This document shows, in pieces, positions 1 to 64,000 of a stretch of DNA of 64,000 nt. The position numbers and the translations under genes are program-made. The DNA is from Candidatus Acidiferrum typicum. GTDB taxonomy: Bacteria > Acidobacteriota > Terriglobia > Acidiferrales > UBA7541. The first letter of the stretch is position 1. Every line of letters starts with the position of its first letter. The notes under the pieces were generated by a model that saw only the letters and a list, made by a program, of their open reading frames with translations, searched no databases and was not told the origin of the DNA. The stretch lies in the NCBI GenBank assembly GCA_025463055.1, contig JAOAPV010000070.1:1-64000 (forward strand), in the 5' to 3' direction.

Positions 1-62
1 ACCCGCCTTTGGAGGATCGAATCGCGGCCCTGCGCGAGATGACGGTCGTGCCGCAGCGCTGA
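1..62 (+). CDS. C-terminal end of an unidentified protein (partial)
   Basis: An open frame enters from the window edge and ends at TGA 60-62. The visible tail reads PPLEDRIAALREMTVVPQR, which looks like the amphipathic end of a soluble protein. The other two forward frames are less protein-like. Too little is visible to name a family, and I do not assign a function. The 222 bases that follow contain no convincing gene before the small zinc-finger gene. Confidence 0.4.
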   Translation, partial: PPLEDRIAALREMTVVPQR

Positions 63-213
63 AGCCTCTTCCGCGAGCTACACGGCGCCTCCCTGCCTAC
101 TTTCGAGCCTACGGGTGTAAAGATTCCCCGGAAAGCATGACCGCGTGTTCCAGGCCCTCGATACAAATCCCTCATTTTGTGCCATTTAGGGCTTGCAATA
201 GATCTACAATTTT

Positions 214-242
214 TTGGTAAAGCAAGTGCAACACTCTATGCA
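214..242 (+). promoter_or_regulatory. candidate sigma70-type promoter for the zinc-finger gene
   Basis: TTGGTA (214-219) and TATGCA (237-242) are separated by 17 bases, giving a predicted start near 249 and a leader of about 36 bases before the chosen ATG. An overlapping alternative is TTGCAA (193-198) with TGGTAA at 16 bases. The boxes are only moderate matches. Confidence 0.3.
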
Positions 243-284
243 CTCAGCATGGGCGTTCAACAGGAAGCCCAAGGGACGGTAATT

Positions 285-485
285 ATGAGTTGTAGGGATA
301 CTATCCATTTGATTTGCTGGTACTTAGAGGGAAAACTCTCGGCGTCGGTCGAACGCGAAATTGAAAAGCACCTCCAGGATTGCCCAGACTGCCATCTAGT
401 TTTGGACGCTGCAAACACTACCTTGGACCGCTATTTCGGCCCCGCCCGCGCCGAAGAAGTCACCGCTGACACAAAAGCAGCCTAA
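285..485 (+). CDS. small zinc-finger (anti-sigma-factor-like, zf-HC2) protein
   Basis: A 66-residue protein beginning MSCRDTIHLICWYLEGKLS and containing HLQDCPDC, the H-x3-C-x2-C signature of the putative zinc-finger (zf-HC2) domain of anti-sigma factors. Together with the upstream Cys these residues would bind one Zn. The frame is open further upstream (to 177), but the ATG at 285 follows a GGGACGG ribosome-binding-like sequence and removes a leader that does not resemble the domain. There is no transmembrane segment and no sigma-factor gene nearby, so it is a stand-alone domain. It may bind a sigma factor or another partner; the partner is unknown. Confidence 0.65.
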   Translation: MSCRDTIHLICWYLEGKLSASVEREIEKHLQDCPDCHLVLDAANTTLDRYFGPARAEEVTADTKAA

Positions 486-621
486 GCGCCACACGCAAGT
501 CTATACACTTCCATTGTTTACAGGAATCTGAGGATTTTTTGTGGGCAAAAGTCGGCCCGCTGACATTCAAATCCTTCCCGCACCTGCATGAGGTTACGTC
601 GGGTGGCTACGAGGTAATTCT

Positions 622-635
622 TACTAGTACTAGTA
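622..635. repeat. 14-bp perfect palindrome TACTAGTACTAGTA
   Basis: The sequence TACTAGTACTAGTA is its own reverse complement and consists of two overlapping TACTAGTA units. The same 8-mer recurs at 20385-20392 inside the PadR promoter. It could be a regulator-binding site, but it lies about 90 bases upstream of the candidate promoter box, so any role is inference. Confidence 0.5.
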
Positions 636-724
636 CGTTTAAAAACTGCCCATTCTGGCGCTGTAAGCATCCCTAAGTGCCATAGAATCTGTTGTTTGAG
701 CACGGCCGAGCCGCCCTGCGGCAT

Positions 725-753
725 TTGGTGTAGTAGGTGCTCCTTCTTAACAT
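725..753 (+). promoter_or_regulatory. candidate promoter for the coiled-coil membrane protein
   Basis: TTGGTG (725-730), a 17-base spacer and TAACAT (748-753). Predicted start near 760, with AAGGAG (772-777) then placed about nine bases before the ATG at 787. Confidence 0.4.
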
Positions 754-786
754 TGCAAGGTATTGATGTACAAGGAGACGAAGTCC

Positions 787-1629
787 ATGAGCGAGTATCA
801 AGAACCGATTCAGGTGAGCTCAACCGCGACGCCACGCTGGGTTGGAATTGCCCTGGTGCTGTTGGCGGCCATTTCGCTGGTCGGCATTGGAATTGGATGG
901 AGCGCGCTGAACCACGCAAACAATGTGGAACAGACGACGCAAGCCTCGGTGAAGCAAGCCAACGAAGCGCTGGCCCAAAAGCTCGCCAAGGAAGATGAGA
1001 TCAATCAGCAGCTCCAGAGCGACCTCAAGGTCGTGACGGACAAGCTGAACGTTACGCAAACAGACCTAGTGAAGGCCCGCAAGCAGAACCGTCAATCATC
1101 CGTCACCTTTGACAAGAAGATTGCTGGTCTGGAAACCTCCGTAAACACGCAACTCGCCGCAAAGGCCAACTCCGATGACGTCAACAAGCTGAACACCGAC
1201 GTCACGGGTGTGAAGACCGATCTCGACGCCACGAAGAACAATCTGCAAATGGCGCGCAGCGAGATGGGCACACTCATCGCCCGCAACCACGATGAGATCG
1301 ATCAGCTCCGCCGCATGGGCACACGCGACTATTATGAATTTACCGTCACCCGTAAGGCTGGCGCGCAGAAGGTCGGCGCGGTTCAGGTCGAGCTGAAGAA
1401 CGCCAATCCGAAGAAAAATCAGTTCACCATCAATGTTCTGGCCGATGACAAGAGCTTTGAGAAGAAGAACCGCTCCGTCAACGAGCCGATTTTCTTCTAC
1501 ACCGGCGGGAGCCACGCGGCTCTCGAGCTGGTCATCAACAAGCTAACCAAGTCCACCGCTTCCGGCTACTTGAGCGTACCTAAGTCTGCTGGCAGCACCT
1601 CGGCGAGCGCTTCCAGCTCGGGTCTGTAA
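787..1629 (+). CDS. membrane-anchored coiled-coil protein of unknown function
   Basis: A 280-residue protein. The ATG at 787 is preceded by AAGGAG at 772-777; an upstream TTG at 763 is open but has no such site. After about 17 polar residues comes one hydrophobic segment (about residues 18-38, WVGIALVLLAAISLVGIGIG). A long Gln/Lys/Asp/Asn-rich coiled coil follows (about 45-175), then a small beta-rich domain (about 180-260) and a Ser/Ala-rich tail. The layout suggests an inner-membrane anchor with a periplasmic coiled coil and a terminal globular domain. I do not recognise the family. The gene is monocistronic, with its own promoter and a strong terminator. Confidence 0.75.
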   Translation: MSEYQEPIQVSSTATPRWVGIALVLLAAISLVGIGIGWSALNHANNVEQTTQASVKQANEALAQKLAKEDEINQQLQSDLKVVTDKLNVTQTDLVKARKQNRQSSVTFDKKIAGLETSVNTQLAAKANSDDVNKLNTDVTGVKTDLDATKNNLQMARSEMGTLIARNHDEIDQLRRMGTRDYYEFTVTRKAGAQKVGAVQVELKNANPKKNQFTINVLADDKSFEKKNRSVNEPIFFYTGGSHAALELVINKLTKSTASGYLSVPKSAGSTSASASSSGL

Positions 1630-1656
1630 ACCAAGCAGCTTTTTGTGTTGCAGTGA

Positions 1657-1692
1657 GGGGAGGATTCCAGAGCATCCTCCCCTTTTTTCTTT
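1657..1692 (+). terminator. Rho-independent terminator
   Basis: GGGGAGGA (1657-1664) pairs perfectly with TCCTCCCC (1675-1682) around a 10-base loop, followed by a T-rich run TTTTTTCTTTT. It lies 27 bases after the stop of the coiled-coil gene. Confidence 0.9.
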
Positions 1693-1735
1693 TCATCTAT
1701 TCCCTGTGGTCAGCACTTGCAGTGTCCGTAGCGTT

Positions 1736-1763
1736 TTGCCGCGCGCCAAATTTCCGCTAGGAT
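1736..1763 (+). promoter_or_regulatory. candidate nagA promoter
   Basis: TTGCCG (1736-1741), a 16-base spacer and TAGGAT (1758-1763). The predicted start is only a few bases before the nagA ATG, so the mRNA would have almost no leader. Confidence 0.4.
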
Positions 1764-1775
1764 GTTCACCTGCCC

Positions 1776-2942
1776 ATGTCCACTATTCTGCTGCACGCCG
1801 CGCGCGCTTTGACTCCTACGACTGAAATACCTGATGCCGGAATCCTGATTCGCGACGGCGTTATCGAGGGAATCGGCGCTCGGCAGGATATGACCCTGCC
1901 TTCCGGAGCAACGGAAATCTCGGCCACCGGCCAGACGGCGATTCCCGGCTTTATCGACGTCCACATCCACGGCGCCGGTGGCCACGACGTAATGGAAGGC
2001 ACCGCGGAAGCGATGTCGACCGTGGCAAAAACGTTGGCGCGCCACGGCACAACTTCTTTTGTCGCCACTACCGTTACGGCCAGTCCAGACGACACGTGCC
2101 GCAGCGTCGAAGGCATAGCGCGCTACATCACCCAACAGTTCGCTGCCCTCCAGACGAAAGCGGAAGTCCTCGGGATTCACTACGAAGGCCCATTCATCAA
2201 CAAAGCCCGCCGCGGCGTGCATCCAGCAGAGTGGGTCCAATTACCATCAGCGGAATTGTTGCAGCGCCTCCTGCAAGCTGCCGCCGGCAATGCCCGCATT
2301 CTCACCATCGCACCGGAGCTGCTCGGTGCCGTCCCGTGCATGCACGCTGCTCGTGATGCGGGAGTCGTCGTCGCCATGGGCCACACCGATGCCACTTACG
2401 AGCAAGCCCGCGCGGGAATCGCACACGGCGCGCGTCACGCGGTCCACGTCTACAACGCCATGCGTCCTTTTTCGCATCGCGACAGCGGCGTCATCGGTGC
2501 TGTCCTCACATCCCCGGAAGTCACGGCCGAGCTGATCGCCGACGGCGTGCACGTGGAGGAAGCAGCTATGCGCCTGCTGCTGCAAGCCAAGGGCGCGGGC
2601 TGCGTAATTCTCATCAGCGACGGACTTTCTGCCACGGGTATGCCCGACGGGAAGTACATGCTCGGCAACTTGGAAGTGACCGTGGCCGGCGGCGTCTGCC
2701 GCAATGCCGAAGGAAAGCTGGCCGGGAGCACGCTCACACTGGATCGCGCTCTGCGAAACGTAGTCGCGCTAGGCGTCTCATTACAGGATGCCGTGCGCAT
2801 GCTCACCGCAAATCCTGCAAAGCTGCTGGGAATCGAGTTCAAGAAAGGCGCGTTGCGAACCGGCGCGGACGCGGACATCGTGCTGCTAGACGAAAATCTT
2901 CAGGTAAGCAATGTGTGGACGCGTGGCCTGTCCCTGAACTAG
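1776..2942 (+). CDS. nagA: N-acetylglucosamine-6-phosphate deacetylase
   Basis: Removes acetate from N-acetylglucosamine-6-phosphate to give glucosamine-6-phosphate, a cytoplasmic step in amino-sugar and cell-wall recycling. The 388 residues fit the family. Visible amidohydrolase features are the metal-site HIH (residues 63-65) in DVHIHGAGGHD, the HYEGPF loop with Glu137, GHTDA with His203, HVYNAM with His224, and the catalytic Asp282 in SDGLSATG. The gene lies alone on the plus strand. It stops at 2942, one base before the stop of the convergent glutaredoxin-like gene, so there is no space for a terminator between them. No nagB or nag transporter is in the window. Confidence 0.95.
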   Translation: MSTILLHAARALTPTTEIPDAGILIRDGVIEGIGARQDMTLPSGATEISATGQTAIPGFIDVHIHGAGGHDVMEGTAEAMSTVAKTLARHGTTSFVATTVTASPDDTCRSVEGIARYITQQFAALQTKAEVLGIHYEGPFINKARRGVHPAEWVQLPSAELLQRLLQAAAGNARILTIAPELLGAVPCMHAARDAGVVVAMGHTDATYEQARAGIAHGARHAVHVYNAMRPFSHRDSGVIGAVLTSPEVTAELIADGVHVEEAAMRLLLQAKGAGCVILISDGLSATGMPDGKYMLGNLEVTVAGGVCRNAEGKLAGSTLTLDRALRNVVALGVSLQDAVRMLTANPAKLLGIEFKKGALRTGADADIVLLDENLQVSNVWTRGLSLN

Positions 2943-3197
2943 TTACGGATTCAGCGGCACATTCAATTCCGAAGCCAGCTTCACCGGATTAAACGGACTA
3001 CACGCGAAATAGCGGTCCCCGATCTTCAGCGTAGGAACTTTGCGCCTGCCGTGATTCGCTCGCAGCACGATCGCTTCCGCGGATGGATCCTCTTCGATGT
3101 TTATTTCAAGGTATGCCACTCCCCGCTGCTTCAAAAAATATTTCGCGCGGCGGCAATCAGGGCACCAATGGGTGGTGTACATCGTCACCGGTTCCAT
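2943..3197 (-). CDS. glutaredoxin-like protein (CPDC motif)
   Basis: An 84-residue thioredoxin-fold protein beginning MEPVTMYTTHWCPDC. The CPDC pair (Cys12, Cys15) is the redox centre, and KVPTLKIGD supplies the cis-proline loop. This resembles the short glutaredoxin/NrdH-like (mycoredoxin) group that reduces disulfides. The start at 3197 lies five bases beyond the atpC stop, so it is probably the last gene of the ATP synthase operon. Starting further upstream would place the N-terminus inside atpC without adding domain residues. The physiological partner is unknown. Confidence 0.85.
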   Translation of the reverse strand: MEPVTMYTTHWCPDCRRAKYFLKQRGVAYLEINIEEDPSAEAIVLRANHGRRKVPTLKIGDRYFACSPFNPVKLASELNVPLNP

Positions 3198-3202
3198 CGC
3201 GC

Positions 3203-3646
3203 TCACTCGCTCGAAACCGGGGCGCCTCGTCGCTTTCGCGCCACTTGGATGCGAATCAGGGATCGCTGCAAGGCCACCGCCGCGCGTCCCCAATCGACGT
3301 TCGGATCGCTCGACGCCGAAGCCAAGCGCTGTTCCGCGCGCTTCTTCGCTTCCTCCGCCCGCGACACATCAATCTCTTCCGGCCGCTCCGCCGTCTCCGC
3401 AAGCACCGTTACGCGATCGCCCAAAACCTCCGCAAACCCGCTGATGATGGCCAAGTGGGCCGGCTCGCTCGCATTCTTGGCCCGATACGTCAGCTCACCA
3501 ATGCCCAATTCCGTGATCAATGGCGCATGCCCGGGCAGAATGCCCAAGCAGCCGCCCGCGCCCGGCAGCGTGACCTCCGCGACTGTCTCCCGCAGCAACT
3601 GCCGCTCCGGCGTAACGATTACGAGTTCGATGGACTCAGGAAGCAT
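3203..3646 (-). CDS. atpC: ATP synthase F1 epsilon subunit
   Basis: A 147-residue protein with the N-terminal beta-sandwich typical of epsilon (IELVIVTPERQLLRETV, then GGCLGILPGHAPLITEL) followed by a helical C-terminal hairpin rich in Glu, Ala and Arg. Epsilon connects the rotating gamma shaft to the c ring and can inhibit ATP hydrolysis. It follows atpD by eight bases and precedes the glutaredoxin-like gene. The length is slightly above the common 130-140 residues, mainly through the tail. Confidence 0.95.
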   Translation of the reverse strand: MLPESIELVIVTPERQLLRETVAEVTLPGAGGCLGILPGHAPLITELGIGELTYRAKNASEPAHLAIISGFAEVLGDRVTVLAETAERPEEIDVSRAEEAKKRAEQRLASASSDPNVDWGRAAVALQRSLIRIQVARKRRGAPVSSE

Positions 3647-3654
3647 TGCTCTGC

Positions 3655-5109
<1,455 letters not shown>

Positions 5110-5164
5110 TCAGTTCCGTTTCGCGATGCGTGACGTGTGATTCGTGATTCTCACGCCTCGCATC

Positions 5165-6055
5165 TCATGACGCGCCATAAGCTGCGCCGCTAACAATTTC
5201 GATAATTTCTTTAGTGATCGCCGCTTGCCGCACCTTGTTCATGTGCATGGTCAGAGCCTCGATCACTTCGCCAGCGTTTTTCGTGGCTGATTCCATGGCG
5301 GTCATGCGCGCTGCGTACTCCGACGCGGAAGATTCGAGCATGGCACGTAAAATCTGCGTCTCCACATACCGCGGAAGCAGCTTGTGCAACAATTCCGCTT
5401 CGGGTTGTTCGTAGATGTAGTCGACCTGTGTTTCGGCAGGCTTCCCGGATTCTTTTTCTTTGCCGCTGCCTTCTTCGTGAATCGCTTCCACCGGCAGCAA
5501 TTTTTCCATCGTGAGATTCACGGACATCACTGTCTTGAATTCGCTAAAAATAATGTAAACCGAGTCCACCTTCCTCTCGGTATACAAATCCGTGGCCAGC
5601 TTCGCGATTTCCCGCGCCGTCTTGAACTCCACGCGCGAAAGGACGTTTACCCACTCTCCGGCAAAGGTGAACCCTGCCTTTTTCAGCGAGTCCCGGCCTT
5701 TCTTGCCCACCGGAACCGTCACAACCTTTTTGCCCTGATTCGCTCGGAAAAATTCATTCGCCTTGCGCAAGATATTCGCGTTGAACGCGCCTGCAAGCCC
5801 GCGCTCTCCAGTGAGCACAATAGCCAATATGTTTTTCTCTTCGCGGCGCTCGAGCAGCGGATGCTGCGGGTCCTGAATCCGCGCCATTGTTGAACGCAGC
5901 ACTCGCGCCAGCTCCTGCGCGTAAGGACGCGCCGCCAGCGCAGCTTCCTGCGCCCGCCGCAGCCTGGCCGCCGCAACAAATTTCATTGCGCGCGTGATCT
6001 GCTGGCTATTTTTTACTGAGCGGATACGCCGCCGAAAATCGAGAAGTGTAGCCAT
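5165..6055 (-). CDS. atpG: ATP synthase F1 gamma subunit
   Basis: The central rotor shaft of F1, 296 residues. The N-terminus DFRRRIRSVKNSQQITRAMK and the C-terminal AMESATKNAGEVIEALTMHMNKVRQAAIT are the strongly conserved coiled-coil helices of gamma. The middle shows the Rossmann-like domain (ERGLAGAFNANIL). An acidic/Lys-rich insertion (EEGSGKEKESGKPAE) around residues 205-220 slightly lengthens it. It is transcribed between atpA and atpD. Confidence 0.97.
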   Translation of the reverse strand: MATLLDFRRRIRSVKNSQQITRAMKFVAAARLRRAQEAALAARPYAQELARVLRSTMARIQDPQHPLLERREEKNILAIVLTGERGLAGAFNANILRKANEFFRANQGKKVVTVPVGKKGRDSLKKAGFTFAGEWVNVLSRVEFKTAREIAKLATDLYTERKVDSVYIIFSEFKTVMSVNLTMEKLLPVEAIHEEGSGKEKESGKPAETQVDYIYEQPEAELLHKLLPRYVETQILRAMLESSASEYAARMTAMESATKNAGEVIEALTMHMNKVRQAAITKEIIEIVSGAAYGAS

Positions 6056-6100
6056 TAAGTTCCGCTAAACGCCCCTGCTAAGAATGATTTGCAGTCTCAC

Positions 6101-7636
<1,536 letters not shown>

Positions 7637-7651
7637 TCCTATTCCCGCTCC

Positions 7652-8188
7652 CTATTCCGATACCAGTCGCGCCCGCAGCTCGTTCAACCGGCTGCGCAGC
7701 GAGCCGTCATAAACCGTATCGCCAACTCGTACCACGGCGCCGCCCAGCAGTTCCGGCTCCAGAGAAAACTTCGCTTCCACGCGCTTTCCCGTCAATCGCC
7801 CTAGCGTAGATTCCAATTCCGCCTTTTGCGGGTCGTTCAGCTCCACTGCGGAAGAAACCTGCGCCTCGGTGATCCCTTGTCGTTGCCGGACCACTTGCTG
7901 AAACGCCGCGACGATTTCGGGCAAAAAATGCGCGCGCTGATGGTCTACGACCACCAATAAAAAATTGCGAACGATCTTACTTCCGCCAACCCGCCCCAAT
8001 AATTTCTCGATTACGCGATGCTTCGCTTCCTTGGTCACCGCCGGGCTGGACAGAAAATTCCGCAGCTCCGCCGATTCCGCATACAACGCGGAGAACCCGG
8101 TGAGCTCTTGCGTCACCGCCTCCGCCGCGCCCTGCGTCAGCGCAATATCCGCCAGGGCGTTCGCATATTGCAGGCTAACGGACTTCAA
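7652..8188 (-). CDS. atpH: ATP synthase delta subunit
   Basis: A 178-residue protein of the OSCP/delta family. The N-terminal helical domain begins SLQYANALADIALTQG, and the C-terminal part contains LGGAVVRVGDTVYDGSLRSRLNELR, the conserved delta signature. It links the top of F1 to the b stalk. Its start overlaps the stop of the upstream b-subunit gene by four bases (ATGA), suggesting translational coupling. Confidence 0.95.
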   Translation of the reverse strand: MKSVSLQYANALADIALTQGAAEAVTQELTGFSALYAESAELRNFLSSPAVTKEAKHRVIEKLLGRVGGSKIVRNFLLVVVDHQRAHFLPEIVAAFQQVVRQRQGITEAQVSSAVELNDPQKAELESTLGRLTGKRVEAKFSLEPELLGGAVVRVGDTVYDGSLRSRLNELRARLVSE

Positions 8189-8769
8189 TTCGGGCTCCCC
8201 TCGAGGTTTTTCACAAATGCCCCCACCAGTGACTCCTGCACTTTTGGCGTCAACTCTTTCGTCAGCAGCGTTTCCGCTTCATCCACCGCTAGATTCGCCG
8301 CCGCCGCCTTCAGTTCCAGCCGCGCGGCCCGCTCCGCCGCTTCAATCTCCGCCTTGGCGGCTAGGCCTACACGTTGAATGTCGCTCTCCGTCGCTGCGCG
8401 CAATCGCTCGGTTTCTGCCGCCATCTCGCGTTGCGCCGTCGCTCGCAGTTGCGCCACTTCCTGGTCCAGCCGCGCCAGCTTCTCTTCCGCTTCGCGAAGC
8501 CGGCTGTCCGCCTCGGCTTTCGCGGCTGTAGCTTTGCTGATTGCAGCGCTGATGGTTTCAGCGTTCTTCCGGAAGAAAGGAGGTGTGAGCTTCAGAAAAA
8601 CCCAGGCCAGCAGGCCCGCAACAATAGCAAAGTTAATCCACTTGAAGATCTCTTTAGCGCGTTCCGTCGTCGCGCCGCCGCCTTCTTCCGCGGCATGCGC
8701 GTTGATCGCCGCAAAAAGCAAAATCAAAAGCGCGCCCGCAAAGATCTTCCAAACGCGGCTCCCCGTCAT
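8185..8769 (-). CDS. atpF: ATP synthase Fo b-type subunit (second copy)
   Basis: A 194-residue protein with an N-terminal hydrophobic stretch (about residues 6-27), a short acidic/glycine loop, a second hydrophobic helix (about 43-65) and a long charged Ala/Glu/Arg coiled coil, as in b-type peripheral stalk subunits. The first stretch could act as a cleaved signal sequence, as proposed for some b subunits. It overlaps its neighbours on both sides by ATGA (8766-8769 and 8185-8188). Together with the preceding gene it would form a b/b' heterodimer. Which of the two is b and which b' cannot be settled by eye. Confidence 0.88.
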   Translation of the reverse strand: MTGSRVWKIFAGALLILLFAAINAHAAEEGGGATTERAKEIFKWINFAIVAGLLAWVFLKLTPPFFRKNAETISAAISKATAAKAEADSRLREAEEKLARLDQEVAQLRATAQREMAAETERLRAATESDIQRVGLAAKAEIEAAERAARLELKAAAANLAVDEAETLLTKELTPKVQESLVGAFVKNLEGSPN

Positions 8770-9236
8770 CGAGCCCCGCTCGCAGGACCGCTCGGCCGCG
8801 GCTGGAGCACGCGCTTGGCGATTTCCATTGCCAACTGCGTCACCGAAGAATGCATCTCCCTGAACGCTTCTGCCAATTCCTTCGCTATCTGCTCTTTGGC
8901 CTCTGCAACTTGGGTCGATGCCTTAGTCCGCGCTTCTTTCAGTCGCGCCGCGCGCTCATCCAGCACCTTTTTGCGCGCAGCTTCGTGCTCCGCATACACC
9001 TGCACGCGCGCTTTCTTCAGCGCTTCCTGATACTGCTTCACCTTTTCTGCGGCGGCGACTTCCGCGGCTTCCGCGGCCTTGCGTGCACCCACCGTGCGCG
9101 CCTCGCGTTCCGCCATCACCGCCATCAGCGGCTTGAAAAACAGCGCCCGCAAAATCAGGTAAAAAGCCAGAACAATCAGGACTGTAGGCACAGCCTGAAG
9201 GAACAGTTCCCCAAGTTGGTGAACAATCTCTTGCAT
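8766..9236 (-). CDS. ATP synthase Fo b/b'-type subunit (first gene of operon)
   Basis: A 156-residue protein with a single N-terminal membrane helix (about residues 13-33, VPTVLIVLAFYLILRALFF) followed by a long charged helix (KPLMAVMAEREARTVGARKAAEAAE and onwards). This is the architecture of a b or b' peripheral stalk subunit. It is the promoter-proximal gene of the operon, and its TGA overlaps the next ATG. The genes for the a and c subunits, often upstream of b, are not in the window. Confidence 0.88.
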   Translation of the reverse strand: MQEIVHQLGELFLQAVPTVLIVLAFYLILRALFFKPLMAVMAEREARTVGARKAAEAAEVAAAEKVKQYQEALKKARVQVYAEHEAARKKVLDERAARLKEARTKASTQVAEAKEQIAKELAEAFREMHSSVTQLAMEIAKRVLQPRPSGPASGAR

Positions 9237-9288
9237 CTAAGTTGTGTCGCCTGAACCCCTTCAAGTTTGGCCGCGCGGGCCACAGTGG

Positions 9289-9348
9289 TAGGCAGCAGCA
9301 CCGTGCTCGGACCCGCAACAACCTTCACGGTGGGCCTGTAGCTGCCTA
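9289..9348 (-). promoter_or_regulatory. leader stem-loop of the ATP synthase operon
   Basis: Two nested inverted repeats lie between the promoter and the first gene. TAGGCAGC (9289-9296) pairs with GCTGCCTA (9341-9348), and CACCGTG (9299-9305) pairs with CACGGTG (9326-9332). There is no U-run, so it does not look like a simple terminator. It starts almost at the predicted transcript end and could stabilise or regulate the mRNA; the function is inferred. Confidence 0.5.
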
Positions 9349-9360
9349 GTGAAACAGTAT

Positions 9361-9390
9361 TTTATAGCATCCGCCCCGCCGCCCAGTCAA
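9361..9390 (-). promoter_or_regulatory. sigma70-type promoter of the ATP synthase operon
   Basis: Reading the minus strand: TTGACT (9390-9385), an 18-base spacer and TATAAA (9366-9361). The predicted start is near 9354, giving a leader of about 115 bases that contains the stem-loop at 9289-9348. Confidence 0.65.
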
Positions 9391-9711
9391 TCCGGGGCCG
9401 TGAATCACGTTTTGGTTTTAAAGTGTTTACTGCTTGTGGTCTTATGCCCGCGGACCGCGCTTCAGAGCATTGGCAAACTTAGTGTTAGAGGTCCCGCCAG
9501 GGCCTCCAGATTGGAACGCTCACGTAACGCACATCTCTGGCCCTGCTGAGCACTTCTCTGACCTTGTTGAGCATACGTTTCAACTCGGCGAGTTTCAGAA
9601 TCGCGACCATGGCTGAAGAGTAGCACTGAGTGCTGCCGCCGTAAAGAAAGTACCCGACCACGACGTTCGCAGCCAGTTTTAAGTTTTCACGCTTTTCCCG
9701 GCCTTAGCCGC
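9391..9711. other. intergenic region without a supported gene
   Basis: This 320-base stretch lies between the ATP synthase promoter and the end of the dienelactone hydrolase-like gene. It contains the short palindrome AGCACT-G-AGTGCT (9622-9634) and only short frames without ribosome-binding sites. I see no gene, terminator or RNA that I can defend. Confidence 0.5.
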
Positions 9712-10419
9712 TCATCCGAATACCTCCCTGAAGAATGTTTGCATCGCAGCGGAGGAGCGAGCGTCGGCCACAGCATTGTATGCGACGCCTGGCACCGCAG
9801 GTCCGGTTTCATGCGTAAAGCCATGCATTGCGCCGCCATACACAATCAGCTGCCAATCAGCGCCGGCTTCGTTCATTTCTTGCACGAACGCATTCACCTG
9901 CGTAATGGGGACATGGGGGTCCAGGGCGCCATGGCACAGCAGGATTTTCGCCTTTACCGCCCCAATCTGGGCTAGCCGTGCCGTGCTCAGGCTCCCGTGA
10001 ACGCTAACCGCTCCTGCAAGGTCCGCCCCGCTCCTAGCCAGTTCCAGCGCCACCATCCCGCCGAAGCAATAGCCCACCGCCGCCACCCGCCCAACTTGCG
10101 GATGCGACTTCAATACGTCAATGCCCGCCCGCGCCCGCTGGCACAGCTTAGCAGTGTCGTCCCGCAGCTCCGCGATTCTCGCCATAACGCGCTCGCGATT
10201 GCCCGCCACCCCGTTGCCATACATGTCGCAAGCAAATGCCACAAATCCCTGTTCCGCCAGCCGCGTCGCCCGCCCCTTGGCATGTGAGTCGAGGCCGGCG
10301 CCTCCATGCACCACCAGGATGCCCGGCCGCTTGTCGCCTCGTTCCGCATCCGAGGTGAACTGGCCCGTAAGTTCGGTATCGCCATCACGATACGCGACGA
10401 CCTGCGTATTCATCTTCAT
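9712..10419 (-). CDS. dienelactone hydrolase-family protein
   Basis: A 235-residue alpha/beta hydrolase. Dienelactone hydrolases open lactone or ester bonds using a Cys-Asp-His triad. Here Cys118 sits in GYCFGG, Asp167 in GALDPHVP and His199 in GAMHGFT. The N-terminal strand carries ILVVHGGAGLDSHAK. The ATG at 10419 was chosen because GGAGGACACAT precedes it; the upstream extension adds no domain sequence. No signal peptide is visible, so it is cytoplasmic. It is monocistronic with a near-consensus promoter. The substrate is unknown; many relatives act on generic esters rather than in chloroaromatic degradation. Confidence 0.9.
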   Translation of the reverse strand: MKMNTQVVAYRDGDTELTGQFTSDAERGDKRPGILVVHGGAGLDSHAKGRATRLAEQGFVAFACDMYGNGVAGNRERVMARIAELRDDTAKLCQRARAGIDVLKSHPQVGRVAAVGYCFGGMVALELARSGADLAGAVSVHGSLSTARLAQIGAVKAKILLCHGALDPHVPITQVNAFVQEMNEAGADWQLIVYGGAMHGFTHETGPAVPGVAYNAVADARSSAAMQTFFREVFG

Positions 10420-10505
10420 ATGTGTCCTCCTCACAATATGTCCGTAGTCGGGATGCGGTTCCACAGAGCGGCTCTTTAGGCTAATGTCATGAATCCCCGT
10501 TAGTA

Positions 10506-10534
10506 ATTATACCATATCGGTACCTAGAAATCAA
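10506..10534 (-). promoter_or_regulatory. near-consensus promoter of the dienelactone hydrolase-like gene
   Basis: On the minus strand TTGATT (10534-10529), exactly 17 bases, then a perfect TATAAT (10511-10506). The predicted start is near 10499, with a leader of about 80 bases. This is one of the best promoter matches in the window. Confidence 0.75.
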
Positions 10535-10688
10535 GCGGGGCGCACGACGATGAGCGCGCCTACGCAAACCAAATCGGAATACGGATTACTTTGGATTTTT
10601 TTCACCCAAACGAATGAACGCGGGCCACGCGTGCACGGAGAACGTGCATGAAACTGATTCGCGTCAGCTTAGCGTGCCTTGGGTGTGT

Positions 10689-11456
10689 TTACTGGCGAGT
10701 TTGTGAGGGCTTCGCGGCCTTCGCATCCGCTTGATCGTAGACGTACCGAATGCTGACCTGCGAATTGGAGCGGCCCCGAGTGAGCCGCAGTGTTTCATAA
10801 AGCTGTGTGCCGTCATACGAAAGCTCGTAGACCCGGCTCATCTTCTGTCCGCTAGGCGTTTTCTCGTCCGTCACCAAGCGATTGCCATCCCAGTGCGCCG
10901 CAATTTCCTGGTTAGTATTGTCTTTCGACTTTTGCAGCTTACGCCCATCGGTAAAAATCGCGGTCTTGTGCTCTTGGTCATCGAACACATCCACTTCGAC
11001 GTCCCTCTTGGCCTCCGCAACCGTCAGCGACCTCGACGCAGTCATCACTTCCTGCATCCGCTGGCGGTCTTCGTCGCTTTCGTTTCCGCCGCCGCCCCTC
11101 CGCCCCCCGCCGCCCCAAGGGCCGCCGCCCATTCCGGGAATGCCCATGCGCACTCCGCCTCGGCCACCGCCTTGTCCGCCGCCTGCGCTCCGCGCATCCT
11201 GCATTTTCTTCCGCGGGTCATCGCTTTCATCCTGATTCAGCTTCCAGGCTCCCATGATAGAAGTCCGCGGCTTCACGGGCGCGCTCTGTTGCTCCGGCGG
11301 CCGCGCCTCAGGCGACGATGGCGGCTGAGGCGCGGCCGCCGGCAAAGGACCCGCCGGTGCTTGCCCTCTTGCCCCTGTCGGCCAGCCGAGCAACACCACG
11401 CTCAGAATCTGGCTCGCAATAAAAATGTCTCGCCTAGTTAAAAACATTGTGCTCAT
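10689..11456 (-). CDS. secreted Gly/Pro-rich protein of unknown function
   Basis: A 255-residue protein with a signal-peptide-like N-terminus (TRRDIFIASQILSVVLLGWPTGARGQA), a Pro/Ala-rich linker, then GAWKLNQDESDDPRKK. That last motif resembles the start of lipocalin-like or similar secreted domains common in this group. A Gly/Arg-rich stretch (about residues 92-125) interrupts the protein before a beta-rich C-terminal domain. An internal ATG at 11447 is better spaced from GGGAAGAG and may be the true start. It is probably exported; the function is not known to me. Confidence 0.7.
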   Translation of the reverse strand: MSTMFLTRRDIFIASQILSVVLLGWPTGARGQAPAGPLPAAAPQPPSSPEARPPEQQSAPVKPRTSIMGAWKLNQDESDDPRKKMQDARSAGGGQGGGRGGVRMGIPGMGGGPWGGGGRRGGGGNESDEDRQRMQEVMTASRSLTVAEAKRDVEVDVFDDQEHKTAIFTDGRKLQKSKDNTNQEIAAHWDGNRLVTDEKTPSGQKMSRVYELSYDGTQLYETLRLTRGRSNSQVSIRYVYDQADAKAAKPSQTRQ

Positions 11457-11773
11457 CTCTTCCCGGAACTCGTATTATTCATTCCCGCCCAGCTACAAGA
11501 AAGTTCCCTCGGACCAACGTGGAATGTGTCTGGACTAAGCCGAATCAAGCGCACTGAGCCAGGGGAACGAGGTACCCTCAAGCTCTCACCCTGGTTAGAA
11601 GGGCGCGTTACCACCAAATGGTTGCTTGCCGGGAAAGCCCGAAATTCCCTCAAATCACTCGTGCAGGTTCATTTGGAGGGCGGCGGTTTTGTTTATCCTG
11701 AGCCTCGAAGGGCCGCCGTTTAACCACGTAAGACGTACCAGGTAAATTCCTACGGTCGCCAAGTGAGCGATAC
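11457..11773. other. intergenic region, nothing recognised
   Basis: A 317-base gap between two minus-strand genes. It contains a GGCGGC/GCCGCC imperfect inverted repeat around 11680-11717, but no frame with a ribosome-binding site or family resemblance, and no clear promoter. Confidence 0.5.
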
Positions 11774-12532
11774 TTACTTCAGCCACAAGCTAACCTCTCG
11801 AGCCCGAGACAACAGCGCCAGCGCCCCCAATTCGCGAAACTGCGCCGCCCGCTGCCGATAGCCGTACATTCCCTCCGGCAGAATCGCCATAAACGGCACG
11901 CTCGCCGCCTGCGCCGCCAGCCCATCATCCACATTGTCACCCAAGTACAGCGCGCTTCCCGGATCGCGCTTCCCCAAAATCTTCAGCAGCCCATCTGGAT
12001 AAGGTTTCTTCCGCGCCACGTCATCCATCGTTATCACGGCACGAAAATGGCGCGTCCCCGCCCAATGCTCAAACGAGTAAGTGAATTCCCGCCGAGTCCG
12101 CCCCGTAAACAAATTTAATTCAAACCTCCCAGCCCAGCGCTCCACTTGCTTCGGAGTCACCACCATCTTTTCCCGGCGGACATTTCCCGGCCGTCCGTCG
12201 CAATCCCAGTAAAACCGCTGAAAAGCGTCGCGCGCCTCCTCATATGTCGTCGGCCTCCCGAGCGCCGTAGCCCAGTTCGAAACCATCCTCCAATCATCAT
12301 TGTTTCCCGGCTTGTTCTTCCACCGGTGAAGCTCCGCCCACGTCACGCGCTTCCCAGTCAAAAACCGCATCGTTTCCAGCGCCGAACGCCAAAAGCTCTG
12401 GCGTACGTCCACCAACACGCCATCCACATCAAAAATCAAAATTTCTGGAATTCGTTCAAGTCGCTGTCGTCTGCGCAAAGTAGGTAAGGATCCTCGCTCC
12501 CGGATCCAAAAGTCTCGCCCGCCTGCGTCCAA
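11774..12532 (-). CDS. HAD-superfamily hydrolase (subfamily IA-like)
   Basis: A 252-residue phosphatase-like protein. The HAD motifs are all present: DVDGVLVD (Asp35 nucleophile, Asp37), Thr143 in LFTGRTRRE, Lys176 in KKPYPDG and the acidic GDNVDD (198-203). The DVDGVLVDVRQSFWRS start resembles the uncharacterised HAD-IA group that is sometimes fused to histidinol-phosphate aminotransferase; that placement is from memory. The start codon appears to be TTG at 12532, since no ATG precedes the motif, and the exact start is uncertain. It lies 45 bases downstream of the hybrid kinase gene and may be co-transcribed. Substrate unknown. Confidence 0.82.
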   Translation of the reverse strand: MDAGGRDFWIRERGSLPTLRRRQRLERIPEILIFDVDGVLVDVRQSFWRSALETMRFLTGKRVTWAELHRWKNKPGNNDDWRMVSNWATALGRPTTYEEARDAFQRFYWDCDGRPGNVRREKMVVTPKQVERWAGRFELNLFTGRTRREFTYSFEHWAGTRHFRAVITMDDVARKKPYPDGLLKILGKRDPGSALYLGDNVDDGLAAQAASVPFMAILPEGMYGYRQRAAQFRELGALALLSRAREVSLWLK

Positions 12533-12577
12533 TGGTCAAGCGAATCGCGATGCTACAAAGTTTTTGCATTATCGCTC

Positions 12578-15529
12578 TCACTTGGCTTGTTCCACACGCG
12601 CCAGCGTAGCCCTTCTCGCGCCCCGGTTCTTCGCATACTCCTCGAGAACGTCGTCCAGCTCCTGTGGTCGTATCGGCTTCGTGAGATATCCGTCCATTCC
12701 TACAGCCAGGCATTTCTCCCTGTCACCTTTCATCGCGTGCGCCGTCAACGCAATCACCGGCACGCGCTCTCCGCTCCCCTTCTCTGCCTCGCGGATCGCT
12801 ACGGTTGCTTCCATCCCGTCCATCTCCGGCATCTGCACGTCCATGAAGACCAGCTCAAACGTTTCTTTTTTCAGCGCCGCCAAAGCCTCCAGCCCGTTCG
12901 CAGCCACCACCACCCGGTGCCCGCGCTTTTCCAAGAGTCGCACCGCCAATCGTTGATTTACCAGGTTGTCTTCCGCCAGCAGCACTTTCATCGACGAGCC
13001 CGGCTCCCGCGCGTCCTGCAAGGAAAACCGCGTGATCAGCGCAATGGCCCCTTCCGGCTTCTTTGCTCCCAGCACGCGCGCAATCGCTTCGCGCAATTCC
13101 GATTGCCGGATCGGCTTCAGCAAGTACGCGGAAACGCCCAGTTCTGTGCACCTCGCTGCATCTCCCTTATGACCCGCCGAAGTCAGCATCATGATCGTAG
13201 CCGTAGACAGCTCCGGCCTCTGCCGAATCGCTTCGATCAGCGCAAATCCGTCCATCGTCGGCATATGCATGTCGGTTAGTACCAGCCGGTACGGAGCACC
13301 AGCCTCGCGCGCCTCCGACAATTGCCCAAGAGCCAACGCTCCGCTCTCCACCGTAACTGCTTTCATCTTCCAGTGCTTCAGCATGCCTTCCAGGATGCGC
13401 CGATTCGTACGGTTATCGTCCACCACCAGAACCTTCACTCCGCGCAAAATCTCCGCCGGTGCGGGTGCGCCCACCTTGATCACTTTTGCATCAGCGGCCG
13501 CCAAGTGCGCGGTAAAATTAAATTGACTTCCCTTGCCAACCTCGCTCTCCAGCCATATCGCTCCGCCCATCATCGATACCAGCCGGTTCGAGATCGTCAG
13601 TCCCAGCCCCGTGCCGCCGTACTTCCGGGTCGTCGAGCTATCCGCCTGCGTGAACGGCGCAAATATTGCCTCCCGCTTCTCCTCCGGAATCCCGATGCCC
13701 GTGTCCGAAACCGTGAAGTGCAGCAGTCCCTCGGCTCCATGTTGCGCGTCCGGCTGCACTCGCACGGCCACTTCGCCGGTATCCGTAAACTTAATCGCAT
13801 TCCCCACCAGGTTGATGATCACTTGCCGCAGCCGCCCGGCGTCTCCCTTAACCGTCTCCGGGACTTCCGGCGCCACTTCACACAATAATTCCAGTCCTTT
13901 TTCGTCCGCTCGCAAAGCTACCGTCCGCAATGCCGATTCCAAGCAATCGCGCAGGTCAAACTCCATCGACTCCAGATCGATCCGCCCCGCCTCGATTTTC
14001 GAAAAATCCAAAATGTCGTTGATCACCACCAGCAATGCTTCCGAAGATGTCTTTACCGTTTCTAAATACTCCCGCTGCTCTGCCGTCAGGTTTGTGTCCA
14101 GCGCCAGGTCCGTCATGCCCATCACGCCATTCAGCGGCGTGCGGATTTCGTGGCTCATGTTTGCCAGAAACTCGCTTTTCGCGCGGCTAGCCGCCTCCGC
14201 CAGCTCTTTTGCATCGAACAAATCTTTTTCCGCCTGTTTACGCGCGATGAATTGCCCGATTTGGCTGCCCACCGCCGCGGTTAGAGTTAGCAACTCAGGC
14301 TCAGGGCTGCGAACCTCGCGGGCAAATAACTCGATCACTCCAGTAAATTCGTTGTCATTCAGAACTGGGAAAGCAATTCCGGAGTGAAGTCCGCATGCCA
14401 GGGCCGCTTTCGCAGGCGGAAAATTGAGGTCCTTCCCAATATCTTCGAGCCAGGCAGGTTGCCGCGACGCCCAAACGCGTCCAGGCAGACCGATACCCTG
14501 CGCAAAAAAAATCCCAAAGCTTGCGTTGATGAATTCTTCAAGCGCAGGGCCTGGCCGTTGCCAGGCATCCGCGCACTCCAATCGATTCGCCACGCGGTTT
14601 AGGTTCCAGATCACCCCTACTTCCCGCTCCAATCCTTCGCACAGGATTTGCAAAACCTTCGCAAGGGTTACCTCTACGGGATTCGAACCCGCCAAAACGC
14701 GAGTTACGTCGTAAGCGATGCCTTGTAATAGCTGGGCACGTTCGCGGTCGCTCACTTCCTTTAGCAACTCCTGCGTTCGCAAGTGAACGCGCACCTCCAG
14801 TTGATCTTTCGATCCTTGCAGCGCCGCGTCCCGCTCCTGAATGCCCCCAAGCATTTGGTTGAACGCTGCAACCAGCGCTCCTACTTCATCGCGGCCATTT
14901 GATACCGCTCGCAACGTGTAATTTTTCTGCGTGGAAACTCTGCTGGCTACTTCCGCCAGGTGCAGAATCGGCTGCGTAATTAAGCCTACCAGCCGCGACG
15001 AGATCACGAACGTTATCAGGATCGACACCAGCAGCACCAACGCGGAGATCTTCCGGTACTCGCGCATTTTCGATTGCAGTTCAGAGAGATCCGAAACAAT
15101 GGCGATCGACCCCGCCTTTTGGCCGTCAAAAGAAATATCTCGGTACAACGTAACCGAGTCACTGTCGAAAATCGTGCCCTCATCCCTCCGCGCCGGCGTC
15201 TTGAACTCCGCTCCCAATCCATCGCGCCGGTACTCCGCAAACACTCTGCCGCTTTTGTCGTAAAGGACTACGGCCATTACGTATTGTTCCGAGCGAATCG
15301 TACGCAGCATTTCTTCAGCGGCTTCTTTGTCGTCAAAGGCTATCGAAGCCTTCGTCGCCAGCCCCAGCGACTCCGCATTCTTCGCTAGTCCGCTGACGAT
15401 CGATCCTCGGAAGCTGGCTCTCTCATAAATTTCAAACGCCATGCACGCCAGGCTCAGACCGAGCACGCACGTGCAAAGAATCACTGAAATCAGTTTTCGT
15501 TTGATGGACGCGTCGCGATACAAAGCCAC
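12578..15529 (-). CDS. hybrid sensor histidine kinase with two receiver domains
   Basis: A 983-residue membrane kinase. In order: transmembrane helix (about 12-32), a periplasmic domain resembling CHASE8 (about 35-155), a second helix (about 160-180), HAMP (about 180-234), GAF (about 269-430), HisKA with phospho-acceptor His460 in [12 protein letters not shown], an ATPase domain ([23 protein letters not shown]), and two receivers with acceptor Asp753 (LTDMHMP) and Asp897 (FMDVQMP). No Hpt domain is present, so a separate phosphotransfer protein is expected. The GTG at 15529 follows GGGGGAG; an ATG at 15583 is also open but its GGAG is directly adjacent. The signal is unknown. Confidence 0.93.
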
Positions 15530-15583
15530 CGGGTCTCCCCCACTCGTTTTGCCATCTGAGCGCGCAAGCCCAGCCGCGCACAT

Positions 15584-16032
15584 CTCCAGCGAATCGGCGT
15601 AAAGACAGTCCCCTCCGCTCGCCAGATGTGCACGATTACTGCCGAATCAAAGCCACCGAGTACGAGCAAACGCTTTGTATTCAGTAAGTCGCCGTACCGC
15701 TGCTTCGTTGGGATTTTCTAACCTCGGGTCGAAACGAGACTCTGTTCCGATGTGACGCATACGCGGGCTCCCTTGCGACGGCCCAAGTACTCGCTACTAA
15801 ACCCTCATCGTCGCTATCGCGCCTTTATCTAAAGCCTCCCCGTATCCTCCGGGCTTCCGCTCAGGTGACAAACATTTTAGCGACAGCTCGGGAAGCTTTT
15901 CTTTCAGCACTACGTATCTACTACGTGACCCAGATTGGGTCCGCCGTTCGTTCGATGCACCGGTAGGTGGTCGCCGCGAAACGCTCTCCTGCGAACGGTC
16001 TGTGATGGTTGGCGTCTGGGCGGGAGAATGCG
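15584..16032. other. intergenic region between the kinase and the HExxH protein
   Basis: About 450 bases separate these divergent genes. A pair of ACTACGT direct repeats occurs near 15909-15925. I find no frame with a credible start and no consensus promoter; regulatory DNA for both neighbours probably lies here. Confidence 0.5.
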
Positions 16033-16884
16033 ATGTCTTTCGCGCGCGCTCGTCAAGCAGCCGTCCTGCCAGCTGCCGCTCACTTGCTTTTGTCTGCCAC
16101 CCTCATGCTTTTGTCCAGTTCGCCCGCGCTGTCCCAAGTTCGGTCCCGCCGCGCTTCCGCGGCCACGCACTCGGCTCCTACATTCCCGCGTGATTTCCTC
16201 GAAAGCTCCGATGAAACCAATCCGCTCCCAACTCCGTTGCGTTCCGCGGCAGCTCGCTACAACTCGTCCCCGTTTAGTGGCCCTTCCAGCGGCCCACCAG
16301 ATCTCGTTCAATTGCGGCTTCTGACCTTCGGCGCACGTGGCCTGCTGATCGAGCAAGCCCGTCAACAGGTCCTCGCCATCCTGGCCGCCGAAAATTCTTG
16401 CAGCGCCTGGTTCCGCAAAGCGGATCCCGCCGCCGCCGCCATTTTCGAGTCCCTGGAATTCGCTCTCGACGACGGCCCTAAGGACGTAGTCACAGTCAAA
16501 TCCACGTCGGGAGAGATTCTCTTCAAACATCCCTATTCCGCTGGTGTTCCGGAGAATGCTGGACACGACGCCACCGTCTTGCTCAACGCCAACGGTTCCT
16601 TTTTTACGAGCGCCGCGGATATTCTGCGGCGTGATTCCGACCGCGGTGTGGCGCGCTTTGCAGGACGCCGTGATCTGCGCGTAGGTCCCTACGCAGGCAA
16701 CACTTTGCCCGCACGGATCACCACTCTCCTGCACGAGCTTGGGCACGCAATCGGGCGTCTTCCCGATGATTCCGACGAGTTGAGTGGCTTATCAATGCAA
16801 AATACAGAGCGCGTGCTGCACGCCTGCCACGCCGAGATCAAAGCAAGCGTGCGGCAAAATCGCGATAAGGGAAACGAAAGGTGA
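16033..16884 (+). CDS. secreted putative zinc metalloprotease (HExxH) of unknown family
   Basis: A 283-residue protein. The ATG at 16033 is preceded by GGGAG about seven bases upstream, better than the TTG at 16009. A signal peptide is visible (AAVLPAAAHLLLSATLMLLSSSPALSQ), then a Ser/Pro-rich stretch. Near the C-terminus is LLHELGHAIGRLPDD, an HExxH zinc-binding and catalytic motif. The following spacing (HExxHxxGRxPDD) approaches but does not exactly match the metzincin HExxHxxGxxH/D. The rest resembles no family I can name. A long frame on the opposite strand is its shadow. It is likely exported and possibly proteolytic. Confidence 0.65.
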   Translation: MSFARARQAAVLPAAAHLLLSATLMLLSSSPALSQVRSRRASAATHSAPTFPRDFLESSDETNPLPTPLRSAAARYNSSPFSGPSSGPPDLVQLRLLTFGARGLLIEQARQQVLAILAAENSCSAWFRKADPAAAAIFESLEFALDDGPKDVVTVKSTSGEILFKHPYSAGVPENAGHDATVLLNANGSFFTSAADILRRDSDRGVARFAGRRDLRVGPYAGNTLPARITTLLHELGHAIGRLPDDSDELSGLSMQNTERVLHACHAEIKASVRQNRDKGNER

Positions 16885-16963
16885 GATGCAGTTTTATATC
16901 TTTGCAGCGCCCAGGCAATTTGCTCGATTACCACGCCCTGCGCGCCCGAGCCAGCTCGCGACG

Positions 16964-19900
16964 CTATTCATACCTCAGAGCCACCATGGGATCAACACGC
17001 ATTGCGCGGCGAGCCGGAATGTAGCATGCAGCCAGCGCCACAAGGGTTAGCAGTACCGCGACGGCAATCATCGTCAGCGGATCGTTGGCATGAACGTCGT
17101 AGAGCATCGAGGCCAGATAGCGCATTACTCCCATCGCCACTCCGATGCCGACGCAGGCGCCGACAATCGCCAGCACAATTCCCTGCTGTAAGACCAGCTT
17201 CAGCACCCGTCCCGGGTGCGCGCCAAGCGCCATGCGAATCCCGATTTCCCGTGTGCGTCGCGAAACTTCATACGAAAGCAGTCCGTACAATCCCACGCAC
17301 GCCAGCACCAGCGCCAGCAAACCAAAGAAGCCCGATAGCCGCGCCACCAGCCGCTCCTGAAACAGCAACTGGTCAATTTGCTCCGATTCCGTTTTCACGT
17401 CAAAGAGCGGCAAATTCGTGTTTACTTGTGCCACCACTTCGCGCACTGCGGGAAGAATAGCTTGGGGGGCGGCCGCCGTGCGCAATTCAAATGACGCTCC
17501 TCCGGCGCTGTGCGGCATGTAAATCATGGCGTGAATCTCCCGCCGCAGGCTGTTGTATTTCGCGTCCCGTACCACCCCAATGATTTCGTAGCCGGGATTG
17601 GCCGGACGGTCCGCCTCTGCTGCCGATTCGCCGAATTGTTTTCCGAGCGCGCTTTCCTTTCCAAGATATTTCTGAACGAATGCCTGATTCACAATTACGT
17701 CGGTCCGCGCCGAAGTAGGAGTTGCTCCGCTGTTCGTGGCGGACACCTTGAAATCAGAGGCATTAAAGTCGCGACCGGCGAGAAAGGGAATGTGCATTGT
17801 CGCAAAGAAATTTGGTCCGACTGCAAGCGCGTCCGCGTCGGAACGTTGATCCTGCGGCGTTCCCGGCCAGTGGAAGCCCATGATCCCCAGCGCGTTACTC
17901 AACAGCGGCATAACCGAGTAGCTCGCGGACTTCACTCCGGGCGTTTCCGAGAGGCGGCCCTGCAAGTCGCGATAGAAGCTGTCCACCTGCGCGCCTTTGT
18001 AGCCGATCAACGTCGGGTCGATTCCGAAAATCAAGATGTTGTGCGAATCGAACCCAACATCGATGCTGCGCAGGTTCGCCAGCGTGCGCACCAGCAGTCC
18101 CGCGCCCACCAGCATAACGATCGCAAGCGCCACTTGCGCCACCACCAGCGCATTGCCGATGCTGAACCATTTTCCGTTGGCACGTCCTGAACTTGCCGAG
18201 CTTCCCGCGCCATCCTTGAGCGTTGGCGTCAAGTCGACACGCGTGCTGCGTAAGGTCGGTGCGATGCCGAAAAAAATTCCGGTGAGCAGCGAAACCGCGA
18301 CGGTGAATCCCAGCACGCGCAAGTCGACGCCCGTCGCAAATCCAAGAGGTCGCGGCTGATTGCTCGAAACAAACGAGATGATGGCGTGTGCTCCCCAGTA
18401 GGCGAACAGAACACCCAGCGTGCCGCCGAGCACCGAGAGTATTACGCTTTCCGTCAAAAGCTGGCGGACAACCCGCGCGCGGCCCGCTCCTAGCGCCAGC
18501 CGCACGGCCATTTCCTTCTGCCGCGCAGCGGCGCGAGCCAGCATCAGCCCCGCAACGTTCGTGCATCCAATCAGTAGAATGATTCCGACAGCCAGCATCA
18601 GCACGTACAGTGGATTGGAATACTCGCTGCGCGCGCCGGTCAATCCGGTTTGCGCGGGCACCAGCGTCACCTCAGGGTTATCGGCCACCGTCGATAATGT
18701 CTTGGGGCCACCCTCGGGCGCTGCTCCTGGCGGCGCAGCAAAAATGACCGGCGTCTTGCCCGCGGATGGCGACATCGGGGCGCCGGCCGCCTCTCTGCGA
18801 GCCTGAACCGGGCTTCCCGGCGCCTGCTGGGGCGGTACGAGCACACTCGCCGGACCGTTGCCGCCAGCCGGCGGCGGCATAGCTCCGTGAAACATTTGGT
18901 CGCTACGTGGGCCGCGCCCAGCCGGCCTTCCCGGTCGCACCGCGATCTCGCCGCCATGGAAAAGCGGAACGGACCCGTGAAGCATTTCATTTCGGTAAAG
19001 CCCGCTCACCGCCGCTTGCGCAGAAGCAAGCTCCGTTCCGGGTTTCAGCCGACCAACAATCGTGAGCCACCAGTTACCCGCGTCGTCAGAGCGGTTTCGC
19101 CAAAACATGGGATAGGTAATACGTTGCGCGTCGGAGAGCGGCAGCCAAACATCATAATCGCTGCCCGGAGTAATCCCGGTGAATCGCTGTTCGGCCACGC
19201 CAATAATCGTGAACGCGACGTTGTTCAGCTCGATCGTATGGCCGACTACCTCGCGAGAGCCTCCGAAGGCGCTCTGCCAGTAGCCGTAGTTCAGCACGGC
19301 AACAGGTGCGGCGGACGGTTTGTCGTCCGCTGCCTCAAACAGCCGGCCCGCGGCCGCTTTAAGACCCATCGTGCGGAAGAAGTCCCCCGAAACGAGCTGG
19401 CCATTGATAACCGTCGCTGGGCCGTTTCCAGTCAAGCTCAACCTGTCAGAGTTGGCAAAAGCTGTCGTCGCCGCGAAGACATTTGCTCGGGCTATTTCGC
19501 GAAACATCGGCTCAGAGAACGAACAGCCGTAGGGATTAGCTGCCCCAGGCATTACATTCATCGGGCAATCTCCGGAAGTCATGTACCCGTGAATGTTCGG
19601 CGCATTCCGCGCGCTCCACTTAAGCAGCACCAACTGCGAAGGATCCTCGACCGGCAGCGCGCGCAGCATCACTGCGTCGATCAAGCTGAAAATAGCCGTG
19701 TTCGCGCCAATGCCCAACGCCAGCGTAAGAATGGCCACCGCAGCAAACCCTGGAGACTTGCGCAGCATCCGCAGCCCGAAGCGAACATCCTGCAGCAGCT
19801 GCTCCAGCCAAACGAAACTCCACACCTCCCGCGTCTCTTCCTTCACCCGCGTCACGTTGCCAAACTTCCGCACCGCCGCATACCGCGCTTCCTCCGGAGC

Positions 19901-20005
19901 CATTCCGCGCTCGATGTTGTCCTGCGTCTCGCGCGCAATGTGGTCGCGAATGTCCTCGTCGAGATCTTCCAACATGCGCCTGCCCATGCGCTTGCCGCGT
20001 CTCAT
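16964..20005 (-). CDS. ADOP-type ABC transporter permease (MacB/FtsX domains)
   Basis: A 1013-residue acidobacterial duplicated orphan permease. An N-terminal permease-prefix domain ([22 protein letters not shown]) is followed by a first helix (about 87-110, [20 protein letters not shown]), a periplasmic MacB-like domain, an FtsX helix bundle, and a repeat of both. There is no ATPase domain or partner in the window. Residues of about 357-450 form an unusual Pro/Gly/Ala-rich stretch between the first periplasmic domain and the next helix. The ATG at 20005 overlaps the TGA of the PadR gene by four bases (ATGA), so the pair is translationally coupled. Substrate unknown. Confidence 0.92.
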
Positions 20006-20364
20006 GATTCGCCCTCTCGCTCCGCTGACCGCAGAATCCGCGCGATCGCTCCCGCTAACTTGTCCCATTTGCTGGTCTCGACCGCCAGTTGCCGCCGGCC
20101 CTTCGCCGTCAACCGGTAGAACTTCGCACGGCGATTGTTCTCCGAGATGCCCGCTTCGACCGCAATCCATCCTCGCTTGATCAGCCTGTGCAGCGCGGGG
20201 TACAGCGAGCCCTGCTCGACCTGCAATACATCGTCGGAGTTGAATTCAATAGCCTTGGCGATGGCGTGCCCGTGCGCAGGCCCCAGCAGCAGCGTGCGCA
20301 GAATCAGCAGGTCCAAAGTCCCCTGCAGCAGCTCAACACGTTCTTTCTGCTCTTTAGTAGACAT
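20002..20364 (-). CDS. PadR-family transcriptional regulator
   Basis: A 120-residue winged-helix protein with the PadR core: [28 protein letters not shown], then [19 protein letters not shown], then [12 protein letters not shown]. PadR proteins usually repress their own operon and are commonly placed directly before ADOP permeases in this phylum. The stop overlaps the permease start. The ATG at 20364 lies two bases from the predicted transcription start, so the mRNA may be nearly leaderless. Confidence 0.95.
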
Positions 20365-20372
20365 CCTAGGTG

Positions 20373-20401
20373 AGGGTAAAGCCGTACTAGTAGAATGTCA
20401 A
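20373..20401 (-). promoter_or_regulatory. padR-permease promoter with operator-like palindrome
   Basis: On the minus strand a perfect TTGACA (20401-20396), 17 bases, then TACCCT (20378-20373). The 8-base palindrome TACTAGTA lies within the spacer at 20385-20392, a classic place for an autorepressor to bind. That PadR binds it is an inference. Confidence 0.6.
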
Positions 20402-20572
20402 GGTGAGGTGTGGCCGAATCTATGTAGCGGCCGCGGCGTTCTATCCGCGGGCGCCTTTGAATTTTGTCCCCTGTAGCGCAGCGCGGAGTCCGCGGAGCCC
20501 TGCGGCTTTTTTCCTGGTCTCGACTGGGCTAGCAGGTCCGCTTTTCAGGGGACGCCAGACCTGTGCCTTCAC

Positions 20573-21226
20573 CTATTGCGGTCGAACATAATTCGCTATA
20601 TTCGCTGGCACCGGAATCTTCGCACTCCCTCGCGGGTCTCGCTCTGGCTCCTCTGGCCCCCATCGAAACGGCAATATCCCCGTCCACGCCGCTGAGCTGT
20701 ACTCCGCGTCACTATCGACCGCAAATCCCGTGCGCACTTTCGCCGACGCTTCCACCAGCGGCACGGCCAGCACCATCGTTGCTTTGATCTCCTGCTCCGT
20801 CGGTGGACGCACCGTCTCCCACCTCCCGCGCACTACATACTCCACAAAGTCGCGCATGGCCGCCAGTTTGGCCGCATGCCCTTCCACAATCTCCGCCTTC
20901 CCCATCACCACTACGGACCGGTAATTCACCGAATGGCCCATCGCCGTCGGCGCGAACACGATGCCGTCCAGCAGCGTCACGCTCAGGCAAAACGGCCCGC
21001 TCGATAGCGCCTTCATCAGCCGGCTCGCCGGCGAGCCGTGCAGAAACAGCTTGTCGCCCACGCGCACATAGTTCGTCGGCACCACAAACGGCATGCCGTC
21101 CGCCACAAATGCCACGTGGCACACAAACGCCTGATCCAGAATGTTGTAAATCAATTCGCGGTCGTAGGAACCTCGGTCCGGCTTCCGCCGCACCTTAGTC
21201 CGCCCAGTAGGAGTAAATTCGCTCAT
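20573..21226 (-). CDS. pyridoxamine 5'-phosphate oxidase-family flavin-binding protein
   Basis: A 217-residue split-barrel protein. RGSYDRELIYNILDQAFVCHVAFVADGMPFVVPTNYVRVGDKLFLHGSPASRLMKAL is the FMN-binding region of the NimA-like/PNPOx-like group, here quoted in two parts: residues up to PTNYVRVG and the HGSPASRLMK loop. Such proteins bind FMN or heme and often act as small-molecule reductases; true PNPOx activity is unlikely from sequence length and motifs alone. It is monocistronic, and no promoter was convincing. Confidence 0.85.
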   Translation of the reverse strand: MSEFTPTGRTKVRRKPDRGSYDRELIYNILDQAFVCHVAFVADGMPFVVPTNYVRVGDKLFLHGSPASRLMKALSSGPFCLSVTLLDGIVFAPTAMGHSVNYRSVVVMGKAEIVEGHAAKLAAMRDFVEYVVRGRWETVRPPTEQEIKATMVLAVPLVEASAKVRTGFAVDSDAEYSSAAWTGILPFRWGPEEPERDPRGSAKIPVPANIANYVRPQ

Positions 21227-21290
21227 CCCCGCAGCCTAGCCCCCGCCTCACCCACCGGCAAGCACCAATCTGGCCACCCGCTTTTTAGGA

Positions 21291-21319
21291 TTGACAACAG
21301 CTACCTCTTTGTGTATAGT
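21291..21319 (+). promoter_or_regulatory. near-consensus promoter of a candidate small RNA
   Basis: Perfect TTGACA (21291-21296), exactly 17 bases, then TATAGT (21314-21319, five of six). Predicted start 21326-21328. No plus-strand coding gene begins within the next 3 kb. Confidence 0.75.
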
Positions 21320-21342
21320 TACTTCTGGTTACTACCGCGCCT

Positions 21343-21369
21343 AGCGCCACTCCAAAGTGGCGCTCTTTT
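21343..21369 (+). terminator. intrinsic terminator 1 of the candidate small RNA
   Basis: Nine-base perfect stem, CCAA tetraloop, then CTTTTA. The U-run is short, so read-through is likely. Confidence 0.6.
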
Positions 21370-21413
21370 ATTGCCGTATGCCCTGGCTGGATCCCAACGA
21401 CAAAGACCTGTAG

Positions 21414-21444
21414 CTCAGGGGCGCCTTTTGCCCCTGAGGTTTTT
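21414..21444 (+). terminator. intrinsic terminator 2 of the candidate small RNA
   Basis: Nine-base perfect stem (21414-21422 with 21430-21438), loop GCCTTTT, then GTTTTT. Strong plus-strand terminator. Confidence 0.75.
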
Positions 21445-21494
21445 CCCGCACACGCTTGAGTCGGGCCACGGAGACGCAAGCCCAACCTAAATGG

Positions 21495-21598
21495 CTTTAG
21501 AATGAACACTTGCAAAAGTGTATCAAAACAAAGGACTTTAACTACCTTTAGAATGAACACTTACGCAAAAACCGGGGGAGGGGGTCTGACCAAATAGA
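21495..21598. repeat. intergenic repeat element with 17-bp direct and imperfect inverted copies
   Basis: CTTTAGAATGAACACTT occurs at 21495-21511 and again at 21546-21562, a 51-base period. Between them lies an imperfect inverted copy (AAGTGTATCAAAACAAAGG, 21516-21534), and a purine run GGGGGAGGGGG closes the element. From memory, similar CCCCCTCCCCC plus ATTCTAAAGG modules recur between genes in Acidobacteria; I cannot confirm copy number here. Confidence 0.55.
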
Positions 21599-21750
21599 GG
21601 TCCGATGAATCGGTGTGAGACAGAGAAAGCGGAAGCCCGGAGTGTGTCAGCAACAACACTTGTTCTGTCGTCCGCGGTATTTGCGGGACCCGGGCGGGGC
21701 GTTCTTGTAGGAACTCTATGCCCTCTGTGGCGAAATCTTGTTTTTGGTTC

Positions 21751-24528
21751 TTACTGCGCGACCGGCTTCGCGACCCCGCGCACCAACCGGAAACCAACAT
21801 ACTCCGGCGCAGCCGTGCAATTCGTCTTCGGATCGGCCGGGCAATCCGCGCTGCCGCCAATCACTTTGCCCTTTCCGTCGCGCGTCAACACCCATTCCGC
21901 CACGTTGCCGCCCAAATCAAAAATTAGCTCTTCATCGTCTTTGCCTAGTCCGGTGAAGCTTCCGACCGGCTTAAGTAGTGGGGCGGCACCCGCAAGGTCC
22001 GCCGTCTTTTTCTTCAATCGAGCGGCATCGTCGGAGTTCGGTGCATACCCGGCCCAATAATCGAGTGTGTTTTCTCCGTCCTTCTTTTCATAGAGCGCGG
22101 AGACTTCGCTCTCATTGGCCAGCCGGTATGTCTGCCCGCTCAGCTTCGAGAGCCATGCGAAATACGCCTTGGCCTGCTCAAACGTGATGCCGTTGGCCGG
22201 ATAATTTTCGGTACCAGGATCCACCTTGTAGTTCTTGTCGAAATCGTTGAACTGCGCGCGTGTCACCTCAAAACGCCCAATTTCGAGGTCGCCGCGTTTC
22301 ACAACTTCTGGAATCAGCACCGTCTTGCTTTTTACTGGGAACGCCGTGCCGTAATTGCTGCCGGATCGCGCCAAACTTTTCGTGCGCAGCGCGGTCGCCA
22401 GCGGTGAGCCTTCTTTCAGCGCCTCGTCTTCTGGTTTTGCGGTCTTAAAGAAGTATTTGTCGAACCAGGCGGCTTCTTCCTCAACCTTGCGGACCTGGTG
22501 CGTCAGTTTGCGCGGGCCGTGCGGCTCGCCGGGGAACACGACATACTTCACGGTCTTATCGAAATGCTGCAGCGCGCGGAAATACGACCAGCTTTGCGCC
22601 GGTGGCACATTGCGGTCCGCCGTGCCGTGGAAAATCAGCACGGGAGCCTGCACCTTGTCCATCTTGAAGAACGGCGACTTGTTGATGTAGAGCTGCGGGT
22701 CCTCGAACGGCGACTTGCCAAAATAATACGCGTCAAACGATTGCCCGAAGTCGACGTTTCCCCAATCGCTCACCCATTCAATATCCCCTGCGCCGACGCT
22801 CGCCACTTTGTAACGCGCTGGATACGTCGTGATCAGGCTAGTCGACAATATCGATCCGTTCGACCAGCCCATCGTCGCGATGCGGTCCGCATCCGCTTTC
22901 CCCTGCGAAATCAGGTAATCAACGCCCGCATTGATGTCCGGCGTCTCCAGGTCATAATATTTGCCGCAGCAAATCGACTCCGCCCACTTCAATCCATAAT
23001 TATTGCTGCCGTGATAATTCGGCCGAAGCACAAAAGCGCCGCGCTGCGTAAATAACTGAATCGGATACGCCCAGCTCTCATCCCACAAATCTTTGTCCGA
23101 CCCCATCGGTCCGCCGTGAATCGCGGTGATCAGCGCATACTTCTTTCCTTCTTCATAATTCGTCGGGTAATAAAGAATTCCTTCCACGTCTTCATCGTTC
23201 GCGCCCTTCCAACGAATCACTTCACTTTTCGCGTAAGTGCGCCCGCTCACCAATCCCTCATTCAATTTTGCGAGCTGCACCGGCGAAACAATCTTTCCTC
23301 CCGAAAGCTGCGCCCGATACGGCTGCGACAATATGCTCGCCGTCGAAGTCGAATACACAATCGCATTGCCGTCATCGCTGACGCGAAAGGCTTCGAGATT
23401 CTTGGCGTGCTCGCCCGTAATATTCTGCCGCTTCCAACTCCATCCAGCCGCGCCCTTCTCCGCCGAATAAAACGCCAAATCGTCATGGCTGCCGGCCGCA
23501 AGCGACGCCACAAACCCGCCCGGCACCGTCTGCAAATTGAAGCCAAGCCCGTTGGCATTGTCCAAGTTCACTTGCGTGCTCTTGCCCGCCGCCAGGTCAT
23601 AAAAATAAACAATGGTGATGCCCGCGGTCATAAATTGCGCATCCGTGGAAAACGGCGTCGCCATATAAAATCCGGCGCTATCCGGCGCCCACTCAAATCC
23701 CTCCGCGCGCACACGCAAATCCGCAAAAAGCTGCTTCTCCGGTCCGCCGCTCAAATCATGCAAAATTACGACCGGCCGCACCTTCTGGTCGAACATGTAG
23801 TGCAAACTTTTCGCGTGCGACGCAACGGCGTATTTCCGGTCAGCAGACACGCCGAAATCTTCAATCCAATCGGTGTTCGTGGTAAGCCGCGTAATTTTTC
23901 TGTCTTTCACATTGATCTTGTAAAGCCGCACCGGAGCTGCATGCTCCGCATCATCGACAACTTCGGAATCATCTTTCTTCTTTTTTAGTTCCTGCTCGTA
24001 CAGAGCCGGATCTTCCTCCGCGCTGTAAATCAGCGTGTCTTTGTCCAGCCACTCGATCCGTTTCGGCGCGTGCGCAAGTTCGGTCAGCGCCCAAGGCTCG
24101 CCGCCGTGCGCGTTGATCAGCCAAATCTGCATCGGCGCCGTATCCGGCTTCGGTTTCGGCCGCCCCCGCGTGCTGGTGAACGCGATCCATTCGCTGTCCG
24201 GAGACCAGCGTGGCTGCGTGCTATTGTCGCTGCCGCGCGTCAGTGGAATTTCCCTGCTTTCCGTCATACTGGAAAGAACGAGATTGGATACGCGCGCGTC
24301 TTTATCCTTATCGCCATTCGCTTTCACCCACACCACCCATTTCGCATCTGGCGAAATGCGAAACTGCCCCCCCGTCTCTCCGTAAATAAAATCCTCTGCT
24401 TTCCACGGCTCCTTTTTTGCCGGCGTGGTTTTTTCATCGGCAGAAACGAGCGCAACATTCGTAGAATGAAAAACTGCAGCGATTGCAATCAAGCACGATC
24501 CGGCGAAAGCGAGTGTTCGTAACATCAT
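21751..24528 (-). CDS. S9-family peptidase fused to a formylglycine-generating-enzyme-like domain
   Basis: A 925-residue exported protein. The start ATG at 24528 follows AGGAAGAGG; a GTG at 24564 is also open. A signal peptide (LRTLAFAGSCLIAIAAVFHSTNV) leads into a WD/PD40-type propeller, then a prolyl-oligopeptidase-type hydrolase domain with Ser556 in GWSNGS, Asp638 in GTADRNVPP and His670 in GEPHGP. After a linker, residues of about 746-916 match the FGE-sulfatase fold (GRFEVTRAQFNDF, FDLGGNVAEWV, GGSADC, GFRLVRG). Cys896 and Cys904 lie near the positions of the catalytic pair of true FGEs, but the spacing differs. It probably acts in the periplasm on peptides. Confidence 0.88.
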   Translation of the reverse strand: MMLRTLAFAGSCLIAIAAVFHSTNVALVSADEKTTPAKKEPWKAEDFIYGETGGQFRISPDAKWVVWVKANGDKDKDARVSNLVLSSMTESREIPLTRGSDNSTQPRWSPDSEWIAFTSTRGRPKPKPDTAPMQIWLINAHGGEPWALTELAHAPKRIEWLDKDTLIYSAEEDPALYEQELKKKKDDSEVVDDAEHAAPVRLYKINVKDRKITRLTTNTDWIEDFGVSADRKYAVASHAKSLHYMFDQKVRPVVILHDLSGGPEKQLFADLRVRAEGFEWAPDSAGFYMATPFSTDAQFMTAGITIVYFYDLAAGKSTQVNLDNANGLGFNLQTVPGGFVASLAAGSHDDLAFYSAEKGAAGWSWKRQNITGEHAKNLEAFRVSDDGNAIVYSTSTASILSQPYRAQLSGGKIVSPVQLAKLNEGLVSGRTYAKSEVIRWKGANDEDVEGILYYPTNYEEGKKYALITAIHGGPMGSDKDLWDESWAYPIQLFTQRGAFVLRPNYHGSNNYGLKWAESICCGKYYDLETPDINAGVDYLISQGKADADRIATMGWSNGSILSTSLITTYPARYKVASVGAGDIEWVSDWGNVDFGQSFDAYYFGKSPFEDPQLYINKSPFFKMDKVQAPVLIFHGTADRNVPPAQSWSYFRALQHFDKTVKYVVFPGEPHGPRKLTHQVRKVEEEAAWFDKYFFKTAKPEDEALKEGSPLATALRTKSLARSGSNYGTAFPVKSKTVLIPEVVKRGDLEIGRFEVTRAQFNDFDKNYKVDPGTENYPANGITFEQAKAYFAWLSKLSGQTYRLANESEVSALYEKKDGENTLDYWAGYAPNSDDAARLKKKTADLAGAAPLLKPVGSFTGLGKDDEELIFDLGGNVAEWVLTRDGKGKVIGGSADCPADPKTNCTAAPEYVGFRLVRGVAKPVAQ

Positions 24529-24576
24529 CCTCTTCCTGTGGCACGGCAATTTGTTGTGCCGCACAGGATAGACGAA

Positions 24577-24604
24577 TTGACGAGTGAAAGGAATCGTGTA
24601 GGCT
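24577..24604 (+). promoter_or_regulatory. candidate promoter of the DUF2461 gene
   Basis: TTGACG (24577-24582), 16 bases, then TAGGCT (24599-24604). Predicted start near 24611, a few bases before the ATG at 24627. Confidence 0.45.
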
Positions 24605-24626
24605 AGGTTGCCGCTGACACTTTCGG

Positions 24627-25385
24627 ATGGATGCCGTCATGGCTCACGCAAGAGCGCCGCTCAAATCACAAGGTAACGCTCAAGAAAAATCGCCGAGCAA
24701 GCCACAGAATAATTCATTAATCGGGCGCGAGACGTTTCGCTTTTTTCGCGACCTTTCCCGCAATAATCGCACGGAGTGGATGGATGCGAATCGCGACCGC
24801 TACAAACAGTGTGTGGTGCAGCCGCTGCGCGCTTTGTGCGAAGAACTTACACCCGAGCTTCTGCGGCTCGATGAGCGATTCGATTGCCGCGGCCGTACAG
24901 GCGCGAACTTTTCGCGCATCAATCGCGATACGCGTTTTGCGAAAGACAAGACTCCGTACCGTGCGCAGATGTATCTGAAATTCGCCGTCCCATTCCCCGG
25001 TAAAGCGGAAAGCGGTCAACTCTACGTGGGAATTTCCGCGAAGACCGTTACGGTTGGTTTCCGCATTTATTCCGGTTCGAAGCGCAAGGAGTCCGCTCTC
25101 GCGCAGATTGCGGCGTCGCGCCTCGAAGCGAATCCCCGATGGCTAGCGCAGCAGAAAAGGCGTCTGAGCCGGCAGTATGAAAGCTATTGGTACAGCACGG
25201 AAAAAGGGAGTTGGACAAAACACTCCGAGTGGCCGGCAGCGGAGAACTGGAAAAAGTTGCAAGGCTGGATTGTGCGGCAGGAGCTTGGCACCGCTGCTGC
25301 CACGCGCAAAACATTCCGCAATGATCTCGTGAAAATCTTTCGGCAGTTGCATCCGCTGCTACGATTTACGTCTTTGCGCGGTTGA
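24627..25385 (+). CDS. DUF2461-family protein
   Basis: A 252-residue cytoplasmic protein. FRFFRDLSRNNRTEWMDANRDRY and INRDTRFAKDKTPYR are the hallmark segments of DUF2461 (TIGR02453), a widespread family of unknown biochemical function. It ends with FRNDLVKIFRQLHPLLRF, also typical. Two in-frame ATGs (24627 and 24639) are possible; neither has a clear ribosome-binding site. It is divergent from the peptidase-FGE gene with about 100 bases between them. Confidence 0.88.
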   Translation: MDAVMAHARAPLKSQGNAQEKSPSKPQNNSLIGRETFRFFRDLSRNNRTEWMDANRDRYKQCVVQPLRALCEELTPELLRLDERFDCRGRTGANFSRINRDTRFAKDKTPYRAQMYLKFAVPFPGKAESGQLYVGISAKTVTVGFRIYSGSKRKESALAQIAASRLEANPRWLAQQKRRLSRQYESYWYSTEKGSWTKHSEWPAAENWKKLQGWIVRQELGTAAATRKTFRNDLVKIFRQLHPLLRFTSLRG

Positions 25386-25396
25386 GCGCAAGAGCT

Positions 25397-25449
25397 TCAC
25401 CACAGAGGATGCAGAGGACGCAGAGGCAAAGAGGCAAAGAGGCAAAGAG
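25397..25449. repeat. purine-rich tandem repeat (GAGGCAAA units)
   Basis: A CACCACAGAGG start is followed by GCAGAGGAC and GCAGAGGCAAA, then three consecutive GAGGCAAA units ending in GAGGAGAG. The last unit also supplies the AGGAG ribosome-binding site of the next gene. Similar CACAGAGG-type low-complexity arrays are common between genes in environmental bacteria. Confidence 0.7.
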
Positions 25450-25457
25450 GAGAGCGA

Positions 25458-26672
25458 ATGAAGACGAGATCCGGTCAGAATGCGCTGCGAGCGGCTTTGC
25501 TCCTTGCGTCGTTTGCGTCCATTTTGTTGCTGTGGGCGCAGGCTCAGGAGAAGACGTTGACAAAGGAGTGGCCGCTCATACAGCCGAGTGCTGCCGGTTT
25601 TGACGCAGCGGCCTTGACCGCTCTTGACGCGGATATTGCAGGAGGAAAATATGGGCTTGTCGACAGCATGTTGATTATTCGCGACGGCAAGCAAGTGCTT
25701 GCGCGGTCCTACCCTCACGATTACGGCAAGATTTACGGTGAGCTTGCCGAGCACGAAGGTCCTCTCAATCATGACGTACACGGCCCCTACAACTATTTCA
25801 GCGCGGAATTTCACCCTTACTACCAGCATAGCGATCTGCACACCATGCAGTCCGTTTCAAAGACGGCGACTTCGATCACGATTGGGATCGCCATGGGCCG
25901 AAAGGAATTTCCTGCCGACCTGGATACTCCGATCCTGAAATTTTTCGACGAATACAAGATCGCGAACTTAGATGAGCGCAAGCGGCGCATCACGCTGCGT
26001 CACCTGTTGACTATGACGGCTGGGCTCGAATGGAACGAAGATCTGCCCTACAACGATCCTAAAAACTCCTGCGATGTGATGGAGTCGAAGCACGATTGGG
26101 TGGAGTACGTAATCAACCAGCCGATGGCCGCGGAGCCCGGCAAAGTGTGGGTGTACAGCAGCGGCGCCACGCAGCTTCTTTCGCACATCTTTAAGAAAGC
26201 CACGGGCAAGAACGTCGATCAGTATGCCGCGGAGCATCTGTTTCAGCCGCTCGGGATTGCCTACCACTGGAAACAGTCGCCGACGGGACTGCCGGACACG
26301 GAAGGCGGACTTTACATTTCGTCTTCAAGCCTGGCCAAGGTTGGCCTTCTGTCTTTGAAGAACGGAATGTGGGAAGGCAAGCAAATCGTTCCGGCAGATT
26401 GGGTCGCGGCATCGGTCAAGCCGGCGATGAACATAGAGGATGAAGGCCGGCACTGGGGCTATGGCTTTCAGTGGTGGCTGCAGCCCTGGGGCAAATCGCC
26501 GGAGAAATTTGCATGGGCTGCGCGGGGATTTGGCGGTCAGGAGTTACGGGTCGTGCCTGAACACAACCTGATTGTGGTGTCCACAGGCTGGGACATCCTT
26601 CCGCACGACAAAGAACCACGGCACGATTCCCTTGAGAGAGTGATCGCGGCCCTCAAGACGGCCACACCCTAG
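25458..26672 (+). CDS. secreted serine hydrolase (class C beta-lactamase/PBP fold)
   Basis: A 404-residue protein with a signal peptide (ALRAALLLASFASILLLWAQAQ). The fold family is indicated by SVSK (Ser132, Lys135; the SxxK nucleophile and base), YSS (Tyr233) as the second motif, and GFGGQ where the third HxG/KxG motif is expected. The substitution of the first residue of that motif argues for an esterase or peptidase rather than an antibiotic-hydrolysing enzyme. It is convergent with a second serine hydrolase, separated by nine bases. Likely periplasmic; substrate unknown. Confidence 0.88.
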   Translation: MKTRSGQNALRAALLLASFASILLLWAQAQEKTLTKEWPLIQPSAAGFDAAALTALDADIAGGKYGLVDSMLIIRDGKQVLARSYPHDYGKIYGELAEHEGPLNHDVHGPYNYFSAEFHPYYQHSDLHTMQSVSKTATSITIGIAMGRKEFPADLDTPILKFFDEYKIANLDERKRRITLRHLLTMTAGLEWNEDLPYNDPKNSCDVMESKHDWVEYVINQPMAAEPGKVWVYSSGATQLLSHIFKKATGKNVDQYAAEHLFQPLGIAYHWKQSPTGLPDTEGGLYISSSSLAKVGLLSLKNGMWEGKQIVPADWVAASVKPAMNIEDEGRHWGYGFQWWLQPWGKSPEKFAWAARGFGGQELRVVPEHNLIVVSTGWDILPHDKEPRHDSLERVIAALKTATP

Positions 26673-26681
26673 TGATTCACG

Positions 26682-28583
26682 TTATTGCGCGGCCCAGAGG
26701 CGTAGGCCGATTAGGCCCCAGGAGGCGAAGAATAGGGCTACTACGCAGCAGGCCAGGGAAACCAGCAGAGAGTGGATGCGGACTGCACGGTTGATTTCGG
26801 CTTTGGGGACGCGGAGGGCTAGGACCACGCCGAGCAGGGAGAGCAGGGCGAAGACAATAGTGGCCATGTAAATTCCGATCGTGAATATATTGGCGGTCCC
26901 GATGGCGCTGCCGTGCAGGGCATTGAAGCAAAATGGAATGGCCGCGAGGGAAAGAACCGCGACCAGTGGGACCGCGCGTACGGCCAGATGTTGCACGCCT
27001 TTCATTCTTCCGCAGAGTTTGCGCAGCAGCCAGACCACCGCGAAAGCCGCGGAACTGAGCATCAGCGTGGCGCAAAGCACGAGCACAACGACACGCGCGT
27101 AGGGCCAGAGCGGACTGGTGCGGACAGCGTACGACACGCCGTCGTCTCCCATCGAAGTAAACGCGATGTGGCCGGCTTCGTCCGCAAAGAACAAAGTTGT
27201 CCCTTCGGGTTCTTTGTCCGTGCGAAAGAGATTTTTCCCGGCGGAAAGCAGCGGCTGCGGCTTGCCGAACATGGAGGAACGAATGAGTTGACCGTTGAGC
27301 GCGCGGATGCGGATGCCGCCGGCCAGATCATCGAGAAACGCCAACATCTGCGAACGGGGGGCGCGCTGCGCGTAATAGCCGGCGAAAGATTGCAGTTCGG
27401 CAGGCGCCAGGGCGTTCACCGGTTTGTAAGGCTTGGGATAGTCCGTGGAAAGAAATTCGATAACGAGGCGATTGATATTCTCTAGCGCTTCGCCAGCGCC
27501 CGCGTCATTCAGGAGTACGACGTAGCCCCAATTTTGTTCCGGCATGTAGCGATAGGAAGAGATAAAGCCGTCAATGCCGCCGTCGTGGCCGTGGGTCACA
27601 ACGCCGCCGGCAACTCCGGTGTAATTGGCCAAGCCGTAGCCGAGGCGCAAACCGTATTGTGCGGCGGAGCCGGTCCTCGGAGTCTCCATTCGGAGGATCG
27701 ATTCCGGGGTGAGCAGCCGGGTTTGCCCAACCATGCCGCGGCGAAGAAGGAATTGCACGAGCTTGGCGAGTTCGCCGGGTGAGGCTTTCAAATCTCCGGC
27801 AGGCCGAAGATAAATGTACGGATAGCCAACGGGCGTAGAGGTCTTGCCATCATATCCGGCGGCAAGGAGCGCCTTGTTGGCGCCGGTGAAGCGATAGTCT
27901 GCATTGGTCATGCCTAGTGGCTGCAGAAATGTGTCGTGGATATATTTGTCGTAGGGTTGGCCGCTGATTTTCTCGATGAGGTAGCCCGCGATGCCGTAGC
28001 CGGGATTGGAGTAGGACATGCGGGTGTCCGGCGGCCAGCGCACGATTTGCGGCTCTTGAAAACGCTTGAAGACTTCGAGTAGTGGGTAATCGTAGGGGTC
28101 GTGAGCGTTGTAGACTTCCGCGGCTTCCATGTCGTCGAAGCCAGCCGTGTGTTCGAGCAAGCTCACGACGCGGACGGGATGCGTAGACTCCCAGCCATTC
28201 TGCATGGGAACTTCGGGCGCGACGTCATTCAGACGCGCTTCGAGGTTGATCTTGCCTTCTTCCTGGAGTTTGAGGAGAGCGAGGGCGACGAAGCTCTTGC
28301 TGATGGAGCCGACTCGGAACTCAGTGTCGCAGGTGATGGGCTTCTTGGCCGCCACGTCGGCGTCGCCAACTCCGCCGCACCAAAGCAGTTCGCCACGGGA
28401 GATGAGGGCGACGCCTGCGCCGGGCGCGTGATTTTTGTCCAACTCGGTCTTTATGGCTTTCTGAAGTTCGTCGAGCGTCTTGGGCGGAGCGGGTTCACGC
28501 TTTTGCTGCCCGCGGAGAACAAGCGGCAGGATGGCGAGAAGAGCGAACAGCGTGACGAAATAGGCCACACCAGGTCGGCGCAT
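26682..28583 (-). CDS. serine hydrolase (beta-lactamase fold) with C-terminal membrane domain
   Basis: A 633-residue protein. An N-terminal hydrophobic segment (about 8-24) exports a hydrolase domain with all three motifs: SISK (Ser93, Lys96), YSN (Tyr191) and HDG (His333-Gly335). After a linker domain, about residues 505-630 contain four hydrophobic segments that would span the membrane. The family includes D-aminopeptidases and esterases. It reads from a promoter that faces the cstA promoter across about 150 bases. The presence of two such hydrolases end to end may be chance. Confidence 0.88.
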   Translation of the reverse strand: MRRPGVAYFVTLFALLAILPLVLRGQQKREPAPPKTLDELQKAIKTELDKNHAPGAGVALISRGELLWCGGVGDADVAAKKPITCDTEFRVGSISKSFVALALLKLQEEGKINLEARLNDVAPEVPMQNGWESTHPVRVVSLLEHTAGFDDMEAAEVYNAHDPYDYPLLEVFKRFQEPQIVRWPPDTRMSYSNPGYGIAGYLIEKISGQPYDKYIHDTFLQPLGMTNADYRFTGANKALLAAGYDGKTSTPVGYPYIYLRPAGDLKASPGELAKLVQFLLRRGMVGQTRLLTPESILRMETPRTGSAAQYGLRLGYGLANYTGVAGGVVTHGHDGGIDGFISSYRYMPEQNWGYVVLLNDAGAGEALENINRLVIEFLSTDYPKPYKPVNALAPAELQSFAGYYAQRAPRSQMLAFLDDLAGGIRIRALNGQLIRSSMFGKPQPLLSAGKNLFRTDKEPEGTTLFFADEAGHIAFTSMGDDGVSYAVRTSPLWPYARVVVLVLCATLMLSSAAFAVVWLLRKLCGRMKGVQHLAVRAVPLVAVLSLAAIPFCFNALHGSAIGTANIFTIGIYMATIVFALLSLLGVVLALRVPKAEINRAVRIHSLLVSLACCVVALFFASWGLIGLRLWAAQ

Positions 28584-28623
28584 AAAGCACCTTTCATTGG
28601 CGAAGTGAGATTAGGTGGAGCAG

Positions 28624-28653
28624 ATTCTAGCTGGAAAGTTCCCCAACGACCAA
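28624..28653 (-). promoter_or_regulatory. promoter of the membrane serine hydrolase
   Basis: On the minus strand TTGGTC (28653-28648), 18 bases, then TAGAAT (28629-28624). Predicted start near 28617, leader about 34 bases, and AAAGGTG before the ATG. Confidence 0.55.
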
Positions 28654-28688
28654 TGCTAACGGTGTACCGGGGGAGCGTCTAAACGGAA

Positions 28689-28717
28689 TTGACGCTTGGG
28701 CGGCGCTCGCATACGAT
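28689..28717 (+). promoter_or_regulatory. promoter of cstA-ybdD
   Basis: TTGACG (28689-28694), exactly 17 bases, then TACGAT (28712-28717). Predicted start near 28724, 14-23 bases before the cstA start codon, so there is little room for a ribosome-binding site. Confidence 0.65.
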
Positions 28718-28737
28718 GCGTCGCGGCGTGATTTCGC

Positions 28738-30855
28738 GTGGCTGATATGGATAGGGGTTTGGACTTGACCCGAGTTGCACGGATCTTAATTTGGGTTATG
28801 GTTGCTGTGTTGGGCGCCGGCGCGCTTGGCAAAATCGCGTTTGATCGCGGCGAGTCGCTTAACGCGATGTGGTTCGTAATCGCTGCGGTCTGCTGCTACC
28901 TGGTCGCCTACCGGCTTTACTCCGCGTTTCTCGCAGCGCGGCTGCTTGCTTTGGACGATACGCGCGCGACTCCTTCTGAGCGGAATGATGACGGGCGCGA
29001 TTTTGTGCCTACGAACAAATGGGTTTTATTTGGGCACCATTTCGCGGCGATTGCCGGGCCGGGACCTCTTGTAGGCCCGACCTTGGCCGCGCAGTTTGGG
29101 TATTTGCCCGGGACGCTGTGGCTGATTGCCGGCGCGGCCTTTGCGGGGTGCGTGCAGGATTTCATTATTTTGTTCTGCTCGATACGGCGTGACGGAAAAT
29201 CGATCGGGCAGATGGCGCGCGAAGAGGTGAGCAAGCGCGGCGGATTTATCGCGCAGCTCGCGGTGCTGGCCATCATGGTGATTTTGCTCGGCGTGGTCGC
29301 GCTGGTGGTGGTGAACGCGCTGAAGTCCTCGCCGTGGGCGACATTCACGCTGGCTATGACGATTCCCATCGCGCTGTTGGTCGGCCTGTATTTGCGTTTC
29401 GTGCGTCCGGGACGCGTGCTGGAAGCGTCGCTGATGGGCGTCGGGCTGATTTTTTTCGTGGTCGTCGCCGGGCAGTGGGTGGCGGACTCGCCTTCGTGGG
29501 CACAGGTTTTCACGCTGGGCGGAGTTCCCCTGGCGTTTGCAATTATGGTGTACGCATTCGCCGCGTCAGCCCTGCCGGTCTGGCTTCTACTTGCTCCGCG
29601 TGATTATCTCAGCGCCTTCATCAAGGCGGGAGCGATTTTTGCGTTGGCTGCGGGAATATTGTTTGTGCGTCCGCACGTGCTCATGCCGCCCCTTACGCGC
29701 TTTATTGATGGCAGCGGCCCTGTTTTTGCCGGGAAGATTTTTCCGTTTTGCTTCATCACCATCGCTTGTGGCGCGATTAGCGGATTCCATTCGCTGATTT
29801 CTTCGGGCACGACGCCGAAGATGATTTTGCGGGAGAGCCACGCGCGGTTCATTGGGTACGGGGCGATGTTGCTGGAGTCGTTCGTTGGCGTGATGGCGAT
29901 GGTTGCGGCGTGCGCAATGACGCCGGGCGTCTATTTTGCGATCAACAGCCCGCCGAGCATTGTGGGAGCAACGCCGGATGCCGCTGCCGCGACGATTAGC
30001 GGCTGGGGCTTTCCGCTGACCGCGCAAACGATGGCCGGGCTCGCGCATGCCGTTGGCGAGCAGACGCTTTGGAATCGCGCGGGAGGCGCGCCATCGCTGG
30101 CGGTGGGAATGGCGCAGATTTTTTCCAACACAATCGGCGGCGAACGGCTGCTGAGCATCTGGTATCACTTCGCGATCATGTTCGAGGCACTGTTCATCTT
30201 GACGGTGCTGGATGCGGGCACGCGCGTAGGGCGGTTCATGGTGCAGGAATTGGGCGGCCGCGTGTGGAAGCCATTTGCGCGCACGGGATGGATGCCTAGC
30301 GTGCTTCTCTCGAGCGCAATCATCGTCGGCATGTGGGGATATTTTTTGTACCAGGGCGTGGTCGATCCGCTGGGCGGAATCAATTCCTTGTGGCCGCTGT
30401 TTGGAATCTCGAATCAATTGCTGGCTGCGGTGGCGCTGGTGGTGGCCACTACAATTTTGCTGAAGATGGGGCGCACGCGCTGGATTTGGGTGACGCTGCT
30501 GCCGATGGCATGGCTGGTGATCATTACGATGACGGCCAGCTATCAGAAAATCTTCGATACGAATCCGCGCATCGGGTTCCTGGCGTACGCTAATGCGCTT
30601 GCGGCGCAACTTGCCGCGGGGAAGATTCCTGCTGGCAAGCTGGTGGACACGCAGCGGCTTATTTTCAATCAGCGCCTCGACGCTGCGGTAACCGCGGTCC
30701 TTGCGCTGATGGTGATCGTGCTTATCGTGGAGGCGCTGGTGCAGTGGTATGCGATCCTGAGCAGCAGCCGGCGCGCACCTGCGCTTCATGAATCGCCCTA
30801 CGTGCAAACGCAATGGGCACCGGGATATTCCGGCGTGGCGCAGGGAGACGACTGA
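28738..30855 (+). CDS. cstA: carbon starvation CstA-family transporter
   Basis: A 705-residue polytopic membrane protein. CstA/BtsT proteins import peptides or pyruvate. The family signature is clear: NKWVLFGHHFAAIAGPGPLVGP near residues 97-118, FAGCVQDFIILFCSIRRDGKSIG, then SGFHSLISSGTTPKM and WPLFGISNQLLAA. About 16 hydrophobic segments are visible. The start is GTG at 28738 or ATG at 28747. Its TGA overlaps the ATG of the small YbdD-like gene, the usual partner of CstA. No LytS/LytT-type regulator is adjacent. Confidence 0.95.
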   Translation: MADMDRGLDLTRVARILIWVMVAVLGAGALGKIAFDRGESLNAMWFVIAAVCCYLVAYRLYSAFLAARLLALDDTRATPSERNDDGRDFVPTNKWVLFGHHFAAIAGPGPLVGPTLAAQFGYLPGTLWLIAGAAFAGCVQDFIILFCSIRRDGKSIGQMAREEVSKRGGFIAQLAVLAIMVILLGVVALVVVNALKSSPWATFTLAMTIPIALLVGLYLRFVRPGRVLEASLMGVGLIFFVVVAGQWVADSPSWAQVFTLGGVPLAFAIMVYAFAASALPVWLLLAPRDYLSAFIKAGAIFALAAGILFVRPHVLMPPLTRFIDGSGPVFAGKIFPFCFITIACGAISGFHSLISSGTTPKMILRESHARFIGYGAMLLESFVGVMAMVAACAMTPGVYFAINSPPSIVGATPDAAAATISGWGFPLTAQTMAGLAHAVGEQTLWNRAGGAPSLAVGMAQIFSNTIGGERLLSIWYHFAIMFEALFILTVLDAGTRVGRFMVQELGGRVWKPFARTGWMPSVLLSSAIIVGMWGYFLYQGVVDPLGGINSLWPLFGISNQLLAAVALVVATTILLKMGRTRWIWVTLLPMAWLVIITMTASYQKIFDTNPRIGFLAYANALAAQLAAGKIPAGKLVDTQRLIFNQRLDAAVTAVLALMVIVLIVEALVQWYAILSSSRRAPALHESPYVQTQWAPGYSGVAQGDD

Positions 30856-31055
30856 TGAAGCGCGCGACGAAAAATATGGTGCGGTTCGCCCATCGTTTCT
30901 GGCGTGGCCTGCGCGAATGGTGCGGCGACGCCGCGTACGAACGATACCTGCGCTCTTCGGCGGCCCAAAGCGACGGATGCCAACGGCTAACCGCGGAGGA
31001 GTTTTACGTGCAACAACTCAACCGCCGATACTCGCGCCCGAACCGCTGCTGCTGA
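30855..31055 (+). CDS. ybdD: YbdD/YjiX-family small protein
   Basis: A 66-residue protein whose ATG shares the A of the cstA stop codon (TGATG). It has the family pattern YERYL, a spacer, LTAEEFY, and the C-terminal RRYSRPNRCC ending in a double cysteine. The family is nearly always encoded directly after cstA-like genes and is thought to assist the transporter. A longer frame starting at 30813 would lie inside cstA and adds nothing. Confidence 0.9.
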   Translation: MKRATKNMVRFAHRFWRGLREWCGDAAYERYLRSSAAQSDGCQRLTAEEFYVQQLNRRYSRPNRCC

Positions 31056-31169
31056 AACCTCTGAAGATGGCCTGTCCTTTTGGCCGGTAACTCTTAGCCA
31101 GACGATTAACGCTGCTTAATAAATTCGCCGTTTCGCGAATGCTAAGCTCGCTTCTTTGAAGGAGCGGCC

Positions 31170-31964
31170 ATGCGAAAAGTCCGTGTATTTCCAGTGCTTT
31201 TGTTGCTGACGAGTCTTCCGGTTTCCCACCTCGCGGCGGCCGTTCCCGATTCACCCGATTCTTCGGCGGCAGCGGCGCCGGCTGCGGCGCCTGGAGGTCC
31301 GGCAAAAGAATCGTCCGAAGGGCGCATTCCGATCGGCATCGGCGTGAAGGTGTCTACCCTCGGTATTGGCGGCGAGGTCGCGATAGCCGTCTCGCATCGA
31401 TCGAATGTGCGCGTTGGGTTCAACGCTTTCAGCTATGGTGACACCTTCGATAAAGACGGCGTCACCTACAAGGGCAATCTGAACCTGAGATCCGCGCAAG
31501 CTACGTACGATATTTTTTTGTTGAAAGGACTTCACATTAGCCCGGGCGTGCTGTTCTACAACGGCAATCAAGTTAGCGCCAACGCTTCCGTGCCCGGGGG
31601 CAAGAGCTTCACTCTGAGCAACACCAATTATGTAAGTGACCCAGCCGATCCCATCACGGGAACGGGCAAACTCACTGTCTACAAGGCCGCGCCGATGCTT
31701 CTTTTCGGGATTGGCAATTTGGTTCCGCGCAGCCGGCACTTCAGCACTTCTTTTGAAATTGGGGCGGCATATCAGGGACCACCGCGCGTAACGCTAAACC
31801 TCAGCGGCAGCGCTTGCGACTCCAGTGGCTTGTTTTGCCGGAGCATCAGCTCTGATCCTACGATTCAGAGCAACATTGCCGCGGAGCAAGCGAAGCTGAA
31901 CAAGAGCGCTTCACCTTATAAGTTCTATCCGGTCTTGTCGTTCGGCATCGGATATAAATTCTAG
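31170..31964 (+). CDS. putative outer-membrane beta-barrel protein
   Basis: A 264-residue protein with a signal peptide (VFPVLLLLTSLPVSHLAAA), an Ala/Pro-rich segment, and alternating polar/hydrophobic strands such as VAIAVSHRSNVRVGFNAFSY and TYDIFLLKGLHISPGVLFY. It ends YKFYPVLSFGIGYKF, with the terminal aromatic residue expected of outer-membrane barrels. GGAGCGGCC precedes the ATG. It probably forms a small barrel of about 8-12 strands. I cannot assign a substrate. Confidence 0.7.
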   Translation: MRKVRVFPVLLLLTSLPVSHLAAAVPDSPDSSAAAAPAAAPGGPAKESSEGRIPIGIGVKVSTLGIGGEVAIAVSHRSNVRVGFNAFSYGDTFDKDGVTYKGNLNLRSAQATYDIFLLKGLHISPGVLFYNGNQVSANASVPGGKSFTLSNTNYVSDPADPITGTGKLTVYKAAPMLLFGIGNLVPRSRHFSTSFEIGAAYQGPPRVTLNLSGSACDSSGLFCRSISSDPTIQSNIAAEQAKLNKSASPYKFYPVLSFGIGYKF

Positions 31965-32015
31965 TTCTCTGCGAACGCAACTCCTGTCGCTAGTGTGCCG
32001 GAAGGCTGCACCAGC

Positions 32016-32044
32016 TTGCTTTCCCCATGCGCGCAGCCTAAACT
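32016..32044 (+). promoter_or_regulatory. candidate methyltransferase promoter
   Basis: TTGCTT (32016-32021), 17 bases, then TAAACT (32039-32044). Predicted start near 32052; a strong GGAGG sits four bases before the ATG at 32096. Confidence 0.5.
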
Positions 32045-32095
32045 GCGCTTAATCTCACCCGGCCATTCCATTAGCCATTCCCCGACGGAGGATTT

Positions 32096-33154
32096 ATGGC
32101 CATTGATCCAGATAAGCTAAACGAATTTCTCGGCAAAGCCATCGTCGATTTCGGCGCGACGTTTAATGCAGCGCTGATTCGCATTGGTGACCGGCTGGGA
32201 TTGTACAAAGCGCTTGCGGCTGCGGGCCCGCAAACGCCTGCAGGGCTCGCAAGGAAAACCGGGACGGCTGAGCGGTATATTCGCGAGTGGCTGTCGGCGC
32301 AGGCCGCGGGCGGTTACGTGACTTACGATGCGCCCAGCGGAACATTCCATCTGAGCGAAGAACAAGCGTTTGCGATGGCGGATGAAAACAGTCCCGCGTT
32401 TCTTCCCGGCGCGTTCCAAGTGGCGCTGGCATCGGTGAAGGCCGAAGACGCCATTGCGGAGCGCTTCAAAACCGGCAAGGGCATGGGATGGCACGAACAC
32501 CATCCTGAGCTTTTTGTGGGCACGGAGCGATTTTTTCGGCCGGGTTATGCTGCAAATCTAATTTCCGCGTGGATTCCTGCGCTTGAAGGAGTCGAGGCGA
32601 AATTGAAAAGCGGCGGCCGAGTGGCGGACGTGGGGTGCGGTCTCGGAGCGTCAACTATCTTGATGGCGAAGTCGTATCCGAAGTCGGAGTTTGTCGGCTT
32701 CGACTACCACGACAAATCGATCGAGACGGCCAAGCAGCGCGCGAAGGAGGCTGGTGTGGCGGATCGCATTCGGTTTGAAGTGGCCAAGGCGAAGGATTAT
32801 CCCGGTAAGGACTACGATTTTGTGACGTTTTTCGATTGCCTGCACGATATGGGCGATCCTGCGGGGGCGTCGAGTCACGTGCGCGGTTCATTGAAGAAGG
32901 ATGGCACGTGGATGATTGTCGAGCCTAACGCTGGTGACAAGCTGGAGGACAATCTTCATCCCATCGGACGCGCGTTCTATGGAGCGTCGACGCTGCTTTG
33001 CACGCCGGCGTCTTTGTCGCAGGAAGTGGGATTGGCTTTGGGAGCTCAAGCGGGGGAGAAGCGGCTGCGCGAGGTAGTCACAAGCGGCGGCTTTACACGT
33101 TTTCGCCGGGCTACAGAGACGCCATTTAATTTGATATTTGAGGCGCGCCCTTAG
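32096..33154 (+). CDS. SAM-dependent methyltransferase with N-terminal winged-helix domain
   Basis: A 352-residue protein. Residues of about 1-110 form a helix-rich winged-helix-like dimerisation domain (LYKALAAAGPQTPAGLARKTG, ERYIREWLSAQAAGGYV). Residues of about 170-300 are a class I methyltransferase with the SAM loop VADVGCGLGAS and the acidic FVGFDYHD. This matches the Rv2258c-like group. The DxGxGxG-type loop is intact, but the acceptor substrate cannot be predicted. The gene is preceded by a good promoter and ribosome-binding site and is monocistronic. Confidence 0.9.
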   Translation: MAIDPDKLNEFLGKAIVDFGATFNAALIRIGDRLGLYKALAAAGPQTPAGLARKTGTAERYIREWLSAQAAGGYVTYDAPSGTFHLSEEQAFAMADENSPAFLPGAFQVALASVKAEDAIAERFKTGKGMGWHEHHPELFVGTERFFRPGYAANLISAWIPALEGVEAKLKSGGRVADVGCGLGASTILMAKSYPKSEFVGFDYHDKSIETAKQRAKEAGVADRIRFEVAKAKDYPGKDYDFVTFFDCLHDMGDPAGASSHVRGSLKKDGTWMIVEPNAGDKLEDNLHPIGRAFYGASTLLCTPASLSQEVGLALGAQAGEKRLREVVTSGGFTRFRRATETPFNLIFEARP

Positions 33155-33175
33155 CACACGCTCCTGGCAACGGAA

Positions 33176-34354
33176 TCAAAATTCTTCGTCTTCTTCACTG
33201 TTCCGCAGCACGTTTGTCCGGTGGTTGATTCGCACGCTGTGCTTGCGGATGCCGGCGATAATTGCACGCCGCGTTTCGACCGGCAAGGCTTCCGGCGGAA
33301 ACACTCCTGCCATATCGCGCGGAAAAAATTTGATAAATAAGGCGGCGACGTGAGCTGTGGCGTACGCGACCGGCGTGGTGTACAGGCCTTGCTGGCGAAT
33401 CTGATACAGCGTGGGAAATATGCAATCGGTGCGGATGAGCAGCCGTTGTTCCTGCTTTGCGCGGCGTTTGACGCCGGTGGTCAGCACTACGGCGGCGAAA
33501 CGCGCGTTCTGCAAAATTCCTTGACGAATCAAGGAGGCGATTTTGCGCGGCGATAAAGTTTGCGGAAAGCGTTGGCGCACGATGCCGCGCGATTTCGAGA
33601 GTTTGCCCTGCTTGTACCAGCGGCGCAGGCGATCAAATTCATTGCCGCCGATTTTCACGTCCATGCTTTGCATGGGTATGTAGTAGGGGAGTGTGGCTAC
33701 TTCGTCCTGCGCGGCGAGAACCACATTCGCGTTTCCGACAGGGTCGGGGAAGCGAAATTTCTCGAGTTCGGCGAAACGCTTGCCCATCTGGAATTTTCCA
33801 GCGCGATAGACTCGCGGATTAGAGATGGCTTCGTCGAAGGTGCCTTCGGGCGACCATTGGGAGATCGGGTCGTCGCTTTCGCTGCTTTCATAAAGACGAA
33901 TTTGCACGTCTTGCACGGAGTCGAGCATCTCCGCGGCGCGCTTGACGAGCAGGTTGGTCAGCCCGGGTGCGGCACCGGTGTTGATGAGGGCGAGCCGATT
34001 CTTTTCTTCGAAGCGCTTGGCGAAGCCCAACTGCTCAGCTTTGAACGGGTTTTGCGTGAGGTGGGAACTCAGGTCCACGTAGTGCACGCGGAGGCGCAGC
34101 GCGGCGCGCATCACAATCTGATTGAAGACAGACGCGGAGGCGTTGACGATGAGTTGGCAGCCGCGGGCGGCTCGGACGATGCCATGCAGGTTCCTGGCGT
34201 TTACGTCGGTGATGGCGATACTGCTGCTTTTACCGAGGAAGTGGTAAGCGCGCTGTAAATCGCGGTCACCGCACCAGACCGTATGTCCTTGCCGCTCTAA
34301 TAATTGCGCGAGGAGAGAGCCGGTGGCACCGGCGCCGAGAACGAAGATCCGCAT
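33176..34354 (-). CDS. saccharopine dehydrogenase-like NAD(P)-binding protein
   Basis: A 392-residue protein starting MRIFVLGAGATGSLLAQLL, a Rossmann dinucleotide-binding loop. It is followed by GCQLIVNASASVFNQIVMRAAL and VHYVDLSSHL, which are typical of the saccharopine dehydrogenase/reductase fold. The C-terminal half is more divergent and basic. Family members make saccharopine, carboxyspermidine or other imino-acid products; some are trans-acting enoyl reductases for lipids. I cannot distinguish these. It is convergent with the methyltransferase (21-base gap) and divergent from moaA. Confidence 0.85.
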   Translation of the reverse strand: MRIFVLGAGATGSLLAQLLERQGHTVWCGDRDLQRAYHFLGKSSSIAITDVNARNLHGIVRAARGCQLIVNASASVFNQIVMRAALRLRVHYVDLSSHLTQNPFKAEQLGFAKRFEEKNRLALINTGAAPGLTNLLVKRAAEMLDSVQDVQIRLYESSESDDPISQWSPEGTFDEAISNPRVYRAGKFQMGKRFAELEKFRFPDPVGNANVVLAAQDEVATLPYYIPMQSMDVKIGGNEFDRLRRWYKQGKLSKSRGIVRQRFPQTLSPRKIASLIRQGILQNARFAAVVLTTGVKRRAKQEQRLLIRTDCIFPTLYQIRQQGLYTTPVAYATAHVAALFIKFFPRDMAGVFPPEALPVETRRAIIAGIRKHSVRINHRTNVLRNSEEDEEF

Positions 34355-34470
34355 GGCGTGGCGAAAACTTTACCACAGACGGCTGGGAGGGGTTTGTTGA
34401 GCGTTTAAGCTCAGTTCCAGAACACACGCTAGAACTTTAAGCTGATGCTGCTGGAACGACAGGTACAGAA

Positions 34471-34499
34471 TTGCAGTCTTAGCTGCACAGCGCTAGACT
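34471..34499 (+). promoter_or_regulatory. moaA leader promoter
   Basis: TTGCAG (34471-34476), exactly 17 bases, then TAGACT (34494-34499). Predicted start near 34506, immediately before the structured leader. Confidence 0.6.
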
Positions 34500-34507
34500 A
34501 AGCACGA

Positions 34508-34656
34508 AACTCCGACCCTTGGCGCCTACGGGGAGACAACCTATGGCGGCACGGGCGAAGTCCTGGCGATGTTGCCGGGAATGAGGGTTTGGCTGGAAAC
34601 GGCTGGGCCTCCCGCTTGGAAAGGAGCTGACGACGGAAAAGTGTACTTTTTTCGTC
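34508..34656 (+). promoter_or_regulatory. probable molybdenum-cofactor (Moco) riboswitch
   Basis: A leader directly upstream of moaA that folds into several helices: TCCG/CGGA (34511-34514 with 34634-34637), GGGAG/CTCCC (34531-34535 with 34609-34613), CCTGGC/GCCGGG (34562-34567 with 34574-34579), and GCTG-GAAA-CGGC (34592-34603, a GNRA tetraloop). The GGCCTCCCGC...GGAAAGGAG block resembles the Moco RNA motif as I remember it. A further hairpin (34632-34656) competes for the outer helix strand. The gene identity, tetraloop and terminator all fit a Moco-sensing switch; the exact aptamer class needs a covariance search. Confidence 0.7.
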
Positions 34657-34660
34657 CGCG

Positions 34661-34697
34661 CCTGAATCCAAGCATATGGATTCAGGTTTTTGTTTTT
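34661..34697 (+). terminator. intrinsic terminator in the moaA leader (riboswitch expression platform)
   Basis: CCTGAATCCA (34661-34670) pairs perfectly with TGGATTCAGG (34677-34686) around AGCATA, followed by TTTTTGTTTTT. It lies between the structured leader and the moaA start codon and so can stop transcription before moaA. Confidence 0.9.
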
Positions 34698-34738
34698 GTG
34701 GGTGGATGTTGGGCACGTTGACGCCCAAGAGAAATCTT

Positions 34739-35722
34739 ATGACGCTGCACGACAAATTCGGTCGCCAGATTACGGACCTGCGCATCTCGGTGACCGATCG
34801 CTGCAATTTCCGGTGCGTGTATTGCCGCTCCGCCGACCCGGAAAATTATCGCGATCATGACGAGATTCTTTCCTGGCCTGAACTGGACCGCTTGGCGGGA
34901 ATTTTCCTGGGCTTGGGCATAAGAAAGATTCGCATTACGGGTGGCGAGCCGCTGGTTCGCGAGGGCGTGGAAAATTACATTGCCCGGCTGCGCGCGCTGG
35001 GCGTCGAAGATTTATCGATGACCACGAATGGCCACTTGCTGGCGGAACGGTGCGAGCGGCTGATTCAAGCGGGATTGCGGCGGATAAATATCAGCCTGGA
35101 TTCGCTGGACCGCGCCAGATTTGAGAAAATCACCCGGACGAAATCGTTCGCAACGGTTTTGGGTAGTATCGATGCCGCGCAGAATTCCCGGCTAGCGCCG
35201 GTGAAGATTAACGCGGTGCTTGTCCGCGGCATCAATGATGATGAGGTGGAGGCGTTTGCGGAATTCGCGCGCGAGCGCGGCGTCATCATGCGATTCATTG
35301 AATATATGCCGCTGGATGCGGATCGCCACTGGCATCGGGGCTTGGTTGTGCCTGCCGCGGAGATATACAGCCGGATTCATGCGCGGTGGCCTCTGCAGCA
35401 AATTGCGCATGAGCGCAGCGAGACGGCGCGTAAGTACCGTTTTGCAGATGGCGCGCCGGGCGAAATTGGGCTGATTGCTCCGGTCACGCAGCCTTTTTGC
35501 GGGCATTGTTCGCGCATCCGGCTTACCGCAGATGGCAAGCTGCGCACCTGTCTATTCAGCAAGGAGGATCACGACCTGCGCGCGTTGCTGCGCGAAGGCG
35601 CCTCCGACGAAGATGTGATTATATATATACGTTCAGTAATCATGGAAAAAGAAGAGGGTCACCGCATCAATGAGCCGGATTTCGTACCACCCTCGCGTAC
35701 TATGGTGTTTATTGGCGGATAA
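34739..35722 (+). CDS. moaA: GTP 3',8-cyclase (molybdenum cofactor biosynthesis)
   Basis: A 327-residue radical-SAM enzyme that, with MoaC, turns GTP into cyclic pyranopterin monophosphate, the first step of Moco synthesis. The N-terminal cluster ligands are Cys22, Cys26 and Cys29 (CNFRCVYC); the C-terminal cluster ligands are Cys254, Cys257 and Cys271 (CGHCSRIRLTADGKLRTC). The C-terminal GG is present. The ATG at 34739 was chosen since the frame upstream runs through the terminator. No other moa/moe gene is in the window, so this is an isolated, probably riboswitch-controlled copy. Confidence 0.96.
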   Translation: MTLHDKFGRQITDLRISVTDRCNFRCVYCRSADPENYRDHDEILSWPELDRLAGIFLGLGIRKIRITGGEPLVREGVENYIARLRALGVEDLSMTTNGHLLAERCERLIQAGLRRINISLDSLDRARFEKITRTKSFATVLGSIDAAQNSRLAPVKINAVLVRGINDDEVEAFAEFARERGVIMRFIEYMPLDADRHWHRGLVVPAAEIYSRIHARWPLQQIAHERSETARKYRFADGAPGEIGLIAPVTQPFCGHCSRIRLTADGKLRTCLFSKEDHDLRALLREGASDEDVIIYIRSVIMEKEEGHRINEPDFVPPSRTMVFIGG

Positions 35723-35815
35723 ACGGAGAATTGCACCCCAAAGCTGAGAAGAATCATCTAATTAGCAGGGACATCCCTAGGGCTACCTAATCCCACTAGC
35801 AGTCAAGAAAAGGCG

Positions 35816-36982
35816 ATGAGCACCCTTATCTCCATCTCGAATTCCTCTACATTAATCGGCAGCGAACCGCCAGAGACGGTGCGCGCACCGGAAATCGAAC
35901 CGGGCGTGGGCTGCGATTTCGATTCGTATTTGCTTGTGCCGGACAATTCGCTGGATGAGCGGATTGGCTCGGCGAAAGCGCGCCTCGGAACAGACGTGGT
36001 GGTGCTTGGGCATCACTATCAGCGCGACGAAGTCGTGAAATTCGCGGATTTTCGCGGGGACTCGTTGAAGCTTTCTTTTCAGGCCGCGGAAGCGGATGCG
36101 CGCTACATCGTTTTTTGCGGCGTGCATTTCATGGCGGAGAGTGCCGATATTCTCCGCCGCGCCCACCAAAGTGTGATCCTCCCAGATTTGAATGCCGGCT
36201 GTTCAATGGCTGATATGGCAGACATTGGCCAGGTGGAAGTTTGCTGGGAAGAGCTAGCCTCGGTCGGTGATCTGAAGCTTGTTCCCATCACCTACATGAA
36301 TTCTACGGCGGCTATCAAGTCTTTTACCGGCGAGCATGGCGGTTCTGTGTGCACTAGCTCGAATGCAGCGGCAGTGATGCGCTGGGCTTTTGAGCGTGGC
36401 GAGCGAGTCTTGTTTTTACCGGACGAGCACTTGGGCCGCAACACCGCCTTTCGCATGGGTATCCCGCTGGACGAAATGATTGTGTGGGATCCGTATCAGG
36501 ATTTCGGGGGGAATTCCTCGGAAGCGATTCGTAGGGCGCGGGTCATCTTATGGAAGGGCTACTGCTCAGTGCACCAGCGCTTCCAGCCGCAGCACATCGA
36601 GCGGGTTCGCCGCAACCATCCGGGTATTCGGGTAATCGTGCATCCTGAGTGCCGGTATGAAGTGGCGCAGGCTGCCGACGAGATCGGGTCGACGGAAGGA
36701 ATTATCAAGGCGATTTCGCAATCGCCGGCAGGTTCGGAGTGGGCCGTGGGTACGGAGATTCACCTGGTCAATCGGCTCAGCAAAGAAATGCCGGATCGCA
36801 AGATTATGTCTCTCGATCCAAGCGTTTGCGTATGCACCACGATGTTTCGCATCACCCCCCAGCATTTGCTGTGGGCGCTGGATAATCTGGCCGCAGGGAA
36901 CGTTGTTAATCCAATCTCCGTGGATGAGCGCACCCGCCACTTCGCGCGCATAGCCCTCGATCGCATGTTAAGCTTGCGCTAG
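35816..36982 (+). CDS. nadA: quinolinate synthase A
   Basis: Condenses iminoaspartate with dihydroxyacetone phosphate to quinolinate in NAD biosynthesis, using a [4Fe-4S] cluster. The 388 residues fit the family. Landmarks are VVVLGHHYQRDEV, PDLNAGCSMADMA (Cys129), KGYCSVHQRF (Cys250), HPEC, GTEIHLV and DPSVCVCTTM (Cys338/Cys340). Three of these cysteines would hold the cluster. About 30 N-terminal residues precede the core. nadB and nadC are not in the window. Confidence 0.97.
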   Translation: MSTLISISNSSTLIGSEPPETVRAPEIEPGVGCDFDSYLLVPDNSLDERIGSAKARLGTDVVVLGHHYQRDEVVKFADFRGDSLKLSFQAAEADARYIVFCGVHFMAESADILRRAHQSVILPDLNAGCSMADMADIGQVEVCWEELASVGDLKLVPITYMNSTAAIKSFTGEHGGSVCTSSNAAAVMRWAFERGERVLFLPDEHLGRNTAFRMGIPLDEMIVWDPYQDFGGNSSEAIRRARVILWKGYCSVHQRFQPQHIERVRRNHPGIRVIVHPECRYEVAQAADEIGSTEGIIKAISQSPAGSEWAVGTEIHLVNRLSKEMPDRKIMSLDPSVCVCTTMFRITPQHLLWALDNLAAGNVVNPISVDERTRHFARIALDRMLSLR

Positions 36983-37047
36983 CCCGTGTAGGACGTACTA
37001 CATAGGACCCGGCCCTCCAAGGGGCCGACGGCCAGAACGGAATTACC

Positions 37048-37530
37048 ATGGCGGATGAAGACGACGAACAAAACCCGGACGATACGCCGGAACCGGAGCA
37101 GCGGCTTTTCACGCTGACCGAAGCCGAACGCGCCCGTCAGGAGCTTGAGCCGTTCCTTGTGGAAGCGATGGATTGCCGCAAAAAGCTTGCCGGACTGGAA
37201 ACGGACCTGACCGCAGTTTCCGCCCGAATTACCATGATGGGCGGGGTAATTGTACCGTACGAGAAGCTCGCCACCCTCCGAGTCGAGCATCAGCAGCTAG
37301 CTGAAACGCTTAAGTCCTCGCTGAATCGCATCCTTGAAACGGGTTGTCTCATCAAAGACCTTGAGGTTGGCCTACTCGACTTCCCGGCGCTGATCAACAA
37401 CGAGGAAGTCTATTTGTGCTGGCGGCTTGGAGAGGATCGGATCCGCTTCTACCATCGCCAGGACGAAGGATTTTCGGGCCGGAAGCCGCTTGATCCGCGC
37501 GACCTCGGTCCGGGGGACGTTGTTCAGTAA
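37048..37530 (+). CDS. DUF2203-family protein
   Basis: A 160-residue protein. FTLTEAERARQELEPFLVEA, GCLIKDLEVGLLDFPALINNEEVYLCWRLGED and GFSGRKPLD are the characteristic blocks of DUF2203, a family of unknown function widespread in Acidobacteria and related phyla. The N-terminus is strongly acidic. It has no signal peptide. A strong hairpin-and-T terminator follows it at 37576-37605. Confidence 0.88.
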   Translation: MADEDDEQNPDDTPEPEQRLFTLTEAERARQELEPFLVEAMDCRKKLAGLETDLTAVSARITMMGGVIVPYEKLATLRVEHQQLAETLKSSLNRILETGCLIKDLEVGLLDFPALINNEEVYLCWRLGEDRIRFYHRQDEGFSGRKPLDPRDLGPGDVVQ

Positions 37531-37575
37531 GTCTGCAGTTTGTCGGGCGTTCAACCAGATTTTCCCAGCGGCAAT

Positions 37576-37605
37576 CCCGAGAACACGCCGTGTATCTCGG
37601 GTTTT
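37576..37605 (+). terminator. intrinsic terminator after the DUF2203 gene
   Basis: CCCGAGA and ACAC (37576-37586) pair with GTGT and TCTCGGG (37590-37601), an 11-base stem with one bulge and a GCC loop, followed by TTTT. Confidence 0.7.
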
Positions 37606-37642
37606 CGCGCATATGTGATCTTTAGCAGGTCCTATTTGGTCT

Positions 37643-39787
37643 ATGGGAGTTCGCTTGTCGTCACAACCAGAGAATCGACTCAAAGACTCGGTTAGTCCTT
37701 ATCTTCGTTCGGCTGCCCACCAACCCATCGATTGGTACGAGTGGGGCGACGCCGCTTTTGCGCGCGCCAAATCTGAGAACAAGCCGATGCTGCTGGATAT
37801 AGGCGCGGTGTGGTGCCACTGGTGCCATGTCATCGACCGCGAAAGCTACGAAAGCACCGAAATCGCCAAGATCATCAACGAGAATTTTGTGGCCGTGAAA
37901 GTCGACCGTGACGAACGTCCGGACGTAGATGCGCGATACCAGTCCGCCATCAGCGCGCTTTCGGGCCAAGGCGGCTGGCCGCTCACTGGCTTTTTGCTGC
38001 CGGATGGGAAGCCATTTTACGGCGGGACCTATTTTCCGCCTGACGACCAGGGCGGAAGGCCTGGGTTCCGGCGGGTGTTGCTGGCCGTGGCTGATTCATA
38101 TCGCAACAAGCGCGCGGACCTGGAACGCGCTGCGAATTCGCTGGCGGATGCTGTAGCTCAGGCGGAAACATTCAATGGTGCGCGAGCGAAATTCGAACTC
38201 AGTGTGGTTGACGCGCAAGTCCAATCGATCACCAAACTTTTCGACATTCGCAACGGGGGATTCGGGCAGTCGCCGAAATTTTCACATGCGTCCGCGATTG
38301 AACTGGTTCTCGAGCGCTACCAGGAAACCAAGGAAAAGCATCTGCTCGCCATGGCGGAGACAACGCTGGAAAAGATGGCGCGCGGCGGCGTTTATGACCA
38401 ACTGGCTGGCGGCTTCCATCGTTATTCGGTCGACGAGCGTTGGCTGGTGCCTCACTTCGAGAAGATGAGCTACGACAATTCCGAGCTGCTCAAGAATTAC
38501 CTTCACGGCTGGCAGGTGACGCAGAATTCTTTTTTGCGCGAGACGGCCGAGGGCATCATCGGTTGGGTCAATGAGTTGCTCTCCGACCAGCACAGCGGCG
38601 GGTTTTATGCCAGCCAGGATGCGGATTATTGCCTTGCGGATGACGGCGATTACTTTACCTGGACGCTGGAAGAAGTTCGCGAGGTACTGCTGCCGGCGGA
38701 AGCACGAATTATCGAGCTTTACTATGACATCGAGGCGCGCGGCGAAATGCACCACAATCCCGCGAAAAATGTCTTGTGGGTGGCACGCGATCCCGGGGCA
38801 ATCGCCAAGACACTGGGCGGCGATGAAACCGCCGTGCGCCTGACCGTAGCGCGCGCAAAGGACAAGATGTTAGCGGGCCGGCTCCGGCGGATTACACCGT
38901 ACATCGACACGACGATGTACGTTTCCTGGAACGCGATGTTCGTCTCAGCGTACCTGGAAGCGGCGCGCATTTTGGGCCGTTCCATCGGCGACAACTGCCG
39001 CGATTTCGCGCTAAAAACGATGAATCGCATGTTGGAGGAAGCTTGGACGGAAGATAAGGGATTTGCCCACCGCATCGGCGGGCCGCGGCTGGAAGGTTCG
39101 TTAGATGATCAAGTTTTCAGCGTCATAGCGCTATTGGACGCTTACGAGACGACACTGAATCCGCGGTATTTTCGAGCCGCGCAACGCACACTCGATTACC
39201 TTCTGGAGTATTACGCGGATGCGCAGGGTGGCGGATTTTTTGACCGTCCTTCCAATGCCGCGCCGCTTGGCGGCCTGGATGTGCGCCGCAAGCCCTTTCA
39301 GGATTCGCCGACGCCCGGCGCGAACTCGGTGGCGATTACTGCGCTCGTCCGTATACACGCTTTTACCGGCGACGAGCGGTACTACAACTTCGCGCAGAAA
39401 ACCCTGGAAGCCTTCGCGGGGATTGCGCCGCAGTATGGGCTCTTCGCGGCGACGTACGGTTTGGCAGCTCTTCTTTTCGCGAGGCACCCGATGCAAGTGC
39501 TGATCACAGGCCGTGCTGATGATCCCGCGGCTCTTTCACTGGAAGTTGCGGCGAATCGAGTTTTCCGTCTTGGCAAGTCCGTGATGCGCTTTACCGCTAC
39601 CGGCGAAAACGGGACCATGATCGAGAATCTTCCCGAAGCGCTGAAGGAGACCCTGCCGCATCTGCAAGCGGACAAGGCCGTGGCAGTGATCTGTGCAGGT
39701 CAATCCTGCTTGCCGCCCACGGCGGATCCTGCGCAATTAACCGCAATTCTGGAAAATGGCGCGGTTGGCGCGGTTGGCCGGTCCTAG
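37643..39787 (+). CDS. thioredoxin-domain (DUF255/YyaL, SPATA20-like) protein
   Basis: A 714-residue cytoplasmic protein. The N-terminal thioredoxin-like domain carries CHWCH (Cys58, Cys61) in the family signature block around DIGAVWCHWCHVIDRESYE, followed by DRDERPDVDARY and GGWPLTGFLLPDGKPFYGGTY. The remainder is an (alpha/alpha) barrel resembling six-hairpin glycosidases. The family is broadly conserved from bacteria to humans (SPATA20), with no settled biochemical role. The gene is monocistronic. Confidence 0.93.
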   Translation: MGVRLSSQPENRLKDSVSPYLRSAAHQPIDWYEWGDAAFARAKSENKPMLLDIGAVWCHWCHVIDRESYESTEIAKIINENFVAVKVDRDERPDVDARYQSAISALSGQGGWPLTGFLLPDGKPFYGGTYFPPDDQGGRPGFRRVLLAVADSYRNKRADLERAANSLADAVAQAETFNGARAKFELSVVDAQVQSITKLFDIRNGGFGQSPKFSHASAIELVLERYQETKEKHLLAMAETTLEKMARGGVYDQLAGGFHRYSVDERWLVPHFEKMSYDNSELLKNYLHGWQVTQNSFLRETAEGIIGWVNELLSDQHSGGFYASQDADYCLADDGDYFTWTLEEVREVLLPAEARIIELYYDIEARGEMHHNPAKNVLWVARDPGAIAKTLGGDETAVRLTVARAKDKMLAGRLRRITPYIDTTMYVSWNAMFVSAYLEAARILGRSIGDNCRDFALKTMNRMLEEAWTEDKGFAHRIGGPRLEGSLDDQVFSVIALLDAYETTLNPRYFRAAQRTLDYLLEYYADAQGGGFFDRPSNAAPLGGLDVRRKPFQDSPTPGANSVAITALVRIHAFTGDERYYNFAQKTLEAFAGIAPQYGLFAATYGLAALLFARHPMQVLITGRADDPAALSLEVAANRVFRLGKSVMRFTATGENGTMIENLPEALKETLPHLQADKAVAVICAGQSCLPPTADPAQLTAILENGAVGAVGRS

Positions 39788-39817
39788 CAAGCCTCTACAA
39801 ACACACAAGCGGATTCA

Positions 39818-40384
39818 TTACTTTTTGGGGCGCGATTCCGGTGGAACCAGCCCTGACAAGCGGTAGTAGACCACGAGTTGGCCGTAGTGCTCGCCGGAGT
39901 GTTCGGTGAGGCTGTAAGCGAGATCGGAAATCTGCACTTGCTGCTTGCTTTCCGGCTCGGTGATCCATTCGGCCATGCCTTTGTCGCCCTTGGACTTGAT
40001 CACCGCCGCGCCGTCTTCCACGCATTTCCTGGCAAACGTCACAATCGCTGCTTTCGTTTTCAAGCCGTCGCGCTTCGGATCATCCGGGTAGCGCGGCTTT
40101 TGCCCCTGCGCGGTGTCAGTGAAATAGTACATTGAGGCGGAGACGTGCAGCATCTGCTCCGCAAAGGTGCGCTGCGCGGGCGTGGGCTTAAAGTCGTACT
40201 TGTCTTCGGGAAAATCCTCCGCCATGGCAACCAGTTTGCGCCCGATTTCATTCCATTGGGAAAGGACGACCTGCGAAGGGCTTGGAGCGGGCGCCGCAGC
40301 CACGCTCGCAGTTCGTGCGAGCAGGAATGATGCTCCGAGCAACACAGCTAAGGGCAGCCCTGCGCTTGTAATTACCTTTTTCAT
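39818..40384 (-). CDS. secreted DinB-family protein
   Basis: A 188-residue protein with a signal peptide (GLPLAVLLGASFLLARTASVAAA) and a four-helix DinB-like domain: QWNEIGRKLVAMAEDFPEDKYDFKP, FAEQMLHVSASMYY, LTEHSGEHYGQLVVYYR. The His residues in HVSA, EHSGEH are placed as metal ligands of the fold. DinB proteins are often thiol-dependent metalloenzymes or stress proteins; exported copies are abundant in Acidobacteria. AAGGAGAG precedes the ATG. A perfect CRP-type palindrome lies 32-47 bases upstream. Confidence 0.9.
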   Translation of the reverse strand: MKKVITSAGLPLAVLLGASFLLARTASVAAAPAPSPSQVVLSQWNEIGRKLVAMAEDFPEDKYDFKPTPAQRTFAEQMLHVSASMYYFTDTAQGQKPRYPDDPKRDGLKTKAAIVTFARKCVEDGAAVIKSKGDKGMAEWITEPESKQQVQISDLAYSLTEHSGEHYGQLVVYYRLSGLVPPESRPKK

Positions 40385-40415
40385 TTTTCTCTCCTTGATA
40401 CTCGCTACGCCACTT

Positions 40416-40431
40416 TGTGAGCACGCTCACA
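40416..40431. promoter_or_regulatory. perfect CRP/FNR-type palindrome upstream of the dinB-like gene
   Basis: TGTGAGCACGCTCACA is a perfect 16-base palindrome of the form TGTGA-N6-TCACA, the consensus site of the CRP family. It ends 32 bases before the ATG at 40384. The only gene it can serve nearby is the dinB-like gene. No CRP-like regulator is in the window. Confidence 0.6.
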
Positions 40432-40610
40432 CATGCAGACACAGTTTTTCGACGCATCCCTTGAACAGACGGCTCTGCATTGGAAACGTTTCCCAGGATT
40501 CAACGGTGCTGATATTACTCAGGAATGAAGCCAAGCGGCAAACGAAAAGGGCGTGATCGTTCGGGAGGAAAACTACTAAGCCGTCTCGGACCAGGGCTTG
40601 TTGCTAAACT

Positions 40611-40633
40611 GGGGCGCAGCGGTTCTGCGCCCC
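40611..40633. repeat. GC-rich hairpin (REP-like) downstream of the sugar-phosphate operon
   Basis: GGGGCGCAG (40611-40619) and CTGCGCCCC (40625-40633) form a nine-base stem with a CGGTT loop, followed by TACA. It lies 18 bases beyond the fba stop. It has no T-run on either strand, so it may be a REP-like element or an RNA-stabilising hairpin. Confidence 0.5.
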
Positions 40634-40650
40634 TACAGGGAATTTGTGCG

Positions 40651-41733
40651 TTAGGCGACGGTGACTTCGGGGCTTAGATAGACGTCTTGGATCGTGTTTA
40701 GGAGTTGGACGCCTTCCTTCATAGGGCGCTGGAAGGCTTTGCGGCCGGAGATGAGGCCGGTGCCGCCGGCGCGCTTGTTGATGACGGCGGTGGTTACGGC
40801 CTCCTCGAAGTCGTTGGCTCCGGAGGCGCCGCCACTATTGATCAGGCCGGAGCGGCCCATGTAGCAGTTGGCGACCTGATAGCGGCAGAGATCGATCGGA
40901 TGGTCGCTGGCGAGGTCGGTGTAGATGCGCTTGTCGAATTTTCCGTAGCTGGAATCGCCGATGTTCAGGGCCTGGTAACCGCCATTAGTTTCCGGAAGCT
41001 TTTGCTTGATGATGTCGGCTTGAATGGTTACGCCGAGATGATTGGCCTGGCCGGTAAGGTCGGCGGAGAGGTGGTAATCCTTATCTTTCTTAAAGGCGGG
41101 GTTGCGCAAGTAGCACCAGAGAACGGTGGCCATGCCGAGCTCGTGGGCTTCCGCGAAAACGCGGCTGACCTCCACGATCTGGCGGTCGGCTTGGTCCGAG
41201 CCGAAGTAGATCGTGGCCCCAACGGCGGCTGCGCCCATGTCCCAGGCTTCTTTCACCGTGCCGAAAAAGATTTGGTCGAACTTGTTGGGAAACGTGAGGA
41301 GTTCGTTGTGGTTCAATTTGACAATGAAAGGAATTTTGTGCGCGTATTTGCGAGCAACGGAACCTAGCACGCCGAGAGTGGAGGCCACTGCGTTGCAGCC
41401 CCCTTCGATGGCTAGCTTGACGATGTTTTCACTGTCGAAATAGTCGGGATTTTTCGCGAAGCTAGCGCCCGCGGAGTGCTCGATGCCCTGATCGACCGGA
41501 AGAATGGACAGATAGCCCGTACCATCAAGACGGCCATGACGGTACAGGCGCTGGAGATTTGCCAGCACGCGAACATTGCGGTCGGAAATCGTCCAGACGC
41601 GATCGATGAAGTCGGGACCCGGAAGGTGCAGACGTTCCTTGGGGATTTTGGGCGACTTGAAGCCGAGTAGGGAATCGGCCTTCGCGCCGAGATACGTTTC
41701 AATTTTGCTGCCTGTTACGCTTGTCGTTGCCAT
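40651..41733 (-). CDS. fbaB: fructose-bisphosphate aldolase class I (FbaB/DhnA type)
   Basis: Cleaves fructose-1,6-bisphosphate to dihydroxyacetone phosphate and glyceraldehyde-3-phosphate through a Schiff base. The 360 residues match the archaeal/DhnA-type class I aldolases: [39 protein letters not shown], and the C-terminal [12 protein letters not shown] and [12 protein letters not shown]. It is the last gene of the sugar-phosphate operon, 16 bases after pgl. No class II aldolase is in the window. Confidence 0.94.
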
Positions 41734-41749
41734 GGAGTTTCTCCTTGCC

Positions 41750-42508
41750 TTATTCGCGAATTCCTATTGAAAGCATGCCGCCGGCGACGGTGTCCACCAG
41801 CCAGAGTAGTTTGCCGTTCGGCGGCTGAATCAGTTGTGCCGGCAATTGCTCCGGCTCGTACGGCCCTTCCAGAATGCCTTTCAGTGCGAGCGCTTTATCC
41901 GCGCCGGTGATCATGAAAATGACGCGCGCTGCGTTGTTAATCGCTGGCGCGGTCAGCGTGATGCGATTGGTGTAAAGCTTACCCACCCAGTTGCGCACCA
42001 CGAGGTGCTTTGTTTCATGCAGTGCCTTGGTTCCTGGGAACAACGAGGCCGTGTGGCCCTCATTCCCGATTCCCAGAAATACGAGGTCGAAGCGCGGAAA
42101 CTGGCCCTCGGCTATTTTAAAGGATGTGCGCAAGACTTGTTCGTATTCTTGCGCGGCTTTTTCCGTGTCCTTGTACTCGCCCTTGACGCGAAACACTTGC
42201 TCGGGCTTTAGCGGCACTTTCGAGAGCATTGTTTCTGTGGCCATGCGGAAATTGCTGTCCGGATGATCGGGGCCAACGCTGCGCTCGTCGCCGAAGTACA
42301 CGTACATTTTATCCCAGGGCACCTGCGAGCGCAGAGCCGTGTCGCTTGCCAAAAGGGAATACAGGACTTTTGGCGTGGAACCACCCGCGAGAGCGACCGT
42401 GAAGGAGCCTTTCTCCGAAACGGCCTGCGTTGCGGACTGGACGAAATCCTGAGCGGCGCGTGTGGCGATGGCGTCGATGTTGGTCAGAATTCGGACATCG
42501 GGTGGCAC
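41750..42508 (-). CDS. pgl: 6-phosphogluconolactonase (SOL/DevB type)
   Basis: Hydrolyses 6-phosphogluconolactone to 6-phosphogluconate, the second oxidative pentose phosphate step. Its 252 residues contain [33 protein letters not shown] and [14 protein letters not shown], the DevB signatures. The start is GTG at 42508 with GGAG six bases upstream. It is placed directly after zwf (17-base gap), matching the reaction order. Confidence 0.95.
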
Positions 42509-42525
42509 AGTTTCTCCGAAATGCG

Positions 42526-44118
42526 TTAGTCGCTGGCTACTTGACGCCGGGTGGCAGCGATGTTGTCTCCCTCTTCAACGCAGCCGCGGTCGCGGTCGAT
42601 CTCTTCTTCGCCGATGGTGCGCCACGCGCGGCCTTCGCGCTCGAGCAGCTCTTCGGCTTCCACGGGTCCCCACGAACCGGCCGGATAGTTGGGAAATCCG
42701 CGAGGGGGCAAGGCGTGCCAGACATCGATAACCGGCTGGATCACGCTCCAGCCAGCTTCGACCATGTCGGCGCGCTGGAAGAGCGTGGGATCGCCGGCCA
42801 TGCAATCGCGCAGCAGGCGTTCGTAACCGGTACTGTGTTCAGCGCCGAAGTAGTTGCAGTAATCAAAATCCATGTTCACCAGGCCGAGCTTCATCACTGT
42901 GCCGGGAACTTTCGCGCCGAAGCTGAGGGAGATGCCCTCGTTGGGTTGGATGTGAATGACGAGGCGATTGGTCTCTAGATTTTTTACCGTGGTGTTGCGG
43001 AAAAGAACGAAGGGAGTGCGGCGGAAATGGACGACGATTTCGGTGGCTCGCCGCTTGAGGCGCTTTCCGGTGCGGAGATAGAAGGGAACGCCAGCCCAGC
43101 GCCAGTTGTCGATCTGCAGCTTCATCGCGACGAAGGTTTCCGTGTTGGAATCGGGCGCGACGTCCGGCTCACTGCGATAGCCGACGACCGGCGCACCGTC
43201 GCTAACGCCGGGACCGTATTGTCCGCGCACCATGCAGGTAAGCACTTCTTCCGGGCTGAGCGGCTGGATGGCGTGTAGGACTTCGGCCTGCTTGTTGCGG
43301 ACTTCGTCGGCGTCGAACGAGATGGGCGGCTCCATCGCGGTCATGGTGAGGAGCTGGAAGAGATGATTCGGTACCATGTCGCGAAGGGCGCCGGCCGTTT
43401 CATAAAAGCCGCCGCGATGCTCGACGCCGACCGTTTCCGCGGCGGTGATTTGCACGTGGTCCACGTAGTTGCGATTCCAGAGCGGCTCGATGATGTTGTT
43501 GGAGAAGCGGAAGACCATTACGTTCTGGACAGTTTCTTTGCCCAGATAATGGTCGATGCGGTAGATCTGGTTTTCGTTCAGAACCTGTTTGAGCTCTTCG
43601 TTGAGTTGGCGGGCGGATTGCAGGTCGTGGCCGAAAGGCTTTTCAATGATAACGCGCGCCCAGTGTCCGTTTTCTTCTTTGGTCAGGCCGACGACGCCGA
43701 GCTGCTTCACGATGGTGGAGAAAAATCGCGGAGCGACGGCGAGATAGAAAAATTTGTTTCCACTCGTGTTGTGCTGCTTATCGACTTCAGCGATCTGTTG
43801 CGCCAGGCGCTGGTAGGCATCGGGATCTTGAAAGTCACCCTTGACGTAATAGATGCGTTCAGCGAACCAGGACCAGACGGCGGGGTCGATCTTGCTGGAG
43901 GAATATTTGGGGATTTCTTCCGAGAGACTCTTGCGAAAACTTTCCGTGGTGTAGTCGTTGCCTGCGAAACCGATGATAGCGAATTGCTTGGATAGTAGAT
44001 TATCGGCGGCCAGGTTGCAGAGCGCGGGGATTAGCTTGCGCTTGGTGAGGTCGCCTGTGGCGCCGAAGATGACCATGACACAGGGTGAGGCGACGGGATT
44101 TGAATTCGAGTGGTTCAT
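42526..44118 (-). CDS. zwf: glucose-6-phosphate 1-dehydrogenase
   Basis: Oxidises glucose-6-phosphate to 6-phosphogluconolactone with NADP. Its 530 residues include the nucleotide loop [13 protein letters not shown] and the active-site [13 protein letters not shown]. The ATG at 44118 follows AGGACACCCTT; an upstream extension to 44247 overlaps the gap to gnd and lacks family sequence. The C-terminus is slightly extended and polar ([16 protein letters not shown]). Confidence 0.97.
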
Positions 44119-44170
44119 AAGGGTGTCCTGTATGAGTTTAGCGCGCCCGGGGTTGCGATTGATCCTTGCT

Positions 44171-45184
44171 TCAGGTCTTCTTTTCCGCGTGACCGCCGAA
44201 TTGAAAACGCATAGCTGACAATAGTTTGGCGGCGAATTCGCCTTCACTGCGGGACGAGAACCGCTCGTAGAGCGCTTCGGTAAGCACGGAAGCGGGAGCG
44301 CCGGACTCGATGCCGGCGATAATGGTCCAGCGGCCTTCGCCGGAATCTGACACGCGGCCCGAGAAACGCTCGAGGGACGGCTGCTCGAGGAGCGAAATGG
44401 CGGTCAGGTCGAGCAGCCAGGAGGCGACGACGCTGCCCCGCCGCCAGACTTCGGTAACGTCGGCGAGATTGAAATCGTATTGATAATGCTCGGGATTGCG
44501 GAGGGGCGTGGTTTCCGCGTCGGTTTCGTGATGCTGCTTGCCAACATTGGCGTGTTTGAGAATGTTCAAGCCTTCCGCGTACGCTGCCATCAGACCGTAT
44601 TCGATTCCGTTGTGAACCATTTTGACGAAATGCCCTGCGCCGGACGGGCCGCAATGCAGGTAGCCTTCTTCGGCCGTGCCATCGACCTTTTCGCGGCCTG
44701 GTGTCCGCGGAGCGTTGCCGCGGCCGGGCGCGAGCGTTTTGAAAATGGGATCGAGATGGCGGACGGTGTTGTTTTCGCCGCCTATCATTTGGCAATAGCC
44801 ACGGTCGAGTCCCCAGACACCGCCACTGGTTCCGACATCAACGTAGTGAATGCCTTTAGGTGAGAGTTCCTTGGCGCGGCGAATGTCGTCGATGTAGTAG
44901 GAGTTGCCGCCGTCGATGATGATGTCGCCGGATTCGAGCTTCGGAGTGAGGTCACGGAGAGTCGCGTCGACAACTCCTGCGGGAACCATGAGCCAGATGG
45001 CACGAGGCTTCGAGAGTTTCTTTACGAATTCGTCGAGCGAAGAAGAACCGATGGAACCTTCCGCGCTGAGTTGCTTCACCGAATCGGGACTGCGGTCGTA
45101 TACAACGCATTGGTGATTGTTTTTTTGCAAGCGGCGCACCATGTTGGCGCCCATCCTGCCGAGACCGATCATACCGAGCTGCAT
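44171..45184 (-). CDS. gnd: 6-phosphogluconate dehydrogenase, decarboxylating (short type)
   Basis: Converts 6-phosphogluconate to ribulose-5-phosphate and CO2. At 337 residues it is the short YqeC-type rather than the about 470-residue form. Motifs: [29 protein letters not shown], and the catalytic [19 protein letters not shown] with Lys and the [23 protein letters not shown] insert separates domains. The short type commonly uses NAD; cofactor use here is not certain. It lies 80 bases after pgi. Confidence 0.94.
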
Positions 45185-45224
45185 TCGTTTGCTCCTGTTC
45201 CCGAGTTAGGTTGCCGCATTGTTG

Positions 45225-45242
45225 GCCGGGCTGAAGCCCGGC
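45225..45242. repeat. GCCGGGC-TGAA-GCCCGGC hairpin between pgi and gnd
   Basis: A perfect seven-base stem with a TGAA loop, followed by ACCTACA. It lies in the 80-base gap between pgi and gnd. Similar GCCGGGCT(T/G)...GCCCGGC elements with a CCTACA tail occur between genes in many environmental genomes, from memory. It could be a REP-like repeat or an mRNA-stabilising hairpin. Confidence 0.55.
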
Positions 45243-45264
45243 ACCTACAACTATGTGCTCGTCG

Positions 45265-46992
45265 TTAAAAGGTTTGCATTGCGAGAGCCTTCTTGGTCGC
45301 TTTGGTGAGCTTTAACAGGTCGGCCTTTACATTTTTCCCGATGTGAACGCGCAGGGCGCGACGGCCGCGCTCTGACAGCACCGCGAAATCGCCGCGTGCT
45401 TGCGCGGCTTTCACTACGCTGAAAGTGTATTTTTGGCCGGGGACGGGCAGGTCGATCTTGTCATCGCAGGTAATCTGCAGGAAAACTCCACTAGTAGGTC
45501 CCCCTTTGTAGGCTTGACCGGTGGAATGCAAAAAGCGGGGACCGAAGCCGAGAACCGTGGCGGCTTTCTTGTCGTCGCGGACCATGTGGCGGATTACCTG
45601 GAGGGCATCTTCGTTCTGCCGGTTCATCGTGATGTAAGCGAGAACGCCGAAATAGTCATTGGCGTTGATGCGATCCAAGTGAAACTTCAGTGCGTCAGCG
45701 AGAGTCTTGGAATTCTTCAGTGCGGCGGTGTTTTTTGCGTCGGCGTACAGCTTAATTCCCTCGGTCTCGAGAAACGGGGATTCGGGAGGAAGCTTGCCGG
45801 TTTTTTCGTATTCGCTGGTCAGTTTTCGGGTTTCGATCTTGCTGGCTTCCACGTCCGGCTGATTAAACGGATTGATGCCGATGATCGAGCCGGCAACGGC
45901 GGTGGCGATCTCCCAACGGAAAAATTCCTGGCCCAGGTTGTACGTGTTCTTCACGGAGATACGCACGACAGGCAGGCCGTCTTTTTCGAGCGCGAGGACG
46001 GCAGCATCCTGCTTTTTGTCCGGTTTGGTTTCGAGGCGGAGGTAGGCGAAAACGCGATCGCTTCCGTACGCTTCGGGCTTGGCGAGCTTTTCTCGATCTA
46101 CGGGAATAATGCCCTTGCCTTGCTTTCCGGTCGATTCGGCGACGAGTTGCTCGAGCCAGGCGCCGAGATCGTGGATTCCGGGCGAAGAAATAATCGTGAG
46201 CTTGTCGAGTCCTTCATTGGCTGCAGTGCCGAGAATGGTGCCGAGCTGGACGCCGGGATTTTTGTCCGCGGTGATGTTAGCTCCGCACGCCTTCACCATT
46301 TCCTGTGTGTTCTTCAGGAGTTTTGCAATATCCAGACCCATGATGGCGCCGGGGATCATTCCGAAATTCGACAGCGCGGAATAGCGCCCGCCGATGCTGG
46401 GTACGCCGAAGAAGATGTGGCGGAACTTATCGGCTTCAGCGACTTGCTGCATTTTAGAGCCGGGATCGGTTATTGCGATGAAGCGATTGCCAACTTCTTT
46501 GGGGCCGACTTTCTTCGCTATCCGCTCGAAGAAATACTGCTTATAGATGTTGGGTTCGAGCGTGCTACCGGACTTACTGGAAACGATGCAAATCGCGCTT
46601 TTGAGATCGACTTTGGCTTCAATAGCTTTGATCTGCGCTGGATCAGTGGAATCGAGCACATGCAATTCGGGAAATCCCTTGATCTTGCCGAAGGTAAGAC
46701 GCAGGACTTCGGGGCAGAGACTGGAGCCGCCCATGCCGAGCAGCAGCGCGTGCTTGAACTTGGCTTTCTTTACGTCGGCAGCAACTTTTTTGAAGAGGTC
46801 GAGCTGGGCAAGCTGCTGTTCGGTGATGTCCAGCCAGCCCAGCCATTGCGCTTCGTCGGTGCCGGTCCAGACGGAAGCATCGCGCTGCCAGAGTTGCCGG
46901 ACCTTGTCGTTCTGCTTCCAATCATCCAGCGAAGCTTTGACGAGAGCTTCCAGTTTTTCTGGGAGCATATAGAGCTGGGAATTGAGGCTCAC
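45265..46992 (-). CDS. pgi: glucose-6-phosphate isomerase
   Basis: Interconverts glucose-6-phosphate and fructose-6-phosphate. The 575-residue protein has LLLGMGGSSLCPEVL, VSSKSGSTLEPN and NPFNQPDVE, typical of the bacterial PGI form found as the C-terminal half of bifunctional transaldolase/isomerase proteins. Its GTG start overlaps the tal stop by four bases (GTGA). Separation from tal into two coupled genes is notable because in several phyla they are one polypeptide. Confidence 0.95.
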   Translation of the reverse strand: MSLNSQLYMLPEKLEALVKASLDDWKQNDKVRQLWQRDASVWTGTDEAQWLGWLDITEQQLAQLDLFKKVAADVKKAKFKHALLLGMGGSSLCPEVLRLTFGKIKGFPELHVLDSTDPAQIKAIEAKVDLKSAICIVSSKSGSTLEPNIYKQYFFERIAKKVGPKEVGNRFIAITDPGSKMQQVAEADKFRHIFFGVPSIGGRYSALSNFGMIPGAIMGLDIAKLLKNTQEMVKACGANITADKNPGVQLGTILGTAANEGLDKLTIISSPGIHDLGAWLEQLVAESTGKQGKGIIPVDREKLAKPEAYGSDRVFAYLRLETKPDKKQDAAVLALEKDGLPVVRISVKNTYNLGQEFFRWEIATAVAGSIIGINPFNQPDVEASKIETRKLTSEYEKTGKLPPESPFLETEGIKLYADAKNTAALKNSKTLADALKFHLDRINANDYFGVLAYITMNRQNEDALQVIRHMVRDDKKAATVLGFGPRFLHSTGQAYKGGPTSGVFLQITCDDKIDLPVPGQKYTFSVVKAAQARGDFAVLSERGRRALRVHIGKNVKADLLKLTKATKKALAMQTF

Positions 46993-48155
46993 GCACGTAC
47001 GCCAGCAGTTTTGCCGGTCGCCTCCAGCAACTGCTTGAACGCATCCGCGAAAAGCTTTACGCCATCGACGACGAGTTTCTCGGTAACTTCTTTCATGGAG
47101 ATGCCGGCCTTCTCGAGCGACGCCATAACTTTCGCGGCTTCATCGACGTTTTCCGTGAGGCTGGGACGCACGCGGCCGTGGTCGCGGAAGGCGTCGAACG
47201 TAGCCGGGGGAATCGTGTCGACGGTGTCCGGGCCGATAAGCTCCTCGACATACATCACATCGCGATACTTAGGATTCTTTGTGCTGGTGCTGGCCCAGAG
47301 GAGACGCTGCGTCTGCGCACCCTTGGCAGCGAGCGCCTTCCACCGCGATGTTCCGTAGATTTCCTGGTACTTGCGATAGGTCAGCTTGGCATTCGCGATG
47401 GCGACTTTTCCTTGCAAGCTGGGGAGCAGGGCGCGCTTGCTGGGGTCCGTTTCGGTTTTCAGTTTGGCATCGATTTGGCCGTCGATCATGCTATCGATGC
47501 GGCTGACGAAGAAGCTGGCGACGCTGGCGATATGGCTGATGTCCTGGCCTTTTTTCGCGCGAGCTTCCAAGGCAGCGATAAAGATTTCCGCCACTTGCTC
47601 GTAGACGGACTGCGCGAACAAGAGGGTAATGTTGATATTGATTCCGTCTTCGAGAAGCTGGCGAATGGCCGGAAGACCTTCCTTGGTGCCCGGGACCTTG
47701 ATCATCACATTCTCGCGGCCGACGCTCTTCCAGAGGCGGCGGGCTTCATCGATCGTGCCCTGGGTGTCGTTGGCGAGGAACGGCGAGACTTCCAGGCTGA
47801 CATAGCCATCGCGGCGCTTGGTTTGCTGATAGACGCCCTTGAAAATATCGGATGCGTCTTGCACGTCGCGAATAGCGATTTGTTCGTATACGCCTTTTGC
47901 GTCGAGTTTCTTTGCTTCGGGCGATTCCAGGATGTCAGCGTAGTCCTTGCTGCCGGTAATCGCTTTCTCGAAAATGGTTGGATTCGAGGTCATCCCCATC
48001 AGACCGTCTTCCTGGATCATTTTTTTCAAGCCGCCGCTGGTCAGCAGGTCTCTGCGGATGTAGTCCATCCAGGGGGATTGACCGAATTCCAGCAATGCCT
48101 TTAGGGGATTCACACCCTTAGCTCCGAGATTCGGAAGCGTTGTTGTAGTTGTCAT
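46989..48155 (-). CDS. tal: transaldolase
   Basis: Transfers a dihydroxyacetone unit between sugar phosphates. The 388 residues contain GMTSNPTIFEKAI, the Schiff-base Lys in NVMIKVPGTKEG, and NITLLFAQ, with DTIPPATFDAF near the C-terminus. The ATG at 48155 has AAGGAG about seven bases upstream. The stop overlaps the pgi start, so the two are translationally coupled. It follows rpiB by about 100 bases. Confidence 0.96.
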   Translation of the reverse strand: MTTTTTLPNLGAKGVNPLKALLEFGQSPWMDYIRRDLLTSGGLKKMIQEDGLMGMTSNPTIFEKAITGSKDYADILESPEAKKLDAKGVYEQIAIRDVQDASDIFKGVYQQTKRRDGYVSLEVSPFLANDTQGTIDEARRLWKSVGRENVMIKVPGTKEGLPAIRQLLEDGININITLLFAQSVYEQVAEIFIAALEARAKKGQDISHIASVASFFVSRIDSMIDGQIDAKLKTETDPSKRALLPSLQGKVAIANAKLTYRKYQEIYGTSRWKALAAKGAQTQRLLWASTSTKNPKYRDVMYVEELIGPDTVDTIPPATFDAFRDHGRVRPSLTENVDEAAKVMASLEKAGISMKEVTEKLVVDGVKLFADAFKQLLEATGKTAGVRA

Positions 48156-48259
48156 GACGTTCTCCTTCGTTGCAGACTCCACAAACTACTATTGTACGCC
48201 GCTGGGGTGGGCCTTGCTGCCAGGCGACGACGGCAAGAGCGCTTGGTCAGAAAATGCGA

Positions 48260-48733
48260 TCAGGCGTTCGCTACTTTTCCTCCGCCGCAATATTTGGCTT
48301 CGATCGCTTTTACTTTGCCGAGGCGCCGTACGTGGCGCTCTTCGTTCGTAAATTTCGCGCCCAAAAACGCCTTGACCAGGTCCTCCGCGAGCATGACGCC
48401 CACCACGCGGGAGCCTAGCACGAGAATGTTAATGTCGTCGTGCTCCACACCTTGATGCGCTGAATACGTGTCGTGGCACATGCCGGCGCGGATGCCGGGA
48501 ATTTTGTTTGCGGCGACACTGGCGCCCACACCGCTGCCGCAGATGAGAATCCCGCGCTCAACTTTTTTGTCGACCACCGCGCGGCCGACGGCTTCGGCGA
48601 AATCCGGATAATCCGAGGGATTCTCATTAAACGCGCCGACGTCCAGCACTTCATGCCCTAGCGAGCGCAATAAATCGCCGATCGCGACTTTCAGTTGAAA
48701 GCCGGCGTGGTCGGAGCCAATCACAAGTTTCAT
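48260..48733 (-). CDS. rpiB: ribose-5-phosphate isomerase B
   Basis: Interconverts ribose-5-phosphate and ribulose-5-phosphate. The 157-residue RpiB/LacA-type protein shows [41 protein letters not shown] and the C(H)D pair in GMCHDTYSA with LVLGSRVVG. It starts seven bases after the tkt stop, so it is co-transcribed with tkt. Confidence 0.96.
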
Positions 48734-48740
48734 CGGTCGC

Positions 48741-50807
48741 TCACTTTCCCAGGACTTCTTTTGCCGCGGCTACGACGCGCTCCGGAAGGAAGCCGAATTT
48801 CTTGAGCAAGTCCTTCAGAGGCGCGGAAGCGCCAAACGTGTGCATGCCTATCGCTTTGCCTTTGGTTCCGACGTAACGCTCCCAGCCGGTGGTCGCGGCC
48901 ATTTCGACGGAGACGCGCGCCGTAATGTTGGGAGGAAGGACGCTGTCGCGATACGCGGCATCCTGCTTTTCGAAGAGTTCCCAGGAAGGCATGCTTACCA
49001 CACGTGCACTGATGCCTTCGGCTTTCAGCTTTTCGTATGCTTCGACGCAGAGATGCACTTCGCTGCCGGTGGCCATGAGAATTACATCAGGCCTGCCGTT
49101 TGCAGCGTCGGCGAGAACGTAGGCGCCCTTGGCTACGCCGGAGGCCGGCGCGTATTTGGTGCGGTCGAAGGTGGGGAGGGCTTGGCGGGTCAGCACGAGA
49201 GAAACCGGGCTGTGCCGAAGCTGGATCAGGACTTTGTAGGCTTCCACGACTTCGTTGGCATCGCCGGGGCGCAGCACAATCATGTTGGGCATGGCACGCA
49301 GACCAGCGAGTTGCTCGATGGGTTGATGCGTGGGGCCGTCTTCACCGAGGCCGATGGAATCATGAGTGAAGATGAAGATGGAGGGTGCTTCCATCAGTGC
49401 GGCGAGGCGCATGGCGGGGCGCATGTAGTCACTGAAGTTGAAGAACGTGGCACTGTAGGCGCGCAACCGAGAAACGCTTAGGCCGTTGACGGCGGCGCCC
49501 ATGGCGTGTTCCCGCACGCCGAAATGGAGGTTCCGCCCCTTATATTCGTTGGCGTAGAAGTCGCCCGCGCCCTCAAAGGTGAGGTTTGTCTTGTTGGAAT
49601 GCGCGAGGTCTGCCGAGCCGCCGAGCAGCCAGGGAATGTTTTTTGCCAGGGCATTCAGCACTTTGCCCGAGGATTCTCGCGTGGCCATCCCCTTCGGATC
49701 AGCGGGAAAGCTGGGCAGGTCTTTGTCCCAAGCATCAGGCAATTTAAAATTCTGAATGCGCTCGACCTGATCCGCGAGCTCCGGAAACTGCTTCTTGTAC
49801 TCGCCGAATTTGGTGTTCCACGTGGAACGAGCTTCTGCTCCGCGCTTGCCGATGCCATTCTTGAAGTGATCATAGACGCCATCGGGAACGTAAAACTTTG
49901 CGTCCTCGGGCCAGCCGTAATTTCGCTTCACGAGTTTGACTTCCGCTTCGCCAAGTGGCTCGCCGTGCGCGTCAGAGGTGTCTTGTTTGTTGGGCGAACC
50001 ATATCCGATGTGACTATCGACGACGATCAGCGTAGGACGGTCGGTCGTCTTCAGGAAAATTTGATACGCGCGGTCGAGCATTTCGAGGTCATTAGCGTCT
50101 GCGACGCGCGTGACGTTCCAGCCCAGGCCGACGAAGCGCGTCATCACGTCCTCACTAAAGGACCAAGACGCGGGACCATCCAACGTCACGTGGTTATGGT
50201 CGTAAATCCAGCAGAGATTCGATAAAGCGAGATGGCCGGCAAGAGAAGCAGCTTCGCAGGCCACGCCTTCCATCAGGTCGCCATCGCCGCACATGGTATA
50301 GACATTGAAGTTGAAAAGCTCGAAGCCGGGGCGATTGTAATTCGCAGCGAGCCATTTGCTGGCAATGGCCATGCCCACGCTATTTCCGCATCCTTGGCCG
50401 AGCGGTCCCGTGGTGGTCTCGACGCCCGTAGTGATATGCGATTCCGGATGGCCAGGAGTTTTGCTGTCAAGCTGCCGAAAACGCTTGATCTCTTCCATGG
50501 GCAGCGAAGGTCGGTCGAGCACTTTGCCATCGGGAGAAACGTCACGGACCCCGGTGAGATGCAGCATCGCGTAGAGCAGCATGGAAGCGTGGCCGTTGGA
50601 GAGAACGAAGCGATCGCGATTGGGCCAAAGAGGATCGGCGGGATCGTAGCGAAGAAATCGCTGCCACAACTCATAAGCGACAGGAGCAAGCCCCATTGGC
50701 GCCCCGGGGTGGCCGGAGTTGGCCTGCTGCACGGCGTCGATGGCTAAGGTGCGAATGGTATTGATGCTGAGTTGGTCCAGGTCTACTTGGGTTTTCGCCT
50801 GAGTCAC
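48741..50807 (-). CDS. tkt: transketolase
   Basis: Thiamine-diphosphate enzyme that transfers two-carbon units in the non-oxidative pentose phosphate pathway. The 688 residues include [11 protein letters not shown], the ThDP motif [14 protein letters not shown], the pyrimidine domain [14 protein letters not shown] and [18 protein letters not shown]. The start is GTG at 50807 with CAGGAGC upstream. It is the first gene of the eight-gene sugar-phosphate operon. Confidence 0.97.
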
Positions 50808-50892
50808 GTTAGCTCCTGAGCGGGGCGAAGGCCCGCGCCGTTTGCGACACGTCTTAGATGCACCGCGTTACGCGGCGGGTGGGTAAATTCTT

Positions 50893-50915
50893 ATCCGACA
50901 CGAAATCTGTCGGAT
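50893..50915. repeat. inverted repeat between tkt and the TonB-dependent receptor
   Basis: ATCCGACA (50893-50900) and TGTCGGAT (50908-50915) form a perfect eight-base dyad with a seven-base centre, without a T-run. It lies between divergent tkt and the receptor gene, so it could be an operator for either. No cognate regulator is identified. Confidence 0.5.
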
Positions 50916-51061
50916 GCTAGATAGGGTGTGCTTAAAAAAGCTTTGAGCCAGGCTGACGCGTCCTTCGTTCGGGACTAATCGGGCCGACGTAAGGTCTACG
51001 CCAAGACACGCGACCCATCCCAATTGAGAGGAGTTTCAAAAGCTACCGTTAGATACGGTGG

Positions 51062-54000
51062 TTGTCAATCAACTCCGCCCGTTTGAAACGTGGTGCGTAT
51101 AATGCTTTCGTGTCCTTAGGTTCTCGAGGTCCGCTCTGCTTTCTTGTGCTGCTGATCGTTGTAACCACAGCCGCCGCAGACCATGAAACCTCATGGAACG
51201 GAACACTGCGCGATGGCGATGGGAATGCCGTTGCAGCGGCCGTTATTGCGCTCCACGGTCGGTCGGGAAACCGGGATTACAGCGTCGCGACTTCGTCGAA
51301 TGGCCAGTTTGTTTTTGCCGAGTTGCCCGCCGGTGGCTATGACCTGAGTGTCAGCGCGGCGGGGCAAATGTGGAGAGCCGCGAAACCTTTGATCATTCCA
51401 GAGGGCGCCACGCAATCCTCCAGGCTTACGCTTTCATCGTCGAACAGTGAGCTGTCCGTCTCCGTAGAGGCGGACGTTCCTTCGCAAATACAAGGGAGCG
51501 GCGGAGAACATCTTTCGAGCGCTGAGGTGTCAAATCTTCCGTTGAATCAGCGAGACTTCAGCAAGCTGCTGCTGCTTGCCGCGGGAACAATGACCGACGC
51601 CAACGGAGCGGCAAATTTCACACAACAGTTTGCGATCAATGGACAACGCGGAGTAGCTGCAGTCTTCGCCATGGACGGAGCGGATACGACCGACCCGGAA
51701 CTGGGTGGAGCTACATTTTCCAATTTCAACGTAGATGCCATACAGGAAGTGCAGTCTAGTTCGGGAGCGATGCCGGCCGAAGTGGGTCACGGCGCCGCAG
51801 GTTTCACGAATGTGCTGACAAAGTCGGGCAGTGATCAGGTACATGGCAGCGCGTTCGCATTTGTTCGCAACGCGGCTTTTGATGCGCGAAATTTCTTTGA
51901 TCACAAAAGCGATATCGATCCGCGCCGCATTCCGCCGTTTGTTCGCAACGAATTCGGAGCTACCAATGGCGGCCCGGTAATCATTCCGAGAATTTACGAT
52001 GGCCACGGCAAGACTTTTTATTTCGGCGAGTATCAAGGCTTCAGGCAGGTGCTCGGGACGACGCAGGTGTTTCCGGTTCCGACCATTGCGGAGCGGCAAG
52101 GAATCGATACCACCACATTTCCTGGCGATACCCTCAGCGTTCCTGTGAATCCAGCGATTGCGGCGCTGCTGGCGCGTTATCCCTTGCCCAACGATCCGCA
52201 GGGAGCTTTTGGTGCGCGCACGTACGCGGCATCCTCCAAAGTGGCCACGAACACCGACCAATTTTCCGTGCGCATCGATCATCGCATTTCCGACAAGGCA
52301 GGGCTCACGGCACGATTCAGCCTAAACCAGGTGCGTGGCCCGACGACTAACCCGGACCAGACGGCCATCGACCCGAGCTTCGGCGTAAAGTTTTTCGATC
52401 ACCAGCGCAGCGCCACGTTGAGGTACGCGCGAACGATTTCTCCGCACCTGAACTTTACGATTGCAGTGGGATACATTCGCAGCACGCCTATTTTTCCTAC
52501 GACTAACCATACTGAGCCGGCGCTGGCATTTGGTGACGGTCTTTTCGAAGGCTTCAATTCCGCCGACGGTTCCATCTTTGGCTCGTACGGAAACGTCTAC
52601 CAATTGAAACACGACATGGTCTACGCGCGCGGTTCGCACACATTTAAATGGGGCGCGGAAATTCGCGCGAACCGTGACGCTACGATTTTTGCCACCAATC
52701 CAAACGGACTGTATACCTTTGGCGGAGGGACGGCCTTCTCTCCTGTTCTGATTCGTTCCGCGAGCGGCCAACACGACATTCAACCAGGAGATCCACTGCC
52801 GGACGCGCTTACGGGTTTGCTCACCGCGACGCCTTATTCGTACTCGGTCATTGCCGCGGGAAGCCTGACGCCTGGCGGGGACAAGTTTGATGAAGCGGCC
52901 GTACGACGCGAAGCCTACAATTTGTATTTTCAGGATGCATGGAAAGCCACGCCACGTTTGGGCGTGAGTTATGGTTTGCGGTATGAAGTGAACAGCCGCA
53001 TTAAGGAAGCGAAACACCGGACGTCCATTGCCGAGCCGGTCGGTCCAGATGGCAAGCCGACCGCGTTTCTGTCTCCGGGCGCGAAGCAAGTGTTCTTGTA
53101 CAACCCGCAGCCTGTGTATCCGATGGACTGGAATGGTTGGGGACCGCGAGTCTCGATCGACTATGCAGTCAGCAAACACACAATTCTGCACGCAGGCGGC
53201 GCCATCACGACAATCCTGCCGAACTTGTGGCAGGACAATTTTGTCACCGGAGGATTTCCGCTGGTGTTCTCGCCCGTAGTCACGGCGCTTCCGGATGTTC
53301 CCGTTCCGTTTCACGGGCAGGTCGTTCCGCTGACACTCCCTGCGCCTTACACTACGCAGGGGCAGCTTCTCTTTGCCTCCGGCAGCAGCGCGGATGTGCC
53401 TGCGAACACGCCCATTGATGTGCAGAGGTTTCAGAACGATCTCGCAGCGTCGACCCCTGGACATGAAGTGCCATTATTCACGGCCGCGGTAATCGACCGG
53501 AATTTTCGCAACGGATACATCGGCACGTACACGGCGGGAATCGATCAAGACTTTGCCGGCGTGAAGGTTAGCGCCTCCTATGTAGCGACTGCGGGCGTGC
53601 ATCTCGCCACGGTTTTTTCGCCGAACAGCTACAACGGCGCAGATCCGGCGTTCGCGCCATTTACACAGTTCAACGCTGCGGGCCACGCCACCGGAGGTTT
53701 TGGACCGGAACTGGTGATGACGACTGGCTCGCATTCCAGCTATCACGCGCTGCAAACCAGCGTGAGCCAAAACCGGTCGCGTATCGGACTGAGTTTCCAG
53801 GCAAGCTATACATTCTCTAAATCGATCGACGACACCAGTGCGGTGCTTGGGGGCTTGCCTTCGAACGCAGGAGTTATTTTGCAGACCCTACCGCAAAATC
53901 CCAGGAACCCGGAGGCGGACAAGGGAGTTTCTACGTTCGACGTGACGCACGTGTTCACCTTGAGCCTGTTTCAGGTGCTGCCCTTTGATCGCGCAAACTT

Positions 54001-54532
54001 CCTTCGTCCACTGAGCAGAAAGGTTACGGCCGGCTGGCAGCTCCTGAACATCACAACGGTGACGAGTGGTCCGCCCTTCAGTGTCTACTCTGGAGTGCAG
54101 CAAACCGGCGCGGGCGCGGGAGGAACGGATCGCCCAGATCTGATTGCATTACCGAAGTTTTCCACGAGTCGCTCCGTCCGCGAAGACTATTTTGGGCTCG
54201 GCCCGAACAACAGCTCGTTCTTTTTCATTCCGATCAACGTTTCGGGAGGGACCGGACCCAATCTCGGCCGCTTTGGCACGTTGGGGCGTGACACTTTTCG
54301 CGGCCCAGGCTTCCGGAATTTTGACCTGGGCTTGATTAAGGACACGCCGTTTGGGCGACGCGGAAGCGGCGAACTGGGCATCCTTGAATTCCGCGCGGAG
54401 TTTTTCAACATCTTCAACATTGTAAATTTTGGTCTGCCGTCTAACATCGTGCGCGGCAGCGGTTTCGGAATTATCAGCAAGACGGCGGGATCTTCGCGCC
54501 AGATTCAGTTTTCGCTAAAGCTGGTTTATTGA
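51062..54532 (+). CDS. TonB-dependent receptor with carboxypeptidase-regulatory-like domain
   Basis: An 1156-residue outer-membrane protein of the acidobacterial Oar-like class. A signal peptide (LCFLVLLIVVTTAAAD) is followed by an Ig-like CarboxypepD_reg domain (about 40-115: GTLRDGDGNAVAAAVIALHG, FAELPAGGYDLSVSAAG). A plug domain follows (about 150-270, VSNLPLNQRDFSKLLLL, then VDAIQEVQ), and then a large beta barrel ending in LKLVY. The upstream start is TTG at 51062. A GTG at 51110 directly downstream of a perfect TATAAT (51098-51103) is an alternative that keeps the whole signal peptide. It likely imports or binds large substrates; the ligand is unknown. Confidence 0.92.
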   Translation: MSINSARLKRGAYNAFVSLGSRGPLCFLVLLIVVTTAAADHETSWNGTLRDGDGNAVAAAVIALHGRSGNRDYSVATSSNGQFVFAELPAGGYDLSVSAAGQMWRAAKPLIIPEGATQSSRLTLSSSNSELSVSVEADVPSQIQGSGGEHLSSAEVSNLPLNQRDFSKLLLLAAGTMTDANGAANFTQQFAINGQRGVAAVFAMDGADTTDPELGGATFSNFNVDAIQEVQSSSGAMPAEVGHGAAGFTNVLTKSGSDQVHGSAFAFVRNAAFDARNFFDHKSDIDPRRIPPFVRNEFGATNGGPVIIPRIYDGHGKTFYFGEYQGFRQVLGTTQVFPVPTIAERQGIDTTTFPGDTLSVPVNPAIAALLARYPLPNDPQGAFGARTYAASSKVATNTDQFSVRIDHRISDKAGLTARFSLNQVRGPTTNPDQTAIDPSFGVKFFDHQRSATLRYARTISPHLNFTIAVGYIRSTPIFPTTNHTEPALAFGDGLFEGFNSADGSIFGSYGNVYQLKHDMVYARGSHTFKWGAEIRANRDATIFATNPNGLYTFGGGTAFSPVLIRSASGQHDIQPGDPLPDALTGLLTATPYSYSVIAAGSLTPGGDKFDEAAVRREAYNLYFQDAWKATPRLGVSYGLRYEVNSRIKEAKHRTSIAEPVGPDGKPTAFLSPGAKQVFLYNPQPVYPMDWNGWGPRVSIDYAVSKHTILHAGGAITTILPNLWQDNFVTGGFPLVFSPVVTALPDVPVPFHGQVVPLTLPAPYTTQGQLLFASGSSADVPANTPIDVQRFQNDLAASTPGHEVPLFTAAVIDRNFRNGYIGTYTAGIDQDFAGVKVSASYVATAGVHLATVFSPNSYNGADPAFAPFTQFNAAGHATGGFGPELVMTTGSHSSYHALQTSVSQNRSRIGLSFQASYTFSKSIDDTSAVLGGLPSNAGVILQTLPQNPRNPEADKGVSTFDVTHVFTLSLFQVLPFDRANFLRPLSRKVTAGWQLLNITTVTSGPPFSVYSGVQQTGAGAGGTDRPDLIALPKFSTSRSVREDYFGLGPNNSSFFFIPINVSGGTGPNLGRFGTLGRDTFRGPGFRNFDLGLIKDTPFGRRGSGELGILEFRAEFFNIFNIVNFGLPSNIVRGSGFGIISKTAGSSRQIQFSLKLVY

Positions 54533-54595
54533 TAGTTTGGCGCGAATATTAGGTCCGCTACGGCCAGAATCCGATTAGCCTAGGAGAAGGCGAGA

Positions 54596-55906
54596 ATGAT
54601 GAAACGAATCCTTGTGATTTTGGCCTTTCAGATGTGTGGGAGCGCTCTAGTTCTGGGACAAATGGGCAGCATGTCGGCTCCGACGTTTACAAAGGACGCC
54701 GCACCCATCCTCCAAAAGAAGTGCCAGACGTGTCATCGCGCCGGCGAGGCTGCGCCCTTTCCATTGCTAACTTATGAAGAAGTGCGTCCGTGGGTCTCGA
54801 GTATCAAGCTTGTGGTACAGCAAAAAATTATGCCGCCTTGGTTCGCGGATCCAGCGTATGGGCATTTCTCGAACGATCGGGCGTTGACGGCAAAAGAGAT
54901 CAGCACTTTGGTGGCGTGGGTGAACGCGGGCGCGCCGGAAGGCGATCCAAAGGATGCGCCGGCTCCTGCCAACTTTGTGGAAGGCTGGGGCATTCTTAAG
55001 CCGGACAAGATTTTTGAGTTGCCGAGAGCTTTCGCCGTGCCGGCATCGGGAATGGTCGAATATCAGTACGTCATTTTCCCGACCGGATTCACGGAAGACA
55101 AATGGGTACAAATGGCGGAGGCACGGCCGACCGAACGCTCTGTGGTGCACCACATCATTGCGTATGTTCGCGAACCGGGATCGAACTATTTCAAAGATCA
55201 AAAGACCGGCGTTTTTTTCGAGGCTCCTCCGCCAAAATCGGACGAAAAGACAGATCGCAGTGCGTTACCCAGTGATTTCCTCGTAGGGTACGCGCCGGGA
55301 CAGCCCGCGGAGATATTGAGCCCGGGCCAGGCGAAACTAATCAAGGCAGGCTCGGATATCGTTCTGGAGGTGCACTACACGCCTACAGGAAAGGCCGCGA
55401 CTGATCGCACACGAGTCGGAATCGTCTTCGCCAAGGAGCCTCCGAAGGAACGCGTGCTGACTTTGTCGGCCAGCAATGGAACATTCAAGATTCCTCCCGG
55501 CGATCCTAACCATCGTGTCGATGCTTCCTTTGAAGTGCTTCGAGACGTGAAGCTGGCGAGCCTTCATCCACACATGCACATGCGTGGGAAGGATTTCGAG
55601 TACCGGCTCGTTTTTCCAAACGGAGAAACGCGCACGATTTTGCGCGTACCTGCCTACAACTGGCGCTGGCAGCTCTGGTACAACTTGGCGGAGGCGATAG
55701 CCCTTCCGAAGGGCACAAAAATCGAATGCACCGCCCATTTCGATAACTCGCCAAACAATCCGGAAAATCCTGATCCGACCAAAACGATTATTTGGGGTCA
55801 GCAGAACTGGGACGAGATGATGGTCGGCTTCTTCAATTTAGTTTTCGACGCGAAGGTGCCCCGGCAAGCTCTTTTACCCCAGGAAGAAACGACGGGAGCC
55901 AAGTAG
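54596..55906 (+). CDS. cytochrome c-type protein with copper monooxygenase (PHM-like) domains
   Basis: A 436-residue secreted protein. After a signal peptide, CQTCH (43-47) is a CxxCH heme-c attachment site. The rest resembles the two copper domains of ascorbate-dependent (PHM/DBM-type) monooxygenases: HH at 185-186, His260 in LEVHYTP, HPHMHM (324-329), His381 in TAHFDNS, and Met408/409 in DEMMVGFF. These match the spacing pattern of CuH and CuM ligands in the family. It starts 63 bases after the receptor and is probably co-transcribed. A role in extracellular oxidation of a substrate taken up by the receptor is inference. Confidence 0.8.
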   Translation: MMKRILVILAFQMCGSALVLGQMGSMSAPTFTKDAAPILQKKCQTCHRAGEAAPFPLLTYEEVRPWVSSIKLVVQQKIMPPWFADPAYGHFSNDRALTAKEISTLVAWVNAGAPEGDPKDAPAPANFVEGWGILKPDKIFELPRAFAVPASGMVEYQYVIFPTGFTEDKWVQMAEARPTERSVVHHIIAYVREPGSNYFKDQKTGVFFEAPPPKSDEKTDRSALPSDFLVGYAPGQPAEILSPGQAKLIKAGSDIVLEVHYTPTGKAATDRTRVGIVFAKEPPKERVLTLSASNGTFKIPPGDPNHRVDASFEVLRDVKLASLHPHMHMRGKDFEYRLVFPNGETRTILRVPAYNWRWQLWYNLAEAIALPKGTKIECTAHFDNSPNNPENPDPTKTIIWGQQNWDEMMVGFFNLVFDAKVPRQALLPQEETTGAK

Positions 55907-55932
55907 GTCCGTCGGCGGATGGCAGTGTCTTT

Positions 55933-56670
55933 TTACAGGAGCACGCGGCAGCCGCGCGCGTTTAGTTCCTTTAGCCACGCGGGACGTACGCGAAGGTCAT
56001 TCCACCGCAGATCGAGCTTCTGAAGCTTTCTGACATTGCGCAGAACATCCGGAACCCGAGTAAATCGATTCCCACGCAAGTCCAGCTGGCGCAAGTTGCG
56101 AAGCTTCTCAAATGAATCGGGGAGCGAGGTCAGGCGATTGTTGCGCAGTGTCAGTTCGTCCAGCGCTGTGAGATCTCCGATGAAAGTGGGCAGTATTTCC
56201 AGCCCAATGTTTTCGAGCAGAAGCTCTTCCAGTTTGACGAGCGCGTGGATGGAGGTGGGAAGTCCACGTAGTGGATTTTCGCTCAGATTGAGGTAGCGCA
56301 AATGGACGAAGTTCTCGAAAACGGAGTCGCTTAGGGAGCGCAAGCGGTTGTCGTGCAGGTAGAGATAATCGCTGATGCTTGTGAGTTTGCAGAATGACTG
56401 GGGCAAAGCCGGAATTCTATTGTGTCCAGCATCCAGCATTCGCAGGTGCGGCAAAGAGCCAATTTCTTCCGGGAGCGCGCGCAGCTGATTGTTTGCGACA
56501 ATGAGCACCTGCAACCGCGTGAGTTGCGCGATGTCCGCGGGCAGGATCTTCAGTTCATTGCGGTATAAGTTGAGGACTCGCAAAGATCTGTCCTGCCAAG
56601 TATCGGGTGGCACCGAAGTTAGCTGACGACCGCTGAGATCTAGCTTGTCGCGTTCCGGAGGCATCGGCAT
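55933..56670 (-). CDS. leucine-rich-repeat protein
   Basis: A 245-residue protein of about nine LRR units with the pattern LxxLxLxxNxLxxLP (for example LRVLNLYRNELKILPADI, LRYLNLSENPLRGLPTSI, LRQLDLRGNRFTRVPDVL). There is no signal peptide or transmembrane segment, so it is probably cytoplasmic. The ATG at 56670 lies 13 bases past the upstream glycosidase stop; a longer frame would overlap that gene and lacks repeats. The start is uncertain since no clear ribosome-binding site is seen. Function is unknown; LRRs bind proteins. Confidence 0.78.
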   Translation of the reverse strand: MPMPPERDKLDLSGRQLTSVPPDTWQDRSLRVLNLYRNELKILPADIAQLTRLQVLIVANNQLRALPEEIGSLPHLRMLDAGHNRIPALPQSFCKLTSISDYLYLHDNRLRSLSDSVFENFVHLRYLNLSENPLRGLPTSIHALVKLEELLLENIGLEILPTFIGDLTALDELTLRNNRLTSLPDSFEKLRNLRQLDLRGNRFTRVPDVLRNVRKLQKLDLRWNDLRVRPAWLKELNARGCRVLL

Positions 56671-56683
56671 TGTGAATACCGAT

Positions 56684-59293
56684 TTATCGGCGCTTACCTT
56701 TGCTTTGTGGGTTGGAGAAATGGACGACGATTTTCGCATGGGCGTAGGTTTCCGAACCGTTGTTTGGAATTTGCAGCAAGAGAATTGTGCCTTCGGGCTT
56801 TTTCTTGAGCTCGGCGCCCTCGACATGCTCGATCTGCGCCGCATTCCAGACTTTTAATTGGTATTGAGAACCTGTAGCTCCCGAAACATCCACTGTGAGC
56901 TGGTCGTGCGAGGGCGACCACGTTTCTGAAAGCATGCGCACGCCGGTGCTTGTACTTCCAAGCGCAGGTAATGCCGTCATCGGAGTGACGGCGAAATCGT
57001 TGGTGACGAAGATGCGAAGGAATTTTTGCCCTTCTCCGACAGTGAATTTCACGAGCACGTGCTGATCTTCGTCGTTCACTTCCACTCGGAAGGGCAGCGG
57101 CTTACCGTTCAGCTCGGCTTTTTGCACCGTTGCGCGCAAGCTGATGGACGGACGGAATTCGACGGTGGACTCGCCCTTGCCAGCAGTGCGTCCCGCTTCC
57201 AGAAAAATTCCTTCCGTGGTCCTCGTAAAAGTCAGCTCCAATTTGTTTTCGCCGACACGCAGATTATCGATGCCAAGCGAATTCCAATCCGCGGGCAAAT
57301 GCGGGGCAAAGGTGAGCGTTGCAGCCTTCGCGTCGGTCGAGAGCCCAAACATTCCGCGCAGCAGCGGGCTCACCACCATGGCCGCGGACCAGATCTGGTG
57401 TGGCGAACTCGTGGAGAGCGGCTGATAGTAGTCGCCGGAGAGAACTTCGGTGACGTGGCCGAGCGAGCCATCCAGCGCGAGGAGCGCATTGGCTCTGAGG
57501 TTCTCATACGCCGGCTGCGGACGGTGATAACGGTACTCGCCGACACTGGCCCAGCCGGTAAACAGCGGCCAGACCGAGCCGTAGTGATATCCGCCGCCGC
57601 TGAATTTGAGCGAGCGGTTGGAGATGATGCGCATGCCCCAGTCGGCCTGCTGATCCACGTCGGCAAGCTGCGTGATCATGGCGCTCGCATTTTTCTGCTC
57701 CGGCAAGCCGAACCACATTGGAACGGTCGCAAGCACGCTTGGTTCGTCAATGGGCTTGCCGTCTGTTCCGAGGGCAAACGCGTAGCGCTGTTTATCCGCG
57801 AGCCAAAATGTATTGTTCAGCTTGGGTGCTTGCTTTTCGAATTCTTGAGCAAGCTCGGAGCCGCGCGCGTCCTGGCCGGTCAAGCGCGCAAGGTTCGAGA
57901 GCGCTCGCAAAGCCTCAACGCCCAGTCCGCTCTGATAAAACTCGGATTTAACTGGAAGCAGCGGCCCGCCTTCGACCCAGCCGTGACCGATGCCGAAATT
58001 CTTGGGGAAGCCCTGCTCATCATAAGTCGAGCGCAGGAATTCGTACGCCTTCCAGACGCTGCCCCACTTTTCTTTTGCGAACGCGACGTCTCCGCTCTCG
58101 GTCACGTAGTCGTTCATGGCAATGATATAGAGCGGAGTGGCGTCGGCGGAGGCGTAGCCGTACGGAAAATCCTTGAACCACGGAACGAAGTTCGCAGCCT
58201 GCGCGATTTCGTGCGGCATCTTGCCGTCTTCGCGCTGATACTTGCTGATGAATTGCAATGCTGTGCGCGTGGTGGCGAAATCGCCGGTGGCGTTGAGTGC
58301 GAAGGAAGTCCAGAACGAATCGCGGCCGAAAAACCAAGCGAAGCCGGGACGCTGACTTTCGCCTGATGTGCGATAGCCTGCCACCAAGCCCGTGCCGAGG
58401 AATGGATTGTTCACGATTCCTTGCACCATACTTACGCGCGACCAATCGTACGCCTGTTGTATTTGCGCGTCCGGCACTTCGACGCTGACCGTGTTGTCCA
58501 AATATTGTTTGTAGTAGTCCGCCGATGCCCGCAGCAGGTCGATATAACCAGTGGTTAGTTTCTTGTAGGCTGTTTCCGCTCGCGGCCGGCCATCGAGCGA
58601 GGCGGCGATCACGATGAGCTTTGTGTCTTTGCCTTTGTTTGTCACACCCAGCCGAAACGAATTCACCGATGATTCGGAGTAGTTGGTTTGGTACTCTCGC
58701 CGGTATTCGGTGGCGGTGGGCGAGCCCACGAAGGCAGCGAACCTTTTGGTTTCCTCGCCGAGGTAAAACGCGCGCTGGTCACTGTCCCAAAATGAGTACG
58801 TGCCGCCGAGCGCGCCCGGCCATTCGAGTTGAAAATCGCGGAGGAAGCTGGCTTCGATTTCCAAGGGGAATTCGGTTTCGACCTCGAGCGAAATAATTGC
58901 GCCCGGTTCGCTTACGGGAACGAAGAAAGTCTCGCGAACGGAAAAAGTGTCGCCGGTGTACACGATGGTGCTGGACTCCGGCCGCGTGATGACGGTGCGC
59001 GCGAGACTTTCAGCCGGCAAAATGCGTCTTTCTGTTTCAAACTGCAAGCGAAAATCGCGCAACAACTTCAGCGGATAAACCCAGGCTTCCATGCGGCCCG
59101 CCTCATTGCCGAAAAGCCCCGCACGCGTGCCCACAGAAGACAGAAATTCCCAAGGCCGCACGGAACGCGACAGCTCCAGCGTGTTGGTGCGTTCTTCCGC
59201 AGGAGTGGCGAGCAAAGTGGATGGAATCAGAGAGGCGAGGAGCAGGCAGAGCAAGCAGCAGATTCGGCGTGGGGAGAATAGCTCGGTGGCCAT
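56684..59293 (-). CDS. secreted six-hairpin glycosidase (amylo-alpha-1,6-glucosidase/GH-like)
   Basis: An 869-residue exported protein with a signal peptide (RRICCLLCLLLASLIPSTLLA). The central part is an (alpha/alpha) barrel of the glycogen-debranching type: PGFAWFFGRDSFWTSFALNATGDFATTR, DGKMPHEIAQ, DATPLYIIAMNDYV, and FSGGGYHYGSVWPLFTGWASVGEYRY. Acidic residues in the GRDSFW and PHEI blocks are likely catalytic. The N- and C-terminal regions are beta-rich. The exact GH family (GH133/GH63-like) is not certain. Likely a periplasmic glucosidase acting on alpha-glucans or trehalose-like sugars. Next to CRTAC1 and GH130-like genes it suggests glycan use. Confidence 0.82.
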   Translation of the reverse strand: MATELFSPRRICCLLCLLLASLIPSTLLATPAEERTNTLELSRSVRPWEFLSSVGTRAGLFGNEAGRMEAWVYPLKLLRDFRLQFETERRILPAESLARTVITRPESSTIVYTGDTFSVRETFFVPVSEPGAIISLEVETEFPLEIEASFLRDFQLEWPGALGGTYSFWDSDQRAFYLGEETKRFAAFVGSPTATEYRREYQTNYSESSVNSFRLGVTNKGKDTKLIVIAASLDGRPRAETAYKKLTTGYIDLLRASADYYKQYLDNTVSVEVPDAQIQQAYDWSRVSMVQGIVNNPFLGTGLVAGYRTSGESQRPGFAWFFGRDSFWTSFALNATGDFATTRTALQFISKYQREDGKMPHEIAQAANFVPWFKDFPYGYASADATPLYIIAMNDYVTESGDVAFAKEKWGSVWKAYEFLRSTYDEQGFPKNFGIGHGWVEGGPLLPVKSEFYQSGLGVEALRALSNLARLTGQDARGSELAQEFEKQAPKLNNTFWLADKQRYAFALGTDGKPIDEPSVLATVPMWFGLPEQKNASAMITQLADVDQQADWGMRIISNRSLKFSGGGYHYGSVWPLFTGWASVGEYRYHRPQPAYENLRANALLALDGSLGHVTEVLSGDYYQPLSTSSPHQIWSAAMVVSPLLRGMFGLSTDAKAATLTFAPHLPADWNSLGIDNLRVGENKLELTFTRTTEGIFLEAGRTAGKGESTVEFRPSISLRATVQKAELNGKPLPFRVEVNDEDQHVLVKFTVGEGQKFLRIFVTNDFAVTPMTALPALGSTSTGVRMLSETWSPSHDQLTVDVSGATGSQYQLKVWNAAQIEHVEGAELKKKPEGTILLLQIPNNGSETYAHAKIVVHFSNPQSKGKRR

Positions 59294-59416
59294 GCTTTTT
59301 TGGCGTATGCGAAGCCCAACAATTTTACGTTACTGCTTTGATTGCAGAATCGCGACGCGCTTACGTTAAGATTGAGGCGCGGATTTTAGCACGCCCAGTG
59401 CGGGAAGGTATCACGT

Positions 59417-61270
59417 TTGTTCTCTTCGCGGCGGAGATTCCTACAATCGCTAAGTCGTTCGGCGTTGGTATTCTCGCTAGAGAATGTTCTCGCGATGATT
59501 CGGCCCGCATGGGGAAGGCGCGGGCAATCTTCCGGTTCGCAGTCCCCGCATTCTGTCACTACACAAAAATCCGCACCGGAGTCTTCCAGCGGGTTGGACG
59601 TGAGTTTCGTCAACGTGGCCCGGGAATCCGGGCTCAACGTCAAAACGATTTTCGGTGGAGAGCACAAGAATAAGTATCTGCTCGAGACGACCGGCTGTGG
59701 GGTGGCTTTCTACGATTACGACAACGACGGCTGGCTAGATATTTTTCTGGTGAATGGCACTCGACTCGAAGGCTTTCCCGCCGGGCAAGCTCCTTCATCC
59801 CACCTGTTCAAAAATAATCGCGACGGCACGTTCACGGACGTCACCGCGCAGGCCGGCCTGCTGCATTCCGGGTGGGGTCAGGGCGTCTGCATCGGGGATT
59901 ACGACAACGACGGCCACGAAGATTTGTTCGTCACCTATTTCGGTAAAAATGTTTTGTATCACAACAATGGCAACGGCACGTTCGCCGACGTGACGGAAAA
60001 AGCGGGAGTAGGGGGAAACGGGAAGCGCTGGAATACGGGCTGCGCGTTTCTCGATTATGACCGCGATGGCCACTTGGATCTCTTTGTCGCCAACTACATC
60101 GACCTGAATCTCGCCACCGCGCCGGTTCCGGAGTCCGGCCCGTGTCTTTACAAAGGCGTGATGGTGGCATGCGGTCCGCCGGGATTGAACGGCGGCAAAA
60201 ACATTTTGTACCGCAACAATGGTAATGGGACGTTTACAGACGTCACGGAACAGGCCGGCATTCTCGAAGCGAATGGCACGTACGGTCTTGGCGTGCTCAC
60301 CGCCGACTTCGATAACGACGGCTGGCCGGATATTTACGTGGCCAACGATTCCACGGCCAGCGCGCTTTACCAGAACAAAAAAAACGGAAAGTTTGTAGAC
60401 ATCGCCATGGAAGCGGGTTGCGCGCTCAGCGCCGACGGCAAGCCGCAGGCAGGAATGGGCATCTCTGCCGCCGATTACGATCTCGACGGGAACCTGGACA
60501 TCGTCAAGACGAATTTCGCGGGAGACACGCCGTCGCTCTACCACAACATCGGTGGCGCCACCTTCGAGGATGCGACCTTCGCCGCCGGACTCGGGCGTCA
60601 CACGCAATTTCTCGGCTGGGGCTGCGGGTTTTTCGATATGGACAACGACGGCTGGCCGGACATTCTGATTTGCAACGGTCACGTCTACCCGGAAGTGGAG
60701 CAGCTCAAAACGGAAGCCGGCTACCCGCAGCAGAAGCTACTGTACAAAAACCAGCGCAACGGTCATTTCGATGATGTATCAATGCAGGCCGGCCCGGGTA
60801 TCACGGTTCCCGTCGCTTCACGGGGCTGCGCCTTCGGCGACTTCGACAATGACGGCGACATCGACGTGGTCGTGAATACGGTGAACGATTATCCGCAGTT
60901 GCTACGCTGCGATTCCGCGAGCGGCCATAACTGGATCAAGGTGCGCACCATCGGCACCAAATCCAATCGCAGCGGCATCGGCGCGCGATTGCGCTGCGTC
61001 ACGCATCCGCCGGATGAGCCGAAGCCGCACCAGCAGATTGACGAGGTGCGCAGCGGCGGCAGCTATATTTCGCAAAATGATTTGCGCGTTCACTTCGGCT
61101 TGGGTAAAGCAGAGAAGGTCGACGTCTTGGAGATTCGCTGGCCTAGCGGGCAAATCGATACGTTGAAGGACGTGAAGCCCAATCAGTTGATTTATGTCAA
61201 AGAAGGCGAAGGCATTGTGCGATCGGTGCGCTTTGACGAAAAGCAGGAAAAAGCGAAAGCGAAGAGATGA
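59417..61270 (+). CDS. CRTAC1/ASPIC-UnbV family FG-GAP repeat protein
   Basis: A 617-residue exported protein. The TTG start at 59417 has GGAAGG about nine bases upstream and gives an RRRFLQSLSRSALVF signal that resembles a twin-arginine sequence. It holds at least five FG-GAP/VCBS calcium-binding units with the pattern D-x-DNDG-x-D (for example FYDYDNDGWLDIFLVNG, IGDYDNDGHEDLFVTY, TADFDNDGWPDIYVAND, FGDFDNDGDIDVVVNTV), then an ASPIC/UnbV C-terminal domain (RSGIGARLRCVTH, GGSYISQNDLRVHFGLGKAEKVD, IRWPSGQ). The family is abundant in Acidobacteria. Role unknown; likely extracellular binding or carbohydrate-related. Confidence 0.93.
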   Translation: MFSSRRRFLQSLSRSALVFSLENVLAMIRPAWGRRGQSSGSQSPHSVTTQKSAPESSSGLDVSFVNVARESGLNVKTIFGGEHKNKYLLETTGCGVAFYDYDNDGWLDIFLVNGTRLEGFPAGQAPSSHLFKNNRDGTFTDVTAQAGLLHSGWGQGVCIGDYDNDGHEDLFVTYFGKNVLYHNNGNGTFADVTEKAGVGGNGKRWNTGCAFLDYDRDGHLDLFVANYIDLNLATAPVPESGPCLYKGVMVACGPPGLNGGKNILYRNNGNGTFTDVTEQAGILEANGTYGLGVLTADFDNDGWPDIYVANDSTASALYQNKKNGKFVDIAMEAGCALSADGKPQAGMGISAADYDLDGNLDIVKTNFAGDTPSLYHNIGGATFEDATFAAGLGRHTQFLGWGCGFFDMDNDGWPDILICNGHVYPEVEQLKTEAGYPQQKLLYKNQRNGHFDDVSMQAGPGITVPVASRGCAFGDFDNDGDIDVVVNTVNDYPQLLRCDSASGHNWIKVRTIGTKSNRSGIGARLRCVTHPPDEPKPHQQIDEVRSGGSYISQNDLRVHFGLGKAEKVDVLEIRWPSGQIDTLKDVKPNQLIYVKEGEGIVRSVRFDEKQEKAKAKR

Positions 61271-61296
61271 GCAACGGCAGATGAGGTCGTGAGCAC

Positions 61297-62265
61297 ATGA
61301 GGGCCAAGACCGGTCTTACGCTATTCCTGGTTTGCACGACGCTCGGTGTGGCTGCCGGCGAGAAATGGCCCTTCGGACCGTGGCACCGGGCGCCAGATGG
61401 ACCGGTCCTCTCGCCTGAAGGCAACGGCTGGGAGTCCGCGGGTACGTTCAATCCTGCCGTCGTTGAATACAACGGAAAATTTGTGATGCTCTATCGCGCG
61501 CAAGATGCGGCAGGCACGTCGCGGCTAGGGTATGCCGATAGCACGGATGGAATTCATTTCACGCGCCGCGCCGAACCTGTGCTGTCGCCCGAAGCGGACT
61601 ACGAAAAAGATGGTGGCGTGGAAGATCCGCGTTTGCAAAAGTTCGGCGACACCTTTTATCTGACGTATACCGGATACAACAAGAAAGACGCACAGCTTTG
61701 CCTGGCCACTTCGCACGACTTGATCCATTGGGATCGCAAAGGTGTGCTCCTGCCTGCCTACAAAGGAAACTGGAATAAAGGTTGGACGAAATCAGGCGCC
61801 ATCGTTCCCGAGAAAATTGACGGGAAGTACTGGATGTATTGGCTCGGGACCGCGGCGGATAAGACCGACCAGACGGGAATTTCGTATTCGACTGATCTGC
61901 TGCACTGGACGGAAGCAACGGAAAATCCGGTGTTGCCCCGGCGAACTGGAAAATTCGATTCGCGCGTCGTCGAACCGGGCCCGCCGCCGATTCTAACGCA
62001 AAGCGGAATCGTGCTTGTGTACAACGGCGCCGACGACCAACTGATTTACCGCACCGGCGTCGCGGTTTTCGACAGAAAAGATCCGCGCAAGCTGCTTTCG
62101 CGCACGGATCAGCCCATTTTCGCTCCGGAAAAAGAATGGGAGAAAGTCGGCCAGGTGCCCAACGTGGTTTTCGTTGAAGGCATGGCGCGCTGGGGCAAGC
62201 GATGGCTTTATTATTACGGCGGAGCGGACAAATACGTCGGAGTTGCCGAAGCGCCGGTGCAGTGA
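61297..62265 (+). CDS. secreted GH130-like five-bladed propeller glycosidase/phosphorylase
   Basis: A 322-residue protein with a short signal peptide (TGLTLFLVCTTLGVAAG). The propeller signatures match the GH130 (beta-mannoside phosphorylase) clan: SAGTFNPAVVEYNGKFVMLYRAQD, GGVEDPRLQKFGDTFYLTYTGYN, KSGAIVPEK, and the C-terminal NVVFVEGMARWGKRWLYYYGGADKYVGVA. GH130 enzymes phosphorolyse or hydrolyse beta-mannosides; a phosphorylase outside the cytoplasm would lack phosphate, so a hydrolase is more likely. It is 26 bases after the CRTAC1-like gene and probably co-transcribed. Confidence 0.88.
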   Translation: MRAKTGLTLFLVCTTLGVAAGEKWPFGPWHRAPDGPVLSPEGNGWESAGTFNPAVVEYNGKFVMLYRAQDAAGTSRLGYADSTDGIHFTRRAEPVLSPEADYEKDGGVEDPRLQKFGDTFYLTYTGYNKKDAQLCLATSHDLIHWDRKGVLLPAYKGNWNKGWTKSGAIVPEKIDGKYWMYWLGTAADKTDQTGISYSTDLLHWTEATENPVLPRRTGKFDSRVVEPGPPPILTQSGIVLVYNGADDQLIYRTGVAVFDRKDPRKLLSRTDQPIFAPEKEWEKVGQVPNVVFVEGMARWGKRWLYYYGGADKYVGVAEAPVQ

Positions 62266-62317
62266 CGCTTGCGGCAAAAAGTAACGAAGATCCCGATAAA
62301 GCGCGCTATTTTTTAAA

Positions 62318-62566
62318 CTACGCGACAGCCGAGTTCACTTTGGGGTTGCGTCGCGCCTTGCCGTTCCCGTTCTCAGTGGCTTTGCCGTTCTCATTGATCA
62401 ACTGACGCTCTGCCTCAATCCAATCCTCTGCTTCATTTCCCGGCATGCCACCGCGTTCCATGTAAATGCGATACGCTCGAAGGGCGATCTCTTCCTGTGT
62501 CGGTTGATTCTTTGCGACTCGGGGGTTTTGCAAGGTGGGCGAGGAGCTTTCCCTCGTCTTGGCCAT
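62318..62566 (-). CDS. DUF2934-domain small protein
   Basis: An 82-residue protein. The block EEIALRAYRIYMERGGMPGNEAEDWIEAERQL matches DUF2934, seen here in two parts (IALRAYRIYMERGG and EDWIEAERQL). The flanks are polar and disordered. AAGGAG lies a few bases before the ATG. The family's function is unknown. Confidence 0.85.
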   Translation of the reverse strand: MAKTRESSSPTLQNPRVAKNQPTQEEIALRAYRIYMERGGMPGNEAEDWIEAERQLINENGKATENGNGKARRNPKVNSAVA

Positions 62567-62593
62567 CTTTTCTCCTTTCGGTCTGGGGCTTCC

Positions 62594-62623
62594 ATTCTAC
62601 GTTCGTCGAAAACGGCACGCCAA
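62594..62623 (-). promoter_or_regulatory. promoter of the DUF2934 gene
   Basis: On the minus strand TTGGCG (62623-62618), 18 bases, then TAGAAT (62599-62594). Predicted start near 62587, leader about 21 bases with AAGGAGAAAAG before the ATG. Confidence 0.5.
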
Positions 62624-62704
62624 CGAAGATTCAAATAAGATGCATCATCGAAGCAAATGCATACATCTTTGTTGGCCATCAGACGCCCAGCGACGGTTAC
62701 CTTA

Positions 62705-63457
62705 CTAGGCGCTCTGCGCCCTCTTTTCGAGTTTCCTTTCGGCGACCGCAGTCGCTTCCTGAAGCGTTTTATCGATGCGACGCGAGCGGGCATCCGGAGT
62801 GCGGTAATAGAAAATTCCAAACAAGTGACTGCGGCGCTGGGACGGAGACATTTGCCTCCAGCCTTCGAGGGCACGCGGATCACGTGCGAAAGCCACTCGC
62901 AATAGAGGCGGAAGCTCGTGTTCAGCGTCCATCACCGCGAGCAAGCGTTCAGCCATCTGCTCCGCCCGCCGGTCGCGCGCTTCCTGGCTCGTGACCTGCA
63001 TAATCCACTTGCCAATTTCGCTGCGAGTTGAGTAGTTCAAGGTGTCGAACCATTTGCGCAGCAGGGCGTCTTCCTTGAAAAAGCGCTTGAGTTCAGCAGG
63101 AACGATAGCGACACGCTCCGCAAGATCGGGCTCGAGCCGAAATCGCGCGGACATGCCCTGGCGCACATCGCCGCCCATTTGCATGCGCTTGTTCACCAGC
63201 AGGATGTGCCCGCCGCCGCGCACCGGAAACAACGACGTGCGAAACGCGAAGCCGTTGATTTCGCCTCTTACGCGCAGCTGCCCTCGAGTCCCCCATACTT
63301 TGCCGACAGCGAACGGGATGCGAATAATGGTCCAGCCAAGCCGGGTTTGAATGCGTTCGAGCACGGCGCTGAATGTTTTTGCAATTGGTTTGGGTTTGAG
63401 CTTCGCCAATTCACACCAGGTGAGCGATTCTACTACGTCGTTCCGACACGTAAGCAC
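62705..63457 (-). CDS. YdeI/DUF1905-type protein
   Basis: A 250-residue protein. The N-terminal part (FSAVLERIQTRLGWTIIRIPFAVGKVWG, then VRGEINGFAFRTSLFP) matches DUF1905, and the C-terminal helical part (TLNYSTRSEIGKWIMQVTSQEARDRR) matches the YdeI/OmdA-like helical domain. The start is uncertain: GTG at 63457 is used, but a shorter start is possible. Function unknown in the family (bacteriocin-protection-related). No signal peptide is visible. Confidence 0.82.
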   Translation of the reverse strand: MLTCRNDVVESLTWCELAKLKPKPIAKTFSAVLERIQTRLGWTIIRIPFAVGKVWGTRGQLRVRGEINGFAFRTSLFPVRGGGHILLVNKRMQMGGDVRQGMSARFRLEPDLAERVAIVPAELKRFFKEDALLRKWFDTLNYSTRSEIGKWIMQVTSQEARDRRAEQMAERLLAVMDAEHELPPLLRVAFARDPRALEGWRQMSPSQRRSHLFGIFYYRTPDARSRRIDKTLQEATAVAERKLEKRAQSA

Positions 63458-63486
63458 GACGAGAATAGGTAGCTGAGAGCACTAGG

Positions 63487-63515
63487 TTGATGTGTGATCT
63501 GTGTGATGCTAAAAT
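63487..63515 (+). promoter_or_regulatory. toxin-antitoxin promoter with overlapping operator-like dyad
   Basis: TTGATG (63487-63492), 17 bases, then TAAAAT (63510-63515). Predicted start near 63522, one base before the antitoxin ATG. TGTGAT (63503-63508) and ATCACA (63518-63523) form an inverted repeat around the -10 box. Confidence 0.55.
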
Positions 63516-63522
63516 GTATCAC

Positions 63523-63762
63523 ATGAAGAAAGCCACCATTCGAGACCTTCGGTACCGCTTTTCAAAGGTGGAGGACATGCTCAGCGACGGCGAAGAGATC
63601 CACATCACAAAACGCAAGCGCACCGTCGCTCGATTGTTGCCGGCGCAAGCAAACTCCGCGCCGCAGCGGCCTGATTTTCTAGGCCGGCTGAAGAAGATCT
63701 ACAAAAAGACTTTGAAGACTGCCGGCGCGGACCTCATTTCATTGGAGCGGGACCGCTTTTGA
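63523..63762 (+). CDS. antitoxin of a PhdYeFM/PIN-type toxin-antitoxin pair
   Basis: A 79-residue protein beginning MKKATIRDLRYRFSKVEDML, with DGEEIHITKRKRTVARLLP, the PhdYeFM-type DNA-binding N-terminal fold; the C-terminus (GRLKKIYKKTLKTAGADL) would wrap the toxin. The ATG at 63523 is nearly at the predicted mRNA 5' end and has no ribosome-binding site, so translation may be leaderless; in-frame starts upstream (63487) would lie inside the promoter. The stop overlaps the PIN gene start. Confidence 0.8.
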   Translation: MKKATIRDLRYRFSKVEDMLSDGEEIHITKRKRTVARLLPAQANSAPQRPDFLGRLKKIYKKTLKTAGADLISLERDRF

Positions 63763-64000
63763 GCGTTTACGCCGACACCAGCTTTTTGGTTTCCCTTTAC
63801 GTTCTGGATGTGAACTCCGCGCGGGCCGACGCTAGCATGAGGCGCACGAACCTGCCGATCGTAATTTCAACGTTGGTCGAGCTGGAGCTCACCAATGCGA
63901 TCTCATTGCGTCTTTTTCGCCGAGAACTCAAGACAGCGGGAGCCAAGGCAGCGTACACCTTGGTTCGCAAGGACATTGAAGACGGCGTGCTGGAAAGCAA
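63759..64000 (+). CDS. PIN-domain (VapC-like) toxin, 3'-truncated by window edge
   Basis: A continuous frame starts at TTG 63759, sharing bases with the antitoxin TGA (TTGA), and remains open to the edge. The first residues SVYADTSFLVSLYVLD carry the PIN-domain catalytic Asp of the YADTSFL block, and VISTLVELELTNAISLRLF contains the second acidic position (LVELE). PIN toxins are Mg2+-dependent ribonucleases that usually cut tRNA or rRNA. The remaining acidic residues lie beyond the window. The absence of ATG explains why this gene is easily missed. Confidence 0.8.
   Translation, partial: MSVYADTSFLVSLYVLDVNSARADASMRRTNLPIVISTLVELELTNAISLRLFRRELKTAGAKAAYTLVRKDIEDGVLES

Follow-up and report, generated by a model that had tools for sequence, protein, structure and literature searches.

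The leader of moaA in the genome studied here combines a Moco riboswitch aptamer with an intrinsic terminator and a mutually exclusive antiterminator, the pairing of which is supported by covariation in relatives. This anatomy points to OFF logic by transcription termination, and we consider it highly probable that the leader is a Moco-sensing transcriptional OFF riboswitch of moaA; we infer ligand binding, the identity of the ligand, the direction of the response and the kinetics. A first-pass annotation had proposed a transcriptional off switch, which fits the anatomy and the covarying antiterminator, and only the identity that it gave to the competing element was partly wrong. Positions refer to the window, the whole 64,000-nucleotide stretch of DNA that was analysed, and are collected in Table 1.

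Table 1. Coordinates of moaA and of the elements of its leader.
Feature	Position	Strand	Basis and remarks
Promoter: -35 TTGCAG 34471-34476, 17-base spacer, -10 TAGACT 34494-34499	34471..34499	+	Sequence; layout in relatives
Moco riboswitch aptamer	34498..34642	+	RF01055, full length, cmscan
P1 5' strand AACUCC	34508..34513	+	cmscan alignment; second A opposite C, a mismatch
P2, tetraloop-receptor region: halves CCUA 34525-34528 and UAUGG 34542-34546	34525..34546	+	cmscan alignment, sequence
P3 stem, 8 pairs, 4-base loop	34561..34580	+	Fold centroid
GAAA tetraloop of P4	34596..34599	+	cmscan alignment
Antiterminator 5' arm GCUUGGA (P5 loop and P5 3' strand)	34614..34620	+	Nascent-RNA fold; covariation
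P1 3' strand GGAGCU	34623..34628	+	cmscan alignment, fold; 34622-34627 shared with antiterminator (AGG-CCU, GC-GC)
Local hairpin at antiterminator tip (competing hairpin of the first-pass annotation)	34629..34656	+	Fold; relatives by eye
Antiterminator 3' arm: GC 34658-34659, CCU 34661-34663, UCCAAGC 34667-34673	34658..34673	+	Fold; covariation; overlaps terminator 5' arm and loop
Intrinsic terminator stem-loop, 11 pairs, loop of 6	34660..34687	+	Terminator scan; relatives
Terminator U-tract	34688..34697	+	Terminator scan
moaA, GTP 3',8-cyclase, 327 aa	34739..35722	+	TIGR02666, 379.4 bits, cut-off 284; PF04055, PF06463

An RF01055 aptamer ahead of moaA

The first-pass annotation had named RF01055, the Moco RNA motif, as the class of the aptamer. 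When the covariance model of this family (Moco/Tuco riboswitch) was run with cmscan, it matched the leader over its full length (model positions 1-135 of 135) with 62.8 bits, against a gathering cut-off of 36 (E 1e-12). This is the single Rfam match in the window at curated thresholds, the source genome holds one RF01055 copy, and 96 bases lie between the end of the match and the start of moaA. The alignment covers all of the aptamer helices, P1 to P5, and retains the inner P1 pairing CUCC/GGAG; of the P1 pairs in the Rfam model, the outer three are non-standard in this sequence. Both receptor halves of P2 agree with the model, and the base after CCUA departs from CCUAAG, which we take to be the tetraloop-receptor half. 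The GAAA tetraloop claimed earlier was located at the end of P4, where members of the class carry a GNRA loop that is nearly always GAAA. Folding of the leader (34507-34705) gave a structure more stable than those of its shuffles (z -3.6; 1 of 200 shuffles equally good). The moaA leader carries a known RNA-sensor class, of which it is a well-built, ordinary example.

The same RNA class and mechanism could also serve Tuco, or a precursor or derivative of Moco, given that RF01055 spans sensors of both Moco and Tuco and that the ligand can be read from sequence with less than certainty; we regard this as unlikely. In the available part of PMC2408646, P3-bearing RNAs are tied to Moco and the absence of P3 to Tuco, and P3 is present in the moaA leader. 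Tuco-type RF01055 RNAs without P3 belong to the same family and some of them have terminators (PMC2408646, available part); unlike these, the moaA leader has P3 and stands in a genome in which a profile search for the tungsten-enzyme family AFOR (AFOR_C) gave no match. The same genome has eight MoCoBD_1 matches. The presence of P3 together with the lack of an AFOR_C match favours Moco over Tuco, and Moco is our best guess for the ligand.

Promoter, terminator and antiterminator

A scan with the E. coli consensus reported no promoter in the moaA leader, TTGCAG-17-TAGACT being too weak for that consensus, and we therefore used recurrence in relatives as the promoter evidence. Of 60 leaders, 49 had the layout of TTGC, 15-20 bases and TAnRMT ahead of the aptamer, compared with a mean of 0.18 and a maximum of 2 in 200 shuffles. 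When TTGn was allowed, the layout was found in 55 of the 60; the spacer measured 17 bases in 48 of those 55, and the -10 element ended 8-12 bases before the P1 core (L049 and L058 were left out of the count). The promoter that the first-pass annotation had picked out is present and belongs to this recurring layout. Since the layout recurs at the same place in relatives, the transcription start is expected near 34506-34507, at the aptamer's 5' edge.

The earlier reading of the terminator held as to its existence and its U-tract; the stem, described as a perfect 10 bp, comprises ten Watson-Crick pairs and one G-U pair and is followed by TTTTGTTTTT. A terminator scan of 601 bases returned two terminator-like sites, against 0.7 in shuffles. 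In the family UBA7541, a loose rule applied without a shuffled control found a terminator-like stem with a T-tract in 59 of 62 leaders; the stem that it reported for L028 and L050 is not the homologous one, and that of L059 has only 6 pairs. L003 and L004 are without a terminator, and L050 has lost the terminator 5' arm. A separate 6-pair hairpin, TTGGGC...GCCCAA, lies at 34709-34728, just upstream of the moaA start.

The helix that competes with these structures pairs 34614-34627, comprising the P5 loop and the 3' strands of P5 and P1, with 34658-34673 in the 5' arm and loop of the terminator. Because this antiterminator takes strands from the aptamer and from the terminator, it excludes both. 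In the predicted fold of the nascent RNA to 34677, GCUUGGA (34614-34620) lies on UCCAAGC (34667-34673), with AGG-CCU and GC-GC pairs inside and a hairpin at the tip (z -3.8; 0 of 200 shuffles equally good). At lengths from 34673 to 34685, sampled every 4 bases, the antiterminator was the minimum-energy fold with 7 of 7 pairs, and from length 34689 the minimum-energy fold was that of the terminator. At length 34705 without ligand, aptamer plus terminator came to -78.6, compared with -80.2 for the antiterminator and -85.2 for the minimum. P1 appeared in none of the minimum-energy folds, the energy models omitting ligand and pseudoknots. In such a model, which has no ligand term, the passage from antiterminator to terminator with growing length would be the order that a kinetic switch needs.

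The first-pass annotation had assigned the competing role to a hairpin at 34632-34656 that was thought to use the outer strand of the aptamer helix. The hairpin itself exists (about 34629-34656), and by eye the leaders of relatives have one at the same place. We rejected it as the competing element: it lies beyond the P1 3' strand (GGAG, 34623-34626) and does not reach the inner P1, and the Rfam pairs that it does overlap, the outer ones, are non-standard. The competing helix is the one formed by 34614-34627 with 34658-34673.

A free search for complementarity in single sequences was weak when set against shuffles, only 13 of 62 family leaders reaching P 0.05, so the case for the antiterminator rests on comparison and the single-sequence test was not used as support. 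We permuted the antiterminator arms between genomes and within genera, without a tree. Between genomes, 61 leaders (L050 left out) supplied 53 distinct arm pairs; of the 318 cells at their six variable positions, 222 were paired, against a permutation mean of 190.7 (sd 5.7), and 0 of 5,000 permutations were as high. Within genera the count was 227 of 324 against 200.4 (0 of 5,000), with 2 of 5,000 for g1 alone and 9 of 5,000 for g11 alone. Slid registers of the arms gave at most 143 of 318 paired cells, and register 0 was best in 44 of 53. The near-constant UUGGA/UCCAA part carried no permutation signal (234 of 265, mean 233.7). When nascent RNA was folded, 50 of 59 leaders were predicted to form four or more antiterminator pairs, compared with 109 of 1,180 with shuffled tails; the predicted fold of the other 9 of 59 was without the antiterminator (L050, L058 and L059 were left out).

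We propose that these elements would act as follows. RNA polymerase would start near 34507 and make the aptamer first. With Moco bound, P1 and P5 would be held shut, so that the strand 34614-34627 could not leave the aptamer; the terminator would then form, and transcription would stop at the U-tract before moaA. When Moco is scarce, this strand would leave P5 and P1 and pair with 34658-34673 once the latter had been transcribed. The antiterminator, with the hairpin at its tip, would hide the terminator 5' arm, and the polymerase would read into moaA.

The leader might instead be a relic in which aptamer and terminator persist, switching has ceased and termination is constitutive. Such a relic would sit well with the terminator-containing fold as the stable end state and with the four family genomes that carry a moaA ortholog but lack the motif, but we judge it very unlikely: the aptamer, the promoter, the terminator and the covarying antiterminator are all found again in other members of the family, and permanent termination would shut off the one moaA match of the genome that exceeds the family cut-off, among the matches listed. 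A leader that still switches remains our preferred reading.

Distribution and regulatory platform in the phylum

The RF01055 motif was found in 60 of 89 genomes of the family UBA7541 at E up to 0.001, as 62 copies; 58 genomes were over the Rfam cut-off, and the copies L061 and L062 fell below it. Fifty-nine of the 62 copies lie directly upstream of a moaA ortholog on the same strand (51 assigned by script, 8 read off), and the remaining three (L025, L036 and L057) run into contig ends. The motif was absent in 29 of the 89 genomes, and the moaA region was inspected in 20 of these 29. In G001 and G003 the contig ends within the leader and the terminator is still present. In G054, G062, G063 and G066 (L145-L148), moaA is 71-74% identical and the upstream region gave no motif in an Rfam search at E up to 1. 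In fourteen of the genomes without the motif by family scan, the moaA that was fetched is only 39-44% identical, and nine had no moaA match over the cut-off.

Across the phylum sample, the motif was present in 57 of 396 genomes (source genome included), 55 of them over the cut-off. The named assemblies with the closest moaA, at up to 92% identity, are labelled Acidobacteria, many of them gp2, and Candidatus Acidoferrales or Acidiferrum; one of this group is labelled Betaproteobacteria. One genome (G462:C291:508-935) has a pair of RF01055 matches separated by less than 200 bases, one on each strand, an arrangement that would suit the control of two divergent genes. The 122-base leaders L036 (G065) and L037 (G055) are identical and belong to two different genera, and G055 also has a second, different copy, L025; together these observations suggest contamination of a metagenome bin.

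As an outgroup we fetched 40 leaders, one per genome, from the 56 other genomes of the phylum with matches, and the anchor was found in 30. In 18 of these 30 anchored leaders from other families, a start codon that opens a frame of 50 codons or more follows the P1 GGAG by 7-19 bases, as expected for translational control. The same rule found a near start codon in 4 of 62 family leaders, in which moaA itself starts further down. The distance from the UUGGA anchor to the moaA start was 85-169 bases in the 51 family leaders measured, and in the leader studied here the moaA start lies 116 bases downstream of the first G of the P1 GGAG. The 18 outgroup leaders lend some plausibility to translational control here too, with the bound aptamer hiding the ribosome site and the terminator-like stem being incidental; yet both of these distances, and the stem with T-tract found by the loose rule in 59 of 62 family leaders, speak against it and leave it very improbable. 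The family UBA7541 seems, from these comparisons, to have moved to transcriptional control.

In the other families, two leaders (L174 and L179) were positive in the single-sequence antiterminator test, both among the 12 that lack a near start codon; none of the 18 with one was positive. We lean slightly towards a wider reading, in which the Moco riboswitch of UBA7541 would have swapped the translational platform, commoner in the other families sampled, for a transcriptional one. With an antiterminator that invades both P5 and P1, the P5 loop, which otherwise varies, would evolve as the address of the switch and covary with the terminator loop, and L174 and L179 look like an independent version in another family.

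In L174 (G199) and L179 (G432), a terminator-like stem seen by eye directly after the aptamer has a loop with a 10-base pairing to the aptamer strand CUCAGGAAAG. L003 (G052) and L004 (G053) retain the aptamer, and by eye a stretch rich in C and U ahead of moaA shows partial complementarity to the aptamer strand GGAAAGGAGAA. Control in these two may have shifted to translation; their complementarity was not significant against shuffles (P 0.08 and 0.315).

Known Moco RNAs and the surroundings of moaA

The Moco RNA of E. coli is a repressing, Moco-dependent switch (PMC2408646, available part). Our leader resembles that of the E. coli moaABCDE operon (RF01055; PMC2408646) in its aptamer family, P3, GAAA tetraloop, position upstream of moaA and expected OFF logic. 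In E. coli, P1 was proposed to cover the ribosome site of the five-gene operon (PMC2408646), and RNA-seq points to termination too (PMC12121620); unlike in E. coli, moaA here has no adjoining MoaC or MoaE gene and the platform consists of a terminator and an antiterminator. A terminator-like stem after the aptamer is shared with RF01055 copies that have intrinsic terminators, and since PMC2408646 reports terminators after some Moco RNAs, the type of platform is already known. The terms 'antiterminator' and 'acidobacter' have 0 occurrences each in the main text of PMC2408646, and Acidobacteria are not mentioned in the available parts of PMC3766115 and PMC9495176. The accessible portion of the open literature on the Moco riboswitch or RF01055 yielded no account of a Moco RNA in Acidobacteria.

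Knowledge of the RF01055 class itself is unchanged by the moaA leader, which adds to this riboswitch class a clean, testable pairing of terminator and antiterminator in a group known here chiefly from metagenome assemblies. The ligand of the Moco riboswitch is hard to handle. The strand that forms the antiterminator belongs to the aptamer core as well, so that simple mutants would serve for testing the readout of Moco binding.

The source genome has two MoaC matches (G000:C20:2145-2540 and G000:C36:17656-18057) and one MoaE match beside those to MoCoBD_1, and its MoaC and MoaE genes lie on other contigs or 142 kb from moaA. The genes downstream of moaA are a DUF2203 gene and a gene with a DUF255 thioredoxin domain, preceded in some relatives by nadA. 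In the window, nadA lies at 35816-36982, 93 bases after moaA, and may share the riboswitch-controlled transcript with moaA. Among 80 named loci (L063-L142), nadA stands beside moaA in 19, and the DUF2203 gene without nadA in 15.
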